Origin: Pseudomonadota bacterium
GTDB lineage: Bacteria; Pseudomonadota; Gammaproteobacteria; Burkholderiales; Methylophilaceae
Direction of reading: 5' to 3'
DNA: 64,000 nucleotides
NCBI GenBank assembly: GCA_020053735.1
Contig: JAGVMP010000019.1
Location: 124,001 to 188,000 of the forward strand
The position numbers and the translations under genes were made by a program. Numbering within the stretch: position 1 is the stretch's first letter; each line of letters begins with the position of its first letter. The notes under the pieces were generated by a model. It made no database searches. It was not told the origin of the DNA and saw only the letters and a list, made by a program, of their open reading frames with translations. This document shows, piece by piece, positions 1 to 64,000 of this stretch.

Positions 1-252
1 CCAGCATGCCACATGGCACCTCCATCGTATTGCGGCATCCACATATAGACCATCGTCAACTGCTTTCTGATAAGCATTTAAAAAATCAGGTTCGAACAAA
101 GAAGATATATTTTTATTGGTTATAAGAGCATCTTCTGCATATGTAGCCTTAAATGGAACAATTACAGGTAACCTTTTAGCCGCTTGATAAATAATTCTAG
201 CAACTATGCCTAAAACTGGAGTGCTCAGAATTATGCTTTTTATTTTTTCCAT
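1..252 (-). CDS. TylF/macrocin O-methyltransferase-like protein (5' part only)
   Basis: The reading frame starts at an ATG at 252 and runs off the left edge of the window, giving 84 residues. The end of the visible part reads YVDAAIRWRCHVACW, which resembles the segment just before the SAM-binding core in TylF/macrocin O-methyltransferase-type proteins. The SAM motif itself lies outside the window, so the call rests on a short stretch. The start overlaps the stop of the flippase gene by 13 bp, so the gene is probably translated by coupling as part of the polysaccharide operon. It may methylate a sugar of the polymer; that is inference. Confidence 0.55.
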   Translation of the reverse strand, partial: MEKIKSIILSTPVLGIVARIIYQAAKRLPVIVPFKATYAEDALITNKNISSLFEPDFLNAYQKAVDDGLYVDAAIRWRCHVACW

Positions 253-1727
253 GAAAAAATCCTTTTATGTAATTTAAAGACTGTGTAAATAGACACTAAG
301 AGTGTTGTTATCCCTACTGAAATTAACCATATCACTTCAGCAGCTTTTGTCATATTTGAAGGGTGGACAAGCGAAAATATAGCTACAACCATACACGCAG
401 CTAAAAATGGTACTAAAACGTCATATAAGTACCATGACCACTTCTCTTTCGGTAACAAACGTTTATGCATAAAATGAATAGCTATTAATACATAGCAAAT
501 GTTTAATATTGCCCATACTGAAGAGGCGCCAAGAATACCATATCGTGGCGTTATCCAAACCAGCGCAGGTACAGTAATGACGACAGCTATCAAATTCACT
601 ATAATGGAAAAGTTTACCCACCCGTAAGCAAGCTGAAGCATATAAGGTACATACATCAATGCATTAAGTGCGGCCCCTATAACTAAAACCTGTACTATTG
701 GGTATAGTTTATCAACGAGTATGGGATTGCCAGTCCACAAAAGTAGCACATTCTTTCCAAAAAAAAGCAACATAAGTGCAGCAGGAATAACTACTACAGC
801 AACTAGCTGAGCAGCTTGATGGTAAGCAATGATTAAATTATCTTTTTCTTTTTTTGCAACTAACTCAGTAAAACGTGGGTAAAAAGATTGCGAAATTGGA
901 GCTGCTAATAAATACAAAACCCCAGATATGGATGCAGCTAAAGTATAGTAACCAAATAATTCTAAAGACAGCAATTTAGACAAAAGCATCTTATCTGTTT
1001 GCAACAGCATTAATGATAAAAAAGTACTGAAAATCATACCTCTAGCGAATCCCCAAACCTCTTTTAAAGCTTCAATAGAAAATTTTGGTGTGATTTTTGG
1101 TGATGGGATAATTTTATAGACAACTATAGCAAGAATAATAATAGAAAAAATTGAAACGACACCTTGCCATAGAAAAAAAGCCTCAATAGTAGGTGATATC
1201 CATATCAAAACACCTAATACACCAAAGCTACGAAATGTTGCCAAACAAGCATTCACGACATTGAATAGCACTTGCCTTTGTAAACCTAATATTGCGCCTC
1301 TATACAAACTCTCGACAAAACGGAGTGCTACCACTACACCCATTATGCATATAGCATAAACAACTTTTTCTAGCGGTAACTTTTCAGCTTGTAGCCAATT
1401 GCTAGAAAGCCAAGTGGCTGATATCCAGATGCTTAGTGCAATTGCTACAGCCAAAGTACAACAAATAATTTCAAGGCTACGCAACAAGTCACAAATGTAC
1501 TGAATACTATGAGCGCCTGCTGTATAACGTGTCATTTCTCTATTTAAGGTAGGTGTCATACCCAAGTCGAGTAATGTCAGCCATGCCTGAAGTATTGCAA
1601 ATACACCAATAAGACCATACGCTTCTATACCTAGATATTTGACATATAGAGGTATAAAAGCAATACCCATCAAGGCAACCCAACCTTGACCGAGGTAGTT
1701 TGCAACAACATTTTTCTTTAAGGACAT
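240..1727 (-). CDS. Wzx-type polysaccharide flippase (MOP superfamily)
   Basis: This 495-residue protein is a polytopic inner-membrane protein with about 12 to 14 hydrophobic segments spread over its whole length. Its N-terminus (GQGWVALMGIAFIPLYVKYL, then GIEAYGLIGVF) is typical of the polysaccharide biosynthesis/MOP flippase family, which moves lipid-linked oligosaccharides across the cytoplasmic membrane. It lies in a minus-strand operon with nucleotide-sugar genes, 19 bp after the CmcI-like gene, which fits an O-unit or exopolysaccharide unit as substrate. No polymerase (Wzy) or glycosyltransferase is visible here; these would lie beyond position 1. Substrate specificity cannot be read from the sequence. 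Confidence 0.88.
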   Translation of the reverse strand: MSLKKNVVANYLGQGWVALMGIAFIPLYVKYLGIEAYGLIGVFAILQAWLTLLDLGMTPTLNREMTRYTAGAHSIQYICDLLRSLEIICCTLAVAIALSIWISATWLSSNWLQAEKLPLEKVVYAICIMGVVVALRFVESLYRGAILGLQRQVLFNVVNACLATFRSFGVLGVLIWISPTIEAFFLWQGVVSIFSIIILAIVVYKIIPSPKITPKFSIEALKEVWGFARGMIFSTFLSLMLLQTDKMLLSKLLSLELFGYYTLAASISGVLYLLAAPISQSFYPRFTELVAKKEKDNLIIAYHQAAQLVAVVVIPAALMLLFFGKNVLLLWTGNPILVDKLYPIVQVLVIGAALNALMYVPYMLQLAYGWVNFSIIVNLIAVVITVPALVWITPRYGILGASSVWAILNICYVLIAIHFMHKRLLPKEKWSWYLYDVLVPFLAACMVVAIFSLVHPSNMTKAAEVIWLISVGITTLLVSIYTVFKLHKRIFSWKK

Positions 1728-1746
1728 ACTTACAATAAATAAAAAT

Positions 1747-2514
1747 TTAACTTATACGCTTTAAATATCCATCTGAAGCAACCGTAATCATTAATTTTTG
1801 GTGGATTTCTTTGTTTATTTCAAATTCTGGATGTGACTTAAGATACTCCCACACAGCTGTTTTAGGATTATTTCCTTTGGTCCATGGGCGATCTGGATAA
1901 GCATCCTCCGACATATCCTCTATTAAAGTATCAAAAACCACACAGTAACTTCCTTTAGTAGTTAGAGGTGCATAAGCCTCTAGTTCCGCAATTACATGCT
2001 CATGCGTGTGATTTGAATCTAAACTAACTAATATGCGCTTGTAATCCCCAGCATATTTACGGACTTTGGCTACAACATCCTCTGCTATCGATGATCCTTG
2101 AATCATATCAATACGGTTTGACATGGGATGTTCTTCAATTGCCTTGAGATTATGTTCTCTGATGTCGATATCAATACCTAAAACACGACGTTTTGGATTA
2201 TTTGGATTTATCAATTCTCCGGTCTTAATTGCTTCACAATAATCTAGCATTGCTAATAAAGAAGCATTCATAATCAGCGAACCCCCATGAGCAATCCCAG
2301 TCTCGATGATAAGGTCAGGTTTAACCTCCCAAATAATCTCTTGCATAGCAACCATGTCTTGGGGATATTGGATGATAGGGCGACCCATCCATGAAAAATT
2401 ATATGAATATTTGGGCATGATTGACGCACGCATAAATGCATGCCCAATTGAGTTAAATGCCTCATCTTGAGAAATTGCTGCAACTCTATCAATTACTTCT
2501 TTTTCAAAACTCAT
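1747..2514 (-). CDS. CmcI/cephalosporin hydroxylase family protein (probable SAM-dependent methyltransferase)
   Basis: The protein has 255 residues from the ATG at 2514. I chose this start over an in-frame ATG 12 bp upstream because TGAGG sits at proper distance before it and nothing like a ribosome site precedes the upstream one. The core contains IIETGIAHGGSLI followed by LGIDIDIREHN and LVSLDSNHTHEHV, the nucleotide/SAM-binding pattern of the CmcI (rhamnosyl O-methyltransferase-like) family. Family members in polysaccharide loci are usually called cephalosporin hydroxylase by homology only; a sugar O-methyltransferase role is more likely here. It sits between the reductase gene and the flippase gene. 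Confidence 0.75.
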   Translation of the reverse strand: MSFEKEVIDRVAAISQDEAFNSIGHAFMRASIMPKYSYNFSWMGRPIIQYPQDMVAMQEIIWEVKPDLIIETGIAHGGSLIMNASLLAMLDYCEAIKTGELINPNNPKRRVLGIDIDIREHNLKAIEEHPMSNRIDMIQGSSIAEDVVAKVRKYAGDYKRILVSLDSNHTHEHVIAELEAYAPLTTKGSYCVVFDTLIEDMSEDAYPDRPWTKGNNPKTAVWEYLKSHPEFEINKEIHQKLMITVASDGYLKRIS

Positions 2515-2568
2515 AGCGAACCTCATATTAAAATTAAGTATTTATTGCGTAATGTTGAATCTAAAAGA

Positions 2569-3378
2569 TTACAAACCCCAAAATGCCATAGGCTCATAAT
2601 CAGGATAAGGGAAATGCCCTAGGTTAAGTTTAATATTCCAGTTATTTTCACTGATCCACTGCTCAACTAGCCTACGTACTGATATTGGATTTCCTGAGCA
2701 AATGTTTATCGGCCCGGCGTCACTTTGAGCTATGGCCAGCTGAACTATATTCCGTGCAACATCACTGACAGGTAAATAGTCGCGCAATTGTTCACCTCCA
2801 GACATATTGAACACATCATCTCCGCGCAACACCGCTTCTTTTAATTTGGGGAAAAGCGAGGTACTCGGCTGCCCTTCCCCATACATATAGAATAGCCTTG
2901 CCCACGTCAAATTGAATTGCTTAGTAGATTTCAGAAACTCCAATTGTTTCCGTAATGCGTCCTTAGCATATCCATATGGGTTGTTTGGTTTAGTCGGCAT
3001 ATCGGCTGAAATAGGACCTGACTGCATTCCATATTCAAAACAAGTTCCAGTCACAAGCAATGAAGAAAGGCCTCCATCAATCATGCTCTTAAGAAAACTG
3101 TATTGCATTGGTAGTTCTGTTTCAAAATGATGTAGTGATTTATAATTTGGCAATCCATTCCAAGCCAGATGAATAAGTACATCTGGACTACCAGTTTTCT
3201 CAAAAAAATTTAAATCTGAATCGTTTGTATTTAACTCTACAACATTGATTCTTTTATCTAAATTAGCAAGCTTCTTACCATCACGTGTAATAGCAAAAAT
3301 CTCTGACTTTTCAGACAATAATGTATTTAATACATGACGTCCGATAAACCCGCTAGCTCCTGTAACAGCAATTTTCAT
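2569..3378 (-). CDS. NAD(P)-dependent epimerase/dehydratase, probable NDP-4-keto-6-deoxyhexose reductase
   Basis: This 269-residue extended short-chain dehydrogenase has the Rossmann motif TGASGFIG at residues 6-13 and the catalytic YGYAK (Tyr135, Lys139). The family includes NDP-sugar reductases and epimerases. It follows the C-methyltransferase gene by only 3 bp. In the order rfbF-rfbG-RfbC-like-C-methyltransferase-reductase, it is the natural candidate for the final C4 ketone reduction of a CDP-4-keto sugar. That assignment is inferred from position; sequence alone only supports an NDP-sugar SDR. No clear ribosome site precedes its ATG, so translation is probably coupled to the upstream gene. 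Confidence 0.8.
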   Translation of the reverse strand: MKIAVTGASGFIGRHVLNTLLSEKSEIFAITRDGKKLANLDKRINVVELNTNDSDLNFFEKTGSPDVLIHLAWNGLPNYKSLHHFETELPMQYSFLKSMIDGGLSSLLVTGTCFEYGMQSGPISADMPTKPNNPYGYAKDALRKQLEFLKSTKQFNLTWARLFYMYGEGQPSTSLFPKLKEAVLRGDDVFNMSGGEQLRDYLPVSDVARNIVQLAIAQSDAGPINICSGNPISVRRLVEQWISENNWNIKLNLGHFPYPDYEPMAFWGL

Positions 3379-3381
3379 TGA

Positions 3382-4608
3382 TTAGATAATAATTAACGAT
3401 GGAACTGAGGTGACGAATTCGCCACCCCACTCACGTATATATTTAAGTTGCTCAGTCACTTCATTGCGCAAGTTCCATGGCAAAATCAACACATAATCTG
3501 GTTTTTGTTGACGAATAATTGATTCATCTACAATGGGGATACGACTACCTGGCAAATATTTACTTTGTTTTGCAGGGTTAAGGTCTACCACTGCCGACAA
3601 TAAATCTGGTCGCACACCTGCGTAATTGAGCAAGGTATTGCCCTTGGCCGCAGCGCCGTATGCAATCACTTTTTTACCCTTGCGCTTAGCTTCAATTAAA
3701 AATGCAACTAAATCTTGTTTAATACGATTTGCTTGTAGTTGCAAATCTACATAATAGGTTTCTGTCTTTATACCAGTTGCTAGCTCTGTTGCTAAAAAGT
3801 TACTCACTGATTTACTGACTTGATGTTGCCCTTGATCTTTTCGCTGCGCAAATACTCGCAAACTTCCACCATGTGTACTGATTTCTTGTACATCAAATAC
3901 TTGCAAACCATTTTGATTAAATATCTGGTTAACAGCGGTAAGTGAAAGATATGAAAAATGCTCATGATAGATAGTGTCAAATTGCGAATGTTTTACCAAT
4001 TGCATCAGGTGGGGAAACTCAAAAGTTGCAACGCCATGCGGTTTAAGTAAATGCACAAACCCCGCAACAAAATCATTAATATCCGGCACATGGGCGAGTA
4101 CATTGTTTGCAGCGGTTAAATCTGCTTGCTTACCTTGTGCTGCTAGTTTCTTTGCAAACGCAACACCAAAAAACTCTTCAACGATTTCTATACCTTTTTC
4201 TCTGGCGGCCAATGCAGTGCTTGCTGTTGGCTCTACGCCTAAGCATGGGATGCCTTTTGCTTTAACATACTGCAATAAATAGCCATCGTTAGCTGCTATT
4301 TCTATCACGTAAGATTTTTCATTTAAGTTAAATCGATTCACCATGTCGGCTACGTACTGTTCTGCGTGCTTTAACCACGAGCTTGAAAATGAGCTGAAGT
4401 AAGCATAATCCGCATCAAACAGCTCTTCTGCACCTGCATAATCTTCCGTCTGAGCCAACCAACATTGATTGCAGACAAGCACTTTAAGCGGAAACCATTT
4501 TTCTGGCGCCTTGAGGGTTTTCTCGGTCAAATACGCATTTGATGGCGGCGCGCTACCTAAATCAATCAACGGTAGTACTAATTCTGTGCCACAGTGACGG
4601 CATTTCAT
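3382..4608 (-). CDS. NDP-4-keto-6-deoxyhexose C-methyltransferase (TylC3/NovU-type)
   Basis: The 408-residue length and architecture match the sugar C-methyltransferases of deoxysugar pathways. An N-terminal zinc-binding domain has Cys3, Cys6, Cys46 and Cys49. A class I SAM fold follows with VIEIAANDGYLL around residues 101-112, and the characteristic catalytic motif YHEH lies at 214-217. A C-terminal Rossmann-like domain has KVIAYGAAAKGNTLLNY. Enzymes of this family add a methyl group to carbon 3 of a 4-keto-6-deoxy sugar nucleotide. The gene overlaps the upstream epimerase gene by 4 bp and has AAGGAA before its ATG. Here the substrate is presumably CDP-linked, because rfbF and rfbG are in the same operon. 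Confidence 0.85.
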   Translation of the reverse strand: MKCRHCGTELVLPLIDLGSAPPSNAYLTEKTLKAPEKWFPLKVLVCNQCWLAQTEDYAGAEELFDADYAYFSSFSSSWLKHAEQYVADMVNRFNLNEKSYVIEIAANDGYLLQYVKAKGIPCLGVEPTASTALAAREKGIEIVEEFFGVAFAKKLAAQGKQADLTAANNVLAHVPDINDFVAGFVHLLKPHGVATFEFPHLMQLVKHSQFDTIYHEHFSYLSLTAVNQIFNQNGLQVFDVQEISTHGGSLRVFAQRKDQGQHQVSKSVSNFLATELATGIKTETYYVDLQLQANRIKQDLVAFLIEAKRKGKKVIAYGAAAKGNTLLNYAGVRPDLLSAVVDLNPAKQSKYLPGSRIPIVDESIIRQQKPDYVLILPWNLRNEVTEQLKYIREWGGEFVTSVPSLIII

Positions 4609-5165
4609 ACAACAATTCCTTCAAAATCCAATTTAATCATAGGGTGTAAACGATCTCTTTCAGAAATCTCGGTAATGCTTAACGGCCATGCAATGGCAAG
4701 TTTTGGGTCTGTCACATTCAGTGCGGCTTCCGCCTCTTTTATGTAAGGGGCAGAATGCAAATAAATCAACTCACAGTCTTCTGTTAGCGTTTGAAAACCA
4801 TGTGCGAAACCTTCAGGTATTAACAGGCTACGTTGATTATGTTCGCTCAGCACTTCACCATGCCATTGTAAAAATGTTGGCGAATTTTTACGCAAATCTA
4901 CTGCCACATCAAATACCTCACCTTTAAGGCAACTAACCAACTTAATTTCAGCATAAGGCGGCTTTTGATAATGCATCCCTCTGACTGCACCTTTGTGACG
5001 AGTAAACGTATGATTAATCTGGCTTATTGGCTTATTAAACCCAAATTCATTAAATTCTTCAGCACAAAAAAAACGACTTAAAAAACCACGCGCATCTTCT
5101 ATAAGTTTGCGCTGCAGTATTTTTAGCCCAGATATTGGCGTATTAACACAATCGAACCTTGCCAT
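4605..5165 (-). CDS. RfbC-like NDP-4-keto-6-deoxyhexose 3,5-epimerase
   Basis: The 186 residues have the cupin fold signature of the dTDP-4-dehydrorhamnose 3,5-epimerase family: VRGMHYQ with catalytic His65, DVAVDLRKNSPTF, IPEGFAHGFQTL, and Tyr residues at 135 and 141 where the family carries its catalytic tyrosine. No RmlA, RmlB or RmlD partner is present, while CDP-glucose genes flank it, so it more likely epimerises CDP-4-keto-6-deoxyglucose (at C3, C5 or both) than dTDP-4-keto-rhamnose. AAGGG precedes the ATG. It overlaps the C-methyltransferase gene by 4 bp and follows rfbG by 3 bp. Confidence 0.85.
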   Translation of the reverse strand: MARFDCVNTPISGLKILQRKLIEDARGFLSRFFCAEEFNEFGFNKPISQINHTFTRHKGAVRGMHYQKPPYAEIKLVSCLKGEVFDVAVDLRKNSPTFLQWHGEVLSEHNQRSLLIPEGFAHGFQTLTEDCELIYLHSAPYIKEAEAALNVTDPKLAIAWPLSITEISERDRLHPMIKLDFEGIVV

Positions 5166-5168
5166 TAC

Positions 5169-6227
5169 TTAACCCTTAACCGCTCTCTGATATTCAGCAA
5201 TCTGCTGTAAGCTAAACTGATGCATATCACCGTTATTTCGCCAATGCTGATGCCAACGCATAATTTTTTCTAGTGCTGTTTCCAGATTCCAGCGCGGTTG
5301 CCAGCCAAGCTGCGTGTGAGCTTTGCTGCTATCAAGCTTTAGGTAGGTCGCCTCATGGGGTTGTGGCTGCTTATCTGTTTGCCAAATAGCATCAGGCACG
5401 GCTTTTGTTAATTTATCGACTATCCAAGCCACGGTTTTGGCATCAGCCTCTGAGGGACCGAAATTCCAAGCTTCTGCATACTTTTTGCCATGTGTGAGCA
5501 AGTTTTCGGCAAGTATTAAATAGCCTGAAAGCGGCTCTAACACATGCTGCCATGGGCGTATCGCATGAGGTGAGCGTATATTTAGTATTTCTTTGTTATC
5601 AATCGCACGTAAAAAATCAGGGATTAAACGATCTTCTGCCCAATCACCGCCGCCAATCACGTTACCAGCTCTGGCACTCGCTACAGCAACACCTGCCTCT
5701 GCCAAAAATGAGCGTCTGTAAGCTGAGGTTACCAGCTCAGAACAACCTTTGCTACTGGAATATGGGTCGTAACCACCCATAGCTTCATCTTCGCTATATG
5801 GCCTAGCCCACTCTCGATTTTCGTAACATTTATCAGTCGTCACATTAACCACTGTGCGAACTGAAGGTGTTTTACGTACAGCCTCAAACAAATTTACCGT
5901 GCCCATCACGTTTGTCGCATAAGTTTCTACCGGCTCAGCGTAGGAATATCTCACCAGTGGCTGTGCTGCAAGATGCAAAACAATATCTGGCTGTGCTGAG
6001 ATCATCGCTTTTTCTAGCGATGCAGCATCTCGAATGTCGGCAATCGTGTGCACAGCTAAGCTTGCAGAAACATTAGCCTCGGTAAAAAAACTAGGAGTCG
6101 TTGGAGGGTTCAAAGCATAACCATAAACTTCTGCACCCAGGCTTTTTAGCCATAGTGACAGCCAGCCGCCTTTGAAGCCAGTGTGTCCAGTGACAAAAAC
6201 TTTTTTACCTTGCCAAAAATCAGGCAT
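5169..6227 (-). CDS. rfbG: CDP-glucose 4,6-dehydratase
   Basis: It converts CDP-D-glucose to CDP-4-keto-6-deoxy-D-glucose with bound NAD. From the ATG at 6227 the protein has 352 residues, close to the family's usual length. The sequence begins [20 protein letters not shown], with the TGxTGFKG nucleotide-binding motif, and has the catalytic YSSSK motif. I preferred this start over an upstream in-frame ATG at 6266, because the upstream one would overlap rfbF by 40 bp, whereas this ATG overlaps the rfbF stop in a TAATG arrangement. The enzyme commits the operon to CDP-linked deoxysugars. Confidence 0.93.
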   Translation of the reverse strand: MPDFWQGKKVFVTGHTGFKGGWLSLWLKSLGAEVYGYALNPPTTPSFFTEANVSASLAVHTIADIRDAASLEKAMISAQPDIVLHLAAQPLVRYSYAEPVETYATNVMGTVNLFEAVRKTPSVRTVVNVTTDKCYENREWARPYSEDEAMGGYDPYSSSKGCSELVTSAYRRSFLAEAGVAVASARAGNVIGGGDWAEDRLIPDFLRAIDNKEILNIRSPHAIRPWQHVLEPLSGYLILAENLLTHGKKYAEAWNFGPSEADAKTVAWIVDKLTKAVPDAIWQTDKQPQPHEATYLKLDSSKAHTQLGWQPRWNLETALEKIMRWHQHWRNNGDMHQFSLQQIAEYQRAVKG

Positions 6228-7000
6228 TATTCCCAGACTTTCCAAGGCGCTTTTCCGCTTTGCCACAAATCTTCCAGCATATTTTTTTCACGCAAGGTAT
6301 CCATCGGCTGCCAAAATCCCGCATGTTCAAACGCCATCAGCTCTACATCATTTGCCAATTTTGTCAGTGGCTCACCTTCCCAACTAGAGCGGTCATCTTG
6401 AATATATTTCAAACATTCTGGTGAGAGCACAAAAAAACCACCGTTAATCCAGCCACCATCTCCTTTTGGTTTTTCTGTGAACCCTTTAACTGAGTTTCCA
6501 TCCATATTAAGCGCACCATAGCGCCCAGGTGGCTGCACAGCGGTAACTGTTGCAAGCTTGCCATGTTTTTTATGAAAGTCGATGAGTGAAGACACATTGA
6601 CGTCAGCAACACCATCACCGTATGTAAAACAAAAAGCTTCTTCATCTTTCACATAATCTGAAACACGCTTTAAACGCCCGCCTGTAAGCGTTTCTTCGCC
6701 GGTATCAACTAAAGTTACACGCCAAGGCTCCGCCTTGCGCTGATGGACCTGCATTTCGTTATTCACCATATCAAACGTAACATCAGACATATGCAAAAAA
6801 TAGTTCGCAAAATACTCTTTAATAACATAGCCTTTGTAGCCACAGCAAACGACAAAGTCATTAATGCCATGTGCAGAATATAGCTTCATGATGTGCCAGA
6901 GAATAGGCTTACCGCCAATTTCAATCATTGGCTTTGGTTTCAAATGCGTTTCTTCGGAAATACGTGTACCTAATCCACCCGCTAGAATGACCGCTTTCAT
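6227..7000 (-). CDS. rfbF: glucose-1-phosphate cytidylyltransferase
   Basis: It makes CDP-glucose from CTP and glucose 1-phosphate. The 257 residues open with the nucleotidyltransferase signature [20 protein letters not shown] and continue with [20 protein letters not shown], both typical of RfbF rather than RmlA (dTTP) enzymes. The C-terminus carries the family's [18 protein letters not shown] segment. The gene overlaps fcl by 4 bp (ATGA) and touches rfbG by TAATG. A GAGGGG sequence precedes the start. It is the first step of the CDP branch encoded by the next five genes. Confidence 0.94.
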
Positions 7001-7974
7001 TCATCACCCCTCTTATTGATATAATTTTTATAGGCATGGTGTAAGCCGTCGATAAGTTCGGTTTTTGCTCTCCAACCTAATGAATTTATTAAACCAACAT
7101 CCATCAATTTACGCATCGTACCGTCTGGCTTGGCGCTATCAAATTTCAGACTTCCGCTATAGCCAACTACTTCGCTAATTAATTCGGCTAGTTCTTTAAT
7201 TGTTAAGTCCTCACCAATTCCAATATTCACCAAAGGTGGCAAGCCATTGTTTCTATCGCTCGCCAACAGCACTTTAAATTGCTCATCCGAAAGGCTCATC
7301 AAATGCAAACAAGCATCCGCCATATCGTCACTAAACAAGAACTCACGTCTTGGTGTACCAGTTCCCCAAATTGTTACTGAGGGCTCATGGTTAATTTTAG
7401 CTTGGTGAAATTTGTGTATAAGCGCAGGTATCACATGACTATTTTCAGGGTGATAGTTATCTTCAGGCCCGTACAAGTTAGTGGGCATAGCAGCAAGATA
7501 TTGTGTGCCATATTGGCGATTGTAGCTCCAGCACATTTCAATGCCGGCAATTTTTGCTAACGCATAAGGGCGGTTTGTTGGTTCCAGCTCGCCTGTTAGC
7601 AGATACTCTTCTTTGATTGGTTGAGGGCAATCTTTTGGATAAATACAGCTTGATCCCAAAAACAATAACCTCTTAACACCATTCAAATAAGATTTATGAA
7701 TAACATTGCTTTGAACAGCCAAATTTTCATGAATAAAGGCAGCTGGATAAGTATTATTTGCATGAATACCCCCTACTTTTGCGGCCGCTAAAATGACATA
7801 CTCTGGCTTTTCTAATGCAAAAAAATCTGCCACTGATTGTTGATTGGTCAAATCAAGCTCTGCATGCGTGCGTGTAACGGTGTTAGTGTAGCCAGTCGCT
7901 TGCAATTTGCGCATGAGAGCGGAGCCAACCAAGCCACGGTGCCCAGCTACATAAATTTTAGATGTCTTGTTCAT
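6997..7974 (-). CDS. fcl: GDP-L-fucose synthase
   Basis: This is a bifunctional 3,5-epimerase/4-reductase that converts GDP-4-keto-6-deoxymannose to GDP-L-fucose. The 325 residues show the Rossmann motif [10 protein letters not shown] near residue 11, the catalytic motif YALAK, and [20 protein letters not shown], all diagnostic of Fcl/WcaG. The partner gmd lies just upstream but is separated from it by the ORF6N gene. The start overlaps the ORF6N stop by 4 bp. It acts in the cytosol and supplies activated fucose for the polysaccharide. Confidence 0.94.
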
Positions 7975-8516
7975 TTTCTTTTCGGTTTATTGATATCTGC
8001 GGTAAAACCAATTGAACTAGACGAAGCATTTGGAGTTTGCATTAGGCTTCTGATTGCATCAATCAACCCTGCAATCGCTTGATCATGACTAGATGTTTTT
8101 CGTTCTAACTCTTCAAGCTTTAATGCAAGCTCCTTGTGAGTGGATAGCATTTCGCGTAGTTGAACAAAAGCACGCACTATAATCAGACTAACTTCAACAG
8201 CTCGAGATGACTTGAGTACATTACCAAGCATCAGTGCGCCATGCTCAGTAAAGGCGTAAGGTAAACTAGCAGAAAACTTGAGTCGGGTGAGGTGGTCACA
8301 ATTTGTGACCACCTCACGTTTTTCTTCGGCATTTAGTTGAAACATGAAGTCTGATGGAAAACGCTCGATATTGCGCTTTACACCTTGATTTAATGCCTTT
8401 GTTGTTACCCCATAGAGCTCTGCCAAATCTGCATCAAGCATAACTTTACAGCTCCTAATTACAAGTATCCGTCTTATGGTTAACTCCAACGGCAACATAG
8501 TTTTCGAACTCATCAT
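7971..8516 (-). CDS. ORF6N domain-containing protein
   Basis: The 181 residues contain an ORF6N-type DNA-binding domain in the first ~100 residues ([58 protein letters not shown]), then a helical, probably coiled-coil region ([19 protein letters not shown]) and a low-complexity tail. ORF6N domains are best known from phage antirepressor-like proteins and stray chromosomal copies. The gene lies inside the gmd-fcl pair and overlaps both neighbours by ATGA-type junctions, so it is cotranscribed and translationally coupled. It has no known role in sugar metabolism; it might be a regulator or an inserted passenger gene. Confidence 0.85.
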
Positions 8517-9595
8517 TCGTGATAATCCATGGCTTGATAGCCATGTTGTTTTACCAGTTCATAACGCTCAGCGGATTTATAATCTTCGCGCACCATTTCT
8601 GCTACTAGCTCGTCAAAAGTGATTTTTGGCGTCCAGCCAAGCTTCTGTTTAGCTTTGGTTGGGTCGCCCAGCAGCGTTTCCACTTCAGTTGGCCTAAAGT
8701 ATCTTGAGTCTACTTGCACAATACATTGATCTTGCCAGTAACCCTTTTCATCAATTCCAGTTCCACTCCATGTAATTTGCATTTCTAATTCTTTGGCTGC
8801 AGCATTTACAAAATCACGCACACTATATTGCACACCTGTTGCAATCACAAAGTCTTCAGCAACATCTTGTTGCAACATTAGCCATTGCATTTCAACGTAG
8901 TCTTTAGCATGGCCCCAGTCGCGCAATGCGTCTAAATTACCTAAGTACAGGCAATCTTGTAAGTCAAGCTTAATGCGCGCCAAAGCACGCGTTATCTTGC
9001 GCGTAACAAATGTTTCGCCACGTAGTGGCGATTCATGATTAAACAAAATGCCATTGCAGGCGTAAATGCCATAGGCCTCACGATAATTCACCGTAATCCA
9101 GTAAGCATAAAGCTTAGCCACCGCGTAAGGACTACGTGGATAAAATGGTGTCGTTTCTTTTTGCGGTGTTTCTTGCACTAGACCATAAAGTTCTGATGTA
9201 GAAGCCTGATAAAACTTGGTTTTTTTCTCTAAGCCTAAAATGCGTATTGCTTCTAGTATGCGTAGTGTACCAATGCCATCCGCATTTGCCGTGTATTCTG
9301 GCATCTCAAAGCTTACCGCCACATGGCTCATGGCGGCTAGGTTGTAAATTTCATCAGGCTGCGTTTGTTGAATAATACGAATTAAATTGGTGGAGTCAGT
9401 TAAATCACCATAATGCAGCACAAAGTTTTTGTTATAAACGTGTGGGTCTTGATACAAGTGATCAATGCGATCTGTATTAAACAGCGATGCCCTGCGCTTA
9501 ACACCATGCACGATATAACCTTTATTTAATAAAAACTCAGCTAAATACGCACCATCTTGACCAGTTACGCCAGTAATTAATGCAACTTTACTCAT
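8513..9595 (-). CDS. gmd: GDP-mannose 4,6-dehydratase
   Basis: It forms GDP-4-keto-6-deoxy-D-mannose from GDP-mannose. The 360 residues include [19 protein letters not shown] at the N-terminus (NADP-binding), TSELYG with the catalytic Thr/Ser region, and [10 protein letters not shown] with the catalytic Tyr and Lys. The sequence also contains the [17 protein letters not shown] segment typical of Gmd. It overlaps the manC stop in a TAATG junction. With manC upstream and fcl downstream it completes GDP-L-fucose synthesis from mannose 1-phosphate. Confidence 0.95.
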
Positions 9596-11022
9596 TAACT
9601 TACTCTTCCATACTTGTCGTCAAAGCGCACAATGTCATCTTCACCCACATAATCACCACACTGCACTTCAATAATAGCAAGTGGTTCGCTGCCTTTATTT
9701 TCTAGGCGATGCTTGTGGGTTTTTGAGATATAGGTCGATTGATTCGCTTGCAAGGTGAACTCCATATCGCCATTAGTAACTGTTGCTTCACCCGAAACCA
9801 CTACCCAGTGTTCAGAACGGTGTTTGTGCATTTGCATGGAGAGTTTTGCCCCCGAATTGACGACAATGCGCTTGATTTTAAAATTCGCACCCTCTTCCAG
9901 CACCGTGTAAGTACCCCATGGGCGGTGAGCGGTTTGGTGAATTTCTGTCAGTTCTGGTTTATGCGCTTTTACACGTGCTACTAGCGTTTTAATTTCTTCA
10001 GTGCGACTTCTGTCGCAAATTAAAGTCGCATCTGCGGTTTGAATCACCACCACATTATCTAAACCCGCAGTCGCTAGCAGGCTTGTTTGACTCCACAAAA
10101 GACTATTGGTAGTGTCTTGTGCAAATACTTCGCCGTGCATTACATTATTGTCAGCATCTTTTTGATGGCGTTGATAAATTGAATCCCAACTTCCGAGGTC
10201 GCTCCAAGCCATATCTACTGGCACCACTGCAACTTTATCTGCATGCTGTGTTAATTTCTCAGCCAAGCCATAATCCATGGATAAATTAGGGAAATTTGTA
10301 TAAGTTTCTAGAAAGCTCTCTTCCGTCATGCTGCTGATTTTCTTGGCCATTTCAGGCTGAAATTGCTGCAACATCTTCATAAATGTGCTGGCTTTAAACA
10401 CAAACATGCCACTGTTCCATAAATAGCCATCGCGTACAAATTGGGTGGCCTTTTCAGCATTTGGTTTTTCTACAAACTGAGCAACTTGATGTATTGGCAA
10501 TGCGCCACTGTATGATAGTGTTTGACTCGGCTTTATATAACCATAACCAGTCGCAGGCTCATGCGGTTTAATTCCAAGCAGTACCAAATAATCGTCTTGC
10601 GCAGCCAACTCAGCCGTAGCCCAAGCCTGCAAAAAGGCAGCTTCATTATCTATAGAATGATCAGAGGCAAATACACCTATCATCGCATTTGGATCTTTAG
10701 TATGTATTTGATGTACCGCCCAAGCAATTGCAGGCAAGGTATTGCGTGCACATGGCTCTGCCAACACGTTACTTATAGCTACAGGCGCCACTTCAGCCAG
10801 CTGACCCTTTACCTCAAATTTATGGTCTTCATGCGTAACAGTAAATAAATTTGTAGCATTCACATGTGCCAATAAGCGTGTAGCAGTTTGTTGCAATAAG
10901 GTTTGCTCGCCATTCAGCGCGAGTAATTGCTTTGGTCTCAGAGTGCGTGATAGCGGCCATAAACGTGTACCAGAGCCACCGCAAAGAATGATTGCGTAGC
11001 GATTCACCTGCCTTTCTGTCAT
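9595..11022 (-). CDS. manC: mannose-1-phosphate guanylyltransferase / mannose-6-phosphate isomerase
   Basis: The 475 residues match the type II bifunctional enzyme. The N-terminal nucleotidyltransferase domain has [14 protein letters not shown] and the FVEKPN motif. A C-terminal cupin domain of the phosphomannose isomerase type begins near [12 protein letters not shown] and has the metal-site stretch [17 protein letters not shown]. It makes GDP-mannose for gmd and may also isomerise fructose 6-phosphate to mannose 6-phosphate. The start overlaps the EPS regulator stop by 4 bp (ATGA), so it is the first biosynthetic gene of the operon. A separate phosphomannomutase is not present in the window. 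Confidence 0.93.
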
Positions 11023-11390
11023 ACCCGCACCCCTTGCTTTGTTAAACCTAGATTTAATTGCTGTTTATTAGCCTGCAAAGCTTCGTGCCGCAGTTGTTCA
11101 ATCTCAGCTTCTAAAGCTGCATATTCTTGCATTTTAATTTTTAAAAACCGCGCGGTAATGGCTGATTTTTCTTCTATGCCGCTAGGAGTGAGCAAATACA
11201 TGTAGGCCAGCTTATTGTGACTATTTTTAAAATTGGTGGCTTTTAGTAAGCCTTTTTCAATCAAGGCTTTTAAGCAAAAGTTAACACGTCCCAAGCTGAT
11301 ATTAAGCTCGCGCGCCAAATCTCGTTGACTAATTTCTGGATTAGCTTCGAGTATTTTGAGAATTTTGTAGCGGTATTCGTCTGTTAACAT
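11019..11390 (-). CDS. MarR family EPS-associated transcriptional regulator
   Basis: From the ATG at 11390 the protein has 123 residues: a winged helix-turn-helix ([20 protein letters not shown], then [20 protein letters not shown]) followed by a C-terminal coiled coil ([20 protein letters not shown]). This matches the small MarR-type regulators found at the head of exopolysaccharide loci. A longer reading frame from a TTG at 11435 exists, but it would read through the palindrome at 11408-11424, and the protein family starts near [11 protein letters not shown], so I prefer the ATG. The gene is first in the operon and overlaps manC by 4 bp, so it probably controls its own transcription and that of the whole locus. 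Confidence 0.87.
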
Positions 11391-11407
11391 GGATTCAAAA
11401 TTGATAC

Positions 11408-11424
11408 CGTTCAATCGTTGAACG
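11408..11424. promoter_or_regulatory. perfect 7-3-7 palindrome, candidate operator of the EPS operon
   Basis: CGTTCAA-TCG-TTGAACG is a perfect inverted repeat with a 3-base centre, lying 18 to 34 bp upstream of the regulator's ATG. A TATAAA hexamer on the minus strand lies just upstream of it, which would place the palindrome near the transcription start. Palindromes of this size are typical binding sites for MarR dimers; autoregulation is inferred from position only. Confidence 0.55.
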
Positions 11425-11471
11425 CAGTTTAGCAAGTTTTATAAGTCGAATGCAAGCAATTATTAGAGAGG

Positions 11472-11631
11472 CCTTTGCACGAATGCTTTCTTAATCCTAC
11501 CTACCCGCCTTGTCATTGCGAGCCACAATTAGAGGCGTGGCAATCCATATTTCACCGTCCTCCTAGATTGCTTCGTCCCCTGCGGCCCTCACAATGACGG
11601 GTTTTTTGGTATTATTTAGTTCGTGCAAAGG
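11472..11631. mobile_element. MITE-like non-coding element with 12-bp perfect terminal inverted repeats
   Basis: CCTTTGCACGAA at 11472-11483 is exactly mirrored by TTCGTGCAAAGG at 11620-11631. The 160-bp interval codes for nothing plausible and contains a second, nested inverted repeat (GTCATTGCGAG... and ...CTCACAATGAC, about 11512-11598) of the kind scattered in many proteobacterial genomes. The ends resemble those of some IS5-like elements, but this is from memory. No convincing target-site duplication was seen. It occupies most of the gap between hslR and the EPS operon. Confidence 0.6.
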
Positions 11632-11649
11632 TCACTAGTACAAATAATA

Positions 11650-12057
11650 TCAGCCTATGCCAGTAAATTTTTTAATCTCGCGCGCTTGGCGCTTAGTTGG
11701 GCGGCCTAAGCCACGTGGACGCAGTGCATGGTCAGCCTCTCGCGTCAATTTAGCGTTCTCTCGTTTTTGCTGGCTAGCACTCGTTTCTGCGTAAAGCAAC
11801 GCCGCTTCTGGTGCGCCGCGGCGTATGTTTGATAATTCTGTCACTTCGCACTCAATTTCAAAATCTTTATTGCGAATATTGAATAACATGCCAACTTTCA
11901 CTTCTTTGGCTGGCTTGGCTCGGTCACCATCCACACGCACTTTGCCGCTATCCACCGCATCAGCGGCTAAACTGCGCGTTTTAAAAAAACGCGCTGCCCA
12001 CAACCATTTATCCAATCTTACATTTTCTGTCCTACATTTATTGTCAGCATCAACCAT
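11650..12057 (-). CDS. hslR: S4-domain RNA-binding protein, Hsp15 family
   Basis: The 135 residues contain an S4 RNA-binding domain (VRLDKWLWAARFFKTRSLAA, then AVDSGKVRVDGDRAKPAKEV) in the first ~75 residues, followed by a basic tail rich in Arg and Lys (RPRGLGRPTKRQAREIKKF). This is the layout of Hsp15, which binds stalled 50S subunits carrying nascent chains and helps recycle them. It follows the Lon-like gene by 3 bp and is probably cotranscribed with it. Confidence 0.9.
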   Translation of the reverse strand: MVDADNKCRTENVRLDKWLWAARFFKTRSLAADAVDSGKVRVDGDRAKPAKEVKVGMLFNIRNKDFEIECEVTELSNIRRGAPEAALLYAETSASQQKRENAKLTREADHALRPRGLGRPTKRQAREIKKFTGIG

Positions 12058-12060
12058 CTT

Positions 12061-14178
12061 TTAACTCTTTTTGGGCTGATTGCTTTCTAGCGTTTTACGA
12101 TAGGCAGCAAGTGTATTTTCGGCTTTTGTCATCACTGAGTCCGCAGTGTGCTGGGTCAAATAAGCAATCCCCTCTAACACGTGATCAATGGCAATAATAT
12201 GAAACTGGCCTTGTTCAACCGCCTGCACCACCGCGCCATCTAACAATAAATGGCGCTGGTTACGCTTGGGGATAATCACACCTTGCTTACCATTTAAGCC
12301 TAAAGCAAGGCACACGCGGAAATACCCTTCAATTTTTTCGTTGACGCCGCCAATTGGCATTACTTCTCCGAATTGATTAAGCGCACCAGTGACGGCAATG
12401 CCTTGCTGAATGGGCAAATTCGCCATGCTAGATAGCAGCGCAAACAACTCAGCGCAACTGGCAGAATCGCCTTCTACGCCATTGTATTCCTGTTCAAATA
12501 CCAGTGATGCATTCAAGCTTAATGGTGCTAAATGGCTAAAACTGGCGCTGAGCCAATTTTGCAAAATAAAAATGCCTTTGTCATGATTCGGCCCGCTCAT
12601 ATTGACTTCGCGGTCAATATTAATCACGCCCTTAGCGCCAGGGTGGCAACGCGCCGTAATACGAATTGGCGAGCCAAAGCTGGCATCACCCAACTCTATA
12701 TGCGTGAGGCCGTTGACCTGCCCCACCACATCACCATGTACTTGAATCAGCAGCTCATTGTCGATAATCGAATCACGAATTTGCTCTTCAAAATAGCGGT
12801 TTCTGGCCGATTTAGCTTGCACCGCTGCGCTTACATGTTCGGCAGCAATCACTTTAACTTCCCCATCAAATATGGTGCTTGCAAATGCTGCACTTTCCAA
12901 CATAAGCCGCTCCAAAAAGGCAAAATTGGTACTAATGCGCGTTTGGTCTTCTTCCAACCGCTGTAACGCTCCAATAAGTACGGCCACAGCTTCACGATTA
13001 AAATGCGGTATCTGATGCTGTGCACACTTTTGTGCCACGAAGCCTGCAATGGCAGCATAATTTTCAGCATTGGCCAAAATGCGCTCAGCAAACTCGACTT
13101 TTATAGGGAAGTAATCAAAAAAATCTGGGTTCTGGTCCAAGCAATCATAAAAGTCTTCACGCGTGGCAATCAACACTAGCTTGACTTGCACGTTCAACAG
13201 GGTGTTACTTAGTACACTACTAACAGTTTGCGTGCTGCTGCCCACATCTTCAATTTGCACCGTGCCATTGCGCAAAAATCGATGCAGCTTTTCTATAATG
13301 CTTGCGCCATTGCTTTCGTCACTCAACAAATCGCGCAAATGCAGCAGCAACATGCCGCCATCGGCTTTATGTAAATTGCCCGCACGCAAACGTAAAAACT
13401 CTGGCGTAGCACTCTCAGCTGCGCTATCAAGCCCACCAAATAAGGAGACTAGGCTCGGATCGTTATCATAAATAACAGGCTGGGTTTCGCTATGCTCTAC
13501 ACTTACTAAGTTATTCACACGAAAGCGCATAAAAAACGTTTCGTTAATTAGCCCTTCCAAGTTATTTTCAGTATCTGTTGTGGTTTGTAGCCAAGCCGAT
13601 AAATAAGCCAAACACTCCTGTTTTACCAGCTTAAAGTAATCAGCTAGTGCTGGCTGACAAGCTTCAAATGCTTGTTCTAATTTAGCACTTGCATCAGTCA
13701 GCCATGTTTCTGCGGCTTGCGCCATTGCTGCCGCGTCACCAGCCGTGACAAACTTAGGCATTTCAACCATAAGCGCACGCGCAAAACCATCCATCTCGAT
13801 GCGTAGTTTATTGCCAAAACCTGCTGGCAGTTTTGCCAATGTGGGCTGTTGCGCTTGTTCAAAATTGCAGATAGCCACCAAATCATGCGCACCCAAACTA
13901 TGCGCGTCCAGTGTGCTATTTTTCGCCACATCATGCATGGCGCTTTGCATCAACGAGGTACGGCCGCTACCCTGCTCGCCCAGCACCAAAATATTAAAAC
14001 TCGGCTGTGGAATCTTCAGGCCAAACAAGGCGGCCTTTTTGGCCTGCGTTTGTGCCACCCAAGCATGACTACTGCCCTTGTCAGCCTTGCTATTGTTCAA
14101 CAATTCCTCTGTTGAGTTAAACTTAAAATGGCTCAAGTCGATTTCAGCATTGAGTTGATTGGCGTGTAATATTTGCAT
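12061..14178 (-). CDS. Lon-like (LonB/YcbZ-type) ATP-dependent protease
   Basis: The protein has 705 residues from the ATG at 14178; a TTG at 14196 in the same frame is an alternative start, and neither has a clear ribosome site. It has a Walker A motif GEQGSGRTS near residue 70, an AAA-type middle region with GNLHKADGGMLLLHLRDLL, and a C-terminal Lon protease domain. The Ser-Lys dyad is visible: Ser in EGDSASCAE near residue 574 and Lys in GGVNEKIEG near residue 615. There is no N-terminal LON substrate domain, which separates it from classical Lon. It is cytosolic, and its substrates are unknown. It follows moaE and precedes hslR, as in a small stress/protein-quality operon. Confidence 0.88.
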   Translation of the reverse strand: MQILHANQLNAEIDLSHFKFNSTEELLNNSKADKGSSHAWVAQTQAKKAALFGLKIPQPSFNILVLGEQGSGRTSLMQSAMHDVAKNSTLDAHSLGAHDLVAICNFEQAQQPTLAKLPAGFGNKLRIEMDGFARALMVEMPKFVTAGDAAAMAQAAETWLTDASAKLEQAFEACQPALADYFKLVKQECLAYLSAWLQTTTDTENNLEGLINETFFMRFRVNNLVSVEHSETQPVIYDNDPSLVSLFGGLDSAAESATPEFLRLRAGNLHKADGGMLLLHLRDLLSDESNGASIIEKLHRFLRNGTVQIEDVGSSTQTVSSVLSNTLLNVQVKLVLIATREDFYDCLDQNPDFFDYFPIKVEFAERILANAENYAAIAGFVAQKCAQHQIPHFNREAVAVLIGALQRLEEDQTRISTNFAFLERLMLESAAFASTIFDGEVKVIAAEHVSAAVQAKSARNRYFEEQIRDSIIDNELLIQVHGDVVGQVNGLTHIELGDASFGSPIRITARCHPGAKGVINIDREVNMSGPNHDKGIFILQNWLSASFSHLAPLSLNASLVFEQEYNGVEGDSASCAELFALLSSMANLPIQQGIAVTGALNQFGEVMPIGGVNEKIEGYFRVCLALGLNGKQGVIIPKRNQRHLLLDGAVVQAVEQGQFHIIAIDHVLEGIAYLTQHTADSVMTKAENTLAAYRKTLESNQPKKS

Positions 14179-14233
14179 GTTGGTGTTTATATTCAATCTT
14201 TGTCTTTTACTATGTTAGGTTGTTTCCAGCGGG

Positions 14234-14728
14234 TTATTTCCAACGTTCTTTGGCAGCATCGTCACTTAATTTTGCCTCTACCCAGCGCTCGCCTTGGCTG
14301 GTAGTTTCTTTTTTCCAGAACGGCGCACTGGTTTTTAAGTAGTCCATGATAAATTCACAAGCTTTAAAAGCTTCGCCACGATGCGCACTTGTCACCGCCA
14401 CCAATACAATTTGGTCTAACGGTTGCAAGGTGCCCACGCGATGAATAATCAAAGTGTCAATAACATCCCAACGTGATTTCGCTTCTAATTCAATCGCAGT
14501 CAGCGCTTTTTCGGTCATGGTTGGGTAATGTTCCAGCGTTAGCGTATGGATGTTATCGCCATCGTTCTGGCTGTCGTTTGTAAACTCCCGCACTTGACCC
14601 ACAAAACTGACTAAAGCGCCTATATTGTTAACTGCTAGACCATCTTGTTTGGCATGCTCTGCAAGGCGCATGGATACTAGCTCTTGGCCTAGGTCAAAAT
14701 CCTCGGTTTGTATGCGCACTGTCATCAT
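14234..14728 (-). CDS. moaE: molybdopterin synthase catalytic subunit
   Basis: MoaE inserts sulfur from MoaD thiocarboxylate into precursor Z to make molybdopterin. The 164 residues contain the family's segments GALVSFVGQVRE, LTLEHYPTMTEKAL, HRVGTLQPLDQIVLVAVTSA, HRGEAFKACEFIMDYLK and the active-site APFWKKE with its lysines. The start overlaps the stop of the DUF559 gene by 4 to 7 bp. The partner moaD is upstream, with the DUF559 gene lodged between the two. Confidence 0.93.
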   Translation of the reverse strand: MMTVRIQTEDFDLGQELVSMRLAEHAKQDGLAVNNIGALVSFVGQVREFTNDSQNDGDNIHTLTLEHYPTMTEKALTAIELEAKSRWDVIDTLIIHRVGTLQPLDQIVLVAVTSAHRGEAFKACEFIMDYLKTSAPFWKKETTSQGERWVEAKLSDDAAKERWK

Positions 14729-15114
14729 TGATCGTCAACCTCCCTCTCTCCTTGTGGGAGAGGGCTGGGGAGAGGGGTGCTTGTTTGTAATTGCTGCAAT
14801 ACCACCATTAAAATACCCTCTAAATTCTGCATCACATCATTATTCCAAAACCTAATTACTCTAAAACCCATCGCTTTCAGTTTAGCATCACGAAATGCAT
14901 CCTGAGTGCTTCCCAAGTGCTGTCCGCCATCAATTTCAATAATCAATTTTTGCTCAAAACACACAAAATCTGTAATAAATTCGGCAATTGGCACTTGCCG
15001 TTTAAACTTGTAATTCATCAATCTACCAGCACGCAGTGCTTGCCACACTCTAAGTTCAGCATCAGTTTGGTTGGTGCGAAGTTTCTTAGCAAAATTAATG
15101 TTTTTGTGAGGCAT
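14725..15114 (-). CDS. DUF559 endonuclease domain-containing protein
   Basis: The 129 residues form a Vsr/restriction-endonuclease-like small nuclease domain. Visible motifs are LRTNQTDAELRVWQALRAGR, YKFKRQVPIAEFITDFVCFE, LIIEIDGGQH (acidic catalytic site) and RVIRFWNNDV. The C-terminal tail TPLPSPLPQGEREVDDQ is encoded by the palindromic repeat at 14742-14777 and is probably not functional protein. A mirror copy of the repeat lies 20 bp upstream of the start. The gene sits between moaD and moaE, which are normally adjacent, so it looks like an insertion carried together with its repeats. Its biological role is unknown. Confidence 0.85.
   Translation of the reverse strand: MPHKNINFAKKLRTNQTDAELRVWQALRAGRLMNYKFKRQVPIAEFITDFVCFEQKLIIEIDGGQHLGSTQDAFRDAKLKAMGFRVIRFWNNDVMQNLEGILMVVLQQLQTSTPLPSPLPQGEREVDDQ
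14742..14777. repeat. G/C-run palindromic repeat, left flank of DUF559 gene
   Basis: CCCTCTCTCC-TTGT-GGGAGAGGG-CTG-GGGAGAGGGG can fold into a strong hairpin. It is the mirror image of the copy at 15134-15169 and overlaps the last codons of the DUF559 gene, where it encodes the tail PLPSPLPQGERE. Confidence 0.8.
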
Positions 15115-15133
15115 CTATTTCTTTAAAAACTCG

Positions 15134-15169
15134 CCCTCTCCCTAACCCTCTCCCATCAATGGAGAGGGG
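15134..15169. repeat. G/C-run palindromic repeat, right flank of DUF559 gene
   Basis: CCCTCTCCC-TAA-CCCTCTCCC-ATCAAT-GGAGAGGGG is the inverted counterpart of the copy at 14742-14777. It fills most of the 63-bp gap between moaD and the DUF559 gene and could form a stem in the mRNA. Confidence 0.8.
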
Positions 15170-15177
15170 ATTTTTCG

Positions 15178-15435
15178 CTAGCCACCAGTAACGGGTGGGA
15201 AAAACGCCACCTCATCGCCTGCCTTGATTTTAGCCATGTCATCCACTAAAGCATGATTAATCGCCGCGCGAATCACCTGCTTACCATTAAACAAATTAGC
15301 CCAGTTTTCGCCACGCAGGGCCAAATAATTTTTAAGCGCTGTCACCGTTTCTACATCACTCGGCAAGTCGATATTCTCAGATGAATAATTGACTGACTCT
15401 TTAATGCGTGCAAAATATAAAATATTAATATTCAT
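15178..15435 (-). CDS. moaD: molybdopterin synthase sulfur carrier subunit
   Basis: This 85-residue ubiquitin-like protein ends in FFPPVTGG, the Gly-Gly tail that is adenylated and thiocarboxylated before sulfur transfer to precursor Z by MoaE. It begins NILYFARIKESVNY, typical of MoaD. It lies 24 bp downstream of rmuC. The rest of the molybdenum cofactor genes (moaA, moaC, moeB) are not in the window. Confidence 0.92.
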   Translation of the reverse strand: MNINILYFARIKESVNYSSENIDLPSDVETVTALKNYLALRGENWANLFNGKQVIRAAINHALVDDMAKIKAGDEVAFFPPVTGG

Positions 15436-15459
15436 ATGGTTATGTTTGAAGTATCCCGT

Positions 15460-16797
15460 TTAAACCAAATCTTCTTTATCATCGATTGAGTCCAGCAAAT
15501 CTCCAGAAACATCACTTAAAGTCTGGTTACTTAGCTCTACCCGCTCGATTTGCTTAAATCGATTAGTAATTTTCTGACTCGATTTATGCACTTCTTGTGC
15601 GTTATCGTGCGCTTGGCGTATGTTATCGGCCAGTTTTTTCATGCGTACATCAAAGCGCTCGAAATCTTTGCTCAATTTACCCAGTTCATCTTTAATAATG
15701 TGCACTTGCTTACGCATTTCCACGTCTTTTAGCACCGCGCGCGCCGTGTTCAGCACCGCCATCAAGGTAGTCGGCGAAACCAGCCACACACGCTTGTTCA
15801 TGGCATAATCAATCACTTCGGGGTGGTAAGCGTGAATCTCAGCAAACACCGCCTCGGCAGGAATAAACATCACTGCACCGTCCGAAGTGACATTGGGAAT
15901 AATATATTTGGCAGCAATGTCGTCCACATGCTTTCTCACATCTGCTTTAAATTGCTTCTCAGCCAAATTCTGCGCAGCTTCACTCAAAGCAGAATCAAAC
16001 ATTTTGTGGTAGTTTTCTAGCGGAAATTTGCTATCTACCGCTACGGTGCCAGTGGGCGCTGGCAAGAGCAGTGCGCAGTCTACCCGCGCGCCGTTTTCAA
16101 ATGTATGCTGCATTTTAAAGCTATCTGGCGGCAGCGCATTGCGTACTAAACCTTCCAGCTGCACCTCACCATAAGCCCCACGGCTGCGCTTATCACCCAA
16201 CAATTCTTGCAAGCTCACCATATTGACGGTTAGACCATCAATCTTCTTCTGCGCTTCATCTATAGTGGCTAAACGCTCCATCACACTGACAAATGTCTCG
16301 TTGGTTTTTTTAAAGCCTTCATCCAACCTTTCAGACACTTTGCCGCCAATTTGTTCCAACCGTGCATCTACTATTTTGCCCAAGCTTTCTACACTCTGCG
16401 TCAAGGTGGTAGTGGCTTTTAGCATGGTGTCGTTAATTAATGCTTGCTGCGATTTACCTTGCTCGCTTAAGGTTTTGTGCAAGGTTTCCAGTACGGTTTC
16501 GCGCGTTTGCGCTAAGCTGTTATTTTGCGCTAGTTGCAAAGCTTGCATGGCATCGCGCGTTGCTAACAGTTCTTGCGAGACTGTGTTTTTAAGTGCTTCC
16601 GCGCTGCCCTGAGAGGCAACATTCATACGGTCTGCAAGCTTGTTCAAACCATCGTTTAAATCCAGCAACATGGCACGGTGCTTATTTTCTAACTGAGTAA
16701 ACAGTACGTTATTTTTACTGTTAGCAAATTCGCGCCAAGCCAGCCACAGTAGCAAAAGAAGCATCAATACTAAAACTAAGACTATAATTTCGTTCAT
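15460..16797 (-). CDS. rmuC: DNA recombination protein RmuC
   Basis: The 445 residues start with one membrane-spanning helix (IIVLVLVLMLLLLLWLAW, about residues 4-21), continue with a long coiled coil to about residue 190, and then show the RmuC nuclease-like domain (LGDKRSRGAYGEVQLEGLVR, VDSKFPLENYHKM, FIPAEAVFAEI, KRVWLVSPTTLMAVL). RmuC limits DNA inversions at short inverted repeats. It is divergent from the CHASE2 gene with a 50-bp spacer and is first of the rmuC-moaD-DUF559-moaE-lon-like-hslR run. Confidence 0.93.
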   Translation of the reverse strand: MNEIIVLVLVLMLLLLLWLAWREFANSKNNVLFTQLENKHRAMLLDLNDGLNKLADRMNVASQGSAEALKNTVSQELLATRDAMQALQLAQNNSLAQTRETVLETLHKTLSEQGKSQQALINDTMLKATTTLTQSVESLGKIVDARLEQIGGKVSERLDEGFKKTNETFVSVMERLATIDEAQKKIDGLTVNMVSLQELLGDKRSRGAYGEVQLEGLVRNALPPDSFKMQHTFENGARVDCALLLPAPTGTVAVDSKFPLENYHKMFDSALSEAAQNLAEKQFKADVRKHVDDIAAKYIIPNVTSDGAVMFIPAEAVFAEIHAYHPEVIDYAMNKRVWLVSPTTLMAVLNTARAVLKDVEMRKQVHIIKDELGKLSKDFERFDVRMKKLADNIRQAHDNAQEVHKSSQKITNRFKQIERVELSNQTLSDVSGDLLDSIDDKEDLV

Positions 16798-16847
16798 GCT
16801 GTTTATTATAAACTACACCGTCATCATACTCACATGACTAAACTCAA

Positions 16848-18593
16848 ATGACCAAACTTAAACTCATCATCGGCCAATGGCTAGCCAACGTTACGCGCAA
16901 GCTTAAAAACAATTTTTATATTTATTTGGCGACATTGTTTACTGCGCTAGTACTGCTGGATGCGGGCGTATTTCATGTAGGTGAAAATATGCGCGACCGC
17001 GCGTTTGATTTTATGGTGAAACATCGGGTGATTGAGCCTAAAGCCGACAAAGATATCGTGATTGTCGATATTAACGAGGCCAGTTTGGCTGCATTTGCCA
17101 AGGAGTATGGTCGCTGGCCTTGGCCACGGCAAGTATTGGGTGAATTTGTGGAGAATATTCAAGCACAAAACCCCAAAGCCATTGTGTTTGATATTGTGTT
17201 TAGTGATGCTGATATTTACAACGCAGATAGCGACGCTTACTTTAATGAGGTGATTACCGCTTGCGACAACTGCTTTTTCCCTATTTTACGGCTAGACCCC
17301 AGCCAAGACGCCTCAAGCGAGATAAAACTCGCGCAAATTCCAGGCTTAACACATACATCGGAAGCCAACAATAACACTACCATCGCCGCCATCTTGCCTT
17401 ATTTTAAAGGCGCACTTAAGGCTGACAGGTTAGGCACGCACAATGTCTACCCCGATAACGATGGTATTGTGCGTGAATATCGCATGTTCCATGATGAGTC
17501 GGGATGGCGCTTGCCTTCACTGCCATTAGTGGTAGGTGAGTTTACAAAAAACTCAACAAATCAAAACGCATCTCAAAACTTCTCCCAAAATATTCCCGAA
17601 GACATGCTGATTAACTGGCGTGGCAAGCCCTTTAGCTACAGTTATGCTACGTTTAGCGATGTGTTTACCGACATGGCCAGCAAAGACAAAAAGCGCCCGC
17701 AAAATGAGTTTACGAATAAGATTGTGCTTATCGGTTCCACTGCACCTGGGCTTTTCGACATCAAACCCACCGCCATGGACAAGCAGTTTCCAGGCGTAGA
17801 AATTCTCGCCACTGCCATCGATAACGTTAAGCATGGCGATTATTTAAAAGTATGGCGCGGTAAAGTGCCTTATATTTTAATCAGCCTACTGCTGATTTGG
17901 GCCACCACCTTGGCGTTTTATTTGAAAGTGGACCGCGATAAATTCAACTCCATCTTCACTGGTAGCCAGCTTGGCTTGTTGGTGCTGTCGTATGTTGGTA
18001 TTAACCTGAGTAACACCTATTTAGATATTACTGCGCCCATTTTATGGGCAGTGGCACTGTTTGGTATTGCCAAAATTTACGCACTAGCCACAGACCGCGC
18101 GCTACAGCGTTGGTTGGCATTTGGCGTAACTTCAGCCGCAGAACACCGCGTACTGATGATGCCAATTTTGGTAGAGGCCAGTGAAGCATTGAGTGATACG
18201 CTGCTTAAAAAACTCAAGCGTGAGATTGAATTCGTCAGCAAAACACCGAATAATATTGAGATTTTGCATGGCACGCAAAGTGGCATTTGGGGATTATTTG
18301 GCGATATGCTGGTGGTAAGCTGGATGTATGCTGACAACAAAAAAGAGTATGACGCATCAGCCAAGCAAGACGCACATACCATTAGCACGCAATTGCCAAC
18401 TTTAATCGCTGGTATTGGTCTACCAAATAGCACAATCACACGTTATGCGCTGCATGAGGGGAAGTTAATAAACCAATCAACTGCAAGCTCACAGCCAAGC
18501 AAAATGCCAAGTTTAGCCTCGCAATGGCGTAGCTTGTTTGCGCAAGCAGTGATTAAACTTGAGCATCAAGATGCTGTACAACTAGAAACATAA
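16848..18593 (+). CDS. CHASE2 domain membrane protein without a recognised output domain
   Basis: The 581 residues have one N-terminal transmembrane helix (about 22-42), a large extracytoplasmic CHASE2 sensor domain to about residue 340 (MRDRAFDFMVKHR, DIVIVDINEASLAAF, YGRWPWPRQV, FDIVFSDAD, VLIGSTAPGLFDIKPTAMD), three closely spaced transmembrane helices at about 340-420, and a cytoplasmic tail of about 160 residues. CHASE2 proteins usually end in a cyclase, kinase or phosphatase. The tail here (HRVLMMPILVEASEALSDTL, GIWGLFGDMLVVSWMYADNK) shows no motif I recognise. The gene starts an operon with the SH3 and M48 genes. Confidence 0.85.
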   Translation: MTKLKLIIGQWLANVTRKLKNNFYIYLATLFTALVLLDAGVFHVGENMRDRAFDFMVKHRVIEPKADKDIVIVDINEASLAAFAKEYGRWPWPRQVLGEFVENIQAQNPKAIVFDIVFSDADIYNADSDAYFNEVITACDNCFFPILRLDPSQDASSEIKLAQIPGLTHTSEANNNTTIAAILPYFKGALKADRLGTHNVYPDNDGIVREYRMFHDESGWRLPSLPLVVGEFTKNSTNQNASQNFSQNIPEDMLINWRGKPFSYSYATFSDVFTDMASKDKKRPQNEFTNKIVLIGSTAPGLFDIKPTAMDKQFPGVEILATAIDNVKHGDYLKVWRGKVPYILISLLLIWATTLAFYLKVDRDKFNSIFTGSQLGLLVLSYVGINLSNTYLDITAPILWAVALFGIAKIYALATDRALQRWLAFGVTSAAEHRVLMMPILVEASEALSDTLLKKLKREIEFVSKTPNNIEILHGTQSGIWGLFGDMLVVSWMYADNKKEYDASAKQDAHTISTQLPTLIAGIGLPNSTITRYALHEGKLINQSTASSQPSKMPSLASQWRSLFAQAVIKLEHQDAVQLET

Positions 18594-18603
18594 AGGATTT
18601 AGT

Positions 18604-19122
18604 ATGAAAAATACCATCAAATTATTTTTAATGATTGCATTTTTAACCCCTCTAACAAGCCCAGTTTTAGCGCTTGCTGGCAACACGAGCTCATCGTCTA
18701 AGGGTACAGCAATTAAAATGGATAGCCTGCGTGCAGAGCCCTATGCTGATGCCAAAACCGTGGGCAGCCTCAATAAAAATGATGCAGTAGAAATTCTCAC
18801 CAAAAAAGGTGCTTGGCTTAAAGTTAAAAGCAAAAAAAGTACGGGCTGGGTGCGTTTGCTGTCAGTTAAACGCGGCGGCGCTTCAAGCAGCGGCAGCGCT
18901 ATTAGCGATGTAGCCAGCGGCCGCACTGGTACTGGCAAAGTCGTTTCCACCACCGGCATCCGTGGTTTAAGCGCAGAAGAACTACAAGCAGCCAAATTCA
19001 ATGAAGAAGAAATGAAAAAAATGGAAAGTTACCAAACTTCTAGCAGCAACGCGCAAAGCTATGCCAGCGCAGGCGGCTTAAGCACGACCAAAATGTCGTA
19101 CTTGAGTGGAGTACAAAAATGA
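18604..19122 (+). CDS. exported SH3 domain-containing protein
   Basis: The 172 residues begin with a Sec signal peptide (about residues 1-24, ending near VLALA). A bacterial SH3 domain follows at about 35-90 (MDSLRAEPYADAKTVGSLNK, then VEILTKKGAWLKVKSKKSTG and WVRLLSV). The C-terminal half is Ser/Gly/Ala-rich with a charged stretch EEMKKMESYQ. AAGGA precedes the ATG. It is periplasmic and may bind peptidoglycan or a partner protein. It follows the CHASE2 gene by 10 bp and overlaps the protease gene by 4 bp. Confidence 0.82.
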   Translation: MKNTIKLFLMIAFLTPLTSPVLALAGNTSSSSKGTAIKMDSLRAEPYADAKTVGSLNKNDAVEILTKKGAWLKVKSKKSTGWVRLLSVKRGGASSSGSAISDVASGRTGTGKVVSTTGIRGLSAEELQAAKFNEEEMKKMESYQTSSSNAQSYASAGGLSTTKMSYLSGVQK

Positions 19123-20114
19123 ATAATCAATTATTGAAAAGCAGCGTCATGAGTAAATTATTAATCGGTTTGTTTTTATCTGCTGGCTTATTTGCAGGTT
19201 CTACTTATGCGCTCGATTTTGGCAAAGTGCTGGAAGATGCTGCAAAACAAAAGGTGGACGAAGTAATTAATGGGCAAGATGAATCTAGGCAAAAGCCTGC
19301 TGAAACACCAGTCACCGCCCCCGCTCCAGAAGCAAATACGGGTGCGGCAACTAATTCCACCCCTGTTGTTGAAGCCCCTGCAAATGAACCCGCTAAGCCA
19401 GCCTTTAATTGGAAAAGCCCGAGTAAAGAAGAAGAAATTGCACTTGGCCGCGAAATTACAGGTAGCCTATTGGGTGCGGCGCCGTTAGTTAAAGACGCAG
19501 CGTTGCAACAATATGTGAATAAAGTGGGTCGCTGGGTGGCAAACCAATCAGAACGTAGCGATTTACCATGGAAATTTGGTGTGATTGACAGCGCTGATTT
19601 AAACGCGTTTGCGGCACCTGGTGGCTATGTACTTGTTACCAAAGGCCTCTATCAAAAATTGCAAAATGAGGCGCAACTAGCCAGCGTGTTGGGTCACGAA
19701 ATTGCACACGTGGTGAAGAAACACCAACTAAAAGTATTGCAAAAACAACAAGTGGTGAGTGCTGGTAGCGATTGGCTAAAAGATAAACTTAGTAAGAAAA
19801 ATAAATTGGCCGATAAGGCCATTGGCACAGGCGCCGAGATTAGCGCACGCGGACTAGATAAAGAGGCGGAGTTTGAAGCTGACCGCATGGGCATGGTGTT
19901 GGCAGCACGTGCGGGCTACGATGCCTTTAGCTTGGGCGAAGTACTACAAATCATGGCGCAGACCAGCCAATCAGACAGCAGCGTGGCCTTGTTATTTAAA
20001 ACCCACCCACACCCAGACGAGCGCTTAGCCAAACTAGGCGACGCTGTAGGTAGCAAACTGGATAATGTAAAAGCAGGGAAAACGCTGGAAAATAGGCTGT
20101 ATAAGCTGAAATAA
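19119..20114 (+). CDS. exported M48 family zinc metalloprotease
   Basis: The 331 residues have a signal peptide (cleavage near residue 31, after STYA), a Pro/Ala/Thr-rich linker at about 55-95, and an M48 catalytic domain. The zinc motif is HEIAH (His193, Glu194, His197) with the third-ligand region EFEADRMGMVLAARAGYD. The C-terminus has the family stretch THPHPDERLAKLGD. It probably acts in periplasmic protein quality control, like BepA/YcaL relatives. It is the last gene of the CHASE2-SH3-M48 operon. Confidence 0.88.
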   Translation: MNNQLLKSSVMSKLLIGLFLSAGLFAGSTYALDFGKVLEDAAKQKVDEVINGQDESRQKPAETPVTAPAPEANTGAATNSTPVVEAPANEPAKPAFNWKSPSKEEEIALGREITGSLLGAAPLVKDAALQQYVNKVGRWVANQSERSDLPWKFGVIDSADLNAFAAPGGYVLVTKGLYQKLQNEAQLASVLGHEIAHVVKKHQLKVLQKQQVVSAGSDWLKDKLSKKNKLADKAIGTGAEISARGLDKEAEFEADRMGMVLAARAGYDAFSLGEVLQIMAQTSQSDSSVALLFKTHPHPDERLAKLGDAVGSKLDNVKAGKTLENRLYKLK

Positions 20115-20135
20115 CGCTAAAATAATTTAAAAATG

Positions 20136-20174
20136 ATGCTCTGGGAACCAATAGCCATGCGGTCTATAGGGCAA
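20136..20174 (+). repeat. 39-nt dispersed hairpin repeat, copy A
   Basis: It begins ATGCTCTG and ends AGGGCAA, with a middle part CCATGCGG; the ends can pair as a stem with G-T pairs. It lies 22 bp after the M48 gene stop. Related 39-nt copies are at 33199-33237 and 51169-51207, each after a plus-strand gene. Confidence 0.65.
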
Positions 20175-20209
20175 CAACATTATGTTTTAATGTAGTCTAA
20201 AACACCAGA

Positions 20210-21262
20210 CTAAACCATTTCCCTCGCGCGCAACTCGCTTTTGATATACGCATAATAAATCGGCGCTGCCACAATGCCTGGAATTCCGAAAGCCGCCTCC
20301 ATACACAACATGGCAACTAGTAGCTCCCATGCATTTGCACGGATTTGGCCGCCGACAATACGCGCGTTTAAAAAATACTCTAACTTGTGAATAATCACTA
20401 AAAATGCCAGCGAGCCGAGGGCTACCCCCAACGAGTGGCTCATACTCACCACCACAATCACTGCGTTTGAGATTAAATTGCCAACCACAGGTAGCAAACC
20501 AACAATAAAAGTAATCGCAATCATGGTTTTGGTAAATGGCAGATGTACCCCCATCATCGGCAACACCGCTACTAAATATATACCTGTGAATGCCGCGTTG
20601 ATAGCCGATATACGCACTTGTGCAAACACAATGTTACGAAACGCTTGGTCAAACAAACTCGCGCGCTCAATCATGGCACGTGCAAAAGGCTTGTAGTTAT
20701 CGCGCGTTAGAAACTCGTGCAACGCTAACATACCGCCGATGACCATGGCCACCAGTATATGTGCGGCATGGCGTCCAGCTTCTTTACCCACAATTTGCAA
20801 ATCAGATGAGTGATCACGCAGCCATTGCGTTACTACCTGTTGTAGCGTTACAGCGTTTTCAGGTAGACGTTCGTCTATCCATTTAGGTAAAATTTTGCGC
20901 GAATCTTCAATAATTTGCGCCATTTGCGAAATAAGCGTGCTAAGGCCACCAGCATCTGAGCCAAACAGCGCCACCAAGCCCATGCCCATCAGCGTGAGCA
21001 GCCCAATCACAATGCTAGCAAGAAAAGCCACAGCAACTATTTTTGCGCCTTTGCCAGGCAAATGCCGCGCGATATAAGGTGAAATAATATGCACCAACTC
21101 GAACACCAGCAAGCCTGCCAGCAGTGCTGGTAACAAATGCACTTTGAGCACAAAAATCATGGCAAACGCCAATAATATCCAAGCAGCGAGAGTTGGTTTA
21201 TCGATACCCCATATTTGGGTGTCTACTTTATGAGTACCTGGTTTATTTGCTTGGTTAGCCAA
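20210..21262 (-). CDS. AI-2E family transporter
   Basis: This 350-residue polytopic membrane protein has about 7 to 8 hydrophobic helices in the arrangement of the AI-2E exporter (PerM/YdiK/TqsA) family. Visible segments include LLAFAMIFVLKVHLLPALLA near the N-terminus, VGLLPVVGNLISNAVIVVVS, and the C-terminal YFLNARIVGGQIRANAWELL. The family contains quorum-signal exporters as well as Na+/H+ antiporters, so the substrate is open. The start codon is TTG at 21262, supported by AGGAG six bases upstream. Confidence 0.87.
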   Translation of the reverse strand: MANQANKPGTHKVDTQIWGIDKPTLAAWILLAFAMIFVLKVHLLPALLAGLLVFELVHIISPYIARHLPGKGAKIVAVAFLASIVIGLLTLMGMGLVALFGSDAGGLSTLISQMAQIIEDSRKILPKWIDERLPENAVTLQQVVTQWLRDHSSDLQIVGKEAGRHAAHILVAMVIGGMLALHEFLTRDNYKPFARAMIERASLFDQAFRNIVFAQVRISAINAAFTGIYLVAVLPMMGVHLPFTKTMIAITFIVGLLPVVGNLISNAVIVVVSMSHSLGVALGSLAFLVIIHKLEYFLNARIVGGQIRANAWELLVAMLCMEAAFGIPGIVAAPIYYAYIKSELRAREMV

Positions 21263-21289
21263 AAGAACTCCTAAATGTGCTTAATTAGT

Positions 21290-21850
21290 TTAAGTAAATC
21301 TACTCAATAATGCCTGACTTTGCTGCGCCGGCAGGTTTATTTTTACGCATACCTTGCTGTCAAACGCTTTGTCCAGCACCACACCATGATGCTGAGCCAC
21401 CGCGTATAACAAGGTATCCAACTGATTATAGTCTACGGTTAGGCTGATTTCCTGCATCTGCACAAAATCCACTATTTTCGCTGCATCTAAGGCCATTTTA
21501 GCGGTGCCGCCGTAGGCGCGTGCTAGGCCACCAGTACCAAGATTAATGCCACCATAATAGCGTATCACACCTACACACACATTGATGAGCTGCTGCCCTT
21601 CTAACATTTGCAAGATGGGTTTACCAGCCGTACCACTGGGTTCACCTGCATCTGAAAAACGAGGAACAATACCATCAATAGTTTTGATACGAAATGCATA
21701 AGCCAAATGGTGTGCAGTTTGGTGCTGTGTGGCAATTGCGCGCAAAAAACTACCAACTTCGTGCTCTGTTTTACAGGCCGCAGCCCAAGCATAGAAGCGT
21801 GATTTATTGATGGTTTGCTCTGCTGCACCCGCCACCTGAATGGTTCGCAT
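21290..21850 (-). CDS. yigZ: YigZ/IMPACT family protein
   Basis: The 186 residues have the UPF0029/IMPACT N-terminal domain (HLAYAFRI, FSDAGEPSGTAGKPILQML, VIRYYGGINLGTGGLARAYG) and a smaller C-terminal alpha/beta domain. The family is related to the eukaryotic IMPACT translation regulator; the bacterial function is not established. It lies 29 bp downstream of fhs on the same strand and 27 bp upstream of the transporter, so the three may be cotranscribed. Confidence 0.88.
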   Translation of the reverse strand: MRTIQVAGAAEQTINKSRFYAWAAACKTEHEVGSFLRAIATQHQTAHHLAYAFRIKTIDGIVPRFSDAGEPSGTAGKPILQMLEGQQLINVCVGVIRYYGGINLGTGGLARAYGGTAKMALDAAKIVDFVQMQEISLTVDYNQLDTLLYAVAQHHGVVLDKAFDSKVCVKINLPAQQSQALLSRFT

Positions 21851-21879
21851 GATTTTATTTAGGAGTTTTGTTTAGCAGG

Positions 21880-23553
21880 TCAAGATAACCCTGTAATAAC
21901 GCCTGCCGCATTCACATTAATGCGCTGACTAGCTGGCACCTTGGGCAAACCTGGCATGGTCATGATTTTGCCGCAAATAGCCACTATAAATCCCGCACCA
22001 CGCGAAAGTCGCAGCTCATTTACAATTAGCGTGTGGCCAGTGGGCGCGCCACGCAAATCAGCATCGCTGGAGAATGAGTACTGTGTCTTGGCAATACAAA
22101 TAGGGAAGTGAGCGTAGTCTTTTTCCAATACCCTAAGTTTTTCAGCCGCTAGTTCGCTCAACTCCACATTGGCTGCGCCATAGATTTTTTGGGCGATGGT
22201 TTCAATTTTTTGACGTAAAGGCATACTATCTGGGTATAGCAACTTAAAGGTCGAGCTAGATTTAGACTGCTTCTCGGCCAGCATATTGACTACTTCATGC
22301 GCCAGCTCAAGCGCACCTGCGCCGCCAAGTGCCCAATGCTTACATACTATAGCCTTGCACCCAAGTGTATCTACTGCTACTTTAAGTGCATCAATCTCAG
22401 CTTGTGTATCTTGTACAAAATGATTAATCGCTACAATAACCTGCATACCAAATTGTTCATGTAAATTATTAATATGTTTTTTTAAATTACTGATTCCATT
22501 TAATAAATTATTTACATTTTCTTCATTTAACAATTTTAAATCTGTGCCGCCATGGTATTTTAAGGCGCGCACGGTGGCCACAATCACCACCGCGTCTGGC
22601 TGCAGATTCGCCTTGCGGCATTTAATATCAAAAAATTTCTCAGCCCCTAAATCGGCACCAAACCCTGCCTCAGTCACCACATAATCAGCTAACTTGAGTG
22701 CAGCTTTAGTCGCAACGACAGAATTACAGCCATGCGCAATATTGGCAAATGGGCCGCCATGGATAATCGCAGGCGTGTGCTCCAAGGTTTGCACTAAATT
22801 TGGCTGGAAAGCATCTTTTAACAAGGCAGTCATTGCACCCTCTGCCTGTAAATCGCTTGCCAATACAGGCTTTCCAGCTATGTCTGTGGCAACTTGAATA
22901 TTGCCTAAGCGCATTTTTAAGTCATCTAAATTTTCTGCTAGACAGAATATCGCCATCACTTCACTGGCTACCGTGATATCAAAGCCCGTGTCGTATTCAT
23001 AAGTTTGATTCACGTGGACATTCCGCAACGCACGGTCGTTCATGTCCATACAGCGACGCCAACTAATACCCTTTATATTCAACGCATTGCCTTGGTGAAT
23101 ATGATTATCTATTAAAGCTGCAAGTAAATTATTGGCGGCTGTAATAGCATGAAAATCGCCCGTGAAATGCAAGTTGATGTTTTCCATTGGCACGACTTGT
23201 GCGTAACCACCACCCGTAGCGCCGCCTTTAAGGCCAAACACCGGCCCAAGTGAAGGCTCGCGGATGCATACCACGGCTCTTTTACCTACTTTATTTAGTG
23301 CATCGGCAAGGCCAATGGTCGTCGTCGTTTTGCCTTCTCCTGCTGGTGTGGGGCTAATGGCAGTCACTAAAATAAGTTTGGCCTTAGTTTTAATAGTGGG
23401 ATTTTTTTGTATCTTTTCGATACAACTGGAGCTAAGTTTAGCAATGTGCTGCCCGTGGGCAATTAAATCTTGTTGAGACAATCCAAGTTGAGCAGCAATA
23501 TCATAAATGGCATCTAGCGTAGCGGCTTGAGCAATTTCGATATCAGATTGCAT
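21880..23553 (-). CDS. fhs: formate-tetrahydrofolate ligase
   Basis: This ATP-dependent enzyme makes 10-formyl-tetrahydrofolate from formate, a key entry of C1 units in methylotrophs. The 557 residues contain the P-loop [20 protein letters not shown] (about 67-86), [20 protein letters not shown], and the C-terminal [17 protein letters not shown]. The length is that of the usual homotetrameric enzyme. An A/T-rich patch near 22440-22530 departs from the base composition around it but does not break the frame. No riboswitch was seen upstream. Confidence 0.95.
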
Positions 23554-23569
23554 AACTTATTAAGTTTCC

Positions 23570-23704
23570 TTATTTGCCTTTGAAAATGCTACCTAGCACG
23601 TTACGAATTATATTGCGTCCGAACTGAGTAATATGCACATCTACTTTGGAATTGCCACCACTGGCTTGGCTCACACCAGACAAGTTGCCCTTCACATCTG
23701 CCAT
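23570..23704 (-). pseudogene. 44-codon remnant, possibly of a DUF853/HerA-type ATPase C-terminus
   Basis: A short frame from an ATG at 23704 to a TAA at 23570 ends in VHITQFGRNIIRNVLGSIFK. This resembles, from memory, the extreme C-terminus of DUF853 helicase-like ATPases (a repeated Arg-Gly-Leu-Gly-Ser ending). An in-frame stop lies just upstream of the start, and no SD sequence is clear, so it looks like the leftover end of a deleted gene rather than a working small protein. The remaining bases of the 302-bp gap 23554-23855 hold nothing I can identify. Confidence 0.35.
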
Positions 23705-23855
23705 AAACTTATTTTCACTCAATTAATTGATGATTGATAGCCAGTATAAACCAAGCAAAGTCTTTTTTCAGTAGCATCATTGCTGGCTTAATCTTTATCT
23801 TAAACGCGCCCTACTGAGCAATATCCATAAGCTCTCAAAGCATTGGCTGCAAGCT

Positions 23856-24413
23856 CTAGATATCGCCGCGCCGCGCCTTATCCACCAGTTTTATCAGAGC
23901 GTCTTCTAGCTCTTGAGCCGATTTTTGCGCGCGCATAGTCGGATTCTTTATGTTTTTTAAATCGAAAGTTGGACGTGCCAAGCCAATGAATAATTTAGAT
24001 TTTTTATTAGCATCTAGCTTTTCATATAAAGCGATTCGGCAAGGCGCGTAGACTAAAAATTCAGGATGATCTAAAATGATTTCAGTGCCCATACTTAAAT
24101 TGCAAAAACTGTGCACTTCTTTCACCCCTTGTGGGTCAACGCCACGCAACTTCATATGCTCGCCAATGGGGAAATTAGCGGGGTTTACAAAATTCATGCC
24201 TTCACTCAGACTTTTTAAGCTATCGACCACATCTTGATAGCTCACGCCATCATTCACCGCCACTTCATAAATCGCACTATTTTTATCAGCGTCAATTGCA
24301 TCAATCTTCGCCGTGTCTTTAGCGGCATCGCCAGAAGCGGCTTGGGTATTGGCTTGTAGGCCAGCGCATCCGATAAGCATGCATGTTAAAAAAATAGTGA
24401 TTAATTTTTGCAC
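23856..24413 (-). CDS. DUF302 domain lipoprotein
   Basis: From a GTG at 24413 the protein has 185 residues. It begins with a short lipoprotein signal peptide (QKLITIFLTCMLIGC) whose lipobox is LIGC, so the mature protein is probably anchored to a membrane. The rest is a DUF302 domain (YEVAVNDGVSYQDVVDSLKS, then MGTEIILDHPEFLVYAPCRI). A longer frame to 24614 exists, but it would overlap the cysB gene by 190 bp and have no signal peptide at its start, so I reject it. DUF302 proteins bind small ligands or metals in other bacteria; the function here is unknown. Confidence 0.72.
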   Translation of the reverse strand: MQKLITIFLTCMLIGCAGLQANTQAASGDAAKDTAKIDAIDADKNSAIYEVAVNDGVSYQDVVDSLKSLSEGMNFVNPANFPIGEHMKLRGVDPQGVKEVHSFCNLSMGTEIILDHPEFLVYAPCRIALYEKLDANKKSKLFIGLARPTFDLKNIKNPTMRAQKSAQELEDALIKLVDKARRGDI

Positions 24414-24423
24414 AATAATCTCG

Positions 24424-25356
24424 TTAACTATTGCGATATGATTTAAGCGCCTCGTCCACTTCTCTGCGGCCAAATTTTGGCGCCAACAATTCAATAAAGC
24501 CATATAAATAGCCACGTAAAAATGCATCCTTACGCACGCCCAGATAGGTGGTGCTGGCAGGGAACAAGTGGCTACAATCAATGCGCACCAAATCTTTATC
24601 GCGTTCTTCGTCATAAGCCATATTGGCGATTAAGCCGACGCCCAAGCCCAAGCTGACGTAAGTTTTAATCACATCCGCATCAATCGCGCTAAGTACGATG
24701 TTAGGCATCACGCCTGCATCATGAAACACTTTGGAAACGGTCGTGCTGCCAGTAAACGCAAAATCGTAAGTAATCAATGGGAAACTGGCAATTTTGGCCA
24801 GCGTGATTGGTATGGCGTCAATCAACCGATGCCCTTTAGGTACCACCACGCAGCGATTCCACTCATAACATGGCAAGCACAGCAAGCGATCATCTAAGCT
24901 AATCGCCTCGGTGGCAATGCCGATATCTGCCTCGCCATTCGCCACTTGCGCGGTTACATCATTAGGACTTCCTTGGTGAATATTCAATTTAACGTGTGGA
25001 TACATCTCGATAAACTGCTTGACTGCAGTTGGCAATTTGTAGCGCGCTTGGGTGTGGGTGGTGGCAATCGTCAGCGTGCCAGTCTCTACTTTGGCAAATT
25101 CATCGCCCACGCGTTTAATATTTTGCATTTCCAGCATGACAGTGGCAGCTAGCTTGACAATATGCCGACCAGGCTCAGTAATGCCAGTCAGGCGCTTGCC
25201 ATTGCGCTGAAATATTTGCAGCTTAAGCTCATCTTCCAGCATTTGAATTTGCTTACTGACACCGGGCTGGGAGGTATGTAGCGCCTCTGCTGCCGCAGAA
25301 ATACTTAAGCCTTGGCGCGCTACTTCGTGGATGTATTTAAGTTGATGAAGTTTCAT
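24424..25356 (-). CDS. cysB: LysR-type regulator CysB
   Basis: The 310 residues have the N-terminal winged helix-turn-helix (MKLHQLKYIHEVARQGLSIS, then LHTSQPGVSKQIQMLEDELK) and a CysB/Cbl-type effector-binding domain (TLTIATTHTQARYKLPTAVK, GEADIGIATEAI, ITYDFAFTGSTTVSKVFHDA). CysB-type regulators activate sulfate-assimilation genes in response to sulfur limitation, with O- or N-acetylserine as inducer. The gene is divergent from the TauE/SafE gene across a 141-bp A/T-rich spacer and near the cysIHDN operon, which fits that role. Confidence 0.93.
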   Translation of the reverse strand: MKLHQLKYIHEVARQGLSISAAAEALHTSQPGVSKQIQMLEDELKLQIFQRNGKRLTGITEPGRHIVKLAATVMLEMQNIKRVGDEFAKVETGTLTIATTHTQARYKLPTAVKQFIEMYPHVKLNIHQGSPNDVTAQVANGEADIGIATEAISLDDRLLCLPCYEWNRCVVVPKGHRLIDAIPITLAKIASFPLITYDFAFTGSTTVSKVFHDAGVMPNIVLSAIDADVIKTYVSLGLGVGLIANMAYDEERDKDLVRIDCSHLFPASTTYLGVRKDAFLRGYLYGFIELLAPKFGRREVDEALKSYRNS

Positions 25357-25497
25357 CTAAAACCTCTTTGTGCGATGTTATTCTTTATAAGTAAATCATA
25401 TACCAAAATAAGAAATAGTTATTAAATAATTATATGAATTACTGCTATATTACGCGACTTAATTAAACTTATGGCCAAAATCTAAGGGTTCCAACAA

Positions 25498-26346
25498 ATG
25501 GATTTTTTTTATTATATCTTTGCTGGTTTTGCGGTGGGCTTGCTGGTCGGCCTAACTGGCGTGGGCGGTGGTTCGCTAATGACGCCCATCTTAATGATAT
25601 TTTTTAATGTTAAAGCCATTGTTGCAGTGGGCACCGATTTACTCTACGCATCCATTACTAAATCTGTCGGCATTTTTGCACATGGTAAGCTGGGCAATAT
25701 TGATTGGAAAATTGTACGCCTATTGGCTTATGGCAGTATTCCTGCCGCTATCGCGACGACTTTGTATTTGAGACAATCAGGCATCGCCTCAGATGAGACA
25801 GTCGCTAGTATCAAGTTTTGGCTGGGTATCGCACTTTTACTGACGTCTTTATCTGTGTTATTTCGCAACCAACTAACCAAGTTATCTAAAACTGGGCACT
25901 GGGTTAATCCAAGCTACACGCCTGTACTCACCCTAATTTTAGGCTTAATTTTAGGGTTTATGGTGACGCTCACCTCCGTTGGCGCAGGCGCATTAGGCGT
26001 TACCGCGCTGTTGATTCTATATCCTAAAGTGCCAATTACGCGCATTGTAGGTACCGATGTGGCACATGCTGTGCCATTGACACTGGTAGCGGGCTTAGGC
26101 CATGCCAGCCTTGGCACGGTTGATTATCAACTACTGGGGACGTTGCTAATTGGTTCTATTCCAGGCATTTGGATAGGCAGTCATTTAAGTGCGAAAGTAG
26201 CCGAACATTGGGTGCGCACCGTGTTGGCACTGATTTTGGTATATGTCGGACAAAAACTTGCATTCCCACAACTTAATCAACTACTTGGAGTTTCTATGTT
26301 GTTGTTTTTAGTGGCTTACAAACAACTGGGTTTAAGAAAAACCTAA
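25498..26346 (+). CDS. sulfite exporter TauE/SafE family permease
   Basis: The 282 residues form about eight membrane helices with two related halves, each opening with a Gly-rich motif: GLTGVGGGSLMTPILMIFF near residue 20 and TSVGAGALGVTALLIL near residue 160. This is the TauE/SafE family, which exports or imports organosulfonates and sulfite. AAGGG precedes the ATG. Its position between cysB and cysI suggests that it handles sulfite, sulfate or a related anion; direction and substrate are inferred. Confidence 0.88.
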   Translation: MDFFYYIFAGFAVGLLVGLTGVGGGSLMTPILMIFFNVKAIVAVGTDLLYASITKSVGIFAHGKLGNIDWKIVRLLAYGSIPAAIATTLYLRQSGIASDETVASIKFWLGIALLLTSLSVLFRNQLTKLSKTGHWVNPSYTPVLTLILGLILGFMVTLTSVGAGALGVTALLILYPKVPITRIVGTDVAHAVPLTLVAGLGHASLGTVDYQLLGTLLIGSIPGIWIGSHLSAKVAEHWVRTVLALILVYVGQKLAFPQLNQLLGVSMLLFLVAYKQLGLRKT

Positions 26347-26447
26347 AACTCCATTTAATTAAAAAAGCTTTTTTGGATTAAAACGTTAAATATATTAAAA
26401 TGGCAGGCTGCAAAAAATAAATCTAAATAAAGGGTGCATTCTATAAA

Positions 26448-26560
26448 TGCATAGTTTGAGATGGAGTACAAGGCGCACGGAACACAGAAACAGAGATAGT
26501 ATGGGTTATACAGCGAGGTTGCGAGTACCGCGCAACGCAGTAATACGCTCAAAATGTGTA
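26448..26560 (+). promoter_or_regulatory. inverted-repeat-bounded structured leader upstream of cysI
   Basis: TGCATAGTTTGAG at 26448-26460 pairs with CTCAAAATGTGTA at 26548-26560 over 13 positions with one mismatch and two G-T pairs. Inside lie a hairpin GTTGCG/CGCAAC (26518-26536) and a small one GTAT/ATAC (26489-26501). The element ends 40 bp before the cysI ATG. It could be a cis-acting RNA or a repeat element that landed in the leader; no known riboswitch class fits. Confidence 0.45.
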
Positions 26561-26600
26561 TTGATAGAAGCAGCCTATAAAAATATGATTCAAGGAAAAT

Positions 26601-28280
26601 ATGTACAAGTACGATGCAATAGATCAAAAAATTGTTGATGAACGAGTTACACAATATCGTGACCAAACTCGCCGTTATTTGGCAGGTGAGTTAAGCGAGG
26701 ACGAATTTCGCCCATTGCGCCTGCAAAATGGTTTGTATATTCAACGCCATGCACCGATGCTACGTATCGCCGTGCCTTACGGCATGCTGTCTAGTAAACA
26801 ATTGCGCAAGCTTGGCGATATTGCCAAGAAATATGACAAAGACTATGGTCACTTTTCTACCCGTCAAAACTTGCAACTTAACTGGCCAAAACTAGAAGAT
26901 ACGCCAGACATTTTGGCCGAATTGGCCACGGTGGAGATGCACGCCATTCAAACCTCGGGCAACTGCATTCGCAACATTACTACCGACCAGTTTGCTGGCA
27001 TTGCACCGGATGAAATTATTGATCCACGGGCCATGGCCGAAATCATGCGCCAATGGAGCACGTTTCACCCAGAGTTTGCGTTGCTTCCACGCAAATTTAA
27101 AATTGCCGTCTCTGGTACTAAAGATGACCGTGCCGTTGTACAGGCACATGATATTGGTATGGAGTTTTATAAAGATGCCGCTGGCAAACTGGCCATTAAA
27201 GTATGGGTGGGCGGAGGCTTAGGTCGCACGCCAATATTGGGCTCTGTGATACGCGAGCATTTAGAATGGCAACACGCCCTCACCTATTGCGAAGCGATTA
27301 TTCGCGTGTATAACTTGCACGGTCGCCGCGACAATATTTATAAAGCACGCATTAAAATTCTGGTGAAAGCACTCGGTATTGAGGAATTTAAGCGCCAAGT
27401 GGAAGCCGAATGGGCGCATTTAAAAGACGCGCCGAACACCATTACTGAGGCCGAATTGGCGCGCGTGAGCACCTATTTTGGTGTGTTTGATTATGCGAAA
27501 TTGCCCGCATATGATGCCAGCTTTGATGCAACTGTGGCGAGTAATCCCGCATTTGCGGCGTGGGTTAAACGCTGCACGCATGCACACAAAATACCCGGTT
27601 ATCGTGCCGTGACTTTGTCTTTAAAACCGCATGGCAAAGCGCCCGGCGATGCAACTTCTGCACAAATGCACACAGTGGCAGACTTGGCTGAAGCTTATAG
27701 CTTTGGTGAGTTGCGCGTCTCGCATGAACAAAATTTAATTTTGGCCGATGTAAAGCTCAGCGATTTATTTGCCGTATGGGAAAAAGCCCGTGCTAATGGC
27801 TTAGCAACGCCGAATATCGGACTACTCACCGATATTATTTGCTGCCCCGGTGGCGATTTCTGCAGCTTGGCCAATGCCAAAAGCATCCCGATTGCCGAGG
27901 CGATTCAAATGCAGTTTGATAATTTAGACTACTTGCATGACATTGGCGATATTGAGCTGAATATTTCTGGTTGTATGAATGCTTGTGGCCACCACCATGT
28001 GGGGCATATTGGTATTTTGGGTGTAGATAAAGATGGCTCAGAATGGTATCAAGTCTCTATTGGCGGCAAGCAAGGTAATGATGCCAGTATTGGTGCGGTG
28101 ATTGGGCCATCATTCAGTGCAGAAGAAATGCCACAAGTGGTGCAGAAACTAATTGATGTGTATGTAAAAGAGCGTACGCCTGAAGAGCGTTTTATCGACA
28201 CAGTGCGCCGCTTGGGCATAGCACCGTTTAAAGCGCACGTATATGCTAGAGACCCTGCTAAAGAAAGTGCTACAGCATGA
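26601..28280 (+). CDS. cysI: assimilatory sulfite reductase hemoprotein (beta) subunit
   Basis: It reduces sulfite to sulfide with six electrons using siroheme and a [4Fe-4S] cluster. The 559 residues include the duplicated nitrite/sulfite reductase ferredoxin-like and catalytic domains (PLRLQNGLYIQRHAPMLRIA, FSTRQNLQLNWPKLED, TSGNCIRNITTDQFAG). The cluster ligands are Cys415, Cys421, Cys458 and Cys462 in CCPGGDFC and GCMNACGHHH. AAGGA precedes the ATG. No flavoprotein cysJ is nearby, so the electron donor is unclear; a ferredoxin gene lies at the end of the operon. Confidence 0.92.
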   Translation: MYKYDAIDQKIVDERVTQYRDQTRRYLAGELSEDEFRPLRLQNGLYIQRHAPMLRIAVPYGMLSSKQLRKLGDIAKKYDKDYGHFSTRQNLQLNWPKLEDTPDILAELATVEMHAIQTSGNCIRNITTDQFAGIAPDEIIDPRAMAEIMRQWSTFHPEFALLPRKFKIAVSGTKDDRAVVQAHDIGMEFYKDAAGKLAIKVWVGGGLGRTPILGSVIREHLEWQHALTYCEAIIRVYNLHGRRDNIYKARIKILVKALGIEEFKRQVEAEWAHLKDAPNTITEAELARVSTYFGVFDYAKLPAYDASFDATVASNPAFAAWVKRCTHAHKIPGYRAVTLSLKPHGKAPGDATSAQMHTVADLAEAYSFGELRVSHEQNLILADVKLSDLFAVWEKARANGLATPNIGLLTDIICCPGGDFCSLANAKSIPIAEAIQMQFDNLDYLHDIGDIELNISGCMNACGHHHVGHIGILGVDKDGSEWYQVSIGGKQGNDASIGAVIGPSFSAEEMPQVVQKLIDVYVKERTPEERFIDTVRRLGIAPFKAHVYARDPAKESATA

Positions 28281-28897
28281 GTAACTTAATTAAATTTGAT
28301 ATTGAAAACAAAAAAGCTAGCGTGGTAGAGAACGAGTGGCAATGTGTAGAACTACCTCCCAGCGAAGTAGCTGAACGCGTGCAGGCGGGCAAAGTGGTAC
28401 TGTTTAAGCTCACGGGTGAAAATACAGTCACTGAAGCGCAAATTGCTAACACTGTTATCCCCGCTACTGGCAAAGTGATTGTGCCGTTAAGTGTTTATGC
28501 GGCAAAAAAAGACGCCCTTGCAGAGCGCATGGATGCTAGCGCTTTGGGCATATGGTTGGATACGCATGAAACACTGGAAAGTTTGATTGCGCAATTTGAC
28601 GATATTAATAGGTTGCCCATCATCGCGATTCATGTAGCGCGTTTTGCCGATGGCAGAATCTTCTCGCTTGGCACCTTGCTACGCACGCGCTATGGCTACA
28701 AAAATGAGCTGCGCGCATTTGGTGACGTGCTTAGAGACCAATTGTTTTTTCTAAAACGTAGCGGCTTTACTAGCTTTTTGATTCGTGCAGACCGCAGTGC
28801 CGATGAGGCCTTAGCTAGCTTAAATGATTTCAGCGCACCTTATCAAGGTGCAGTGGACGAGCCAAAACCCGTTTTTCAGCGTTACAACCGAGCTTAA
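28277..28897 (+). CDS. DUF934 protein of the sulfate-assimilation operon
   Basis: The 206 residues match the DUF934 family, which is almost always encoded next to cysI in proteobacteria. Visible conserved parts are IGVWLD-like GIWLDTHETLESL, LPIIAIHVARFADGRIFSLG and TRYGYKNELRAFGDVLRDQL. The gene overlaps cysI by 4 bp (ATGA) and cysH by TAATG, so it is translationally coupled on both sides. The molecular role is not known; a link to sulfite reductase assembly or electron supply is suggested only by context. Confidence 0.88.
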   Translation: MSNLIKFDIENKKASVVENEWQCVELPPSEVAERVQAGKVVLFKLTGENTVTEAQIANTVIPATGKVIVPLSVYAAKKDALAERMDASALGIWLDTHETLESLIAQFDDINRLPIIAIHVARFADGRIFSLGTLLRTRYGYKNELRAFGDVLRDQLFFLKRSGFTSFLIRADRSADEALASLNDFSAPYQGAVDEPKPVFQRYNRA

Positions 28898-29685
28898 TGA
28901 TGTCTGGAGAAGTTTCATTTTTAAAGTCTATATCGGACAACCAGGCCAGCAACCCAGCCACCAGCCCATCTTTAACGGATGCACTAGTTGCAACGGTGAA
29001 CACTAAAGTCGAGGCTGTGCTTGCCTTACTTAAAAATGCGACTGTTGAATTTAAATCAGCCGAGCTAGCTAACATGTCATTTGCCAATAGCTTTGGTGCA
29101 GAAGACATGGTACTCACCGATATTATTCTTAAAAACCAACTGCCGATTGAGATTTTCTTGCTGGATACTGGTCGTTTACCAACCGAAACCTATGACTTGA
29201 TGGCAGAAACCGAAGCGCACTATCACACCAAGCTCAATATATACTTTCCACAGGCTAGCATGGTTGAGTTTTATGTTAAAAATCATGGAATTAATGCTTT
29301 TTATGAAAGTATCACATTAAGAAAAGATTGCTGCCATATGCGTAAAGTCGAGCCGTTACAACGCGCATTAAAAGGCAAAGCGGCTTGGGTAACTGGCATG
29401 CGTGCAGCACAAGCCACTACTCGAAGTAGCTTGCCTGTGCGTGAGTTTGACGAAGGTAACCAACTCGAGAAATTTAACCCACTGTCGGATTGGACCGAGC
29501 AAGAAGTATGGGCATACATTCGGTTGCATCAGGTGCCATACAATGCCTTGCATGACCAATTTTATCCGAGTATTGGTTGTGCGCCCTGCACGCGTGCGAT
29601 TGCCATGGGTGAAGATGTGCGTGCTGGCCGCTGGTGGTGGGAAGACCCAACAAGCAAAGAATGCGGTTTGCACGTAAAGAAATAA
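28897..29685 (+). CDS. cysH: adenylyl-sulfate (APS) reductase, CysH family
   Basis: It reduces activated sulfate to sulfite using thioredoxin. The 262 residues include the PAPS reductase fold and five diagnostic cysteines: Cys145-Cys146 (KDCCHMRK), Cys228 and Cys231 (GCAPCTRA) and the catalytic Cys256 in KECGLH. The paired CC and CxxC motifs bind a [4Fe-4S] cluster and mark the APS-reducing type rather than the PAPS-only enterobacterial type. This fits the absence of an APS kinase (cysC) nearby. The first ~45 residues are a poorly conserved extension. Confidence 0.92.
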   Translation: MMSGEVSFLKSISDNQASNPATSPSLTDALVATVNTKVEAVLALLKNATVEFKSAELANMSFANSFGAEDMVLTDIILKNQLPIEIFLLDTGRLPTETYDLMAETEAHYHTKLNIYFPQASMVEFYVKNHGINAFYESITLRKDCCHMRKVEPLQRALKGKAAWVTGMRAAQATTRSSLPVREFDEGNQLEKFNPLSDWTEQEVWAYIRLHQVPYNALHDQFYPSIGCAPCTRAIAMGEDVRAGRWWWEDPTSKECGLHVKK

Positions 29686-29755
29686 GTTAAGACAAAAATA
29701 AACCAAGAAATAATCATTAGAATTTAAACTACTTACCATCAAAGCAGTACAACAC

Positions 29756-30697
29756 ATGACAACAAAGCAAACGAAACACCAACCCCTGTCGCACCTCGAT
29801 TGGTTAGAAGCAGAAGCCATTCACATTCTGCGTGAAGTAGCTGGTCAATGCAGCAATCCTGTATTGCTATTTTCTGGCGGTAAAGATTCGCTCTGTATTT
29901 TACGCTTGGCAGAAAAAGCCTTCCGTCCTGGCCGTTTCCCCTTCCCGCTCATGCATATTGATACTGGCCACAACTACCAAGAAGTGATTGATTTTCGTGA
30001 TCAACGCGCCGCTGAATTAGATGAGCGCTTGATTGTGCGTAGCGTTGAGGACTCAATGAAGCGCGGCACTGTGGTATTGAAATCCCTTGACGAGCCACGC
30101 AATAAGCACCAATCTGTCACGCTACTTGAGGCGATTGAAGAACATGGCTTTGATTGCTGTATAGGCGGCGCGCGCCGTGATGAAGAAAAAGCCCGTGCTA
30201 AAGAGCGCATCATGAGTTTCCGCGATGAGTTTGGTCAATGGGATCCAAAAAATCAACGTCCAGAACTATGGAATTTGTACAATGCACGCAGTCACAAAGG
30301 TGAAAATATTCGCGCCTTTCCAATATCCAATTGGACTGAAATGGACGTGTGGCAATACATCGAACGCGAAAAATTAGAATTACCCAGTATTTATTTTGCA
30401 CATCAACGTGATGTGGTGATGCGGGGTGGTGCAATTGTGCCCATCAACGTGCCTCTGATGAATGGAGAGGTGATTATGCAACCTAAAAATGGCGAAGAAG
30501 TGATTAATATGCAGGTGCGATTTAGAACGGTGGGCGATATTACCTGCACTGCCCCCGTAATTTCAGATGCGGATAATGTCAGTAAAATCGTGCTGGAAAC
30601 CGCCACCACGACAATTACTGAGCGTGGCGCAACGCGCTTGGATGACCAAACCTCTGACGCTTCGATGGAACAACGCAAGAAAGAGGGTTATTTCTAA
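29756..30697 (+). CDS. cysD: sulfate adenylyltransferase subunit 2
   Basis: CysD is the ATP-pyrophosphatase-type catalytic subunit that forms APS from sulfate and ATP. The 313 residues contain SGGKDS (residues 40-45), FPLMHIDTGHNYQEVIDFRD, CIGGARRDEEKARAKERI and the C-terminal RKKEGYF. It works as a complex with CysN, whose gene overlaps it by TAATG. A 70-bp spacer separates it from cysH, with no obvious ribosome site just before the ATG. Confidence 0.95.
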   Translation: MTTKQTKHQPLSHLDWLEAEAIHILREVAGQCSNPVLLFSGGKDSLCILRLAEKAFRPGRFPFPLMHIDTGHNYQEVIDFRDQRAAELDERLIVRSVEDSMKRGTVVLKSLDEPRNKHQSVTLLEAIEEHGFDCCIGGARRDEEKARAKERIMSFRDEFGQWDPKNQRPELWNLYNARSHKGENIRAFPISNWTEMDVWQYIEREKLELPSIYFAHQRDVVMRGGAIVPINVPLMNGEVIMQPKNGEEVINMQVRFRTVGDITCTAPVISDADNVSKIVLETATTTITERGATRLDDQTSDASMEQRKKEGYF

Positions 30698-31977
30698 TGA
30701 GCAGCAATATGCAACACAACGACTCACTTTTACGCTTTATGACTTGCGGTAGCGTCGATGACGGCAAAAGTACGCTTATTGGTCGTCTGCTGTTTGATAC
30801 CAAGACGATTTTAGCTGACACACTGACACAAATATCTAACACGTCGAAAAAGCGTGGCATGGAAGCCGTTGATCTATCACTACTGACCGATGGCCTGCAA
30901 GCCGAGCGCGAACAAGGCATTACCATTGATGTCGCCTATCGTTATTTCTCGACAGGCACGCGCAAGTACATCATCGCGGATGCGCCTGGGCACGAGCAAT
31001 ATACACGCAACATGGTCACAGCAGCCTCAACCGCAAACCTAGCGATTATTTTAATTGATGCGCGCCGTGGTGTGCTGACACAAACGCGCCGCCACAGCTA
31101 TTTAGCGCATTTAGTAGGCATTCAGCACATCATAGTGGCTGTCAATAAAATGGATTTGGTGAATTATGACCATGCTATTTACGATAAAATTTGTGCCGAT
31201 TATTTAGCATTTGCAAATGAAATCGGCTTTGCACAAGCACGTGACATTCGCTTTATTCCGATGTCTGCGCTCAATGGCGATATGCTGGTTGACCGTTTAG
31301 ATGCCATGCCTTGGTACAGCGGAAAAACGCTGTTAGAGATGTTAGAAGCCGCACCAGCCGCCGATGTAGAAGTGGATGCAGAGTTCCGCTTCCCAGTGCA
31401 GTATGTGTGCCGCCCGCATGCCAGTGCCGACGCTGATTTACACGATTTTAGAGGCTTTATGGGACGTATAGAAAGTGGCGATATTGCAGTAGGCGATGCG
31501 GTCACGGTGCTACCGAACGGTTATCAATCTAAAGTTAAAGCCATCCAAATTGGTGACTTGCAATTGCAAAGTGCACAAACTGAACAAAGTGTGACGCTAT
31601 TGCTGGAAGACGAAATCGACACCTCACGCGGCGATATGATTGTAAAATCAAGCAGCCATGTGGCGCCAGTTAAACAGATTGAAGCCCATGTTTGCTGGCT
31701 TTCAGAGACGCCGCTATCCCCTGCCCGCACCTATGTGATTCGTCATACCACGCGCGAATCAAAAGCCAAAGTAGGTACTATTAGTTATAGAGTGGATGTG
31801 AATACCTTAGAACAGCAAGCGACCACCGAGCTGAAAATGAATGACATCGCGCGCATCACATTCAAGCTGGCGCAGCCATTAATGGTAGATAGCTATAGCA
31901 AAAATCGCGCAACGGGTGCATTTATTGTCATTGACGAGTCAACAAATAATACCGTTGGCGCAGGCATGATTGTATGA
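30697..31977 (+). CDS. cysN: sulfate adenylyltransferase subunit 1 (GTPase)
   Basis: This elongation-factor-like GTPase couples GTP hydrolysis to APS synthesis by CysD. The 426 residues show the G motifs GSVDDGKSTLIGRLL, DAPGHEQYTRNMVTAAS and VNKMDLVNY, then two beta-barrel domains. There is no fused C-terminal APS kinase, so it is CysN rather than CysNC. With an APS-type CysH, the pathway sulfate-APS-sulfite-sulfide is complete in this operon. Confidence 0.95.
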   Translation: MSSNMQHNDSLLRFMTCGSVDDGKSTLIGRLLFDTKTILADTLTQISNTSKKRGMEAVDLSLLTDGLQAEREQGITIDVAYRYFSTGTRKYIIADAPGHEQYTRNMVTAASTANLAIILIDARRGVLTQTRRHSYLAHLVGIQHIIVAVNKMDLVNYDHAIYDKICADYLAFANEIGFAQARDIRFIPMSALNGDMLVDRLDAMPWYSGKTLLEMLEAAPAADVEVDAEFRFPVQYVCRPHASADADLHDFRGFMGRIESGDIAVGDAVTVLPNGYQSKVKAIQIGDLQLQSAQTEQSVTLLLEDEIDTSRGDMIVKSSSHVAPVKQIEAHVCWLSETPLSPARTYVIRHTTRESKAKVGTISYRVDVNTLEQQATTELKMNDIARITFKLAQPLMVDSYSKNRATGAFIVIDESTNNTVGAGMIV

Positions 31978-31988
31978 TTTCCCACGCC

Positions 31989-32090
31989 GTCATTCTGAGC
32001 GTAGCGAAGAATCCAGCACTTAACATGCATTAAACTTGGTACGCCAAAAACTGGATTCTTCACCCAAGTAAATCTTGGGTTCAGAATGAC
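31989..32090. repeat. 102-bp palindromic element between cysN and the ferredoxin gene
   Basis: The ends GTCATTCTGA and TCAGAATGAC are inverted repeats, and an inner pair GAAGAATCCAG / CTGGATTCTTC extends the stem. It is the type of short palindromic dispersed element that carries GTCATT...AATGAC ends, like the others listed at 35268, 36629 and 36733, but with a different inner sequence. It could form a strong RNA stem after cysN. Confidence 0.75.
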
Positions 32091-32167
32091 GATAGAGAAT
32101 TTAACAAACTGTAATGAATTTCAAATAAAATAACGTATTGGCTTTTAAGCTGTAAAAGGAAATAAAA

Positions 32168-32491
32168 ATGACTTATGTCGTGACCGAAAACTGCATTCAA
32201 TGCAAATTTACTGATTGTGTGGATGTCTGCCCTGTCGATTGCTTTGTAGAAGGCCCTAACTTTTTGGCCATCAACCCAGATGAGTGTATTGATTGCACAT
32301 TATGTGTGGCTGAATGCCCCGCTGAAGCGATTTTTGCTGAGGATGATGTGCCAGCAGACCAGCAACAGTTTATCGCGTTAAACGCACGCCTAGCTAAAAT
32401 ATGGCCAGTGATTACCTCGCGCAAACCTGGGTTAGAAGATGCAGATGCCATGAATGGCGTACCAGGCAAGCTAGAACTACTCATCGAATAG
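32168..32491 (+). CDS. fdxA: 7Fe ferredoxin ([3Fe-4S][4Fe-4S])
   Basis: The 107 residues carry nine cysteines at 9, 12, 17, 21, 25, 40, 43, 46 and 50, in the pattern of FdxA-type ferredoxins with one 3Fe and one 4Fe cluster ([11 protein letters not shown], then [17 protein letters not shown]). The C-terminal ~45 residues are the usual FdxA extension. AAAGGA precedes the ATG and an intrinsic terminator follows. It is a soluble low-potential electron carrier. Closeness to cysI makes it a candidate donor to sulfite reductase; that is inference. Confidence 0.93.
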
Positions 32492-32515
32492 TATTTACTT
32501 AATTGTTTGTACAAT

Positions 32516-32540
32516 AAAAGGAGGCTTTGCCTCCTTTTTT
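32516..32540 (+). terminator. intrinsic terminator after fdxA
   Basis: AAAAGGAGGC-TTT-GCCTCCTTTT followed by more T residues forms a 10-bp stem with a U tract, 25 bp after the ferredoxin stop. Confidence 0.92.
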
Positions 32541-32576
32541 ATTGCCAAAATTAATACGTATGATACTTTAACGCAT

Positions 32577-33170
32577 ATGGAATTGATTTCACAATTAGCG
32601 CTAGCAGGTGGCTTAAGCTGGGCCAGTGGCTTGCGCCTTTACCTGACGGTGTTTGCAGTGGGCTTGCTTGCCAAATTTGGCTATATCGATTTACCTGCCT
32701 CACTCAACATCCTCAGCAACCCCGTGGTGATTGGGGTTTCGGCCGTATTAGCTGCGGTTGAGTTTTTGGCAGATAAAATTCCCTTCGTTGATAGCGCATG
32801 GGATTCGATTCAAACGTTTATCCGCATTCCCGCTGGCGCGCTGCTGGCGATGGGCGCCATGAATAGCAGCGACCCGATGATTGCCACTATCGCTGCGTTG
32901 CTTGGGGGTTCACTCGCAGGCGCCACACACGCCACCAAAGCTGGCAGTCGCGCGCTGATTAACACCTCGCCAGAACCTGTCAGCAACATTGCCGCGTCCT
33001 TTGGCGAGGAAAGCCTATTACTTACTGGCGGCTGGTTAATGTTTGCTCACCCTGCGGTGTTTATTGGCTTGCTGTGTGGATTTGTACTGCTGCTGTTTTG
33101 GTTGCTGCCAAAACTGTGGCGCGGCATAAAATCTGTGCTGGGGAATATCGGAAGAGTGACGCAGGTTTAG
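32577..33170 (+). CDS. DUF4126 membrane protein
   Basis: The 197 residues form four or five hydrophobic segments with Gly/Ala-rich helices (LALAGGLSWASGLRLYLTVF, LLGGSLAGATHATKAGSRAL, FIGLLCGFVLLLFWLLPKLW) typical of the DUF4126 family of small bacterial membrane proteins. The function of the family is unknown. No clear ribosome site precedes the ATG. It stands alone after the fdxA terminator and is followed by copy B of the 39-nt hairpin repeat. Confidence 0.83.
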   Translation: MELISQLALAGGLSWASGLRLYLTVFAVGLLAKFGYIDLPASLNILSNPVVIGVSAVLAAVEFLADKIPFVDSAWDSIQTFIRIPAGALLAMGAMNSSDPMIATIAALLGGSLAGATHATKAGSRALINTSPEPVSNIAASFGEESLLLTGGWLMFAHPAVFIGLLCGFVLLLFWLLPKLWRGIKSVLGNIGRVTQV

Positions 33171-33198
33171 TTTTTAGCCTAAAATAAATCTAAAATAT

Positions 33199-33237
33199 AT
33201 GCTCTGCAACCCACATAGATATTGGCCAGCAGGGCAT
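33199..33237 (+). repeat. 39-nt dispersed hairpin repeat, copy B
   Basis: It starts ATGCTCTGCAA and ends CAGGGCAT, so the 8-base ends can pair with one G-T pair. It lies 29 bp after the DUF4126 stop codon, in the same relation to an upstream plus-strand gene as copies A and C. The middle is the most diverged of the three. Confidence 0.6.
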
Positions 33238-33307
33238 GCGTTTTAAAGAGATTAAGCTCATACAGAGTAATATGCAAGGCTATTGCCCTACGCGGGCCTA
33301 GAGATTG

Positions 33308-33523
33308 TTATCTGACTGCTTCGTAGCCTTTAGATTCCATGCACTTTTCAAACATCTGCATTTGTTCACGATCGGTAGCTTTCTCTAAGCTACGCGCATC
33401 TAGCTCGCATTGGTATTCATCCTTACTGTACTGCTCATTTGAGGCTTTTCCCTGCTTAAATGAGGCCGTTTGTAGCATACAGCCAGATAATAACAGCACA
33501 GTTATTAGGTAAGTTTTAATCAT
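33308..33523 (-). CDS. small predicted lipoprotein
   Basis: The 71 residues start with a short signal peptide (MIKTYLITVLLLSGC) ending in the lipobox LLSGC, so Cys15 would be the lipidated residue. The rest is charged and contains two Cys (YQCELD and FEKCMESKGYE). It resembles small uncharacterised proteobacterial lipoproteins with an MFEKCMxxxGY-like ending. It is convergent with the DUF4126 gene. The gap to the next gene (33524-33706) shows nothing recognisable. Confidence 0.65.
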   Translation of the reverse strand: MIKTYLITVLLLSGCMLQTASFKQGKASNEQYSKDEYQCELDARSLEKATDREQMQMFEKCMESKGYEAVR

Positions 33524-33706
33524 GATTCAAAAGTTCTTTCACTAGGTTTCTAATGTCTTAATATGACAACCACAATACCTTAAGTTAAACCAAAAAACAA
33601 TGTCGTGCAACCTTCATGGATACTAGGTTCTAGGCTAAACTCGAGAAGCAGTTCGCCGCAAGAAAAAAATTGAAAAATCATACGGCGCACCGCAAGTAGC
33701 TGCAAC

Positions 33707-33955
33707 CTAAACGGGCTTAGAACTTAGCGACATTGCCTGTTCTAAACTCTTACGGAAGGACACAAAAAAAGAAAGTTCTTGCTCAGATGAGTTGCTTGCT
33801 TCGAGGTGCGCTTGGGCGTATTGTGAGAGCGACTCAAACTCGGAGAGTGCCAAAATCTTCTGTTCATCTGAGGAACTTCGAATGAGAGCGTGAAGAGCCG
33901 CATTCATGAGAGTGACTTGGTGTTTCAATAAACGGATGTCTTGCTCTGTAGACAT
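33707..33955 (-). CDS. hypothetical protein
   Basis: The 82-residue frame encodes a mostly helical, charged, soluble protein with no motif I recognise (RLLKHQVTLMNAALHALIRS, then EFESLSQYAQAHLEASNSSE). AGGG lies at a suitable distance before its ATG, which supports translation. It is downstream of the Bcr/CflA-type gene's region on the same strand, with 63 bp between them. It could be a genuine small gene, but nothing else confirms it. Confidence 0.45.
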   Translation of the reverse strand: MSTEQDIRLLKHQVTLMNAALHALIRSSSDEQKILALSEFESLSQYAQAHLEASNSSEQELSFFVSFRKSLEQAMSLSSKPV

Positions 33956-34018
33956 ATTTATACCCTAATGTAAAATACACACCGACTTGGGCGCATAACA
34001 AAAAATAAATTTGCACAT

Positions 34019-35209
34019 TCAAACTTTATTATATCCCTTCCAAAGCGCTGTCTGCCGAATCATCAGCCAACTTACCAGCCAAATAGCCAACATAGTGCAG
34101 GCCAAACTAAACACACTGCTCCACACCAAGGGCACGATAATGCCTGCAGAAATAGTTGAAAACAGCATTTGCGCAAATGCTTGCCCCGATGCTGCTGTAC
34201 CGCGAATTTTGGGGTGTCTATCCAGCGCAGCCAATGAAATAATCGGCATCACCAAGGCCATGCCGATATTAAACAAGGCAATCGGCAAAATATTGTAAAT
34301 AGGCTCGGCTGGTAGCCAGTAGCAAATGGCAATATTCAGCAAAACAACCGCAAACATCCACGTATAGGCAGCATTTAAGACCTGTTTTGCTGAATACTGG
34401 CCTGCCGCACGCTTAGCCAAATATGACCCCAAAATCATACCGACGACAGTAGGGACAAATAAGTAAGCATATTGCTGCGGATTAAGCCCAAGCAACTTGC
34501 CCAAAAATATCGGGCTGCCCAGCACATAAATAAAAAATGCTGAAAATACCGCAGCCAATGCAATACAAAGTTTGGCAAATTCGGCATCGCCAAATATGGT
34601 TTTGTAACTGGTAAGCACATTTTTTGCAGAAAGCCTGAGTCGTTTTTCTGGCGGCATGGTTTCTGGCAAAAACTTCACTGCTGCCCATAGGCTAATCGCA
34701 GCGTATATCGCCAAAAATATAAAAATACTTTGCCAGCTAAACCCAAGCAAAGCACCACCAATCATGGGCGCCACTGCAGGCGCAATGCCAAATAGCATTT
34801 GAACGGTGGCCATTACTTTTTGAGCAGTTGCACCTTCAAACAGGTCGCGCACCATGGCGCGTGCCACTGTGTTGCCAGCCCCGCCACTAGCGCCTTGCAA
34901 TGCACGAAAGAACCATAAAGTTTCGATATTAGGCGCAAACGCACAGCCAATACTGGCCAGCACAAATATGCCCAGACCCCATTTTATCGTGGCAATGCGG
35001 CCTATCGAATCTGAAATGGCACCATGCCATAGCGTCATAATGGCATAAGGCAACAAGTACACTGCCAAACTTTGCTGAATGTGCACGTCAGATGCCGCCA
35101 AATCAACTCCCATGGCATGAAATGCCGGCAAATAGGTATCGATGGCGAACGGTGCCAATGCGGCCAGCGCAGCTAAAACGTACACTAAAATGTTGGAATG
35201 GGGCTTCAA
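34019..35209 (-). CDS. Bcr/CflA family multidrug efflux MFS transporter
   Basis: The 396 residues form 12 membrane helices. The N-terminal PFAIDTYLPAFHAMGVDL and the helix 4-5 region RALQGASGGAGNTVARAMVR match the Bcr/CflA drug:H+ antiporter group. The apparent start is a TTG at 35209 (then KPHSNILVYVL), because no ATG is available in frame near the conserved N-terminus; no strong ribosome site precedes it. The pump probably exports small drugs such as bicyclomycin or chloramphenicol-like compounds, or sulfonamides; the substrate is not readable. Confidence 0.87.
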   Translation of the reverse strand: MKPHSNILVYVLAALAALAPFAIDTYLPAFHAMGVDLAASDVHIQQSLAVYLLPYAIMTLWHGAISDSIGRIATIKWGLGIFVLASIGCAFAPNIETLWFFRALQGASGGAGNTVARAMVRDLFEGATAQKVMATVQMLFGIAPAVAPMIGGALLGFSWQSIFIFLAIYAAISLWAAVKFLPETMPPEKRLRLSAKNVLTSYKTIFGDAEFAKLCIALAAVFSAFFIYVLGSPIFLGKLLGLNPQQYAYLFVPTVVGMILGSYLAKRAAGQYSAKQVLNAAYTWMFAVVLLNIAICYWLPAEPIYNILPIALFNIGMALVMPIISLAALDRHPKIRGTAASGQAFAQMLFSTISAGIIVPLVWSSVFSLACTMLAIWLVSWLMIRQTALWKGYNKV

Positions 35210-35267
35210 ATGATGTTTTCTGATGGCTAATTAACGATGTATTCTAAACCAAAAATTCAAAAACCTT

Positions 35268-35377
35268 GTCATTCCCGCGTAGGCGGGAATCTAGGCAAGA
35301 TGGCGCTCAAAGTGCATACATACTACAACCAAGCTAAGCGTGAAATTTGTCTGGATTCCCGCCTACGCGGGAATGAC
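35268..35377. repeat. palindromic element with perfect 24-bp inverted ends
   Basis: The 24 bases at 35268-35291 (starting GTCATTCCCGCGTAGGCGGG) are exactly mirrored at 35354-35377. Each arm is itself a small palindrome. It lies between the Bcr/CflA start and the pqqE stop and belongs to the common GTCATTCCCGC family of bacterial palindromic repeats. It could act as a transcription-stop stem at the end of the pqq operon. Confidence 0.88.
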
Positions 35378-35385
35378 GGACTAGA

Positions 35386-36609
35386 TTAAGGCAGTGCGTG
35401 AAACTCTTCTACGCGCTCTTTATCGCCCGCAACATATTTTTTGGAATTTTTATCGGTTCTAAAAATAATGGGCTGCGATGCAAGTACAGGATTCTTAGAG
35501 TCTTCAATCGCTTTTTCAATGAGATGATGATTCGGAGAAAGCGAACAAACTGGATCGGCGCTTTCTGCATCGCCTGTTAGTAAAAATGCCTGGCAGCGGC
35601 AGCCAGCTAGATCGTTCATTTTCTCAGGGCAAGTAACACATGGCCCCTTCATCCAAGCTGTTCCGCGATATTTGTTAAATGCAGGGCTTTCTTTCCATGC
35701 GTACTCCAAGCCGCTATCGCGCACATTGGGAAACTGCATATTCGGCAATACGCGTGCAGAGTGACATGGCAATACATCGCCATTGGCAGTGACAATCATA
35801 AACACCTCGCCCCAGCCGTTCATGCATTTTTTAGGGCGATTACCAAAATAATCGGGCACCACGAAGAATATTTTCATTTTGTTACCGACTTTTTGGCGGA
35901 ATTCGTTGGTGATACGCTCCGCTTCATCGATTTGTTCTTTTAATGGCATGAGTTGACTGCGATTCACCAGCGACCAGCCATAGTATTGCGTATTGGCTAA
36001 TTCAACGTAATCCGCACCTAATGCCTCTGCCATTTCCAGAATTTCTTTAATATGGCCAATGTTATAGCGGTGTATCACTACATTCAACACCATCGGGTAG
36101 CCATGATTTTTAATCATCGCAGCGACTTTTTTCTTAAGCTCAAACGTTTTGGTATTGGTAATAAAGTTATTAATTTCTTCTGTAATATCGTGCATGGATA
36201 GCTGAATATGGTCTAAACCGCCATCTTTAAAGGCTTGTATGCGTTTTTCGGTTAGCCCAACGCCTGAGGTGATTAAGTTGCTGTAGTAGCCCAATTTTTT
36301 GGCCTCAATCACAATATCCTCAATGTCATCGCGCAATAACGGCTCGCCACCAGAAATGCCCAACTGGATCGCGCCCATTTTGCGTGCATCACGTAGCGCT
36401 TGAATCCATTGTTCAGTCGTCAATTCATTTTGCGTGTGTTTATCGTAATCGGTTGGGTTATAGCAAAACGCACAATGTAATGGGCAACGATAGGTCACTT
36501 CAGCCAGCAACCATAATGGCTGTGTATGCGTAATACTGGCCGCCACACCGTTATTTTGAGCATGAACGGCCATTTGTACGGCTGAGTCACCTAAAGAATT
36601 TTGTGTCAT
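35386..36609 (-). CDS. pqqE: PQQ synthesis radical SAM enzyme PqqE
   Basis: PqqE forms the Glu-Tyr carbon-carbon bond in PqqA, the first step of pyrroloquinoline quinone synthesis. From the ATG at 36609 it has 407 residues; AAGGAG seven bases upstream decides this start over an in-frame ATG at 36633. The radical SAM cluster motif is CPLHCAFC (Cys42, Cys46, Cys49), and a SPASM-type C-terminus has CVTCPEKMNDLAGCRCQAF. It works with the chaperone PqqD, whose gene is upstream, separated by two palindromic repeats. Confidence 0.95.
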   Translation of the reverse strand: MTQNSLGDSAVQMAVHAQNNGVAASITHTQPLWLLAEVTYRCPLHCAFCYNPTDYDKHTQNELTTEQWIQALRDARKMGAIQLGISGGEPLLRDDIEDIVIEAKKLGYYSNLITSGVGLTEKRIQAFKDGGLDHIQLSMHDITEEINNFITNTKTFELKKKVAAMIKNHGYPMVLNVVIHRYNIGHIKEILEMAEALGADYVELANTQYYGWSLVNRSQLMPLKEQIDEAERITNEFRQKVGNKMKIFFVVPDYFGNRPKKCMNGWGEVFMIVTANGDVLPCHSARVLPNMQFPNVRDSGLEYAWKESPAFNKYRGTAWMKGPCVTCPEKMNDLAGCRCQAFLLTGDAESADPVCSLSPNHHLIEKAIEDSKNPVLASQPIIFRTDKNSKKYVAGDKERVEEFHALP

Positions 36610-36628
36610 TTTGCTACTCCTTATTGTC

Positions 36629-36700
36629 GTCATTGCGAGCCAAGTTTACTTGGCGTGGCAATCTACTTACATTGGATTGCCGCGCTACGCTCGCAATGAC
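36629..36700. repeat. palindromic repeat between pqqD and pqqE (copy 1)
   Basis: GTCATTGCGAGC at the left end and GCTCGCAATGAC at the right end are a perfect inverted repeat bounding 72 bp, with an inner pair (GTGGCAATC... and ...GGATTGCC). It lies directly upstream of the pqqE ribosome site. Confidence 0.85.
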
Positions 36701-36732
36701 AGTCTAAACTTTCCGATTACTGTCTCTGCTAC

Positions 36733-36808
36733 GTCATTCCCGCGAAAGCGGGAATCCATTTTAAAACCTTTCAAAGTCAATTTTGATTCCCACTTTCGCG
36801 GGAATGAC
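36733..36808. repeat. palindromic repeat between pqqD and pqqE (copy 2)
   Basis: The left arm (GTCATTCCCGCGAAAGCGGG, 36733 onward) is mirrored at the right end with one mismatch. The element is 76 bp long and of a different sequence type from copy 1, 33 bp away. It ends 10 bp before the pqqD stop codon. Confidence 0.85.
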
Positions 36809-36817
36809 GAAACGAGA

Positions 36818-37105
36818 TTAATTAACTTTTCTAATCCAAGCCTTGCCATAAGCCATTTCAAACATGCCAATGATGTCGGCTTCGATATTATTGGCGTCAG
36901 GAAAAGCCGCTTTTAACTCAGCCACAATATCGCCAACGGTCGCTTTGCCATCTACGCGCTTAATCACTTCACCTGCACCGCCATGCAGTTTGACCATACC
37001 TTCAGGAAAAAGTATCACATAACTTTGCTGCGCTTCTTCCCATTGAAAACGATGATGTAAAGCAATCGCGAATACATCTGAATGTTGGATGGTGCTATCT
37101 GTCAT
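36818..37105 (-). CDS. pqqD: PQQ peptide chaperone PqqD
   Basis: PqqD is the peptide-recognition protein that binds PqqA and presents it to PqqE. The 95 residues show the family pattern HHRFQWEEAQQSYVILFPEG, KLHGGAGEVIKRVDGKATVG, a winged-helix-like fold. It follows pqqC by 24 bp. It is a free protein here, not fused to PqqC. Confidence 0.93.
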   Translation of the reverse strand: MTDSTIQHSDVFAIALHHRFQWEEAQQSYVILFPEGMVKLHGGAGEVIKRVDGKATVGDIVAELKAAFPDANNIEADIIGMFEMAYGKAWIRKVN

Positions 37106-37129
37106 TTTTAGCTCTTATTCCAAGTTAAA

Positions 37130-37930
37130 TTATTCAAAGCCAATTACAGGTTGGTGAAAGTAATCTTTACCTGCTACTTTCAAGTCCACAGTCGATGCTA
37201 ACATAATCGAATCAGCAATCACCCACAAAACGTTGAGCTTAAACTGCAAAATATCCAATGCTTTTAATTGCATCTCGCGCGAAGTACTAAAGTAATCAAG
37301 CGTCACACTCAAGCCTTGCTCTACATCGCGACGAGCTTCGGTTAAGCGTTTTTTAAAATAGCTTAAGCCTGATTCATTGATCCAAGGATACATCGTGGGC
37401 CATGAACTGATGCGTTGCTGATGAATATGCGGTGCAAACAATTCTGTTAAGCTAGAACACACGGATTCTTGCCAGCTACGCTGTTTAGCGAAATTGACAT
37501 AAGCATCTACCGCGAACTTCACACCTGGACTCACCAGTTTAAGAGAGGTAATTTGCTCACGGGTTAGACCAACCGCCTCACCCAGTTGAATCCAAGCCTC
37601 AATGCCACCAACGGCTTTTTTACCTTCCTCGTCAACGCCATCATGGTCGGTAATACGTACAATCCACCGTTTACGCACTTCAACATCATCGCAATTAGAA
37701 AGAATTGCAGCGTCTTTCATGGGGATGGAAATTTGATAGTAAAAGCGATTCGCCACCCAGCATTGCAGCTGGTCTTTAGTTAATTTTCCCTCATACATCA
37801 TCACGTGAAATGGATGATAGATGTGATAGCCCTTACCTTTTTCGCGCAGTTTGTCTTCAAACTCTTCGCGTGTCCAAGGCATATTTTGGGGAATATTTTG
37901 GTCTAAATTGGCTTTGGTTAAGGCGTTCAT
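37130..37930 (-). CDS. pqqC: pyrroloquinoline-quinone synthase PqqC
   Basis: PqqC is a cofactor-free oxidase that carries out the final ring closure and eight-electron oxidation to PQQ. The 266 residues contain the conserved stretches [47 protein letters not shown] and [18 protein letters not shown] precedes the ATG. The protein is all-helical and cytosolic. It lies 8 bp after pqqB. Confidence 0.95.
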
Positions 37931-37938
37931 TTTTTCTC

Positions 37939-38886
37939 CTAAAGAATGATATCCATACCATCATAGGCGACTTCTATGCCATGCTGGTTGAGCGTTGCTC
38001 GCTCGGCAGAATCTTCTCTTAAAATGGGATTGGTATTATTGATGTGTATCAATACTTTGCGCACTGCTTGACCATTTTTAGGACCAAACTCATCTAGCTT
38101 TTCTATCATGCCGCCCTCACCTGATTGCGGGTTATGGCCGATACTACGTGCGGTTTTGGTCATCAATCCCATGTCAATCATTTCGGTATCGGTCCAAAAC
38201 GTACCATCGACCATAATACAATCGGCCTGAGACATAAACTGTGGTAAATGTGGTTCTATTTCGCCTAAGCCAGGTGAATACCAACATTTTTTACCCGTAC
38301 TGATTTCTTCAATCAATACGCCAATTGTATCGCCCGCTTTGGGATCATTACGATGCGGTGAATATGGAGGCGCAGCACTTTTTAGTGCTACTGCAGTGAG
38401 TTTTAAATTGGGCACATTAGGGATGGTAAAGCTGCTTGATTTACTAAGATTAGTACCATCAATCGGCACATCATGGCGATTAATGCCGCAGTAGTGACCC
38501 AAAATATTCAACACTTGGTTGCCTGTGGTTAAATCTTCATACACCATGTCGGTACAATAGATTTCACGCTTTACTTTACCTTCGCGCAACATAAACAAAC
38601 CCGTGGTATGGTCAATTTGCGCATCAATTAAAACGACGGCTTGGATGCCAGAGTCTCTAATATTTCTAGCAGGTTGCAACGGTGCAAAATCTTGAATTTG
38701 CTGCAACACATCGGGCGAGGCATTAAACAACACCCAATCTACCCCATTACCAGAAACGCAAATCGAAGATTGTGTACGTTTGCTGGCTTTAATGGTGCCT
38801 TTGCGTAAACCATCACAGTTGGGACAATTACAGTTCCATTGTGGAAAACCGCCGCCTGCAGCGGCACCTAAAACGTGAATATGCAT
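37939..38886 (-). CDS. pqqB: PQQ biosynthesis protein PqqB
   Basis: PqqB is a metallo-beta-lactamase-fold hydroxylase that acts on the Tyr side of the crosslinked PqqA-derived product. The 315 residues begin [20 protein letters not shown], with the zinc-site CNCPNC, and continue with [16 protein letters not shown] and [10 protein letters not shown]. It is the second gene of the operon, behind the terminator-like stem that follows pqqA. Confidence 0.95.
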
Positions 38887-38958
38887 GAGAGTCTTTGCTT
38901 AATAAATAAAACTAGATTTTACGCTTAATAAACTTTGCTTTTACCTTTTTTCGGGTAC

Positions 38959-38986
38959 AAAAAAGGCTGTTATGAAACAGCCTTTT
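38959..38986 (-). terminator. intrinsic terminator/attenuator between pqqA and pqqB
   Basis: On the minus strand AAAAGGCTGTT-TCAT-AACAGCCTTTT runs into a T tract. The stem is 11 bp and perfect. It lies 21 bp after pqqA, so most transcripts probably end here and only a fraction continue into pqqBCDE; this is typical for making extra PqqA precursor. Confidence 0.9.
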
Positions 38987-39006
38987 GTTAATCAGCAAAA
39001 AGCTAA

Positions 39007-39078
39007 TTATTTATTCATTACGTACATTGTTACTTCAAAACCAAAACGCATTTCTGTAGCTGCTGGTGTTGTCCACAT
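39007..39078 (-). CDS. pqqA: PQQ precursor peptide PqqA
   Basis: This 23-residue peptide (MWTTPAATEMRF..., then EVTMYVMNK) is the ribosomally made precursor of pyrroloquinoline quinone. Glu15 and Tyr19, in the motif EVTMY with the canonical three-residue spacing, are the residues joined by PqqE. AAGGAA lies just upstream of the ATG. The peptide is the first gene of pqqABCDE. The 178-bp region upstream (39079-39256) presumably holds the promoter, but I cannot point to clear -35 and -10 boxes. Confidence 0.95.
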   Translation of the reverse strand: MWTTPAATEMRFGFEVTMYVMNK

Positions 39079-39256
39079 GATAAATTCCTTTATGTTAGGT
39101 TAAATATTTCGTAGCCAATTAAACTTTTAATTAAGCTATTTAAATAGTGCTAGAACGTGAGACGAATTCTGCGCGCTATCAGCCACTAGCAACACTGCAA
39201 AGATACCGAATAACGCCTAAGTAAATTCATGATGCCAAAACCAGCAAAGCCTACAT

Positions 39257-40345
39257 TTAAACCACTTTTAATCGGCGCGCACGTACCGACTCAGCAAGCT
39301 TATTCAACACTTCAACCGTCTCATCCCAGCCCAAACATGCATCTGTAATTGATTTTCCATATTCCAGCTCACAGCCAGGACTGTGTTCTTGACGGCCTTC
39401 ATTCAAGTGCGATTCCAGCATCACACCCATAATTCTGGTTTCACCCTGACTAAGCTGCTCTGCAATGTCTTGGGCCACATTTTTCTGTAGTTTATAATCT
39501 TTTTGGCTATTGGCATGGCTACAATCCACCATCAATCTAGCCGCAAGCCCTGCCGTCGCTAAACTCTTACAAGCAGCGTCTACACTGGCGGTGTCGTAAT
39601 TTGGCGTTTTGCCACCGCGCAAAATGATATGGCAATCTTCATTGCCATTCGTTGAGAAAATTGCTGCTTTGCCCTCTTTGGTAAAAGACAGAAAATGATG
39701 TGGTGTTTCTGCGGTTTTAATCGCATCAATCGCTACTCGCACGTTGCCATCAGTGCCGTTTTTGAAACCAACTGGACAAGATAAGCCTGAAGCCAGCTCA
39801 CGATGCACTTGTGATTCTGTGGTACGGGCACCAATGGCACCCCAACTCACTAAATCTGCCGTGTATTGTGGCGTAATAGTGTCTAAAAACTCCATCGCCG
39901 CAGGCATGCCCAGCTCGTTCACATCCAACAAAAATTTGCGCGCCGTCTCTAAACCCTCGTTAATATCATAACTACCATCCAAGTGCGGGTCATTAATCAA
40001 GCCTTTCCAGCCTACTGTCGTGCGAGGTTTTTCAAAATAAACGCGCATCACTATCTGCAAATCCGCAGCCAAGTTTTCACGCAGTGCCAACAAGCGTTTT
40101 GCATACTCAAGTCCGGCTTTGGTATCATGAATCGAACAAGGTCCTACAATCACCAGTAAACGGTCATCTGCACCGTGCAAAATGCGATGAATCGCTGCGC
40201 GTGTCTGCAGTATATTTTGGGTGGAATCCGTGCCTTCTTTTAAGCGACTTAATAAAGCCAAAGGGGTGATCAATGGCTTAATTTCGAGAATGCGCACATC
40301 ATCTGTCGCTAACTTCTCGTATTGTATTTTCTCTTGCTCTGTCAT
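39257..40345 (-). CDS. aroG: 3-deoxy-7-phosphoheptulonate (DAHP) synthase, class I
   Basis: It condenses phosphoenolpyruvate and erythrose 4-phosphate in the first step of aromatic amino acid synthesis. The 362 residues show the type I alpha motifs VGPCSIHDTKAGLEYAKRL, MRVYFEKPRTTVGWKGLIND, SWGAIGARTTESQVHRELAS and GVMLESHLNEGRQ. The allosteric type (Phe, Tyr or Trp sensitive) cannot be told from sequence by eye, so aroF or aroH naming is possible. It overlaps hisC by 4 bp. Confidence 0.92.
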   Translation of the reverse strand: MTEQEKIQYEKLATDDVRILEIKPLITPLALLSRLKEGTDSTQNILQTRAAIHRILHGADDRLLVIVGPCSIHDTKAGLEYAKRLLALRENLAADLQIVMRVYFEKPRTTVGWKGLINDPHLDGSYDINEGLETARKFLLDVNELGMPAAMEFLDTITPQYTADLVSWGAIGARTTESQVHRELASGLSCPVGFKNGTDGNVRVAIDAIKTAETPHHFLSFTKEGKAAIFSTNGNEDCHIILRGGKTPNYDTASVDAACKSLATAGLAARLMVDCSHANSQKDYKLQKNVAQDIAEQLSQGETRIMGVMLESHLNEGRQEHSPGCELEYGKSITDACLGWDETVEVLNKLAESVRARRLKVV

Positions 40346-41451
40346 GTTTTTACAATCTGCTCTAACACTTCTAAAAATCGTGCATTTTCACTGAATAATC
40401 CGATACTTACCCGCAAATAATCTGGCATTTCGTAATTGGCAATCGGTCGCACTATCACACCATTCTGTAACAGTTTTTTATTGACCTCAGCGGCGTTTTT
40501 CACCGAAAAACTCACAAAGTTAGCTTGCGATGGAATGTATGATAAGCCTAATTGCTGTAAACCTTGGGTGATTTGTGCCATGCCAGCTTGATTAGCAGCA
40601 TAACTACGTGCCACAAAATCCTCATCCACCAAGCTTGCGATAGCCGCTGCTTGTGCGATTGAATTCACATTAAATGGCTGACGCACGCGGTTAAGCATAT
40701 CTGCCACACTGGCATGCATGAGGCCAAACCCAACGCGCAAACCCGCCAAGCCATAAGCCTTAGAAAAAGTACGCGAAATAATTAAGTGATCAAACTCAGC
40801 TAACCAACCAATCGCTTCTGACTTGCTTTCTACATTCAAATATTCATCATATGCTTCATCAAGCATGATTAAGACATGCCTAGGAACCGCATGAATAAAG
40901 GCGCGCAGAGCATCTTTTTTTAGTAATGTACCAGTTGGATTGTTTGGGTTAGCAATAAAAATCAGCTTGGTTTTGGGTGTAATCGCTTTTAAGAAACCAT
41001 CTAAATCGTGGCCATAATCTTTGGCTGGTATCACTACACCTTTGGCACCCACAGCTTGCGTCACCAGTGGATATACTGCAAAGGCATGCTGCGAGTAAAT
41101 CGCCTCATCATCCGCTTGCAAATAAGCACGCGCCGCCAGTTCTAATATATCGTTAGAGCCGTTGCCAAATACAATTTGGTTGGAAGCTACACCAAATTTT
41201 TGGCTAACCGCAGTACGCAGCGCAAAGCTGTTTCCGTCTGGATAGCGCGCAATGTCTGCTATGGCATCATCAATTGCCATTTGTGCTTTAGGACTAATGC
41301 CCAAGGGATTTTCGTTAGAGGCAAGCTTAACAATTTCAGCTTCGTTCAAACCCATTTCGCGCGCAAGCTCACTGATTGGCTTACCGCCTTGGTACGGGGC
41401 AATAGCGCGAATGTAATCAGGCGCAATCGGCTTATTTAATTGATTCAACAT
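40342..41451 (-). CDS. hisC: histidinol-phosphate aminotransferase
   Basis: This PLP enzyme has 369 residues. It contains the aminotransferase class I/II pattern SNENPLGISPKAQMAI, VFGNGSNDILELAARAYL, FIANPNNPTGTLL, MLDEAYDEYL, and the PLP lysine in SRTFSKAYGLAGLRVG. In betaproteobacterial aro clusters this HisC paralogue may serve phenylalanine/tyrosine synthesis as well as histidine. It starts 88 bp downstream of the diguanylate cyclase gene on the same strand. Confidence 0.92.
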   Translation of the reverse strand: MLNQLNKPIAPDYIRAIAPYQGGKPISELAREMGLNEAEIVKLASNENPLGISPKAQMAIDDAIADIARYPDGNSFALRTAVSQKFGVASNQIVFGNGSNDILELAARAYLQADDEAIYSQHAFAVYPLVTQAVGAKGVVIPAKDYGHDLDGFLKAITPKTKLIFIANPNNPTGTLLKKDALRAFIHAVPRHVLIMLDEAYDEYLNVESKSEAIGWLAEFDHLIISRTFSKAYGLAGLRVGFGLMHASVADMLNRVRQPFNVNSIAQAAAIASLVDEDFVARSYAANQAGMAQITQGLQQLGLSYIPSQANFVSFSVKNAAEVNKKLLQNGVIVRPIANYEMPDYLRVSIGLFSENARFLEVLEQIVKT

Positions 41452-41538
41452 GTATAAAAATAAAATCGGCTAAATAGCCGCTAAGTAATCGAAAAGCTGG
41501 ATTATAACATGCGATTTGAAGCGAATTAGATGCGCGAA

Positions 41539-42693
41539 CTAGGCGACTGAATGCGTTTTACCTAGCTGCTTAACGTGATACATGGCTTTATCGGCGCGAT
41601 TGATAATGTCATTCGGTGCGCAATCTATATATGGGAACATGCAAATGCCTACACTTGCACCCAAACCTTTAAGCTTGATTTTGTCGGCCAAAATAAAATA
41701 CTCGTTTAGGTTTTCTTGAATTTTACGCGATAACGCCAAAGCGGTTTCTTCGTTTTTAACATCCATCATCAATAGAAAAAACTCATCGCCGCCAATACGC
41801 GCAAGTGTATCTGTGTCACGTGTAATATCCTGCAAGCGACTGGCCACTTCTTTTAAATACAAATCACCCAGCAAGTGTCCATATTGGTCGTTAATCGTTT
41901 TAAATTTATCCAAATCAATGAATAGCCCTGCACACTTAATCTGGCTACGCGCAGATAAGCTGATTGCCTGTTGCAACCGGTCTTCAAGCAACTCACGGTT
42001 TGGCAACTGTGTCAGCAAATCGTGTAATGACTTATAGCGATGGCGTTGTTCTTCTTGCTCCAATTCTTTATGCGCCAAAAATATTTGACGCGATTGAATC
42101 TCTTTATTAAAACTGAGTACTGCACCTAAAAAATAGCTGACTAGCATGTAATAAATTGAGGCGACAAAATCTGCCCGGCTAATATCCCCACCAATTAAAA
42201 ATGTCAGATAAACAAATAAATAGAATACTTGTCCACATATGATGGAGTAGGTAAATGACAATCCAGACATGGAAAACATCCATATCGTGATGAGCATGAG
42301 TAGCGGTAAATAATGTGAAATTGAGAAGTCTGGGTAAAACTTAATTTTCATGCAAATGGCAAGCATGCCCACTATCACACCTGCCATTACGATAAGCTGG
42401 TGATATTTTTCAAACACCTGCAGAAACGTTGTTTTATAGACAAGGATAAGACTGCTTATACCTACTGTCGCAGTAATAAAGATGGAAACCCAGGCAGAAC
42501 TAGGCGTGTTTAAAGGCTCCATTAGTGAAACCAAAACACATGCTAAGAATGCAACCACAACACCCACCCTTACCTCTTGCTTTAAGAAGGGTAGATTAAA
42601 AGTATTAAACTCTTTTTCTAAGCCAACATTTCTAAACTTGGCCAAAACTAGAGATATACCTTGATGCTCTAAATTTGCTATTTTGCTCATCAT
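41539..42693 (-). CDS. membrane-bound diguanylate cyclase (GGDEF)
   Basis: The 384 residues have a block of about six membrane helices at about 35-205 (a MASE-like sensor region of unknown type), a short coiled linker rich in Glu and Gln, and a GGDEF domain. The active-site motif is intact at 301-305, and the inhibitory RxxD site is present as RDTD at 292-295, so c-di-GMP synthesis with product feedback is expected. It sits between hisC and pheA, where no such gene usually lies. Confidence 0.92.
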   Translation of the reverse strand: MMSKIANLEHQGISLVLAKFRNVGLEKEFNTFNLPFLKQEVRVGVVVAFLACVLVSLMEPLNTPSSAWVSIFITATVGISSLILVYKTTFLQVFEKYHQLIVMAGVIVGMLAICMKIKFYPDFSISHYLPLLMLITIWMFSMSGLSFTYSIICGQVFYLFVYLTFLIGGDISRADFVASIYYMLVSYFLGAVLSFNKEIQSRQIFLAHKELEQEEQRHRYKSLHDLLTQLPNRELLEDRLQQAISLSARSQIKCAGLFIDLDKFKTINDQYGHLLGDLYLKEVASRLQDITRDTDTLARIGGDEFFLLMMDVKNEETALALSRKIQENLNEYFILADKIKLKGLGASVGICMFPYIDCAPNDIINRADKAMYHVKQLGKTHSVA

Positions 42694-42785
42694 AACTCAT
42701 ACTCAGCAAATAGCGCGCCAAGTTTTTATTAGTTACGATGAATAAAATAAGTTATTGATTTAATTATACTAATAACCTGAACAAA

Positions 42786-43868
42786 CTACATCACTGCAAT
42801 AGGATACACACCTAAAACCTTAACGAAAGCTGCCTTAGCTTTAATCTGATTCAACGCTTCTGCCACTTTTTCGTCATTAGTGTGGCCTTCAATATCCACA
42901 TAAAATACATAATCCCAAAGCCCTAATTTGGATGGACGCGATTCAAATTTGGTCATACTCACGCCATTTTTAGCGAGTGGTGCTAATAAATCCACCATGG
43001 CACCTGGTTTGTTTTGCGTTGCTAACACCAGCGATGTTTTATCTTTACCAGACGGCGCTACTTGCTGCTTACCTAACACTAAAAAGCGCGTCGTATTATT
43101 GGCATCATCTTCAATATTTTCAGCCAACACATTCAAGTTAAATAACTCTGCAGCGCGTTTACTGGCAATTGCTGCAGCGAAAGTACCATCGCTAGAAACC
43201 AAATCATGAATCATCTTCGCCGCAAATGCATTACTCGTTACTGGTTCACGCACCACTCTTGGCAACTTGTTGTTTAGCCACTCGTGACACTGCGCCAACG
43301 ATTGGCTATGCGAAAACACATGTGAGATTTGGGTAATATCGGTTTGTTTGGATAGTAAACAATGATGAATGGGTAACATAATTTCGCCACAAATCTGCAG
43401 CGGGCTCGCCAACAGCAAATCCAGTGTCAGGCCAATTGCGCCTTCAGTCGAGTTTTCCACAGGCACCACACCATAGTCAGCCGCACTTGCTTCAATGGTA
43501 CGAAACACTTCATCAATGCTACCGCAAACTACCGCTTGGCGGCCAAGGCCAAATTGCTTAAGTGCAGCTTCTTCACTATAAGTGCCAAGCGGGCCTAAAA
43601 ATGCGATTGAAAGCTCTTTCTCAAGCGCACGACAATTAGCCATCACACTACGAAAAATATGGCTGACTGCCTCATTGGAAAGCGGCCCAGCATTGTTGGC
43701 TTGCATACGACGTAATATCTGCGCCTCGCGCTCTGGGCGATAAATCACGCCATCGTCTTTTAAACCACCTATTTTGCGCGCAAGTGCAGCCCGCTCGTTG
43801 ACAAGCTTCAATATCTGCTCATCAATGGCGTCTATTTGGTCACGATGTTGTTTAAGTTGCTCGCTCAT
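42786..43868 (-). CDS. pheA: bifunctional chorismate mutase/prephenate dehydratase (P-protein)
   Basis: The 360 residues contain an N-terminal AroQ chorismate mutase domain (about 1-85: HRDQIDAIDEQILKLVNERA), a prephenate dehydratase domain (about 88-270: FLGPLGTYSEEAALKQFG, with the catalytic Thr in NNTTRFLVLG) and a C-terminal ACT domain with ESRPSKLGLWDYVFYVDIEG for phenylalanine feedback. It makes phenylpyruvate for phenylalanine. It lies 27 bp after serA in the same direction. Confidence 0.95.
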   Translation of the reverse strand: MSEQLKQHRDQIDAIDEQILKLVNERAALARKIGGLKDDGVIYRPEREAQILRRMQANNAGPLSNEAVSHIFRSVMANCRALEKELSIAFLGPLGTYSEEAALKQFGLGRQAVVCGSIDEVFRTIEASAADYGVVPVENSTEGAIGLTLDLLLASPLQICGEIMLPIHHCLLSKQTDITQISHVFSHSQSLAQCHEWLNNKLPRVVREPVTSNAFAAKMIHDLVSSDGTFAAAIASKRAAELFNLNVLAENIEDDANNTTRFLVLGKQQVAPSGKDKTSLVLATQNKPGAMVDLLAPLAKNGVSMTKFESRPSKLGLWDYVFYVDIEGHTNDEKVAEALNQIKAKAAFVKVLGVYPIAVM

Positions 43869-43895
43869 TATTGGCGATTACTCCTGTTTTTGCGG

Positions 43896-45080
43896 TTAAT
43901 CTTGCTTTTGTGGCAAAAGGCGTACATTCATCACGCCTGCAATCGCTTTGACTTTATTCAACGCCGTTTGCGGAGCAGGACTATCTAAATCTAACATGGT
44001 ATAGGCAATATCGCCACGTGATTTATTGACCATATTGTGAATATTAATGCCCGCATCGGCCATGGCGGTAGAAATCTGCCCGACCATATTGGGAATATTT
44101 TCACTGACCACCGCGATACGGTGTGCCGCTTCACGCGGCATATGCACAGCAGGGAAATTGACCGAGTTTGAAATATTGCCGTTATCTAGATATTCACGCA
44201 CCTGATCCACCACCATGACGGCACAATTATCCTCGGCTTCTTGCGTGGAAGCGCCTAAATGCGGCAATGCCACCACATTGGGGTGAGACTTCATACGGCC
44301 AGTAGGAAAATCACACACATAAGCACGTAGTTTTTTGCTATCTAGGCCATCTAACACTGCCTGCTCATCAATGACGCCTTCGCGAGCAAAGTTAATCAAT
44401 ACAGCGCCTTGCTTCATCATGGCAATACGCTCTGCATTCACCAAATGTCTTGTTGCATCAATGAGTGGCACATGCAAAGTGATGAAGTCGCTATGCTTGA
44501 ATATGTCGTCCACACCTAGCACTCGCTTTACATCTGACGACAGTCGCCAAGCCGCATCCACGGTAATTTCAGGGTCATAACCCAACACCTTCATGCCAAG
44601 TTTAAGCGCGGTATCAGCCACCATGCCACCTACCGCACCCAAACCTACGATACCTAGCGTGCGATTCGGCAACTCCAGACCAACAAAATTCTTTTTACCC
44701 TCTTCCACCACCTTAGATAAAGTGGCATCGTCACCTTGTAAGCCAGCAACAAAGCGCATGGCAGGGCCTATATTGCGCGCGGCGATAAGCATAGCGGCTA
44801 GCACTAATTCCTTTACTGCATTGGCATTTGCGCCTGGTGTGTTAAATACCACCACACCACGTTTACTCATATCCGCAATCGGAATATTGTTTGTACCAGC
44901 TCCGGCACGGCCAATGGCTTGCACGCTGGGGGGGATTTGCATATCATGCATTTTGGCAGAGCGTACTAAAATAGCATCTGGGTTGGCAATTTCGCTACCT
45001 ACTTCATATTGCTCTGCGGGTAATCGCTTAGTGCCTAACGATGCTATTTTGTTTAGAACCAGTACTTGATATTTACTCAA
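43896..45080 (-). CDS. serA: D-3-phosphoglycerate dehydrogenase
   Basis: This first enzyme of serine synthesis has an NAD-binding domain (LGIVGLGAVGGMVADTALKL), the signature INFAREGVID with the catalytic Arg, LPHLGASTQEAEDN with the catalytic His, and a C-terminal ACT domain. I chose a TTG at 45080 as start: GGGGGA lies seven bases before it, and the protein then begins SKYQVLVLNKIA, as in the family. An ATG five codons upstream (45095) has no ribosome site. The protein has about 394 residues. Confidence 0.9.
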   Translation of the reverse strand: MSKYQVLVLNKIASLGTKRLPAEQYEVGSEIANPDAILVRSAKMHDMQIPPSVQAIGRAGAGTNNIPIADMSKRGVVVFNTPGANANAVKELVLAAMLIAARNIGPAMRFVAGLQGDDATLSKVVEEGKKNFVGLELPNRTLGIVGLGAVGGMVADTALKLGMKVLGYDPEITVDAAWRLSSDVKRVLGVDDIFKHSDFITLHVPLIDATRHLVNAERIAMMKQGAVLINFAREGVIDEQAVLDGLDSKKLRAYVCDFPTGRMKSHPNVVALPHLGASTQEAEDNCAVMVVDQVREYLDNGNISNSVNFPAVHMPREAAHRIAVVSENIPNMVGQISTAMADAGINIHNMVNKSRGDIAYTMLDLDSPAPQTALNKVKAIAGVMNVRLLPQKQD

Positions 45081-45159
45081 ACTGTATCCCCCCATTTAGC
45101 TTACGATGGTTAATTTACTTATGTTTAATTCACTCTGTGGTTAATTTTATAAAGTGAAT

Positions 45160-46242
45160 TTAGCTATTATTTTTTTCAAACTCTTTCATAAACGCAACCA
45201 ACACTTTTACGCCTTCTACTGGCATGGCATTGTAAATAGAAGCACGCATGCCACCAACTGAACGGTGACCTTTAAGCTGCACCAAACCAAGCGCTTTAGC
45301 TTGTTTTAAAAACTCCTCATCAAGCGCTTCATTTTTAAGCGTAAACGGGATGTTCATGCGCGAACGATTCTCTTTAGCAGTTGGGCAGTGGTAAAAATCG
45401 GTTGCATCTAAATAATCGTACAACATACTGGCTTTGGTGATATTGATTTTCTCCATCGCCGCTAAGCCACCATGGGCTTTTAGCCATTTAAACACCAAGC
45501 CTGCCACATATACCGCAAAAGTGGGCGGTGTGTTATACATCGAGTCATTTTCCGCATGCACTTTGTAGTCGTACATATTCGGTGTGCCTGACAGCGTTTC
45601 ACCAATCAAATCATCGCGCACAATCACAATTGTCAAACCCGCTGGGCCGATATTTTTTTGTGCACCCGCATAAATAAGCGCATGTTTAGCTACATCTACA
45701 GGGCGCGACAATATATGCGATGACATATCAGCCACCAATGGCACTGCGCCTACCTCTGGCGTCCAAAACAATTCCACACCGCCAATAGTTTCGTTTGAGG
45801 TGTAATGCACATAAGCCGCATCAGCATTGAGGTTCCAAGCAGATTGTTGCGGCACATAGCTAAAGTTTTTATCGGCCGAGCTCGCAACCACGTTCACTTC
45901 ACAGTATTTTTTCGCTTCTGCGATGGCTTTTTTTGACCATTCACCCGTGTTTAAATAGTCTGCAGTTTTTTTGCCACGCAGCAAATTCATTGGAATCATG
46001 CCAAATTGCGCCGACGCACCACCTTGCAAAAATAATACTTTGTAATTGGCAGGAATATTCATCAGTTCACGTAAATCTGCCTCTGCCTCAGCAGCAATGC
46101 TCATAAACTCTTTACCACGATGCGACATTTCCATCACTGACATGCCTGCACCGTGCCAATCTAATAGTTCTGCCTGTACTTGTTGTAATACCGCTTCTGG
46201 CAACACCGCTGGTCCAGCGGCAAAATTGTAAATCTTTGTCAT
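45160..46242 (-). CDS. serC: phosphoserine aminotransferase
   Basis: This PLP-dependent enzyme of serine (and pyridoxine) synthesis has 360 residues with NFAAGPAVLPEAVLQQVQAE, MSVMEMSHRGKEF, FLQGGASAQFGMIPMNLL and the PLP lysine in IYAGAQKNIGPAGLTIVIV. It lies between gyrA and serA. Together with serA it converts 3-phosphoglycerate to phosphoserine. Confidence 0.95.
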   Translation of the reverse strand: MTKIYNFAAGPAVLPEAVLQQVQAELLDWHGAGMSVMEMSHRGKEFMSIAAEAEADLRELMNIPANYKVLFLQGGASAQFGMIPMNLLRGKKTADYLNTGEWSKKAIAEAKKYCEVNVVASSADKNFSYVPQQSAWNLNADAAYVHYTSNETIGGVELFWTPEVGAVPLVADMSSHILSRPVDVAKHALIYAGAQKNIGPAGLTIVIVRDDLIGETLSGTPNMYDYKVHAENDSMYNTPPTFAVYVAGLVFKWLKAHGGLAAMEKINITKASMLYDYLDATDFYHCPTAKENRSRMNIPFTLKNEALDEEFLKQAKALGLVQLKGHRSVGGMRASIYNAMPVEGVKVLVAFMKEFEKNNS

Positions 46243-46284
46243 TGCTTACTTTTCCTTTTTAATTTTAAGTATTTTTAATTTAAA

Positions 46285-48840
46285 TTATTCTTCGTCATCA
46301 GTTTCAACGATTTTTTCAAGGCCAGATAATTTTTCGCCTTCGCCTAAGTTAATCAGCGTCACCCCTTGCGTCGCTCGACCCAGCTCGCGAATTTCTTTTA
46401 CACGGGTACGAATCAATACGCCGCCAGTGGTGATGAGCATAATTTCATCATCTTCGTTCACTAGTTTAGCAGCGACGACTAAACCATTACGCTCACTAAT
46501 TGCAATCGCTTTAACGCCCTGCGTACCGCGGCCAGAATGGCGGAAATCTGCAAGCACTGTGCGTTTTCCATAGCCATTTTCTGTAGCAACCAATACCGTT
46601 TGTTGATCATTATCAGCAATTAGCAATGACAGCACTTGTTGTTTGGCCGCCAATTTCATACCACGTACACCACGCGTAGCACGTCCCATTGGGCGTACGC
46701 CATTTTTTTCGTCGTTTTCCGTAAACCAGACGGCTTTACCACCATCAGAAACCAGCACAATATCATTTGAGCCATTGGTAATTTCTGCTCCAATTAAATA
46801 GTCATCTTCATCTAAATTGATCGCGATAATGCCTGATTTACGTGGATTCGCAAATTCGCTTAACGCAGTTTTTTTCACTGTACCTTGCGCTGTTGCCATG
46901 AAAATAAAGTGATTTTCATCAAACTCTTTCACCGAAAGAATCGCGTTAATTTTCTCGCCCTCTTCTAGCGGGAATAAATTGACAATTGGTTTGCCACGCC
47001 CAATTCTGCTGCCTTGTGGTACTTCGTACACTTTTAGCCAGTAGACGCGACCACGGCTTGAGAAACATAAAATGTAATCGTGCGTATTCGCCACAAACAT
47101 TTTATCGATAAAGTCATCTTCTTTGGTGGGTGCAGCCTGCTTACCACGCCCACCACGACGCTGTGCGCGATACTCATCCAACGGCTGTGATTTTACATAG
47201 CCGGTATGGGATAGCGTGACTACAACATCCTGCGGTGTGATTAAGTCTTCTAAACTTAAATCTTGTGTATTCTCAACAATTTCACTGCGGCGTTTATCGC
47301 CAAATTGTTTGCGAATTTCAGTGAGTTCATCGCCAATAATGGTAGTTACGCGCGGTGAATTGGCCAAAATATCCAGCAAATCTGCAATTTCGTCCATCAC
47401 TTCTTTGTATTCACTAACAATTTTATCTTGCTCTAAACCGGTTAAGCGTTGTAAGCGCATTTGCAAGATTTCTTGCGCTTGCACGTCAGACAAACGATAG
47501 CCATTGGGTGTTAAGCCAAAATCCACACTTAAGCCTTCTGGGCGTGAAGCTTGCATGGCGGCGCGTTTCAGCATTTCTTCCACCACACCCGATTTCCAAA
47601 CTTTAGCCATCAAATCCACCTTGGCTTCTGGTGGGGTTGGTGCCGCTTTAATCAGCGCAATCATTTCATCGACATTAGCCAATGCCACTGCCAAGCCTTC
47701 TAACACATGGCCACGCGCACGGGCTTTTTTCAGTTCAAACACAGTGCGGCGAGTAATTACTTCGCGGCGATGGCGTAAAAACGCCTCTAACATTTGTTTT
47801 AAATTCAGCAAGCGCGGCTGGCCATCAAGCAACGCCACCATGTTCATGCCAAACGTGTCTTGTAGTTGGGTTTGTTTATATAGATTATTTAGAATGACTT
47901 CGGGAATTTCGCCACGCTTTAACTCAATCACCACGCGCATGCCTGACTTATCTGATTCATCGCGCAAATCAGAAATACCTTCGATTTTTTTCTCGTTAAC
48001 CAGCTCAGCAATTTTTTCAACGAAAGTTTTTTTATTCACTTGGTAAGGCAACTCATCGACAATCAGCATTTGTCGACTACCTTTGTCCATATCCTCCACA
48101 TGCGTACGGCCACGCATCACTACGCGGCCACGACCCGTGCGATAACCTTCTTTTACGCCTACCGTGCCATAAATAATACCCGCAGTTGGAAAGTCTGGGG
48201 CCGGCACTAAATCTATGAGCTCTTCAACCCCTGTATCAGGATTTTTAAGTAGCGCAAAACAAGCATCCAGCACCTCATTCAAGTTGTGTGGTGGAATGTT
48301 CGTCGCCATGCCCACCGCGATACCACTACTACCGTTAATCAGCAAGTTAGGAATACGCGCAGGCATGATGAGCGGCTCATGCTCGCTACCATCATAGTTA
48401 GGGCCGAAATCAACGGTTTCTTTGTCGATATCCGCCAATAATTCATGCGCGATTTTAGCCATACGGATTTCGGTATAACGCATCGCCGCCGCGTTATCGC
48501 CATCCACTGAACCGAAGTTGCCTTGACCATCCACCAACATGTAACGCAAAGAAAAATCCTGCGCCATTCGCACTATGGTGTCATATACCGCCGTGTCACC
48601 ATGAGGGTGATATTTACCAATGACATCGCCGACGATACGCGCAGATTTTTTATAGGGTTTGTTGTAGTCATTTGAAAGCTCATGCATCGCGAACAACACG
48701 CGTCGGTGCACAGGCTTCAAGCCATCCCGCACATCAGGCAACGCACGACCCACGATCACACTCATGGCGTAATCTAGGTAACTGCGACGCATCTCGTCTT
48801 CTAGGCTGATGGGGAGGGTTTCTTTTGCGAATTGATCCAT
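46285..48840 (-). CDS. gyrA: DNA gyrase subunit A
   Basis: The 851 residues contain the breakage-reunion domain with catalytic Tyr122 ([10 protein letters not shown]), the QRDR region around 81-88 (GDTAVYDT), a coiled arm, and a C-terminal six-bladed wrapping domain with the GyrA box RRGGRGK. Position 83 is Thr (Ser in E. coli) and Asp87 is retained; Thr at 83 is normal in several Gram-negative groups. The C-terminus ends in an acidic run. It heads the gyrA-serC-serA-pheA order. Confidence 0.96.
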
Positions 48841-49198
48841 TAATATTTCCGTGACGATTGTTTAATCAATATGTTTAACCATATTTTAGTGTGGTAGCAA
48901 CTCAAGTTCATATTGCTTTTTTCATGCATTTTATCGCCAAATTCTAACATGTTTAAACCTATATAACACGCTTAATTCAGCTTTAAAACAGAGGTTTTAT
49001 TGATAAATATTGAGCCTAAATCTGACAATAATTTAATCTATAAAAATAATCATTGAATAATATGCTTTAATTAATTTTATTTATTAATATCATAAAAATA
49101 ATCAACTAGACCATCTTGAATTTAGGCGTAATATTTATACAATGTTCGGGCAACAATACGCTGCCTGCACATCAGAATATCAACCAAAGGAGATCGAC
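48841..49198. other. 358-bp A/T-rich intergenic region between gyrA and the rubrerythrin gene
   Basis: It contains no plausible gene. It must hold the divergent promoters of gyrA (minus) and the rubrerythrin gene (plus). Long A/T runs (TTAATTTTATTTATTAATAT near 49070) may reflect curved promoter DNA. No confident -35/-10 pair or operator is assigned. Confidence 0.6.
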
Positions 49199-49618
49199 AT
49201 GCAACTAAAAGGATCAAAAACTGAGCAAAGTTTAAAAGACGCTTTTGCAGGCGAGTCACAAGCCAATCGCCGCTATCTGTATTTTGCAAACAAAGCAGAT
49301 ATTGAAGGCCAAAATGATGTTGCCGCACTATTTCGCTCGACTGCAGAAGGCGAAACTGGGCATGCACACGGCCACTTAGAGTTTTTAGAAGCTTCTGGCG
49401 ACCCAGCCACTGGCTTGCCAATTGGGCCTACGCGTCAAAATCTTGAAAGCGCCGTAGCGGGTGAAACGCACGAGTACACCGATATGTACCCAGGCATGGC
49501 AAGGATGGCACGCGAAGAAGGCTTTGACGAAATTGCAGATTGGTTTGAAACACTTGCCAAAGCAGAACGCAGCCACGCAAATCGTTATGCGAGAGCGTTG
49601 GCAGAACTTGTAGACTAA
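49199..49618 (+). CDS. rubrerythrin-type diiron protein lacking the rubredoxin domain
   Basis: From the ATG at 49199, set by AAAGGAG, the protein has 139 residues; an in-frame ATG 57 bp upstream has no ribosome site. It is a four-helix ferritin-like domain with two ExxH-type motifs, [14 protein letters not shown] and [14 protein letters not shown], plus upstream glutamates ([18 protein letters not shown]). The C-terminal rubredoxin domain of classical rubrerythrin is absent. Relatives reduce hydrogen peroxide. It heads a conserved cluster with the Fe-S protein and DUF3501 gene downstream. Confidence 0.9.
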
Positions 49619-49626
49619 AACTTTTG

Positions 49627-49751
49627 CCAAAAATTAAAACAGCGTTGCGATACATTGTTGCAACAAAAATTGATTCGCTTACATACTCAACTGTATGTGC
49701 GCAGATAAATTTTTTCGCGCCTCGTTTCGCTTAGCTGTTTTAATTTTATGG
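49627..49751. repeat. 125-bp inverted-repeat element after the rubrerythrin gene
   Basis: CCAAAAATTAAAACAGC (49627-49643) is mirrored at 49734-49751 (GCTGTTTTAATTTTATGG), with one extra base. A second perfect palindrome, ACATAC-TCAACT-GTATGT, lies inside at 49681-49698. It sits in the rubrerythrin/Fe-S spacer and does not code for a protein. Confidence 0.7.
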
Positions 49752-49790
49752 CTAAATGTTTGCATCTCCCATAACAAATAAGGGGTAAAT

Positions 49791-51140
49791 ATGAGTCGTG
49801 AAGGCAACTTAGAAGCGCCCACCCGCCACGCCCTAGATTGGCAAAACCCTGATTTTTATAGCGAAGAAAAACTCAACCACGAACTTGAGCGTATTTTTGA
49901 TATTTGTCATGGCTGTCGCCGTTGCGTAAGCTTGTGCAATAGCTTCCCCACCCTGTTCGATTTAGTAGATAACAATCCCACTATGGAAGTAGAAGGCGTT
50001 GATAAAAAAGACTTCATAAAAGTGGTCGACCAATGCTACATGTGCGATTTGTGCTACATGACCAAATGCCCATACACACCGCCGCACGAGTGGAACTTAG
50101 ATTTCCCTCATACCATGTTGCGTGCCAAAGCCATCAAATTTAAAAAAGGTGAGGTCGGTTTTAATGAAAAGTTATTAGCCTCTACCGATGTGCATGGCCA
50201 ATTCGCTGGAATACCAATCGTCGTGCAGGCTATTAACGCGATAAATAGCACCAAGCTCATGCGCAATGTCATGGAAAAAACGTTAGGCGTGGATAAAGAC
50301 GCTTGGTTACCCAGCTTTGCCACACAAAAATTTAGAACTGGTGCTGCAAATAGTGAAGATTTTTTGGTAAAAGATGGTGAGCGTACACCTGGAAAAGTCG
50401 CCATTTATTCAACGTGTTATGTAAATTATAACGAACCTGGCATTGGCCACGATTTAATCAAAGTGCTCAACCATAACGAAATCCCTTATGTTTTAGTAGA
50501 TAAAGAACAATGTTGCGGCATGCCGAAACTGGAGCTAGGCGACTTAGACAGTGTAGCAAAAAGTAAAGAAGCGAACATTCCACATTTGGTGGAATATGCT
50601 AAAGAAGGGTTTGCCATATTGAGTGCAATCCCAAGCTGTACACTCATGTTTAAGCAAGAAATCCCATTGATGTTCACCGATTGTGCGGACACAAAACTGG
50701 TGCAGGAAGCAATGTGGGATCCATTTGAATACCTAATCGCACGGCGTAAAGATGGCTTACTCAAAACCGATTTTAAAAGGCCGCTGGGCAAAATTAGTTA
50801 CCATATTCCTTGCCACGGCCGCGTACAAAATATTGGCAAAAAAACCGAAGAATTTTTAAAGCTGATTCCAGAAACGACCATTAGCACCACCGAGCGCTGC
50901 TCTGGCCATGCCGGCACTTATGGCGTCAAACTAGGACACCACCAAATGGCCAAGAAAATTGGCAAACCTGTGGCAAAACAAATGGCCAGTTCGGCGCCCA
51001 ACTATATCAGCTCAGATTGTCAATTGGCAGGCCATCACATTGCGCAAATGATGAATGAAAACAATCTAGTCAATGCCGAAAAACCTGCTGATTTGGCGCA
51101 CCCACTGCGCCTTGCGCGCATCGCTTATGGCCTTGAATAG
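49791..51140 (+). CDS. Fe-S oxidoreductase of the rubrerythrin cluster (GlpC/HdrD-like)
   Basis: The 449 residues have two N-terminal ferredoxin-type clusters (CHGCRRCVSLCN with Cys39, 42, 45, 49; then CYMCDLCYMTKCPY near 83-95) and a C-terminal pair of CCG-type domains. The first CCG domain is complete (EQCCGMPKLELGD); the second has CSGH in place of CCG. This is the protein often annotated as Fe-S oxidoreductase-like protein in rubrerythrin cluster. It probably passes electrons to the rubrerythrin for peroxide reduction; the donor is unknown. Confidence 0.88.
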   Translation: MSREGNLEAPTRHALDWQNPDFYSEEKLNHELERIFDICHGCRRCVSLCNSFPTLFDLVDNNPTMEVEGVDKKDFIKVVDQCYMCDLCYMTKCPYTPPHEWNLDFPHTMLRAKAIKFKKGEVGFNEKLLASTDVHGQFAGIPIVVQAINAINSTKLMRNVMEKTLGVDKDAWLPSFATQKFRTGAANSEDFLVKDGERTPGKVAIYSTCYVNYNEPGIGHDLIKVLNHNEIPYVLVDKEQCCGMPKLELGDLDSVAKSKEANIPHLVEYAKEGFAILSAIPSCTLMFKQEIPLMFTDCADTKLVQEAMWDPFEYLIARRKDGLLKTDFKRPLGKISYHIPCHGRVQNIGKKTEEFLKLIPETTISTTERCSGHAGTYGVKLGHHQMAKKIGKPVAKQMASSAPNYISSDCQLAGHHIAQMMNENNLVNAEKPADLAHPLRLARIAYGLE

Positions 51141-51168
51141 GTGCACATGAAGACATTGTCTAATTTAC

Positions 51169-51207
51169 ATGCTCTGCAAGCCAATACCCATGCGGCCTAC
51201 AGGGCAT
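51169..51207 (+). repeat. 39-nt dispersed hairpin repeat, copy C
   Basis: It starts ATGCTCTGCAAGCCAATA and ends CAGGGCAT; the ends pair over 8 bases with one G-T pair. It lies 29 bp after the Fe-S oxidoreductase stop and before the DUF3501 gene. It agrees with copy A through the middle (CCATGCGG) and with copy B at the ends. Confidence 0.65.
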
Positions 51208-51249
51208 CAATTTTCGCTCGACAGGATTTAGTGATTAAAAGGAAGTAGT

Positions 51250-51828
51250 ATGGCAATTACCCGCGACAACATTATGACGCTAGAGGCCTACAGCAAATAT
51301 CGCAAAGAAAATAAGGCCGATATTATGGCAGTGCGCCGTTTGCGCTCTGTGGCATTGGGCGAACACATGACCATGCAATTTGAGTCTGAACTGACAATTC
51401 GCTACCAAATTCAAGAGATTTTACGGGTAGAAAAACAGTTTGAAGAGCAAGGGATTTTGGATGAGCTAGAAGCTTACGCGCCGCTGGTGCCAGATGGCAG
51501 TAATTGGAAAGCGACGATGTTGATAGAATATACCGATGTAGAAGCGCGCAAAATTGCACTGACTCAATTGATTGGCATAGAGGATAAAACTTATATTGAG
51601 GTGGATGGTTTTAAACGCGTATATGCAATATCAGACGAAGATTTAGAGCGTGAAACCGATACCAAAACCAGCGCAGTGCATTTTTGCCGTTTTGAATTTA
51701 ACGAAGCCGCCAAAAAAGCGATTAAGTATGGCGCAAAAGTAATCTTGGGTTGCGACCACCCCAATTACAACAAGCGTAGTGAAATCCCGCTGCACCAATT
51801 AGAGTCGCTACGAGAGGATTTCTCGTAA
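51250..51828 (+). CDS. DUF3501 family protein
   Basis: The 192 residues match DUF3501, a family found almost only beside rubrerythrin and the CCG-type Fe-S protein. Visible parts are ITRDNIMTLEAYSKYRKENK, TMQFESELTIRYQIQEILRV, ATMLIEYTDVEARKIALTQL and VHFCRFEFNEAAKKAIKYGA. It has no signal peptide and no known catalytic motif. The conserved neighbourhood suggests a part in the same peroxide-reducing system; its job is unknown. AAGGAAG precedes the ATG. Confidence 0.87.
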   Translation: MAITRDNIMTLEAYSKYRKENKADIMAVRRLRSVALGEHMTMQFESELTIRYQIQEILRVEKQFEEQGILDELEAYAPLVPDGSNWKATMLIEYTDVEARKIALTQLIGIEDKTYIEVDGFKRVYAISDEDLERETDTKTSAVHFCRFEFNEAAKKAIKYGAKVILGCDHPNYNKRSEIPLHQLESLREDFS

Positions 51829-51847
51829 AAAATTGATATAAAAATGC

Positions 51848-51873
51848 GTAAGTAATGAATAAAAATTACTTAC
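51848..51873. repeat. 9-bp perfect hairpin between the DUF3501 and VirK genes
   Basis: GTAAGTAAT-GAATAAAA-ATTACTTAC is a perfect 9-bp inverted repeat 20 bp after the DUF3501 stop. It lacks a T tract, so it is not a classical terminator. A TTGACA hexamer follows at about 51882, possibly the -35 box of the VirK-like gene, but no matching -10 box is clear. Confidence 0.5.
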
Positions 51874-51934
51874 TTAACAAGTTGACAATAACCGTTTATG
51901 ATGTGTTGAAACATAACTATAACTATAAAACACA

Positions 51935-52858
51935 ATGTCGACCGAAATTAAACCGTCTAGATATCTTAGCTTTAACGACTTAGTTAGAGTAAGTAGAGAG
52001 GTTTACCCGTCAAACAATATTAGCTCCTTATGGCAGCAATTTGTTTTTTGCCTCAAAGCAAGAAAAAACAAAGAGTTAGTAGATACGTTTTCCACACAAA
52101 TTATCCAGCTCGGCTATGGACATATTTTTAAGCATGAGCCCAGTGTATTAGGCAACCTAGTGTGGCCATACATTCATAAAGATTGGAATGTCTCACAACG
52201 CTTTTCTAGCATCGCCAACCACTATGCACTTTTAAAGGACATGCCAAAATTCCTTGACGTCTCGGATGGCTTACCAAAAGAAATCGTCAGCTTAAATGCA
52301 TTCTCACCCAACACAAGCATCGTGCTGGATAAACCGCGATGGTTTGTGCGTGAAGGCGAAATTGTACTCAATATTTTTCAGAACGACTTAAGAGTGATGT
52401 CAGTGGTGTTTACTCTAGGCTATTACCAAAATGAAATGGTCTTATATATTGGCGGCATTCAAGGCATACATAGCGGTGTACCTAGAGAAAATTCGCTTGA
52501 AATCATTAAGGAACTGACCAAAAATTTTAATGGCTTAAGACCACGCAGCTTTGTAATTGCGATGTTACGGAGGATTGCAAGACGCATCGGTGCTACTAAA
52601 ATATTAGCGATTGACCAAACGCATCGCCACCACTGGCATCCCTATTTTAAATCATCACCCAAGAGTTTAAACAATACTAATTATGATGAAATTTGGATAG
52701 ACAACGAAGGCATTGCTGGCGATGATGGCTTTTACTATCTTAAAACCAGCTTCGCATATAGAGATTTAACCGAGATTGACTCTAAGAAACGGAGTATGTA
52801 TCGTAAACGCTATGAGATGCTTGACCAAATTGAGCAGCAAATCTCAACGCTTTCTTAA
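51935..52858 (+). CDS. VirK/YbjX (DUF535) family protein
   Basis: The 307 residues match DUF535: IANHYALLKDMP, VVFTLGYYQNEMVLYIGGIQ, GLRPRSFVIAMLRRIARRIG and the histidine-rich AIDQTHRHHWHPYF. Enterobacterial relatives (VirK, YbjX, SomA) act in outer-membrane or lipid A stress responses. No signal peptide or membrane helix is evident. The gene stands alone between the rubrerythrin cluster and the convergent MAPEG gene. Confidence 0.87.
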   Translation: MSTEIKPSRYLSFNDLVRVSREVYPSNNISSLWQQFVFCLKARKNKELVDTFSTQIIQLGYGHIFKHEPSVLGNLVWPYIHKDWNVSQRFSSIANHYALLKDMPKFLDVSDGLPKEIVSLNAFSPNTSIVLDKPRWFVREGEIVLNIFQNDLRVMSVVFTLGYYQNEMVLYIGGIQGIHSGVPRENSLEIIKELTKNFNGLRPRSFVIAMLRRIARRIGATKILAIDQTHRHHWHPYFKSSPKSLNNTNYDEIWIDNEGIAGDDGFYYLKTSFAYRDLTEIDSKKRSMYRKRYEMLDQIEQQISTLS

Positions 52859-52869
52859 CCAGTAAAGTA

Positions 52870-53259
52870 CTAGCTTTTTAACAATTGAAACGCTGCCAAC
52901 AAAATATTGGCGACCGCCAAACCGATTAAAATAGCCAACGTAAAGTCCATACCGCGCATCCGATAACGTAAATTATCTTTTAACAAACCTTGCGCGTGTA
53001 TCCATCGTCCAGCTAAAAATGCCATCCCAACGGCATGAATCACCAAAGAATACATGCCGTTGTATTCTAATAAAAACAGCAGTATCAGCACAATCGGCAT
53101 GTATTCCGCAAAATTACCTTGGGCACGTATCGCACTTTGTAGCGCAAAATTACCACCATCACCCAACTTAACGCGATTTGCACGGCGCACTTTAATGGTT
53201 TGCAGCGCCAACCAAGCCATGAGTAAACCGCACAAACCCGCGTATATACTGGTGTGCAT
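52870..53259 (-). CDS. MAPEG family membrane protein
   Basis: The 129 residues form four membrane helices. The cytoplasmic loop RVKLGDGGNFALQSAIRAQGNFAEYMP is the family signature (the Arg-Ala/Gly-Asn-Glu-Tyr pattern of MAPEG proteins). Bacterial members are glutathione-transferase or peroxidase-like membrane enzymes of unknown physiological substrate. It is convergent with the VirK gene and 52 bp downstream of metZ. Confidence 0.9.
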   Translation of the reverse strand: MHTSIYAGLCGLLMAWLALQTIKVRRANRVKLGDGGNFALQSAIRAQGNFAEYMPIVLILLFLLEYNGMYSLVIHAVGMAFLAGRWIHAQGLLKDNLRYRMRGMDFTLAILIGLAVANILLAAFQLLKS

Positions 53260-53311
53260 AGCTAGCCTTTATATAGTTTATCTTTACCTATCAGCCTTTA
53301 CCTATTAGCCT

Positions 53312-54499
53312 TTACTTAGCAAGCAAACTCAAATCTGCTATTAAATCATCCACATGCTCAAGCCCCACTGCGATGCGCACCAAGTTATCTTGTATGCCTG
53401 CCATGGCGCGTGCCTCTGCAGAAACTCGACTGTGCGTAGTCGTGGCTGGGTGAGTGATGGTACTTTTGGCATCACCTAAATTAGCGGTTATCGAAATCAA
53501 TGCTGTCGCATCAATCAATGCCCAAGCAGCCTGCTGCTGCGTTTGACCAGCTTTCTGCTTCACTTCAAAACTCACTATTCCACCACCACTGGTTTGCTGT
53601 TTTAAAGCTAAGGTATGCTGTGGATGTGAGGCCAGTCCTGGATAAAATACGCGCGCCACTTGTGGCTGTTTTTCAAGCCAAGTCGCAAGCGCTAATGCTT
53701 TACAGGCGTGCGCTTCCATCCGCACATGCAATGTTTCTAAACCTTTTAAAAACACCCAAGCGTTAAACGCACTCATCGTGACTCCAGCACTTCGCAAGAA
53801 GCCATATACAGGCTCCATTAACACCTTAGACCCCAGCACAGCACCGCCCAAGCACCTACCTTGTCCATCGATATATTTAGTGGCGGAGTGAATAATAATA
53901 TCTGCGCCTAAATCTAGTGGGCGCTGAATCGCAGGCGTACAAAAACAATTATCCACCACCAAATGTGCGTCTGCTTTGTGAGCGATGTTTGCCAAAGCGG
54001 CAATATCGCACACCTCAGTCAGTGGGTTAGACGGCGTTTCGGCAAAAAATAATTTAGTTTTTGGCGTAACTGCAGCTTGCCACTCGGCAGGATCAGTCAG
54101 TGAAACGTAGGTGACTAGCAAGCCCCAGCGTGCCATGATATTGCTGAACAATTGCACAGACGTACCAAAAATACTGCGCGAAGCTACAATGTGGTCACCA
54201 GCAATGCATAAGCCCATCACGCAAGCTAAAATCGCTGACATGCCGCTAGAGGTTGCCACGCATTGCTCGGCACCCTCAAGCGCCGCCAATTTATTTTGAA
54301 ACATGGTCACCGTAGGGTTGGTAAAGCGCGAGTAAATATTACCTGGCTCTTGTCCGCCAAAACGCGCTGCCGCTTGCGCTGCGCTTTTAAAACGGAAGCT
54401 GGAATTTAAAAACAGCGCCTCAGAATTTTCGCCATACTCAGTCGCTTCGCTACCTGCACGCACGCTCAAAGTCTCAGCATGATATTGTTTGTTAGTCAT
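53312..54499 (-). CDS. metZ: O-succinylhomoserine sulfhydrylase
   Basis: This PLP enzyme of the Cys/Met metabolism family makes homocysteine directly from O-succinylhomoserine and sulfide. The 395 residues include ETLSVRAGSEATEYGENSEA, ALEGAEQCVATSSGMSAIL, FFAETPSNPLTEVCDI, DNCFCTPAIQRPLDLGADII and the PLP lysine in HSATKYIDGQGRCLGG. MetZ naming fits the loop typical of sulfhydrylases and the gene order purF-metZ. It is preceded by a SAM-II riboswitch and terminator, so its expression should fall when S-adenosylmethionine is abundant. GAGAG precedes the ATG. Confidence 0.93.
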   Translation of the reverse strand: MTNKQYHAETLSVRAGSEATEYGENSEALFLNSSFRFKSAAQAAARFGGQEPGNIYSRFTNPTVTMFQNKLAALEGAEQCVATSSGMSAILACVMGLCIAGDHIVASRSIFGTSVQLFSNIMARWGLLVTYVSLTDPAEWQAAVTPKTKLFFAETPSNPLTEVCDIAALANIAHKADAHLVVDNCFCTPAIQRPLDLGADIIIHSATKYIDGQGRCLGGAVLGSKVLMEPVYGFLRSAGVTMSAFNAWVFLKGLETLHVRMEAHACKALALATWLEKQPQVARVFYPGLASHPQHTLALKQQTSGGGIVSFEVKQKAGQTQQQAAWALIDATALISITANLGDAKSTITHPATTTHSRVSAEARAMAGIQDNLVRIAVGLEHVDDLIADLSLLAK

Positions 54500-54533
54500 A
54501 ACTCTCGCAATTCTGGACTTATACTTTGCCCAA

Positions 54534-54570
54534 TAAAAAACCCGTTGAAGCTTACGCCAAAACGGGTTCT
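54534..54570 (-). terminator. intrinsic terminator in the metZ leader
   Basis: On the minus strand AACCCGTT and AACGGGTT pair around a loop of about 17 bases, and the stem runs into TTTTTT. It lies six bases downstream of the SAM-II aptamer and 35 bases before the metZ ATG, so it probably serves as the riboswitch's expression platform as well as a stop for purF transcripts. Confidence 0.88.
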
Positions 54571-54576
54571 TTTTTA

Positions 54577-54655
54577 CCTCGCTTTAGCAGAATTTATTAT
54601 GCGCTCGCAAGCTGAGTAAGGCTTTGTTTAAAGTTGGCCACTCAAATCAGCGCAA
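54577..54655 (-). promoter_or_regulatory. SAM-II (SAM-alpha) riboswitch upstream of metZ
   Basis: The minus-strand RNA has the SAM-II signature in order: TGCGCTGATTT, a variable insert, TTGCGAGCGCA, then ATAAAT, GCTAAA and a terminal GAGG. The P1 stem UGCGC/GCGCA is perfect, with a U-A pair where the well-studied aptamer has C-G. The variable insert forms its own stem (GAGTGGC paired with GCC and ACTC) and is longer than in the minimal aptamer. metZ, the following gene, is a classic SAM-II target. Known SAM-II examples are mainly in alphaproteobacteria. Confidence 0.88.
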
Positions 54656-54713
54656 TTTCATGTTATGCCTAACAAAACCCTAGGTCAAGCATTTTTTATT
54701 TCTTCAAGCAATT

Positions 54714-56261
54714 TTATGCTGCAGAAACTTCCTCTGCATCTTCTTCGGCATCAATCAAATTTAAATCCATTTGTGTGCTGGCATTAGCAGGTTTTTGCTT
54801 TTTATTCGCATCACCACGCGCAGACTCTATACGATTCAAATAGGCAGCGTCCACATCTCCCGTGACATACTTGCCATCAAAGCAACTACAATCAAAGTCA
54901 GCAATCGCGGTATTGCTTAGCTTAATGTCACCTACCAAATCATCTAAATCCTGATAAATCAGCGCATCAGCGCCAATTTCTTTGCAGATCTCTTCATCAC
55001 TGCGGCCTGTGGCAAGCAACTCATCTCGGCTTGGCATATCAATGCCATACACATTGGGAAAGCGCACTGGTGGTGCAGCCGAAGCAAAGTACACTTTATT
55101 GGCGCCTGCATCGCGTGCCATTTGCACAATTTGCTGAGATGTCGTGCCGCGCACGATGGAGTCATCCACCAACAATACATTTTTGCCTTTAAACTCAATG
55201 CCTATCGGGTTGAGTTTTTGCCTAACAGACTTTTTACGTAAAGCCTGACCTGGCATAATAAAAGTGCGGCCAATGTAGCGGTTTTTAATGAAACCTTCGC
55301 GATAATCTAACCCCAAGCTAATGCCTACTTGTAAAGCGCTCGGCCGGCTGGTGTCTGGAATCGGTATTACGACGTCAATTTTTTTATCAGCCCATTCGCG
55401 CTTAATTTTGTTGGCCAAGCTAACGCCCATATCTAAGCGGGTTTGATACACCGAAATGCCATCGATCACTGAATCTGGCCTAGCTAAATAAACATACTCG
55501 AAAATACACGGGTTAAGTTTTGCGTTTTCAGCGCATTGGCGGCTAAACAGGTTGCCATCCATATCGATAAATATAGCTTCGCCAGGTTCTACATCGCGCA
55601 TCATTTTGAAGCCTAGCACGTCTAGTGCTACGCTTTCTGAGGCTACGATATATTCGGTGCCTTTGTCGGTTTCTTGCTTACCGATTACCAATGGGCGAAT
55701 GCCATTCGGGTCACGAAACGCCAGTAAACCAAAATTAGCAATCATCGCAACGACCGCATACGCGCCTTTGCAACGACGATGCACACCAGCCACTGCATCA
55801 AACGCCATATCGGTATTAAGTACTGCGTTTTTAGAGGTTTTTTCAATTTCGTGCGCCAACACATTCAGCAGCACTTCAGAATCCGAACTGGTATTGATGT
55901 GACGTAAATCTTGGCGGAACATTTCAGACTTTAACTGCTCGGAGTTGGTGAGGTTGCCATTGTGGCCTAGCACGATACCAAATGGCGAATTCACATAAAA
56001 CGGTTGTGCCTCGGCGGCACTGGATGAACCCGCTGTGGGATAGCGCACGTGGCCGATGCCAACATTACCAATGAGACTGCGCATATGGCGGGTTTGAAAT
56101 ACATCTTTCACCAAGCCATTATTTTTATGCATAAAAAACGTGTTTCCATCGCAGGTCACAATACCTGCAGCATCTTGCCCGCGATGCTGTAGCACCAGCA
56201 GGCCATCGTACAGCAGCTGGTTAACTGGGTTTTTACCGACGATACCGATTACACCACACAT
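54714..56261 (-). CDS. purF: amidophosphoribosyltransferase
   Basis: It catalyses the first committed step of purine synthesis. The 515 residues begin MCGVIGIVG, with Cys2 as the glutaminase nucleophile after Met removal, and contain [26 protein letters not shown], and the PRPP-binding [18 protein letters not shown]. The last ~45 residues are a variable tail rich in Lys, Asp and Glu. The family carries no Fe-S propeptide in this form. It is 75 bp downstream of cvpA, a standard pairing. Confidence 0.95.
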
Positions 56262-56335
56262 AAATTTATGTTCCTCATTCGGTTTCGCTATTAAACCATA
56301 TATTACTCTTGGTACTTTTACTAATCACACATTTC

Positions 56336-56827
56336 CTAATCATAACTAATATGTTTTGCCACCATTTGTGGCACAAAAGGCAACATACTTTTTACCAATG
56401 CTTCTAATGGTGAGCTAAACATGGCGTTGGTCCAGCGCACATCTTTAGGCAAACTAGTCAATCCCGCCAAAAACACCAGCACGCACACAATCAACAAGCC
56501 ACGCGCAAAACCAAACACTGCGCCTACACCGCGATTTAACCAATTCAAGCCGATTTTTTTAATCAAAGTAGACAGCGCAATAATCAGCAAGCTTGCCACC
56601 AACAAAACACCAAAAAAAACAATGACATATGCTGCCAGAATCTTTAATGCCTCACTTGGAATATTAGTTGGTAGCAACGGAATAAGCTGTACAGCGTAAG
56701 TTTTAGCGACATAAATAGCCACTAACCAACCAGCAATCGCCAACACTTCACGCACAGCACCACGCATCATGCTCACTACAATAGAAATACCAATAATGAT
56801 AAAAACGATGTAATCAAAACTGGTCAT
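56336..56827 (-). CDS. cvpA: CvpA family membrane protein
   Basis: The 163 residues form four membrane helices with the family pattern DYIVFIIIGISIVVSMMRGA, VREVLAIAGWLVAIYVA, and GVGAVFGFARGLLIV. In E. coli CvpA is needed for colicin V production and bile tolerance; its molecular role is unsettled. It lies between the SPOR gene and purF, the usual order. Confidence 0.92.
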   Translation of the reverse strand: MTSFDYIVFIIIGISIVVSMMRGAVREVLAIAGWLVAIYVAKTYAVQLIPLLPTNIPSEALKILAAYVIVFFGVLLVASLLIIALSTLIKKIGLNWLNRGVGAVFGFARGLLIVCVLVFLAGLTSLPKDVRWTNAMFSSPLEALVKSMLPFVPQMVAKHISYD

Positions 56828-56846
56828 TGCGTGACTTTTGCAGGCA

Positions 56847-57428
56847 TTACTGACTGACTACCATGCCCGTGAGACCAGCGTCTTTAATGTTTTCTAGCGC
56901 AATCGCTGCTTCGTTTCTATCGCCAAACACTTGTGTGCGTAAACGTATTTTTTGGCCTTTATCAGTGCTTATTTTTTCGGTTTGGGATTTATAGCCTAAA
57001 TCACTCAACTTTGTTTGTAGCTGCTTCACATTCGCCGCATCTGAAAATACGCCCACTTGCACATAAAACTTGGTGCTAGCTGCTTTTTCCTTTGCAGGCG
57101 TTGCTGCTTCAGTATCCGCAGCGGTTGGTATACTAGTTGCTATATTCGTGTCCTTCTCAGGCAAAGATTCTGGGGCGGTTTCGTCAATCACTGTTCCCGC
57201 AGGCTCAGCTGGCACAATACTTGAATCAAAATCTGAAGGTACAGTTTGCGCTTGCTCTCTAGGGAGTGTGATGGTGATTTTTTCTGCAGGGGTAATTGCG
57301 GCACGGTCTTTTAGTATCATCGGCAGCACAATCACCATCAATAACACCAACGCAATTGCACCCACTAAGCGGCGGCGCGCACGTTTCTTTAAATTTAACT
57401 CTAGGTCGCCTGCTGGCTCTCTTTGCAT
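56847..57428 (-). CDS. SPOR domain cell-envelope protein (DedD-like)
   Basis: The 193 residues have a short basic cytoplasmic start (LKKRARRR), one membrane helix at about 20-40 (LVGAIALVLLMVIVLPMIL), a Pro/Thr/Ala/Glu-rich periplasmic linker, and a C-terminal SPOR domain at about 120-190 (KFYVQVGVFSDAANVKQLQT, RLRTQVFGDRNEA). SPOR domains bind denuded septal peptidoglycan, so it is probably a divisome protein like DedD. It sits between folC and cvpA. Confidence 0.9.
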   Translation of the reverse strand: MQREPAGDLELNLKKRARRRLVGAIALVLLMVIVLPMILKDRAAITPAEKITITLPREQAQTVPSDFDSSIVPAEPAGTVIDETAPESLPEKDTNIATSIPTAADTEAATPAKEKAASTKFYVQVGVFSDAANVKQLQTKLSDLGYKSQTEKISTDKGQKIRLRTQVFGDRNEAAIALENIKDAGLTGMVVSQ

Positions 57429-57500
57429 GATTTACCTTTTACCCACTTTAATATCACTACGATATATATAGAGACACGCTATCTAATTTACAAGCATTGA

Positions 57501-58865
57501 CTACTCGCTCGCAGACTGCTTTGCAGCCATCGCATCTGCCACGGTGTAAAACGAACCGAATACGATTATTCTATCATTTTTATCGGCATCGATACAGGCA
57601 GCAGCTAGTGCAGCAGCCACATCGTCAAACATATGAATAGGCTTTTTGCTGTCATTTTTAATATTGTCAGATTTAATTAAAATACTCTGTAAAGTAAGGG
57701 CTGTAGCTCCACGTGCGCTATGTATATCAGCTAAATACCATGCATCAATTTCATCACGTATCGCCTCAATCACGCCGGCAATATCCTTATCCGCCAACAT
57801 GCCAAAAACCGCCAGCGTATTGCCTGAACATGGGATGGATTTTAAATTTTCTGCAAGCGATTTCGCCGCGTGGGGGTTATGTGCCACATCCACAATCACT
57901 AGTGGCTCTGATTGTAACTGCTGAAAACGCCCTATCAAACGCACCGCCCTGAGAGCCTGATGGATATTGGCTTGCAGGCCAGCACTTGACTGCTCGGGTG
58001 TAGCTATAGGTAAAATATCATTTAAATGCAGCACTGCACACACCACGCAGGCAGCATTATTTAGCTGAAAATCACCAATTAAGCCAAGTTTTGGCAGGTC
58101 TAAATGAATATTTTCATCCGAATATTGCCAACCATCTTTAGACTTTTTTACCTGAAAATCGCGCCGGATGAGTTGTAAATCTGCTCCGATTTTTTTTGCG
58201 TACTCTACTAAACTACTGGGCGGGTTTTCATCACCGCAAATGGCAAGCTTATTCGCGCGAAATACGCCCGCTTTTTCAAAGCCAATTTGTTCGCGCGTAT
58301 CGCCCAAAAACTCCATGTGGTCTAAATCAATATTAGTGACAATGGCACAACTTGGTTCAAACGCATTTACTGCGTCTAACCTGCCACCCAAGCCAATTTC
58401 CAAAATAGCAATATCCAGGTTTTGATGAGGCAAGTTTTGACAACAAAAGTGCCACATCGCCGCTAATGTGCCCATCTCAAAATAGGTGAGTGCTACATCG
58501 CCGCGCGCCGCTTCAACTGCTGTAAATGCAGCACATAAATCGTCATCTGATATCAGCTGTAAGTTCACACTCACGCGCTCGTTATAGTGGTTGATGTGCG
58601 GCGAAGTGTAACAACCCACATCATAGCCAGCCTGTACATAAATATGACTGAGCATAGCGCAGACGGAGCCTTTGCCATTAGTGCCTGCCACAGTGATGAT
58701 GGGGAAAGTGGGGTTAAGTTGCAGCTTATCAATGACTAACTTGACCCTGTCTAAACCCATGGCAATGGCTTTTGGGTGCAGAACTTCGATGTAAGTCAGC
58801 CATTCAACTGCGGTTTTAGCTTGCGTTTTTATCTTGACGTTTGGCTGGGATTTGTTGGGTGTCAC
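57501..58865 (-). CDS. folC: bifunctional dihydrofolate/folylpolyglutamate synthase
   Basis: The 454 residues contain the Mur-ligase-type P-loop VAGTNGKGSVCAMLSHI, YTSPHINHYNERV, EIGLGGRLDAVN and VDVAHNPHAAKSLAENL. The enzyme adds glutamate to dihydropteroate and to folates, needed for C1 metabolism. The start codon is GTG at 58865; the surrounding sequence is duplicated in tandem (58857-58894). The N-terminal 18 residues are Lys/Gln-rich and weakly conserved, so a later start is possible. Confidence 0.93.
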   Translation of the reverse strand: MTPNKSQPNVKIKTQAKTAVEWLTYIEVLHPKAIAMGLDRVKLVIDKLQLNPTFPIITVAGTNGKGSVCAMLSHIYVQAGYDVGCYTSPHINHYNERVSVNLQLISDDDLCAAFTAVEAARGDVALTYFEMGTLAAMWHFCCQNLPHQNLDIAILEIGLGGRLDAVNAFEPSCAIVTNIDLDHMEFLGDTREQIGFEKAGVFRANKLAICGDENPPSSLVEYAKKIGADLQLIRRDFQVKKSKDGWQYSDENIHLDLPKLGLIGDFQLNNAACVVCAVLHLNDILPIATPEQSSAGLQANIHQALRAVRLIGRFQQLQSEPLVIVDVAHNPHAAKSLAENLKSIPCSGNTLAVFGMLADKDIAGVIEAIRDEIDAWYLADIHSARGATALTLQSILIKSDNIKNDSKKPIHMFDDVAAALAAACIDADKNDRIIVFGSFYTVADAMAAKQSASE

Positions 58866-58894
58866 GTTAAATACTGGGTGTCACATTAAATATG
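58857..58894. repeat. 19-bp tandem duplication at the folC start
   Basis: GGGTGTCACGTTAAATACT at 58857-58875 is followed directly by a second copy with three differences at 58876-58894. The first copy holds the GTG start codon of folC; the second lies just upstream of it and is out of frame. Confidence 0.75.
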
Positions 58895-58949
58895 ATTTGG
58901 AAATATGGTTAGGCTACTTTTGATTAGCTACTATGCTTGTTTAGTTTGG

Positions 58950-59816
58950 TTATGCCGCTTTTGGCATGCGCATTAGGCTAGATAAAATATTCGCTAGTCT
59001 TTGGCGCATTTCACGTCTATCAATAATTAAATCCACCGCGCCATGGTCTACCAAAAACTCTGCACGTTGAAAGCCCTCCGGTAGAGTTTCGCGAACAGTT
59101 TGTTCAATCACGCGCGGGCCAGCAAAGCCAATCAGCGCGTTTGGCTCCGCCACAATGACATCACCCAACATGGCAAAACTGGCCGAAACGCCACCCATGG
59201 TCGGGTCTGTCAACACCGAAATATACGGTAAACCTGCATTCGATAACTTAGTCAGCGCAGCACTTGTTTTAGCCATTTGCATCAACGATAACAAACCTTC
59301 TTGCATGCGTGCGCCGCCACTGGCAGAGATGCAAATAAATGCGGCTTTATTCTGAATAGCAGCATCCACACCGCGCACAAAGCGCTCACCCACTACAGAA
59401 CCCATCGAGCCACCCATAAATTTAAACTCAAACGCCGCCACAACCACATTTACCCCATGAAGTTTGCCCTGCATCACAACGAGCGCGTCTTTCTCACCAC
59501 CCTCTTTTTGCGCAGCTTTCATACGGTCGACATAGCTTTTACTATCTTTAAATTTAAGCGAATCCACTGGCTCAACATTGGCACCTATTTCGGCACGATT
59601 TTCTGGGTCTAACAATTGGTTTAAACGGTTGCGTGCGCCAATTCTATTATGATGTGCACATTTGGGACATACTTCTAAATTGTTGTCCAAATCGGTTTTA
59701 TAAAGCACCGTTAAACATGATTCACATTTGCTCCACAGGCCTTCTGGTACGTTTTTCTTCTGTGCAGAATCAACAACACGTTTAATTTTTTGTGGAATTT
59801 TATCTAACCAGCTCAT
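58950..59816 (-). CDS. accD: acetyl-CoA carboxylase carboxyltransferase subunit beta
   Basis: AccD, with AccA, transfers the carboxyl from biotin to acetyl-CoA. The 288 residues have an N-terminal zinc ribbon (Cys31, Cys34, Cys50, Cys53: CESC, CPKC) and the crotonase-like carboxyltransferase fold ([59 protein letters not shown]). It follows trpA by 20 bp in the conserved trp-acc-fol gene string. Confidence 0.95.
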
Positions 59817-59836
59817 GTTTTACCCCTTATTCAGCT

Positions 59837-60634
59837 TTATGCATCAATCGCTAAGCGCAACTCTTGCATCAGTTGGCTAATATTGTGCATTAAATTTTCT
59901 TCGGTTGAATTCTCAATCGTCACCACCATGCGGCTGCCCACTACAATCGCGTCGGCAAACTCAGCTACTTGTTTGGCGGTGGCAGCATCTTTTACACCAA
60001 ATCCCACACCAATCGGCAGATTGGTTTTGCTGCGAATTTCTGCCACACGTGCTTTCACTTGTGCTACATCCATATTGGCCGCACCTGTTACGCCTTTTAG
60101 CGAGACATAATACAAAAATCCGCTCGCTTGGTTAACAATTAAATCCACACGTGCAGCATCTGAAGTTGGTGACAACAAGAAGATACTATCCATTCCAGCC
60201 GCTTGCAAACCAGCGATAAACTCTTTGCACTCTTCTGGCGGATAATCTACCGTCAGCACGCCATCCACACCTACAACTTTAGCAGCTTGAATAAATTTTT
60301 CTGCACCCATCGCCTCAATTGGATTTGCATAACCCATTAATATAATGGGGGTTTTAGTATCTGTTAGGCGAAACTCTTTTACCATTTGCAACACTTTGCT
60401 TAAGCCAACTTTATGCAACAACGCGCGTTCGCTAGCGCGCTGAATCACTGGGCCATCTGCCATTGGATCAGAAAATGGAATGCCCAACTCAATCATATCC
60501 GCACCGCTCTTTACCAGCGTGTGCAAAATAGCCACGGTATGGTTTGGGTGCGGATCGCCCGCAGTAATGTAAGGGATTAAGGCTTTTTTGTGATTGGCTT
60601 TAAAGGCTGAGAATACGGTTTGAATGCGCGACAT
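59837..60634 (-). CDS. trpA: tryptophan synthase alpha subunit
   Basis: It cleaves indole-3-glycerol phosphate to indole. The 265 residues have the catalytic Glu49 and Asp60 in the conserved MIELGIPFSDPMADGP and the phosphate loop LPIGVGFGVKDAATAKQV. It forms a complex with TrpB, whose gene lies 4 bp upstream. Confidence 0.96.
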   Translation of the reverse strand: MSRIQTVFSAFKANHKKALIPYITAGDPHPNHTVAILHTLVKSGADMIELGIPFSDPMADGPVIQRASERALLHKVGLSKVLQMVKEFRLTDTKTPIILMGYANPIEAMGAEKFIQAAKVVGVDGVLTVDYPPEECKEFIAGLQAAGMDSIFLLSPTSDAARVDLIVNQASGFLYYVSLKGVTGAANMDVAQVKARVAEIRSKTNLPIGVGFGVKDAATAKQVAEFADAIVVGSRMVVTIENSTEENLMHNISQLMQELRLAIDA

Positions 60635-60638
60635 AAAT

Positions 60639-61901
60639 TTATAAGGTTATATTTGAGAGTTTAGCGACCGTGTTGATATCCTTATCGCCACGACCGGATA
60701 AATTGACTAAAATCACTTCATCTTTGCGCATGGTTTTGGCCATTTTTTCAGCATAAGCTAAAGCATGGCTCGATTCTAGAGCAGGAATAATCCCCTCGGT
60801 GCGGCACAAGCTGTGAAAAGCTGTCATAGCTTCATCATCAGTCACCGCCACATATTCTGCACGTTTAATATCTTTTAACCACGCGTGCTCTGGACCAACA
60901 CCTGGATAATCTAAACCTGCTGAAATTGAGTGTGTTTCAGTAATATTGCCATCAGTATCTTGCATTAAATAGGTGCGATTACCATGCAATACACCAATCG
61001 GGCTATTGGCAGTTAAAGGCGCAGCATGCATGCCCGTTTCCATGCCATGCCCAGCCGCCTCTACGCCAATCAAACGTACATTTGGCACATCGATATAAGG
61101 GTAAAAAATGCCCATGGCATTAGAACCACCACCTACACAGGCAACAACCGCATCTGGCTGACGCCCTATCATTTCTTGCATTTGCTGTTTAGATTCTACG
61201 CCGATTACTGCCTGAAAATCACGCACCATCATCGGGTATGGATGCGGGCCAGCCACTGTGCCAATAATATAGAACGTGTTAGAGATATTGGTCACCCAGT
61301 CACGCATCGCCTCATTCAACGCATCTTTAAGCGTTTTAGAGCCACTTTCCACCGGTACCACAGTTGCGCCTAGCAACTTCATCCTAAACACGTTAGGCGC
61401 TTGGCGTTTCACATCCTCACTGCCCATATATACCACACACTCTAAGCCTAAACGCGCGGCAATAGTTGCTGTGGCCACGCCGTGCTGGCCTGCACCTGTT
61501 TCAGCAATCACACGCGGTTTGCCCATGCGCTTGGCTAACAAGGCTTGGCCGATGGTGTTATTCACTTTGTGTGCGCCAGTATGGTTTAAATCTTCCCGTT
61601 TAAGATAAATCTGCGCACCACCCACTTTGTTAGACCAGCGCTCAGCATGATAAATTGGGCTCGGGCGACCTACAAAATGTTTCAAATCATAAGCATACTC
61701 GGCTAAAAATTGTGGATCGTGACGATATTTTTCATACATCACACGCAGTTCTTCAAGGGCTTCAACCAAAGTTTCAGCTACAAAAATGCCCCCAAACTGT
61801 CCAAAATGGCCGCGCGCATCCGGCATATCGTATGCTTTCTTTTGCTGGGTTTTATTTTGATAGCTTTGATTATTCTGGCTTTGATTTTTAAAGTCTTGCA
61901 T
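60639..61901 (-). CDS. trpB: tryptophan synthase beta subunit
   Basis: It condenses indole with serine using PLP. The 420 residues include the PLP lysine Lys112 in [20 protein letters not shown] and the phosphate loop [15 protein letters not shown]. The first 25 residues ([18 protein letters not shown]) are Asn/Gln-rich and precede the normal start region [13 protein letters not shown]; they appear genuinely translated, because GGAG sits six bases before the first ATG. TrpB proteins usually begin near the second Met. Confidence 0.95.
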
Positions 61902-61910
61902 TTACTACTC

Positions 61911-62543
61911 CTAACTTTCTTTTACAGCTTGCATGAATGCAGCAATTTTTTCCGCACTCTTTTTGCCTTTGGTTAACTCCACACCACCACTCACATCTAC
62001 TGCATACGGCTGCACTTGCTGAATCGCACCTGCCACATTTTTCGCATCTAGGCCGCCAGCCAAAATGATTGGTTTAGGCAAGTCTTGGGGGATTAAATTC
62101 CAATCAAATGGTTGACCTGTGCCACCATAAGCTTGTTCAGTGTAGGCATCTAATAACAAGGCCTTAGCTGCTTTAAAATCAATTGCGTATTGTAACAAAT
62201 TTGTATCAGGCTTGACGCGAATTGCCTTGTAATATGGCAAGTTTATTTGCGCACATGCTTGCTCACAATCTTGCGGCGTTTCATCCCCATGAAACTGTAC
62301 AATGTCTAAATGCACCTGCGATAAGATAGATTGAATCTCTGCAGCGCCAGCATTAACAAACAAGCCAACAACGCTAACGAATGGCGGCATGGCGGCAACA
62401 ATGTCCTGTGCTTGAGCAATACTCACACAGCGCGGACTAGACGCATAAAACACTAAGCCTATCGCATCCGCCCCTGCGTGAACAGCACATAGCGCGTCTT
62501 CAACACGGGTGATGCCGCAAATTTTTACTCTTGTACGTTTCAT
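61911..62543 (-). CDS. trpF: phosphoribosylanthranilate isomerase
   Basis: It catalyses the Amadori rearrangement in tryptophan synthesis. The 210 residues have the TIM-barrel pattern [64 protein letters not shown] and the phosphate-binding [20 protein letters not shown]. It lies 9 bp upstream of trpB. trpC and trpD are not in the window. Confidence 0.95.
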
Positions 62544-62600
62544 TTAATTAAGTGTGTCATATTGTATAAGCGTAGCTGAAACACGACATATTGTCAGTTA

Positions 62601-62646
62601 GATTTGGTTTTAATAAATACGACGATTTAGTCTTAATAAATACAAC
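62601..62646. repeat. 23-bp tandem duplication at the truA 3' end
   Basis: Two adjacent 23-bp units (62601-62623 and 62624-62646) agree at 20 of 23 positions; the core is TTAATAAATAC. The second unit contains the last codons and the stop of truA. It is a short replication-slippage-type duplication with no known role. Confidence 0.75.
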
Positions 62647-63421
62647 CTAGATTACGCTGTGTGTTGGGTAGGCCGAACTTTTCATCATACTTTACGCCCA
62701 CCAAATATAAGCCATTAGGAGAAAACGTAGGTGGCGAAAGCGTACGATTTTTTTGTGCAAGCAAGTCTTGTATCAATGTGGGGGCATGTTTGCCATTACC
62801 CACATAAATAAGCGCACCCACCATATTCCGCACTTGATGCTGCAAAAACGCATTGGCAGCAAACTCAAATACAAGGTACTCACCATGCTGTCCTAGCGTG
62901 GCTATTTGCAAATTTTTAATTGGGCTTTTAGCTTGGCACTCACTGGCACGAAAAGCACTAAAATCATGCTCACCCCGCAGATAGGCAATGGCGGTTTGCA
63001 TGGCAGCCACATCCAAAGGCAGATGATACCAGCCTGCTTTACTGGCCATTATTGCAGGGGAAACTGGCGAATTCAACAATAGGTATTGATACCTGCGCAG
63101 CTGCGCTGAAAAGCGCGCATGAAACTCAACACTGACCGCCTTTGCCCACTGCACGCGTATACTCTCTGGCAAAAAAGCGTTCACCCCACGGACCCAAGCG
63201 CTATCAGGACGTACGGTTTCAGTATCAAAATGTACAATTTGCGCTAGCGCGTGAACCCCAGTGTCGGTGCGGCCTGCGGCGTGGATGCGTATAGCATGTC
63301 TAGCAATATTTTTAATCGCAACCTCTAAAAAATCTTGCACGCCGCATGCATTTGCCTGGCTTTGCCAGCCACAATAAAGCGCACCATCGTACTCTATACT
63401 TAAAGCAATACGCATCATCAA
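62633..63421 (-). CDS. truA: tRNA pseudouridine(38-40) synthase
   Basis: The 262 residues begin RIALSIEYDGALYCGWQSQ and carry the catalytic Asp53 in HAAGRTDTGVHALAQIVHFD, plus NAFLQHQVRNMVGALIYVGN near the C-terminus. The enzyme makes pseudouridine in the anticodon stem-loop of many tRNAs. It overlaps the upstream membrane-protein gene by 4 bp. It is the start of the truA-trpF-trpB-trpA-accD-folC string. Confidence 0.95.
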   Translation of the reverse strand: MMMRIALSIEYDGALYCGWQSQANACGVQDFLEVAIKNIARHAIRIHAAGRTDTGVHALAQIVHFDTETVRPDSAWVRGVNAFLPESIRVQWAKAVSVEFHARFSAQLRRYQYLLLNSPVSPAIMASKAGWYHLPLDVAAMQTAIAYLRGEHDFSAFRASECQAKSPIKNLQIATLGQHGEYLVFEFAANAFLQHQVRNMVGALIYVGNGKHAPTLIQDLLAQKNRTLSPPTFSPNGLYLVGVKYDEKFGLPNTQRNLGCIY

Positions 63422-64000
63422 ATCATACTAAGCATTAGCGATATGGCGCTGGTGGTTACCAGAGCAATTGCGACATAATCTGTAAAATTAAAGCTTGGCA
63501 CTACGAACGTAATACTGACACTTTCATTCGCTTGGTCAGCTTTAATATCCGCCATATTTTTTAATTGGTTGATAAAATTTTGCTTATTCAACGCTTCAGT
63601 TTGCAATTCCACATAGTGTAAAGTCAGCCAGAGGCGCGCCGCAAACCGCTCTACTTTCAAGCCTAAATGTTTAAGGGGCGAAAATATAAAATAGAAGCCA
63701 GAAATTAATTGTTGGCGCGTATTGCAAGCCAAGATTAAGCTCAAACTTGCCAGCATGAGCATAATTCTTAACAATTGCGTCACACCTGCTGTAATGCCTT
63801 CGTAAGTTGGTCCAAACGAAAATGGCCATGCTGCCACATGCTCACCTGGTGTGTTAAACACAAAGATAATGAGCATTACTAAAAAAAACCATTTGAAGCG
63901 CAAAGTCGCACGTATAAAACCATCTACTTTGTGAATTAACATTATGACCAACAGTATTGTTAGTAAAGCAATTAATACACTTAAATTCAAAAAGTTAATC
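63418..64000 (-). CDS. CbiQ/EcfT-like membrane protein (5' end possibly outside window)
   Basis: The visible part encodes 190 or more residues with several membrane helices. The pattern RFKWFFLVMLIIFVFNTPGE, then LRIMLMLASLSLILACNTR and VERFAARLWLTLHYVE, resembles CbiQ-type energy-coupling-factor T components, here without recognisable ATPase partners in view. A TTG at 63990 could be the start (then NLSVLIALL), but the frame stays open to the right edge, so the true start may lie beyond the window. The match to CbiQ is from memory and modest. Confidence 0.6.
   Translation of the reverse strand, partial: INFLNLSVLIALLTILLVIMLIHKVDGFIRATLRFKWFFLVMLIIFVFNTPGEHVAAWPFSFGPTYEGITAGVTQLLRIMLMLASLSLILACNTRQQLISGFYFIFSPLKHLGLKVERFAARLWLTLHYVELQTEALNKQNFINQLKNMADIKADQANESVSITFVVPSFNFTDYVAIALVTTSAISLMLSMI

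Follow-up and report, generated by a model that had tools for sequence, protein, structure and literature searches.

The expression platform of SAM-II riboswitches has been little tested. The family (RF00521, SAM_alpha; metA motif) combines a helix P1, a pseudoknot helix P2, a GAUUU third strand and a UUGC/GCUAAA core, and the leader described here shares all of these with it, together with a position upstream of metZ and a terminator after P2. SAM-II elements with terminators were already reported in betaproteobacteria in 2007 (PMC2258182), and the majority of SAM-II elements are described as transcriptional (Huang and Lilley, 2018; PMC6061858), so that two remarks of the original prediction, that a betaproteobacterial occurrence is notable and that SAM-II often hides the ribosome site, do not agree with these accounts. 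In Sinorhizobium meliloti, an alphaproteobacterium, the metZ and metA SAM-II cases were studied (Scheuer et al., 2022; PMC9373788); the metZ case has the target gene and a predicted SAM-dependent terminator control in common with our locus, and the sections of that report on these leaders leave an insert hairpin unmentioned. Elements with a SAM-II core and enlarged loops (RF01726, SAM-II long loops) are listed for Bacteroidetes and marine sequences (PMC2864571), and SAM-V has a pseudoknot core and a SAM pocket closely similar to those of SAM-II, but is described as translational and carries a helix P3 after the 3' strand of P1 (PMC6061858), whereas the extra stem of the element studied here lies in L1.

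Two further RNAs were described in the same gene neighbourhood under other names. The 'metXZ' RNA was presented as a novel betaproteobacterial element before metX or metZ, present upstream of metZ in three Methylophilales, with six conserved blocks, a pseudoknot, an alternative fold and a terminator after the element; its description gives no ligand and keeps it apart from SAM_alpha, which the same work reports only in Rhizobiales and Rhodobacterales (Leyn, 2014; PMC4239095). The transcript Bp2_Cand287, whose flanking genes include purF, metZ and metX, was detected by RT-PCR and suggested to act in cis as a methionine element (Khoo et al., 2012; PMC3521395). The corresponding Rfam family, RF02424 (Bp2_287, 'Burkholderia sRNA'), is typed by Rfam as an sRNA gene.

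We analysed a 64 kb window (the whole stretch of DNA under study, to which all positions refer) from Methylotenera, a taxon that sets this element apart in the comparison with RF00521; the betaproteobacterial methylotroph anticipated as host was thus borne out. The leader sits on the minus strand between purF (ending at 54714, named by NCBIfam models above cut-off) and metZ (starting at 54499), and the pieces named in the original prediction were all found on this strand at the expected coordinates. The assignment of metZ as the gene under leader control, also predicted, is supported by two protein models. The gene, the promoter and the aptamer are as follows:

53312..54499, minus strand: metZ, O-succinylhomoserine sulfhydrylase, the controlled gene (NF006003 and TIGR01325 above cut-off)
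54660..54688, minus strand: predicted sigma-70-like promoter TTGACC - 17 - TAACAT, directly 5' of the aptamer (consensus scan, 9/12 matches)
54649..54654, minus strand: P1 5' strand UGCGCU, pairing with 54600-54605, end pairs covarying
54643..54648, minus strand: L1 third strand GAUUUG, invariant in the 59-sequence alignment A1
54607..54616, minus strand: P2 pseudoknot 5' strand CUCAGCUUGC, pairing with 54578-54588, outer pair covarying in relatives
54600..54605, minus strand: P1 3' strand AGCGCA, pairing with 54654-54649
54589..54599, minus strand: L3 UAAUAAAUUCU, containing AUAAAU, with AAA invariant in alignment A1
54578..54588, minus strand: P2 pseudoknot 3' strand GCUAAAGCGAG, which includes GCUAAAGCG, also the antiterminator 5' strand

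The window gave no match to Rfam at its cut-offs. A significant hit with the SAM_alpha covariance model, whose absence had been named in the original prediction as a refutation, was therefore not obtained, and the insert described below is the likely cause. At a loose threshold RF00521 was the best family, with 22.2 bits (E 0.0042) against a cut-off of 36 bits, with an alignment that runs the full length, preserves P1 and opens a long insertion in L1. This 36-bit gathering score is a search threshold that relatives without the insert do attain (36/200 genomes of the order and, in a separate scan of 18 chosen loci, L037). RF00521 reached E ≤ 1 in 154 of these 200 genomes; such weak matches mean little, because E ≤ 1 was also reached in 7/14 control genomes, none of which (0/14) went over the cut-off. 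RF01726 matched the element still more weakly than RF00521 (16.5 bits, E 0.93, below its 44-bit gathering score) and, although it gave weak matches elsewhere in the same genome, none of the 17 among the matches listed was the window element.

We then relied on a model, R1, made from 59 cores whose insert is short or absent, all from outside Methylophilaceae; alignment A1 holds 59 of the 74 listed cores, taken from RF00521 matches in the rest of the order. Against the 64 kb window R1 scored the element at 48.9 bits (E 9.9e-13), the next match having an E of 0.042, and against the whole genome it gave one match (E 3.8e-11; next 0.073), the only convincing copy. It also recovered all 34 insert-bearing loci tried (27.8-61.8 bits), a subset of the 116 fetched in an insert-motif scan, whose motif overlaps the model. 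The sub-threshold Rfam score would be expected if the leader resembled SAM-II by chance or were a decayed relic; given the E of 9.9e-13 with an out-of-family model, and an exact-pattern core in 115/150 genomes of the family with a reversed control pattern in none, we regard the probability of this explanation as negligible. Judged by its sequence, the leader is a SAM-II riboswitch.

The aptamer core was compared with that of relatives. Leader parsing, in which 21 loci failed the pattern, left 120 insert-bearing and 91 other distinct leaders. Of these 91, 80 belong to genomes outside the family and the remaining 11 to family genomes or to the insert-motif scan. The 11 include at least three chance parses within other sequence and one true leader that was misread (L192), and these impure parses were kept in the insert, terminator, pairing and antiterminator counts. 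The predicted P1 has six pairs in the window, and its end pair, which had been described as compensated, is C-G in 97, U-G in 73 and U-A in 37 of 209 leaders (2 of the 211 failed in the pair counts). The outgroup alignment shows 98.3% of P1 cells paired, with 17 double changes at the end pair; the A1 cores were partly picked by RF00521 and motif, so that the P1 counts lean towards P1, while P2 lies outside the nested model. In P2, 91.9% of cells are paired, with 12 double changes at the outer pair and four invariant inner pairs. For the two helices combined, 94.7% of cells are paired in the outgroup alignment, against 29-53% in slid controls. No shuffle (0/500) equalled the covariation score, the paired percentage or the count of cells with a change on each side. 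Two of the five measures fail against shuffles, 499/500 having as many pairs changed on both sides and 64/500 as many further pair types; the covariation is carried by the two outer pairs, the others being mostly invariant or close to it, and 8/14 pairs never vary. Taken together, these comparisons support P1 and the P2 pseudoknot in relatives.

The residues expected to form the SAM pocket are also in place. In the crystal structure 2QWY, base triples G8-C23-G42, U11.U21-A45 and U12.U20-A46 were described (PMC3764141), and we were able to identify, by spacing, the counterparts G54648, C54607 and G54588 for the first triple, U54645, U54609 and A54585 for the second, and U54644, U54610 and A54584 for the third. 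All these residues are present at matching spacing in the window and are invariant in A1. Read in the triple register, P2 has single bulges at U54586 and A54583. The pair counts (209 leaders; 59-core alignment) used a neighbouring register; since none of the three A varies in A1, this choice has no effect on them.

The feature that distinguishes the element from the RF00521 description is a 26-nt L1 hairpin, located as follows:

54614..54643, minus strand: L1 insert hairpin GAGUGGC-loop-GCC-UU-ACUC, whose stem is kept in 29 distinct 30-nt segments

The 120 distinct insert-bearing leaders contain 76 distinct inserts of 10-33 nt, one of which (24 nt, in L038 and copies) is a parsing artefact that begins before the true aptamer. 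Folding energy is weak evidence for these inserts, since only 17/76 were matched in stability by no more than 5 of 100 shuffles, and covariation was therefore preferred. Of the inner pairs, 5-24 and 6-23 each persist in 28 and 7-22 in 27 of the 29 distinct 30-nt segments that share the window's type of insert, and pair 6-23 is divided between 15 G-C and 13 A-U. Over all seven pairs, 199/203 cells are paired, 58 of which are motif-fixed (pairs 1-30 and 2-29, to which 3-28 is added for loci from the insert-motif scan) and carry no evidential value; controls slid by -2, -1, +1 and +2 gave 59/203, 76/203, 69/174 and 72/145. The extra stem in the loop, and the covariation proposed as its check, are thus sustained: on this comparative evidence the L1 stem is real, with recurrent G-C/A-U exchange, and common in Methylophilaceae. 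Other genera have different but mostly self-complementary inserts, and some members have only 2-5 nt.

In one scan of 18 chosen loci, RF00521 reached E ≤ 1 in 8/8 Methylophilaceae loci with a 2-5 nt insert (27.5-36.9 bits, one over the cut-off) and in 0/10 with an insert of at least 13 nt; in another scan, a locus with a 15-nt insert (G027) scored 27.6 bits, under the cut-off. The low Rfam score is thus likely to be caused by the insert rather than by a lack of homology, and the Rfam SAM-II model misses insert-bearing members in this methylotroph family.

We noticed that CUC at 54616-54614 is complementary both to GAG at 54643-54641, in the insert stem, and to GAG at 54580-54578, where it would extend P2. 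The outermost pair of this extended P2 is possible in 119/119 insert-bearing leaders vs 38/90 others, its 5' C being fixed by the search motif and its 3' G not. The insert could accordingly be pictured as a third helix that takes part in the switch and tunes the ease with which SAM locks P2, which would make this a three-state SAM-II; we consider this idea unlikely. Base pairing between CUUUA in the insert loop and UAAAG in the P2 strand was also considered, and was dropped because by eye it fails in many insert variants.

Downstream of the aptamer we identified the elements of a putative attenuator:

54535..54569, minus strand: intrinsic terminator GAACCCGUU...AACGGGUUUUUU, folding at -15.5 kcal/mol
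54556..54564, minus strand: antiterminator 3' strand CGUUUUGGC, within the terminator 5' arm and loop, predicted to form 9 pairs with 54588-54580 in the nascent RNA

A terminator within six bases of the aptamer had been claimed; the terminator stands, and the spacing has to be corrected to 8 bases, counted from GCUAAAGCGAG to the terminator stem. A simple terminator scan with a loop limit of 8 does not list this hairpin. Within P2, the strand GCUAAAGCG (54588-54580) has its complement in CGUUUUGGC (54564-54556), and when the growing transcript was folded without ligand, the probability of the antiterminator was 0.88, rising to 1.00, until the 3' arm of the terminator emerged, after which the probability of the terminator reached 1.00. 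In isolation, the antiterminator has an energy of -13.8 and the terminator of -15.5 kcal/mol. Full-length folding, performed with ViennaRNA and so excluding the pseudoknot, favours the terminator, and switching must therefore be kinetic.

This arrangement is shared by the relatives, with the reservation that insert-bearing leaders are close relatives and their counts are not independent events. Terminators were found in 116/120 insert-bearing and 81/91 other leaders. UUUAGC or a wobble form of it is present in the terminator 5' arm and loop of 111/116 insert-bearing leaders, of 24/81 other leaders, and of 7/338 other terminators in the same loci (control hairpins number 338 in this count and 373 in the folding count, owing to the differing finder). 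When the leaders were folded, 108/116 insert-bearing ones had six or more of the nine P2-strand bases paired to the terminator 5' arm, vs 546/2320 controls carrying a foreign terminator arm, 8/116 insert-bearing leaders having no antiterminator by this measure; the pairing is less general in the other leaders (41/81 vs 322/1620 controls). The two arms of the terminator also differ, the 5' side CCCGUUUU[A/G]GC being nearly invariant and its partner side more variable. Counted from the CCCG anchor, the commonest letter of the 5' side occurs in 109-116/116 leaders through position 10, with the exception of one A/G position (87/28), and then in 55; in the twelve positions before the CGGG anchor it occurs in 46-90/116. 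Terminator loop lengths vary, so the conservation of the two arms is not strictly comparable, and the asymmetry fits a strand with two alternative partners. A second antiterminator, formed by the P2 5' strand and the terminator 3' arm, was considered because some leaders show complementarity by eye, and is not claimed here.

Terminators are common after operons, and purF is next upstream in 86/102 loci with enough upstream sequence, as would be expected if the hairpin were merely the terminator of purF and the aptamer acted on translation or served as a constitutive leader. However, purF and the element are separated by a promoter-like site, and the element stays with metZ in 11 loci where the next upstream gene is not purF, which is 1.3-2.6 kb distant in 8 of them and was not seen in the other 3. 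The near-invariant terminator 5' side also speaks against such a purF terminator. Moreover, metZ starts 35 bases past the end of the terminator, and therefore P2 does not cover an adjacent ribosome site. We consider this explanation improbable. The predicted fold and its conservation provide an intrinsic terminator together with a mutually exclusive antiterminator that uses an aptamer strand, as in an attenuator, and the mechanism is likely to be transcription attenuation. SAM binding would lock the P2 3' strand GCUAAAGCGAG in the pseudoknot, the terminator would fold and metZ would not be transcribed. Without SAM, the P2 3' strand would capture CGUUUUGGC during transcription, delaying the terminator and allowing the polymerase to read into metZ. 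As SAM is expected to favour termination, the leader would be an OFF switch, the ligand step and the kinetic competition being deduced from the predicted folds. Altogether, we are confident that the leader is a betaproteobacterial-type SAM-II riboswitch in which an inserted hairpin separates L1 from the P2 5' strand, and that it acts as a transcriptional OFF switch with a predicted response to SAM. The accessory stem is typical of the lineage, and the attenuation platform is well supported by conservation and by modelled folding. The conserved partner swap, in which a strand pairs either within P2 or with the terminator arm, makes the SAM-II expression platform directly testable in culturable methylotrophs.

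The comparison with metXZ rests on block order, taxa and target gene, taken from the published description, and on this basis metXZ is probably identical with the window element. The six metXZ blocks plausibly correspond, in order, to the P1 5' strand, GAUUUGA, CAGCUUGC, the P1 3' strand, L3 and GCUAAAG. The published account pairs blocks 2 and 6 and leaves block 3 unpaired (PMC4239095), whereas here the third block in order, AGCUUGC, is read as the P2 5' strand. The fact that metXZ was set apart from SAM_alpha as a new element (Leyn, 2014; PMC4239095), the absence of an Rfam call in the window, and reports that close riboswitch variants can switch ligand (PMC10853860) would be in line with a distinct methionine-leader RNA that responds to a non-SAM effector and resembles SAM-II by convergence or through a changed ligand. 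Against this stand the retention of the pocket residues and of both helices, and the genes controlled: ten leaders checked with NCBIfam, eight of them from outside the family, precede metX (3), metZ (3), metK (2) and metH (2), the expected targets of SAM feedback. We consider a non-SAM effector highly improbable, and the SAM-II assignment most likely supplies the ligand for metXZ, an RNA described in 2014 without one.

The third name is RF02424, which has the purF/metZ/metX neighbourhood and the proposed methionine cis role (PMC3521395) in common with our leader. At E ≤ 0.01 this family matched 25/100 genomes of the order, none over its 70-bit cut-off, and 20 of the 29 matches overlap SAM-II leaders, 20 from the opposite strand and 0 from the same one (for example G132:C22:126827-126977, in L275, and L037:1340-1453). 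The opposite-strand pattern recurs in the scan of 18 chosen loci. In the window, RF02424 matches weakly (16.8 bits) on the leader's own strand, covering only the terminator and the sequence that follows. RF02424 may represent either a riboswitch leader assigned to the wrong strand or a genuine antisense RNA, and these matches suggest that the locus behind the Rfam 'sRNA' family is a riboswitch leader. The window element, the 'metXZ' RNA and the RF02424 locus are thus probably one SAM-II leader; in the open-licence PMC literature, none among the matches listed was a paper joining SAM-II with metXZ or RF02424. The general picture of riboswitches is unchanged and the find is sound but mostly expected, its added value lying in the probable unification of three names and in the reason why the standard model misses the element.

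The exact motif was found in 115/150 genomes of the family (reversed control, 0), and 22 of the remaining 35 match R1 at E ≤ 0.01, a few of them weakly. The insert-motif scan of named genomes gave 116 stretches, and the 80 listed among them belong chiefly to Methylotenera, Methylophilus, Methylobacillus, Methylovorus, Methylopumilus and other Methylophilaceae, the remainder coming from two Herbaspirillum assemblies and from genomes that bear other names or are unplaced. Of the 94 insert-motif loci with enough sequence, 90 have metZ as the next gene downstream; in the other 4 metZ was not found. In the wider order, leaders over the Rfam cut-off also precede metK (L047, L062) and metH (L057, L066), targets that go beyond the metX and metZ given for metXZ (Leyn, 2014; PMC4239095). 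Genomes of genus g16 (0.9-1.4 Mb; e.g. L297-L306) are mostly without the exact motif and often have weak R1 matches, perhaps reflecting erosion of the element in streamlined genomes. In one leader (L030, of G021), GCAAAA replaces GCUAAA some 65 bases downstream of the P1 start and a long spacer precedes the terminator, which would make it a decayed or changed aptamer. Finally, the two Herbaspirillum leaders (L083:6111-6200 and L131:732-818) are SAM-II leaders that carry, in addition to an L1 insert, an apparent hairpin in L3, in the place occupied by P3 in SAM-V, a helix described as absent in SAM-II (PMC6061858).
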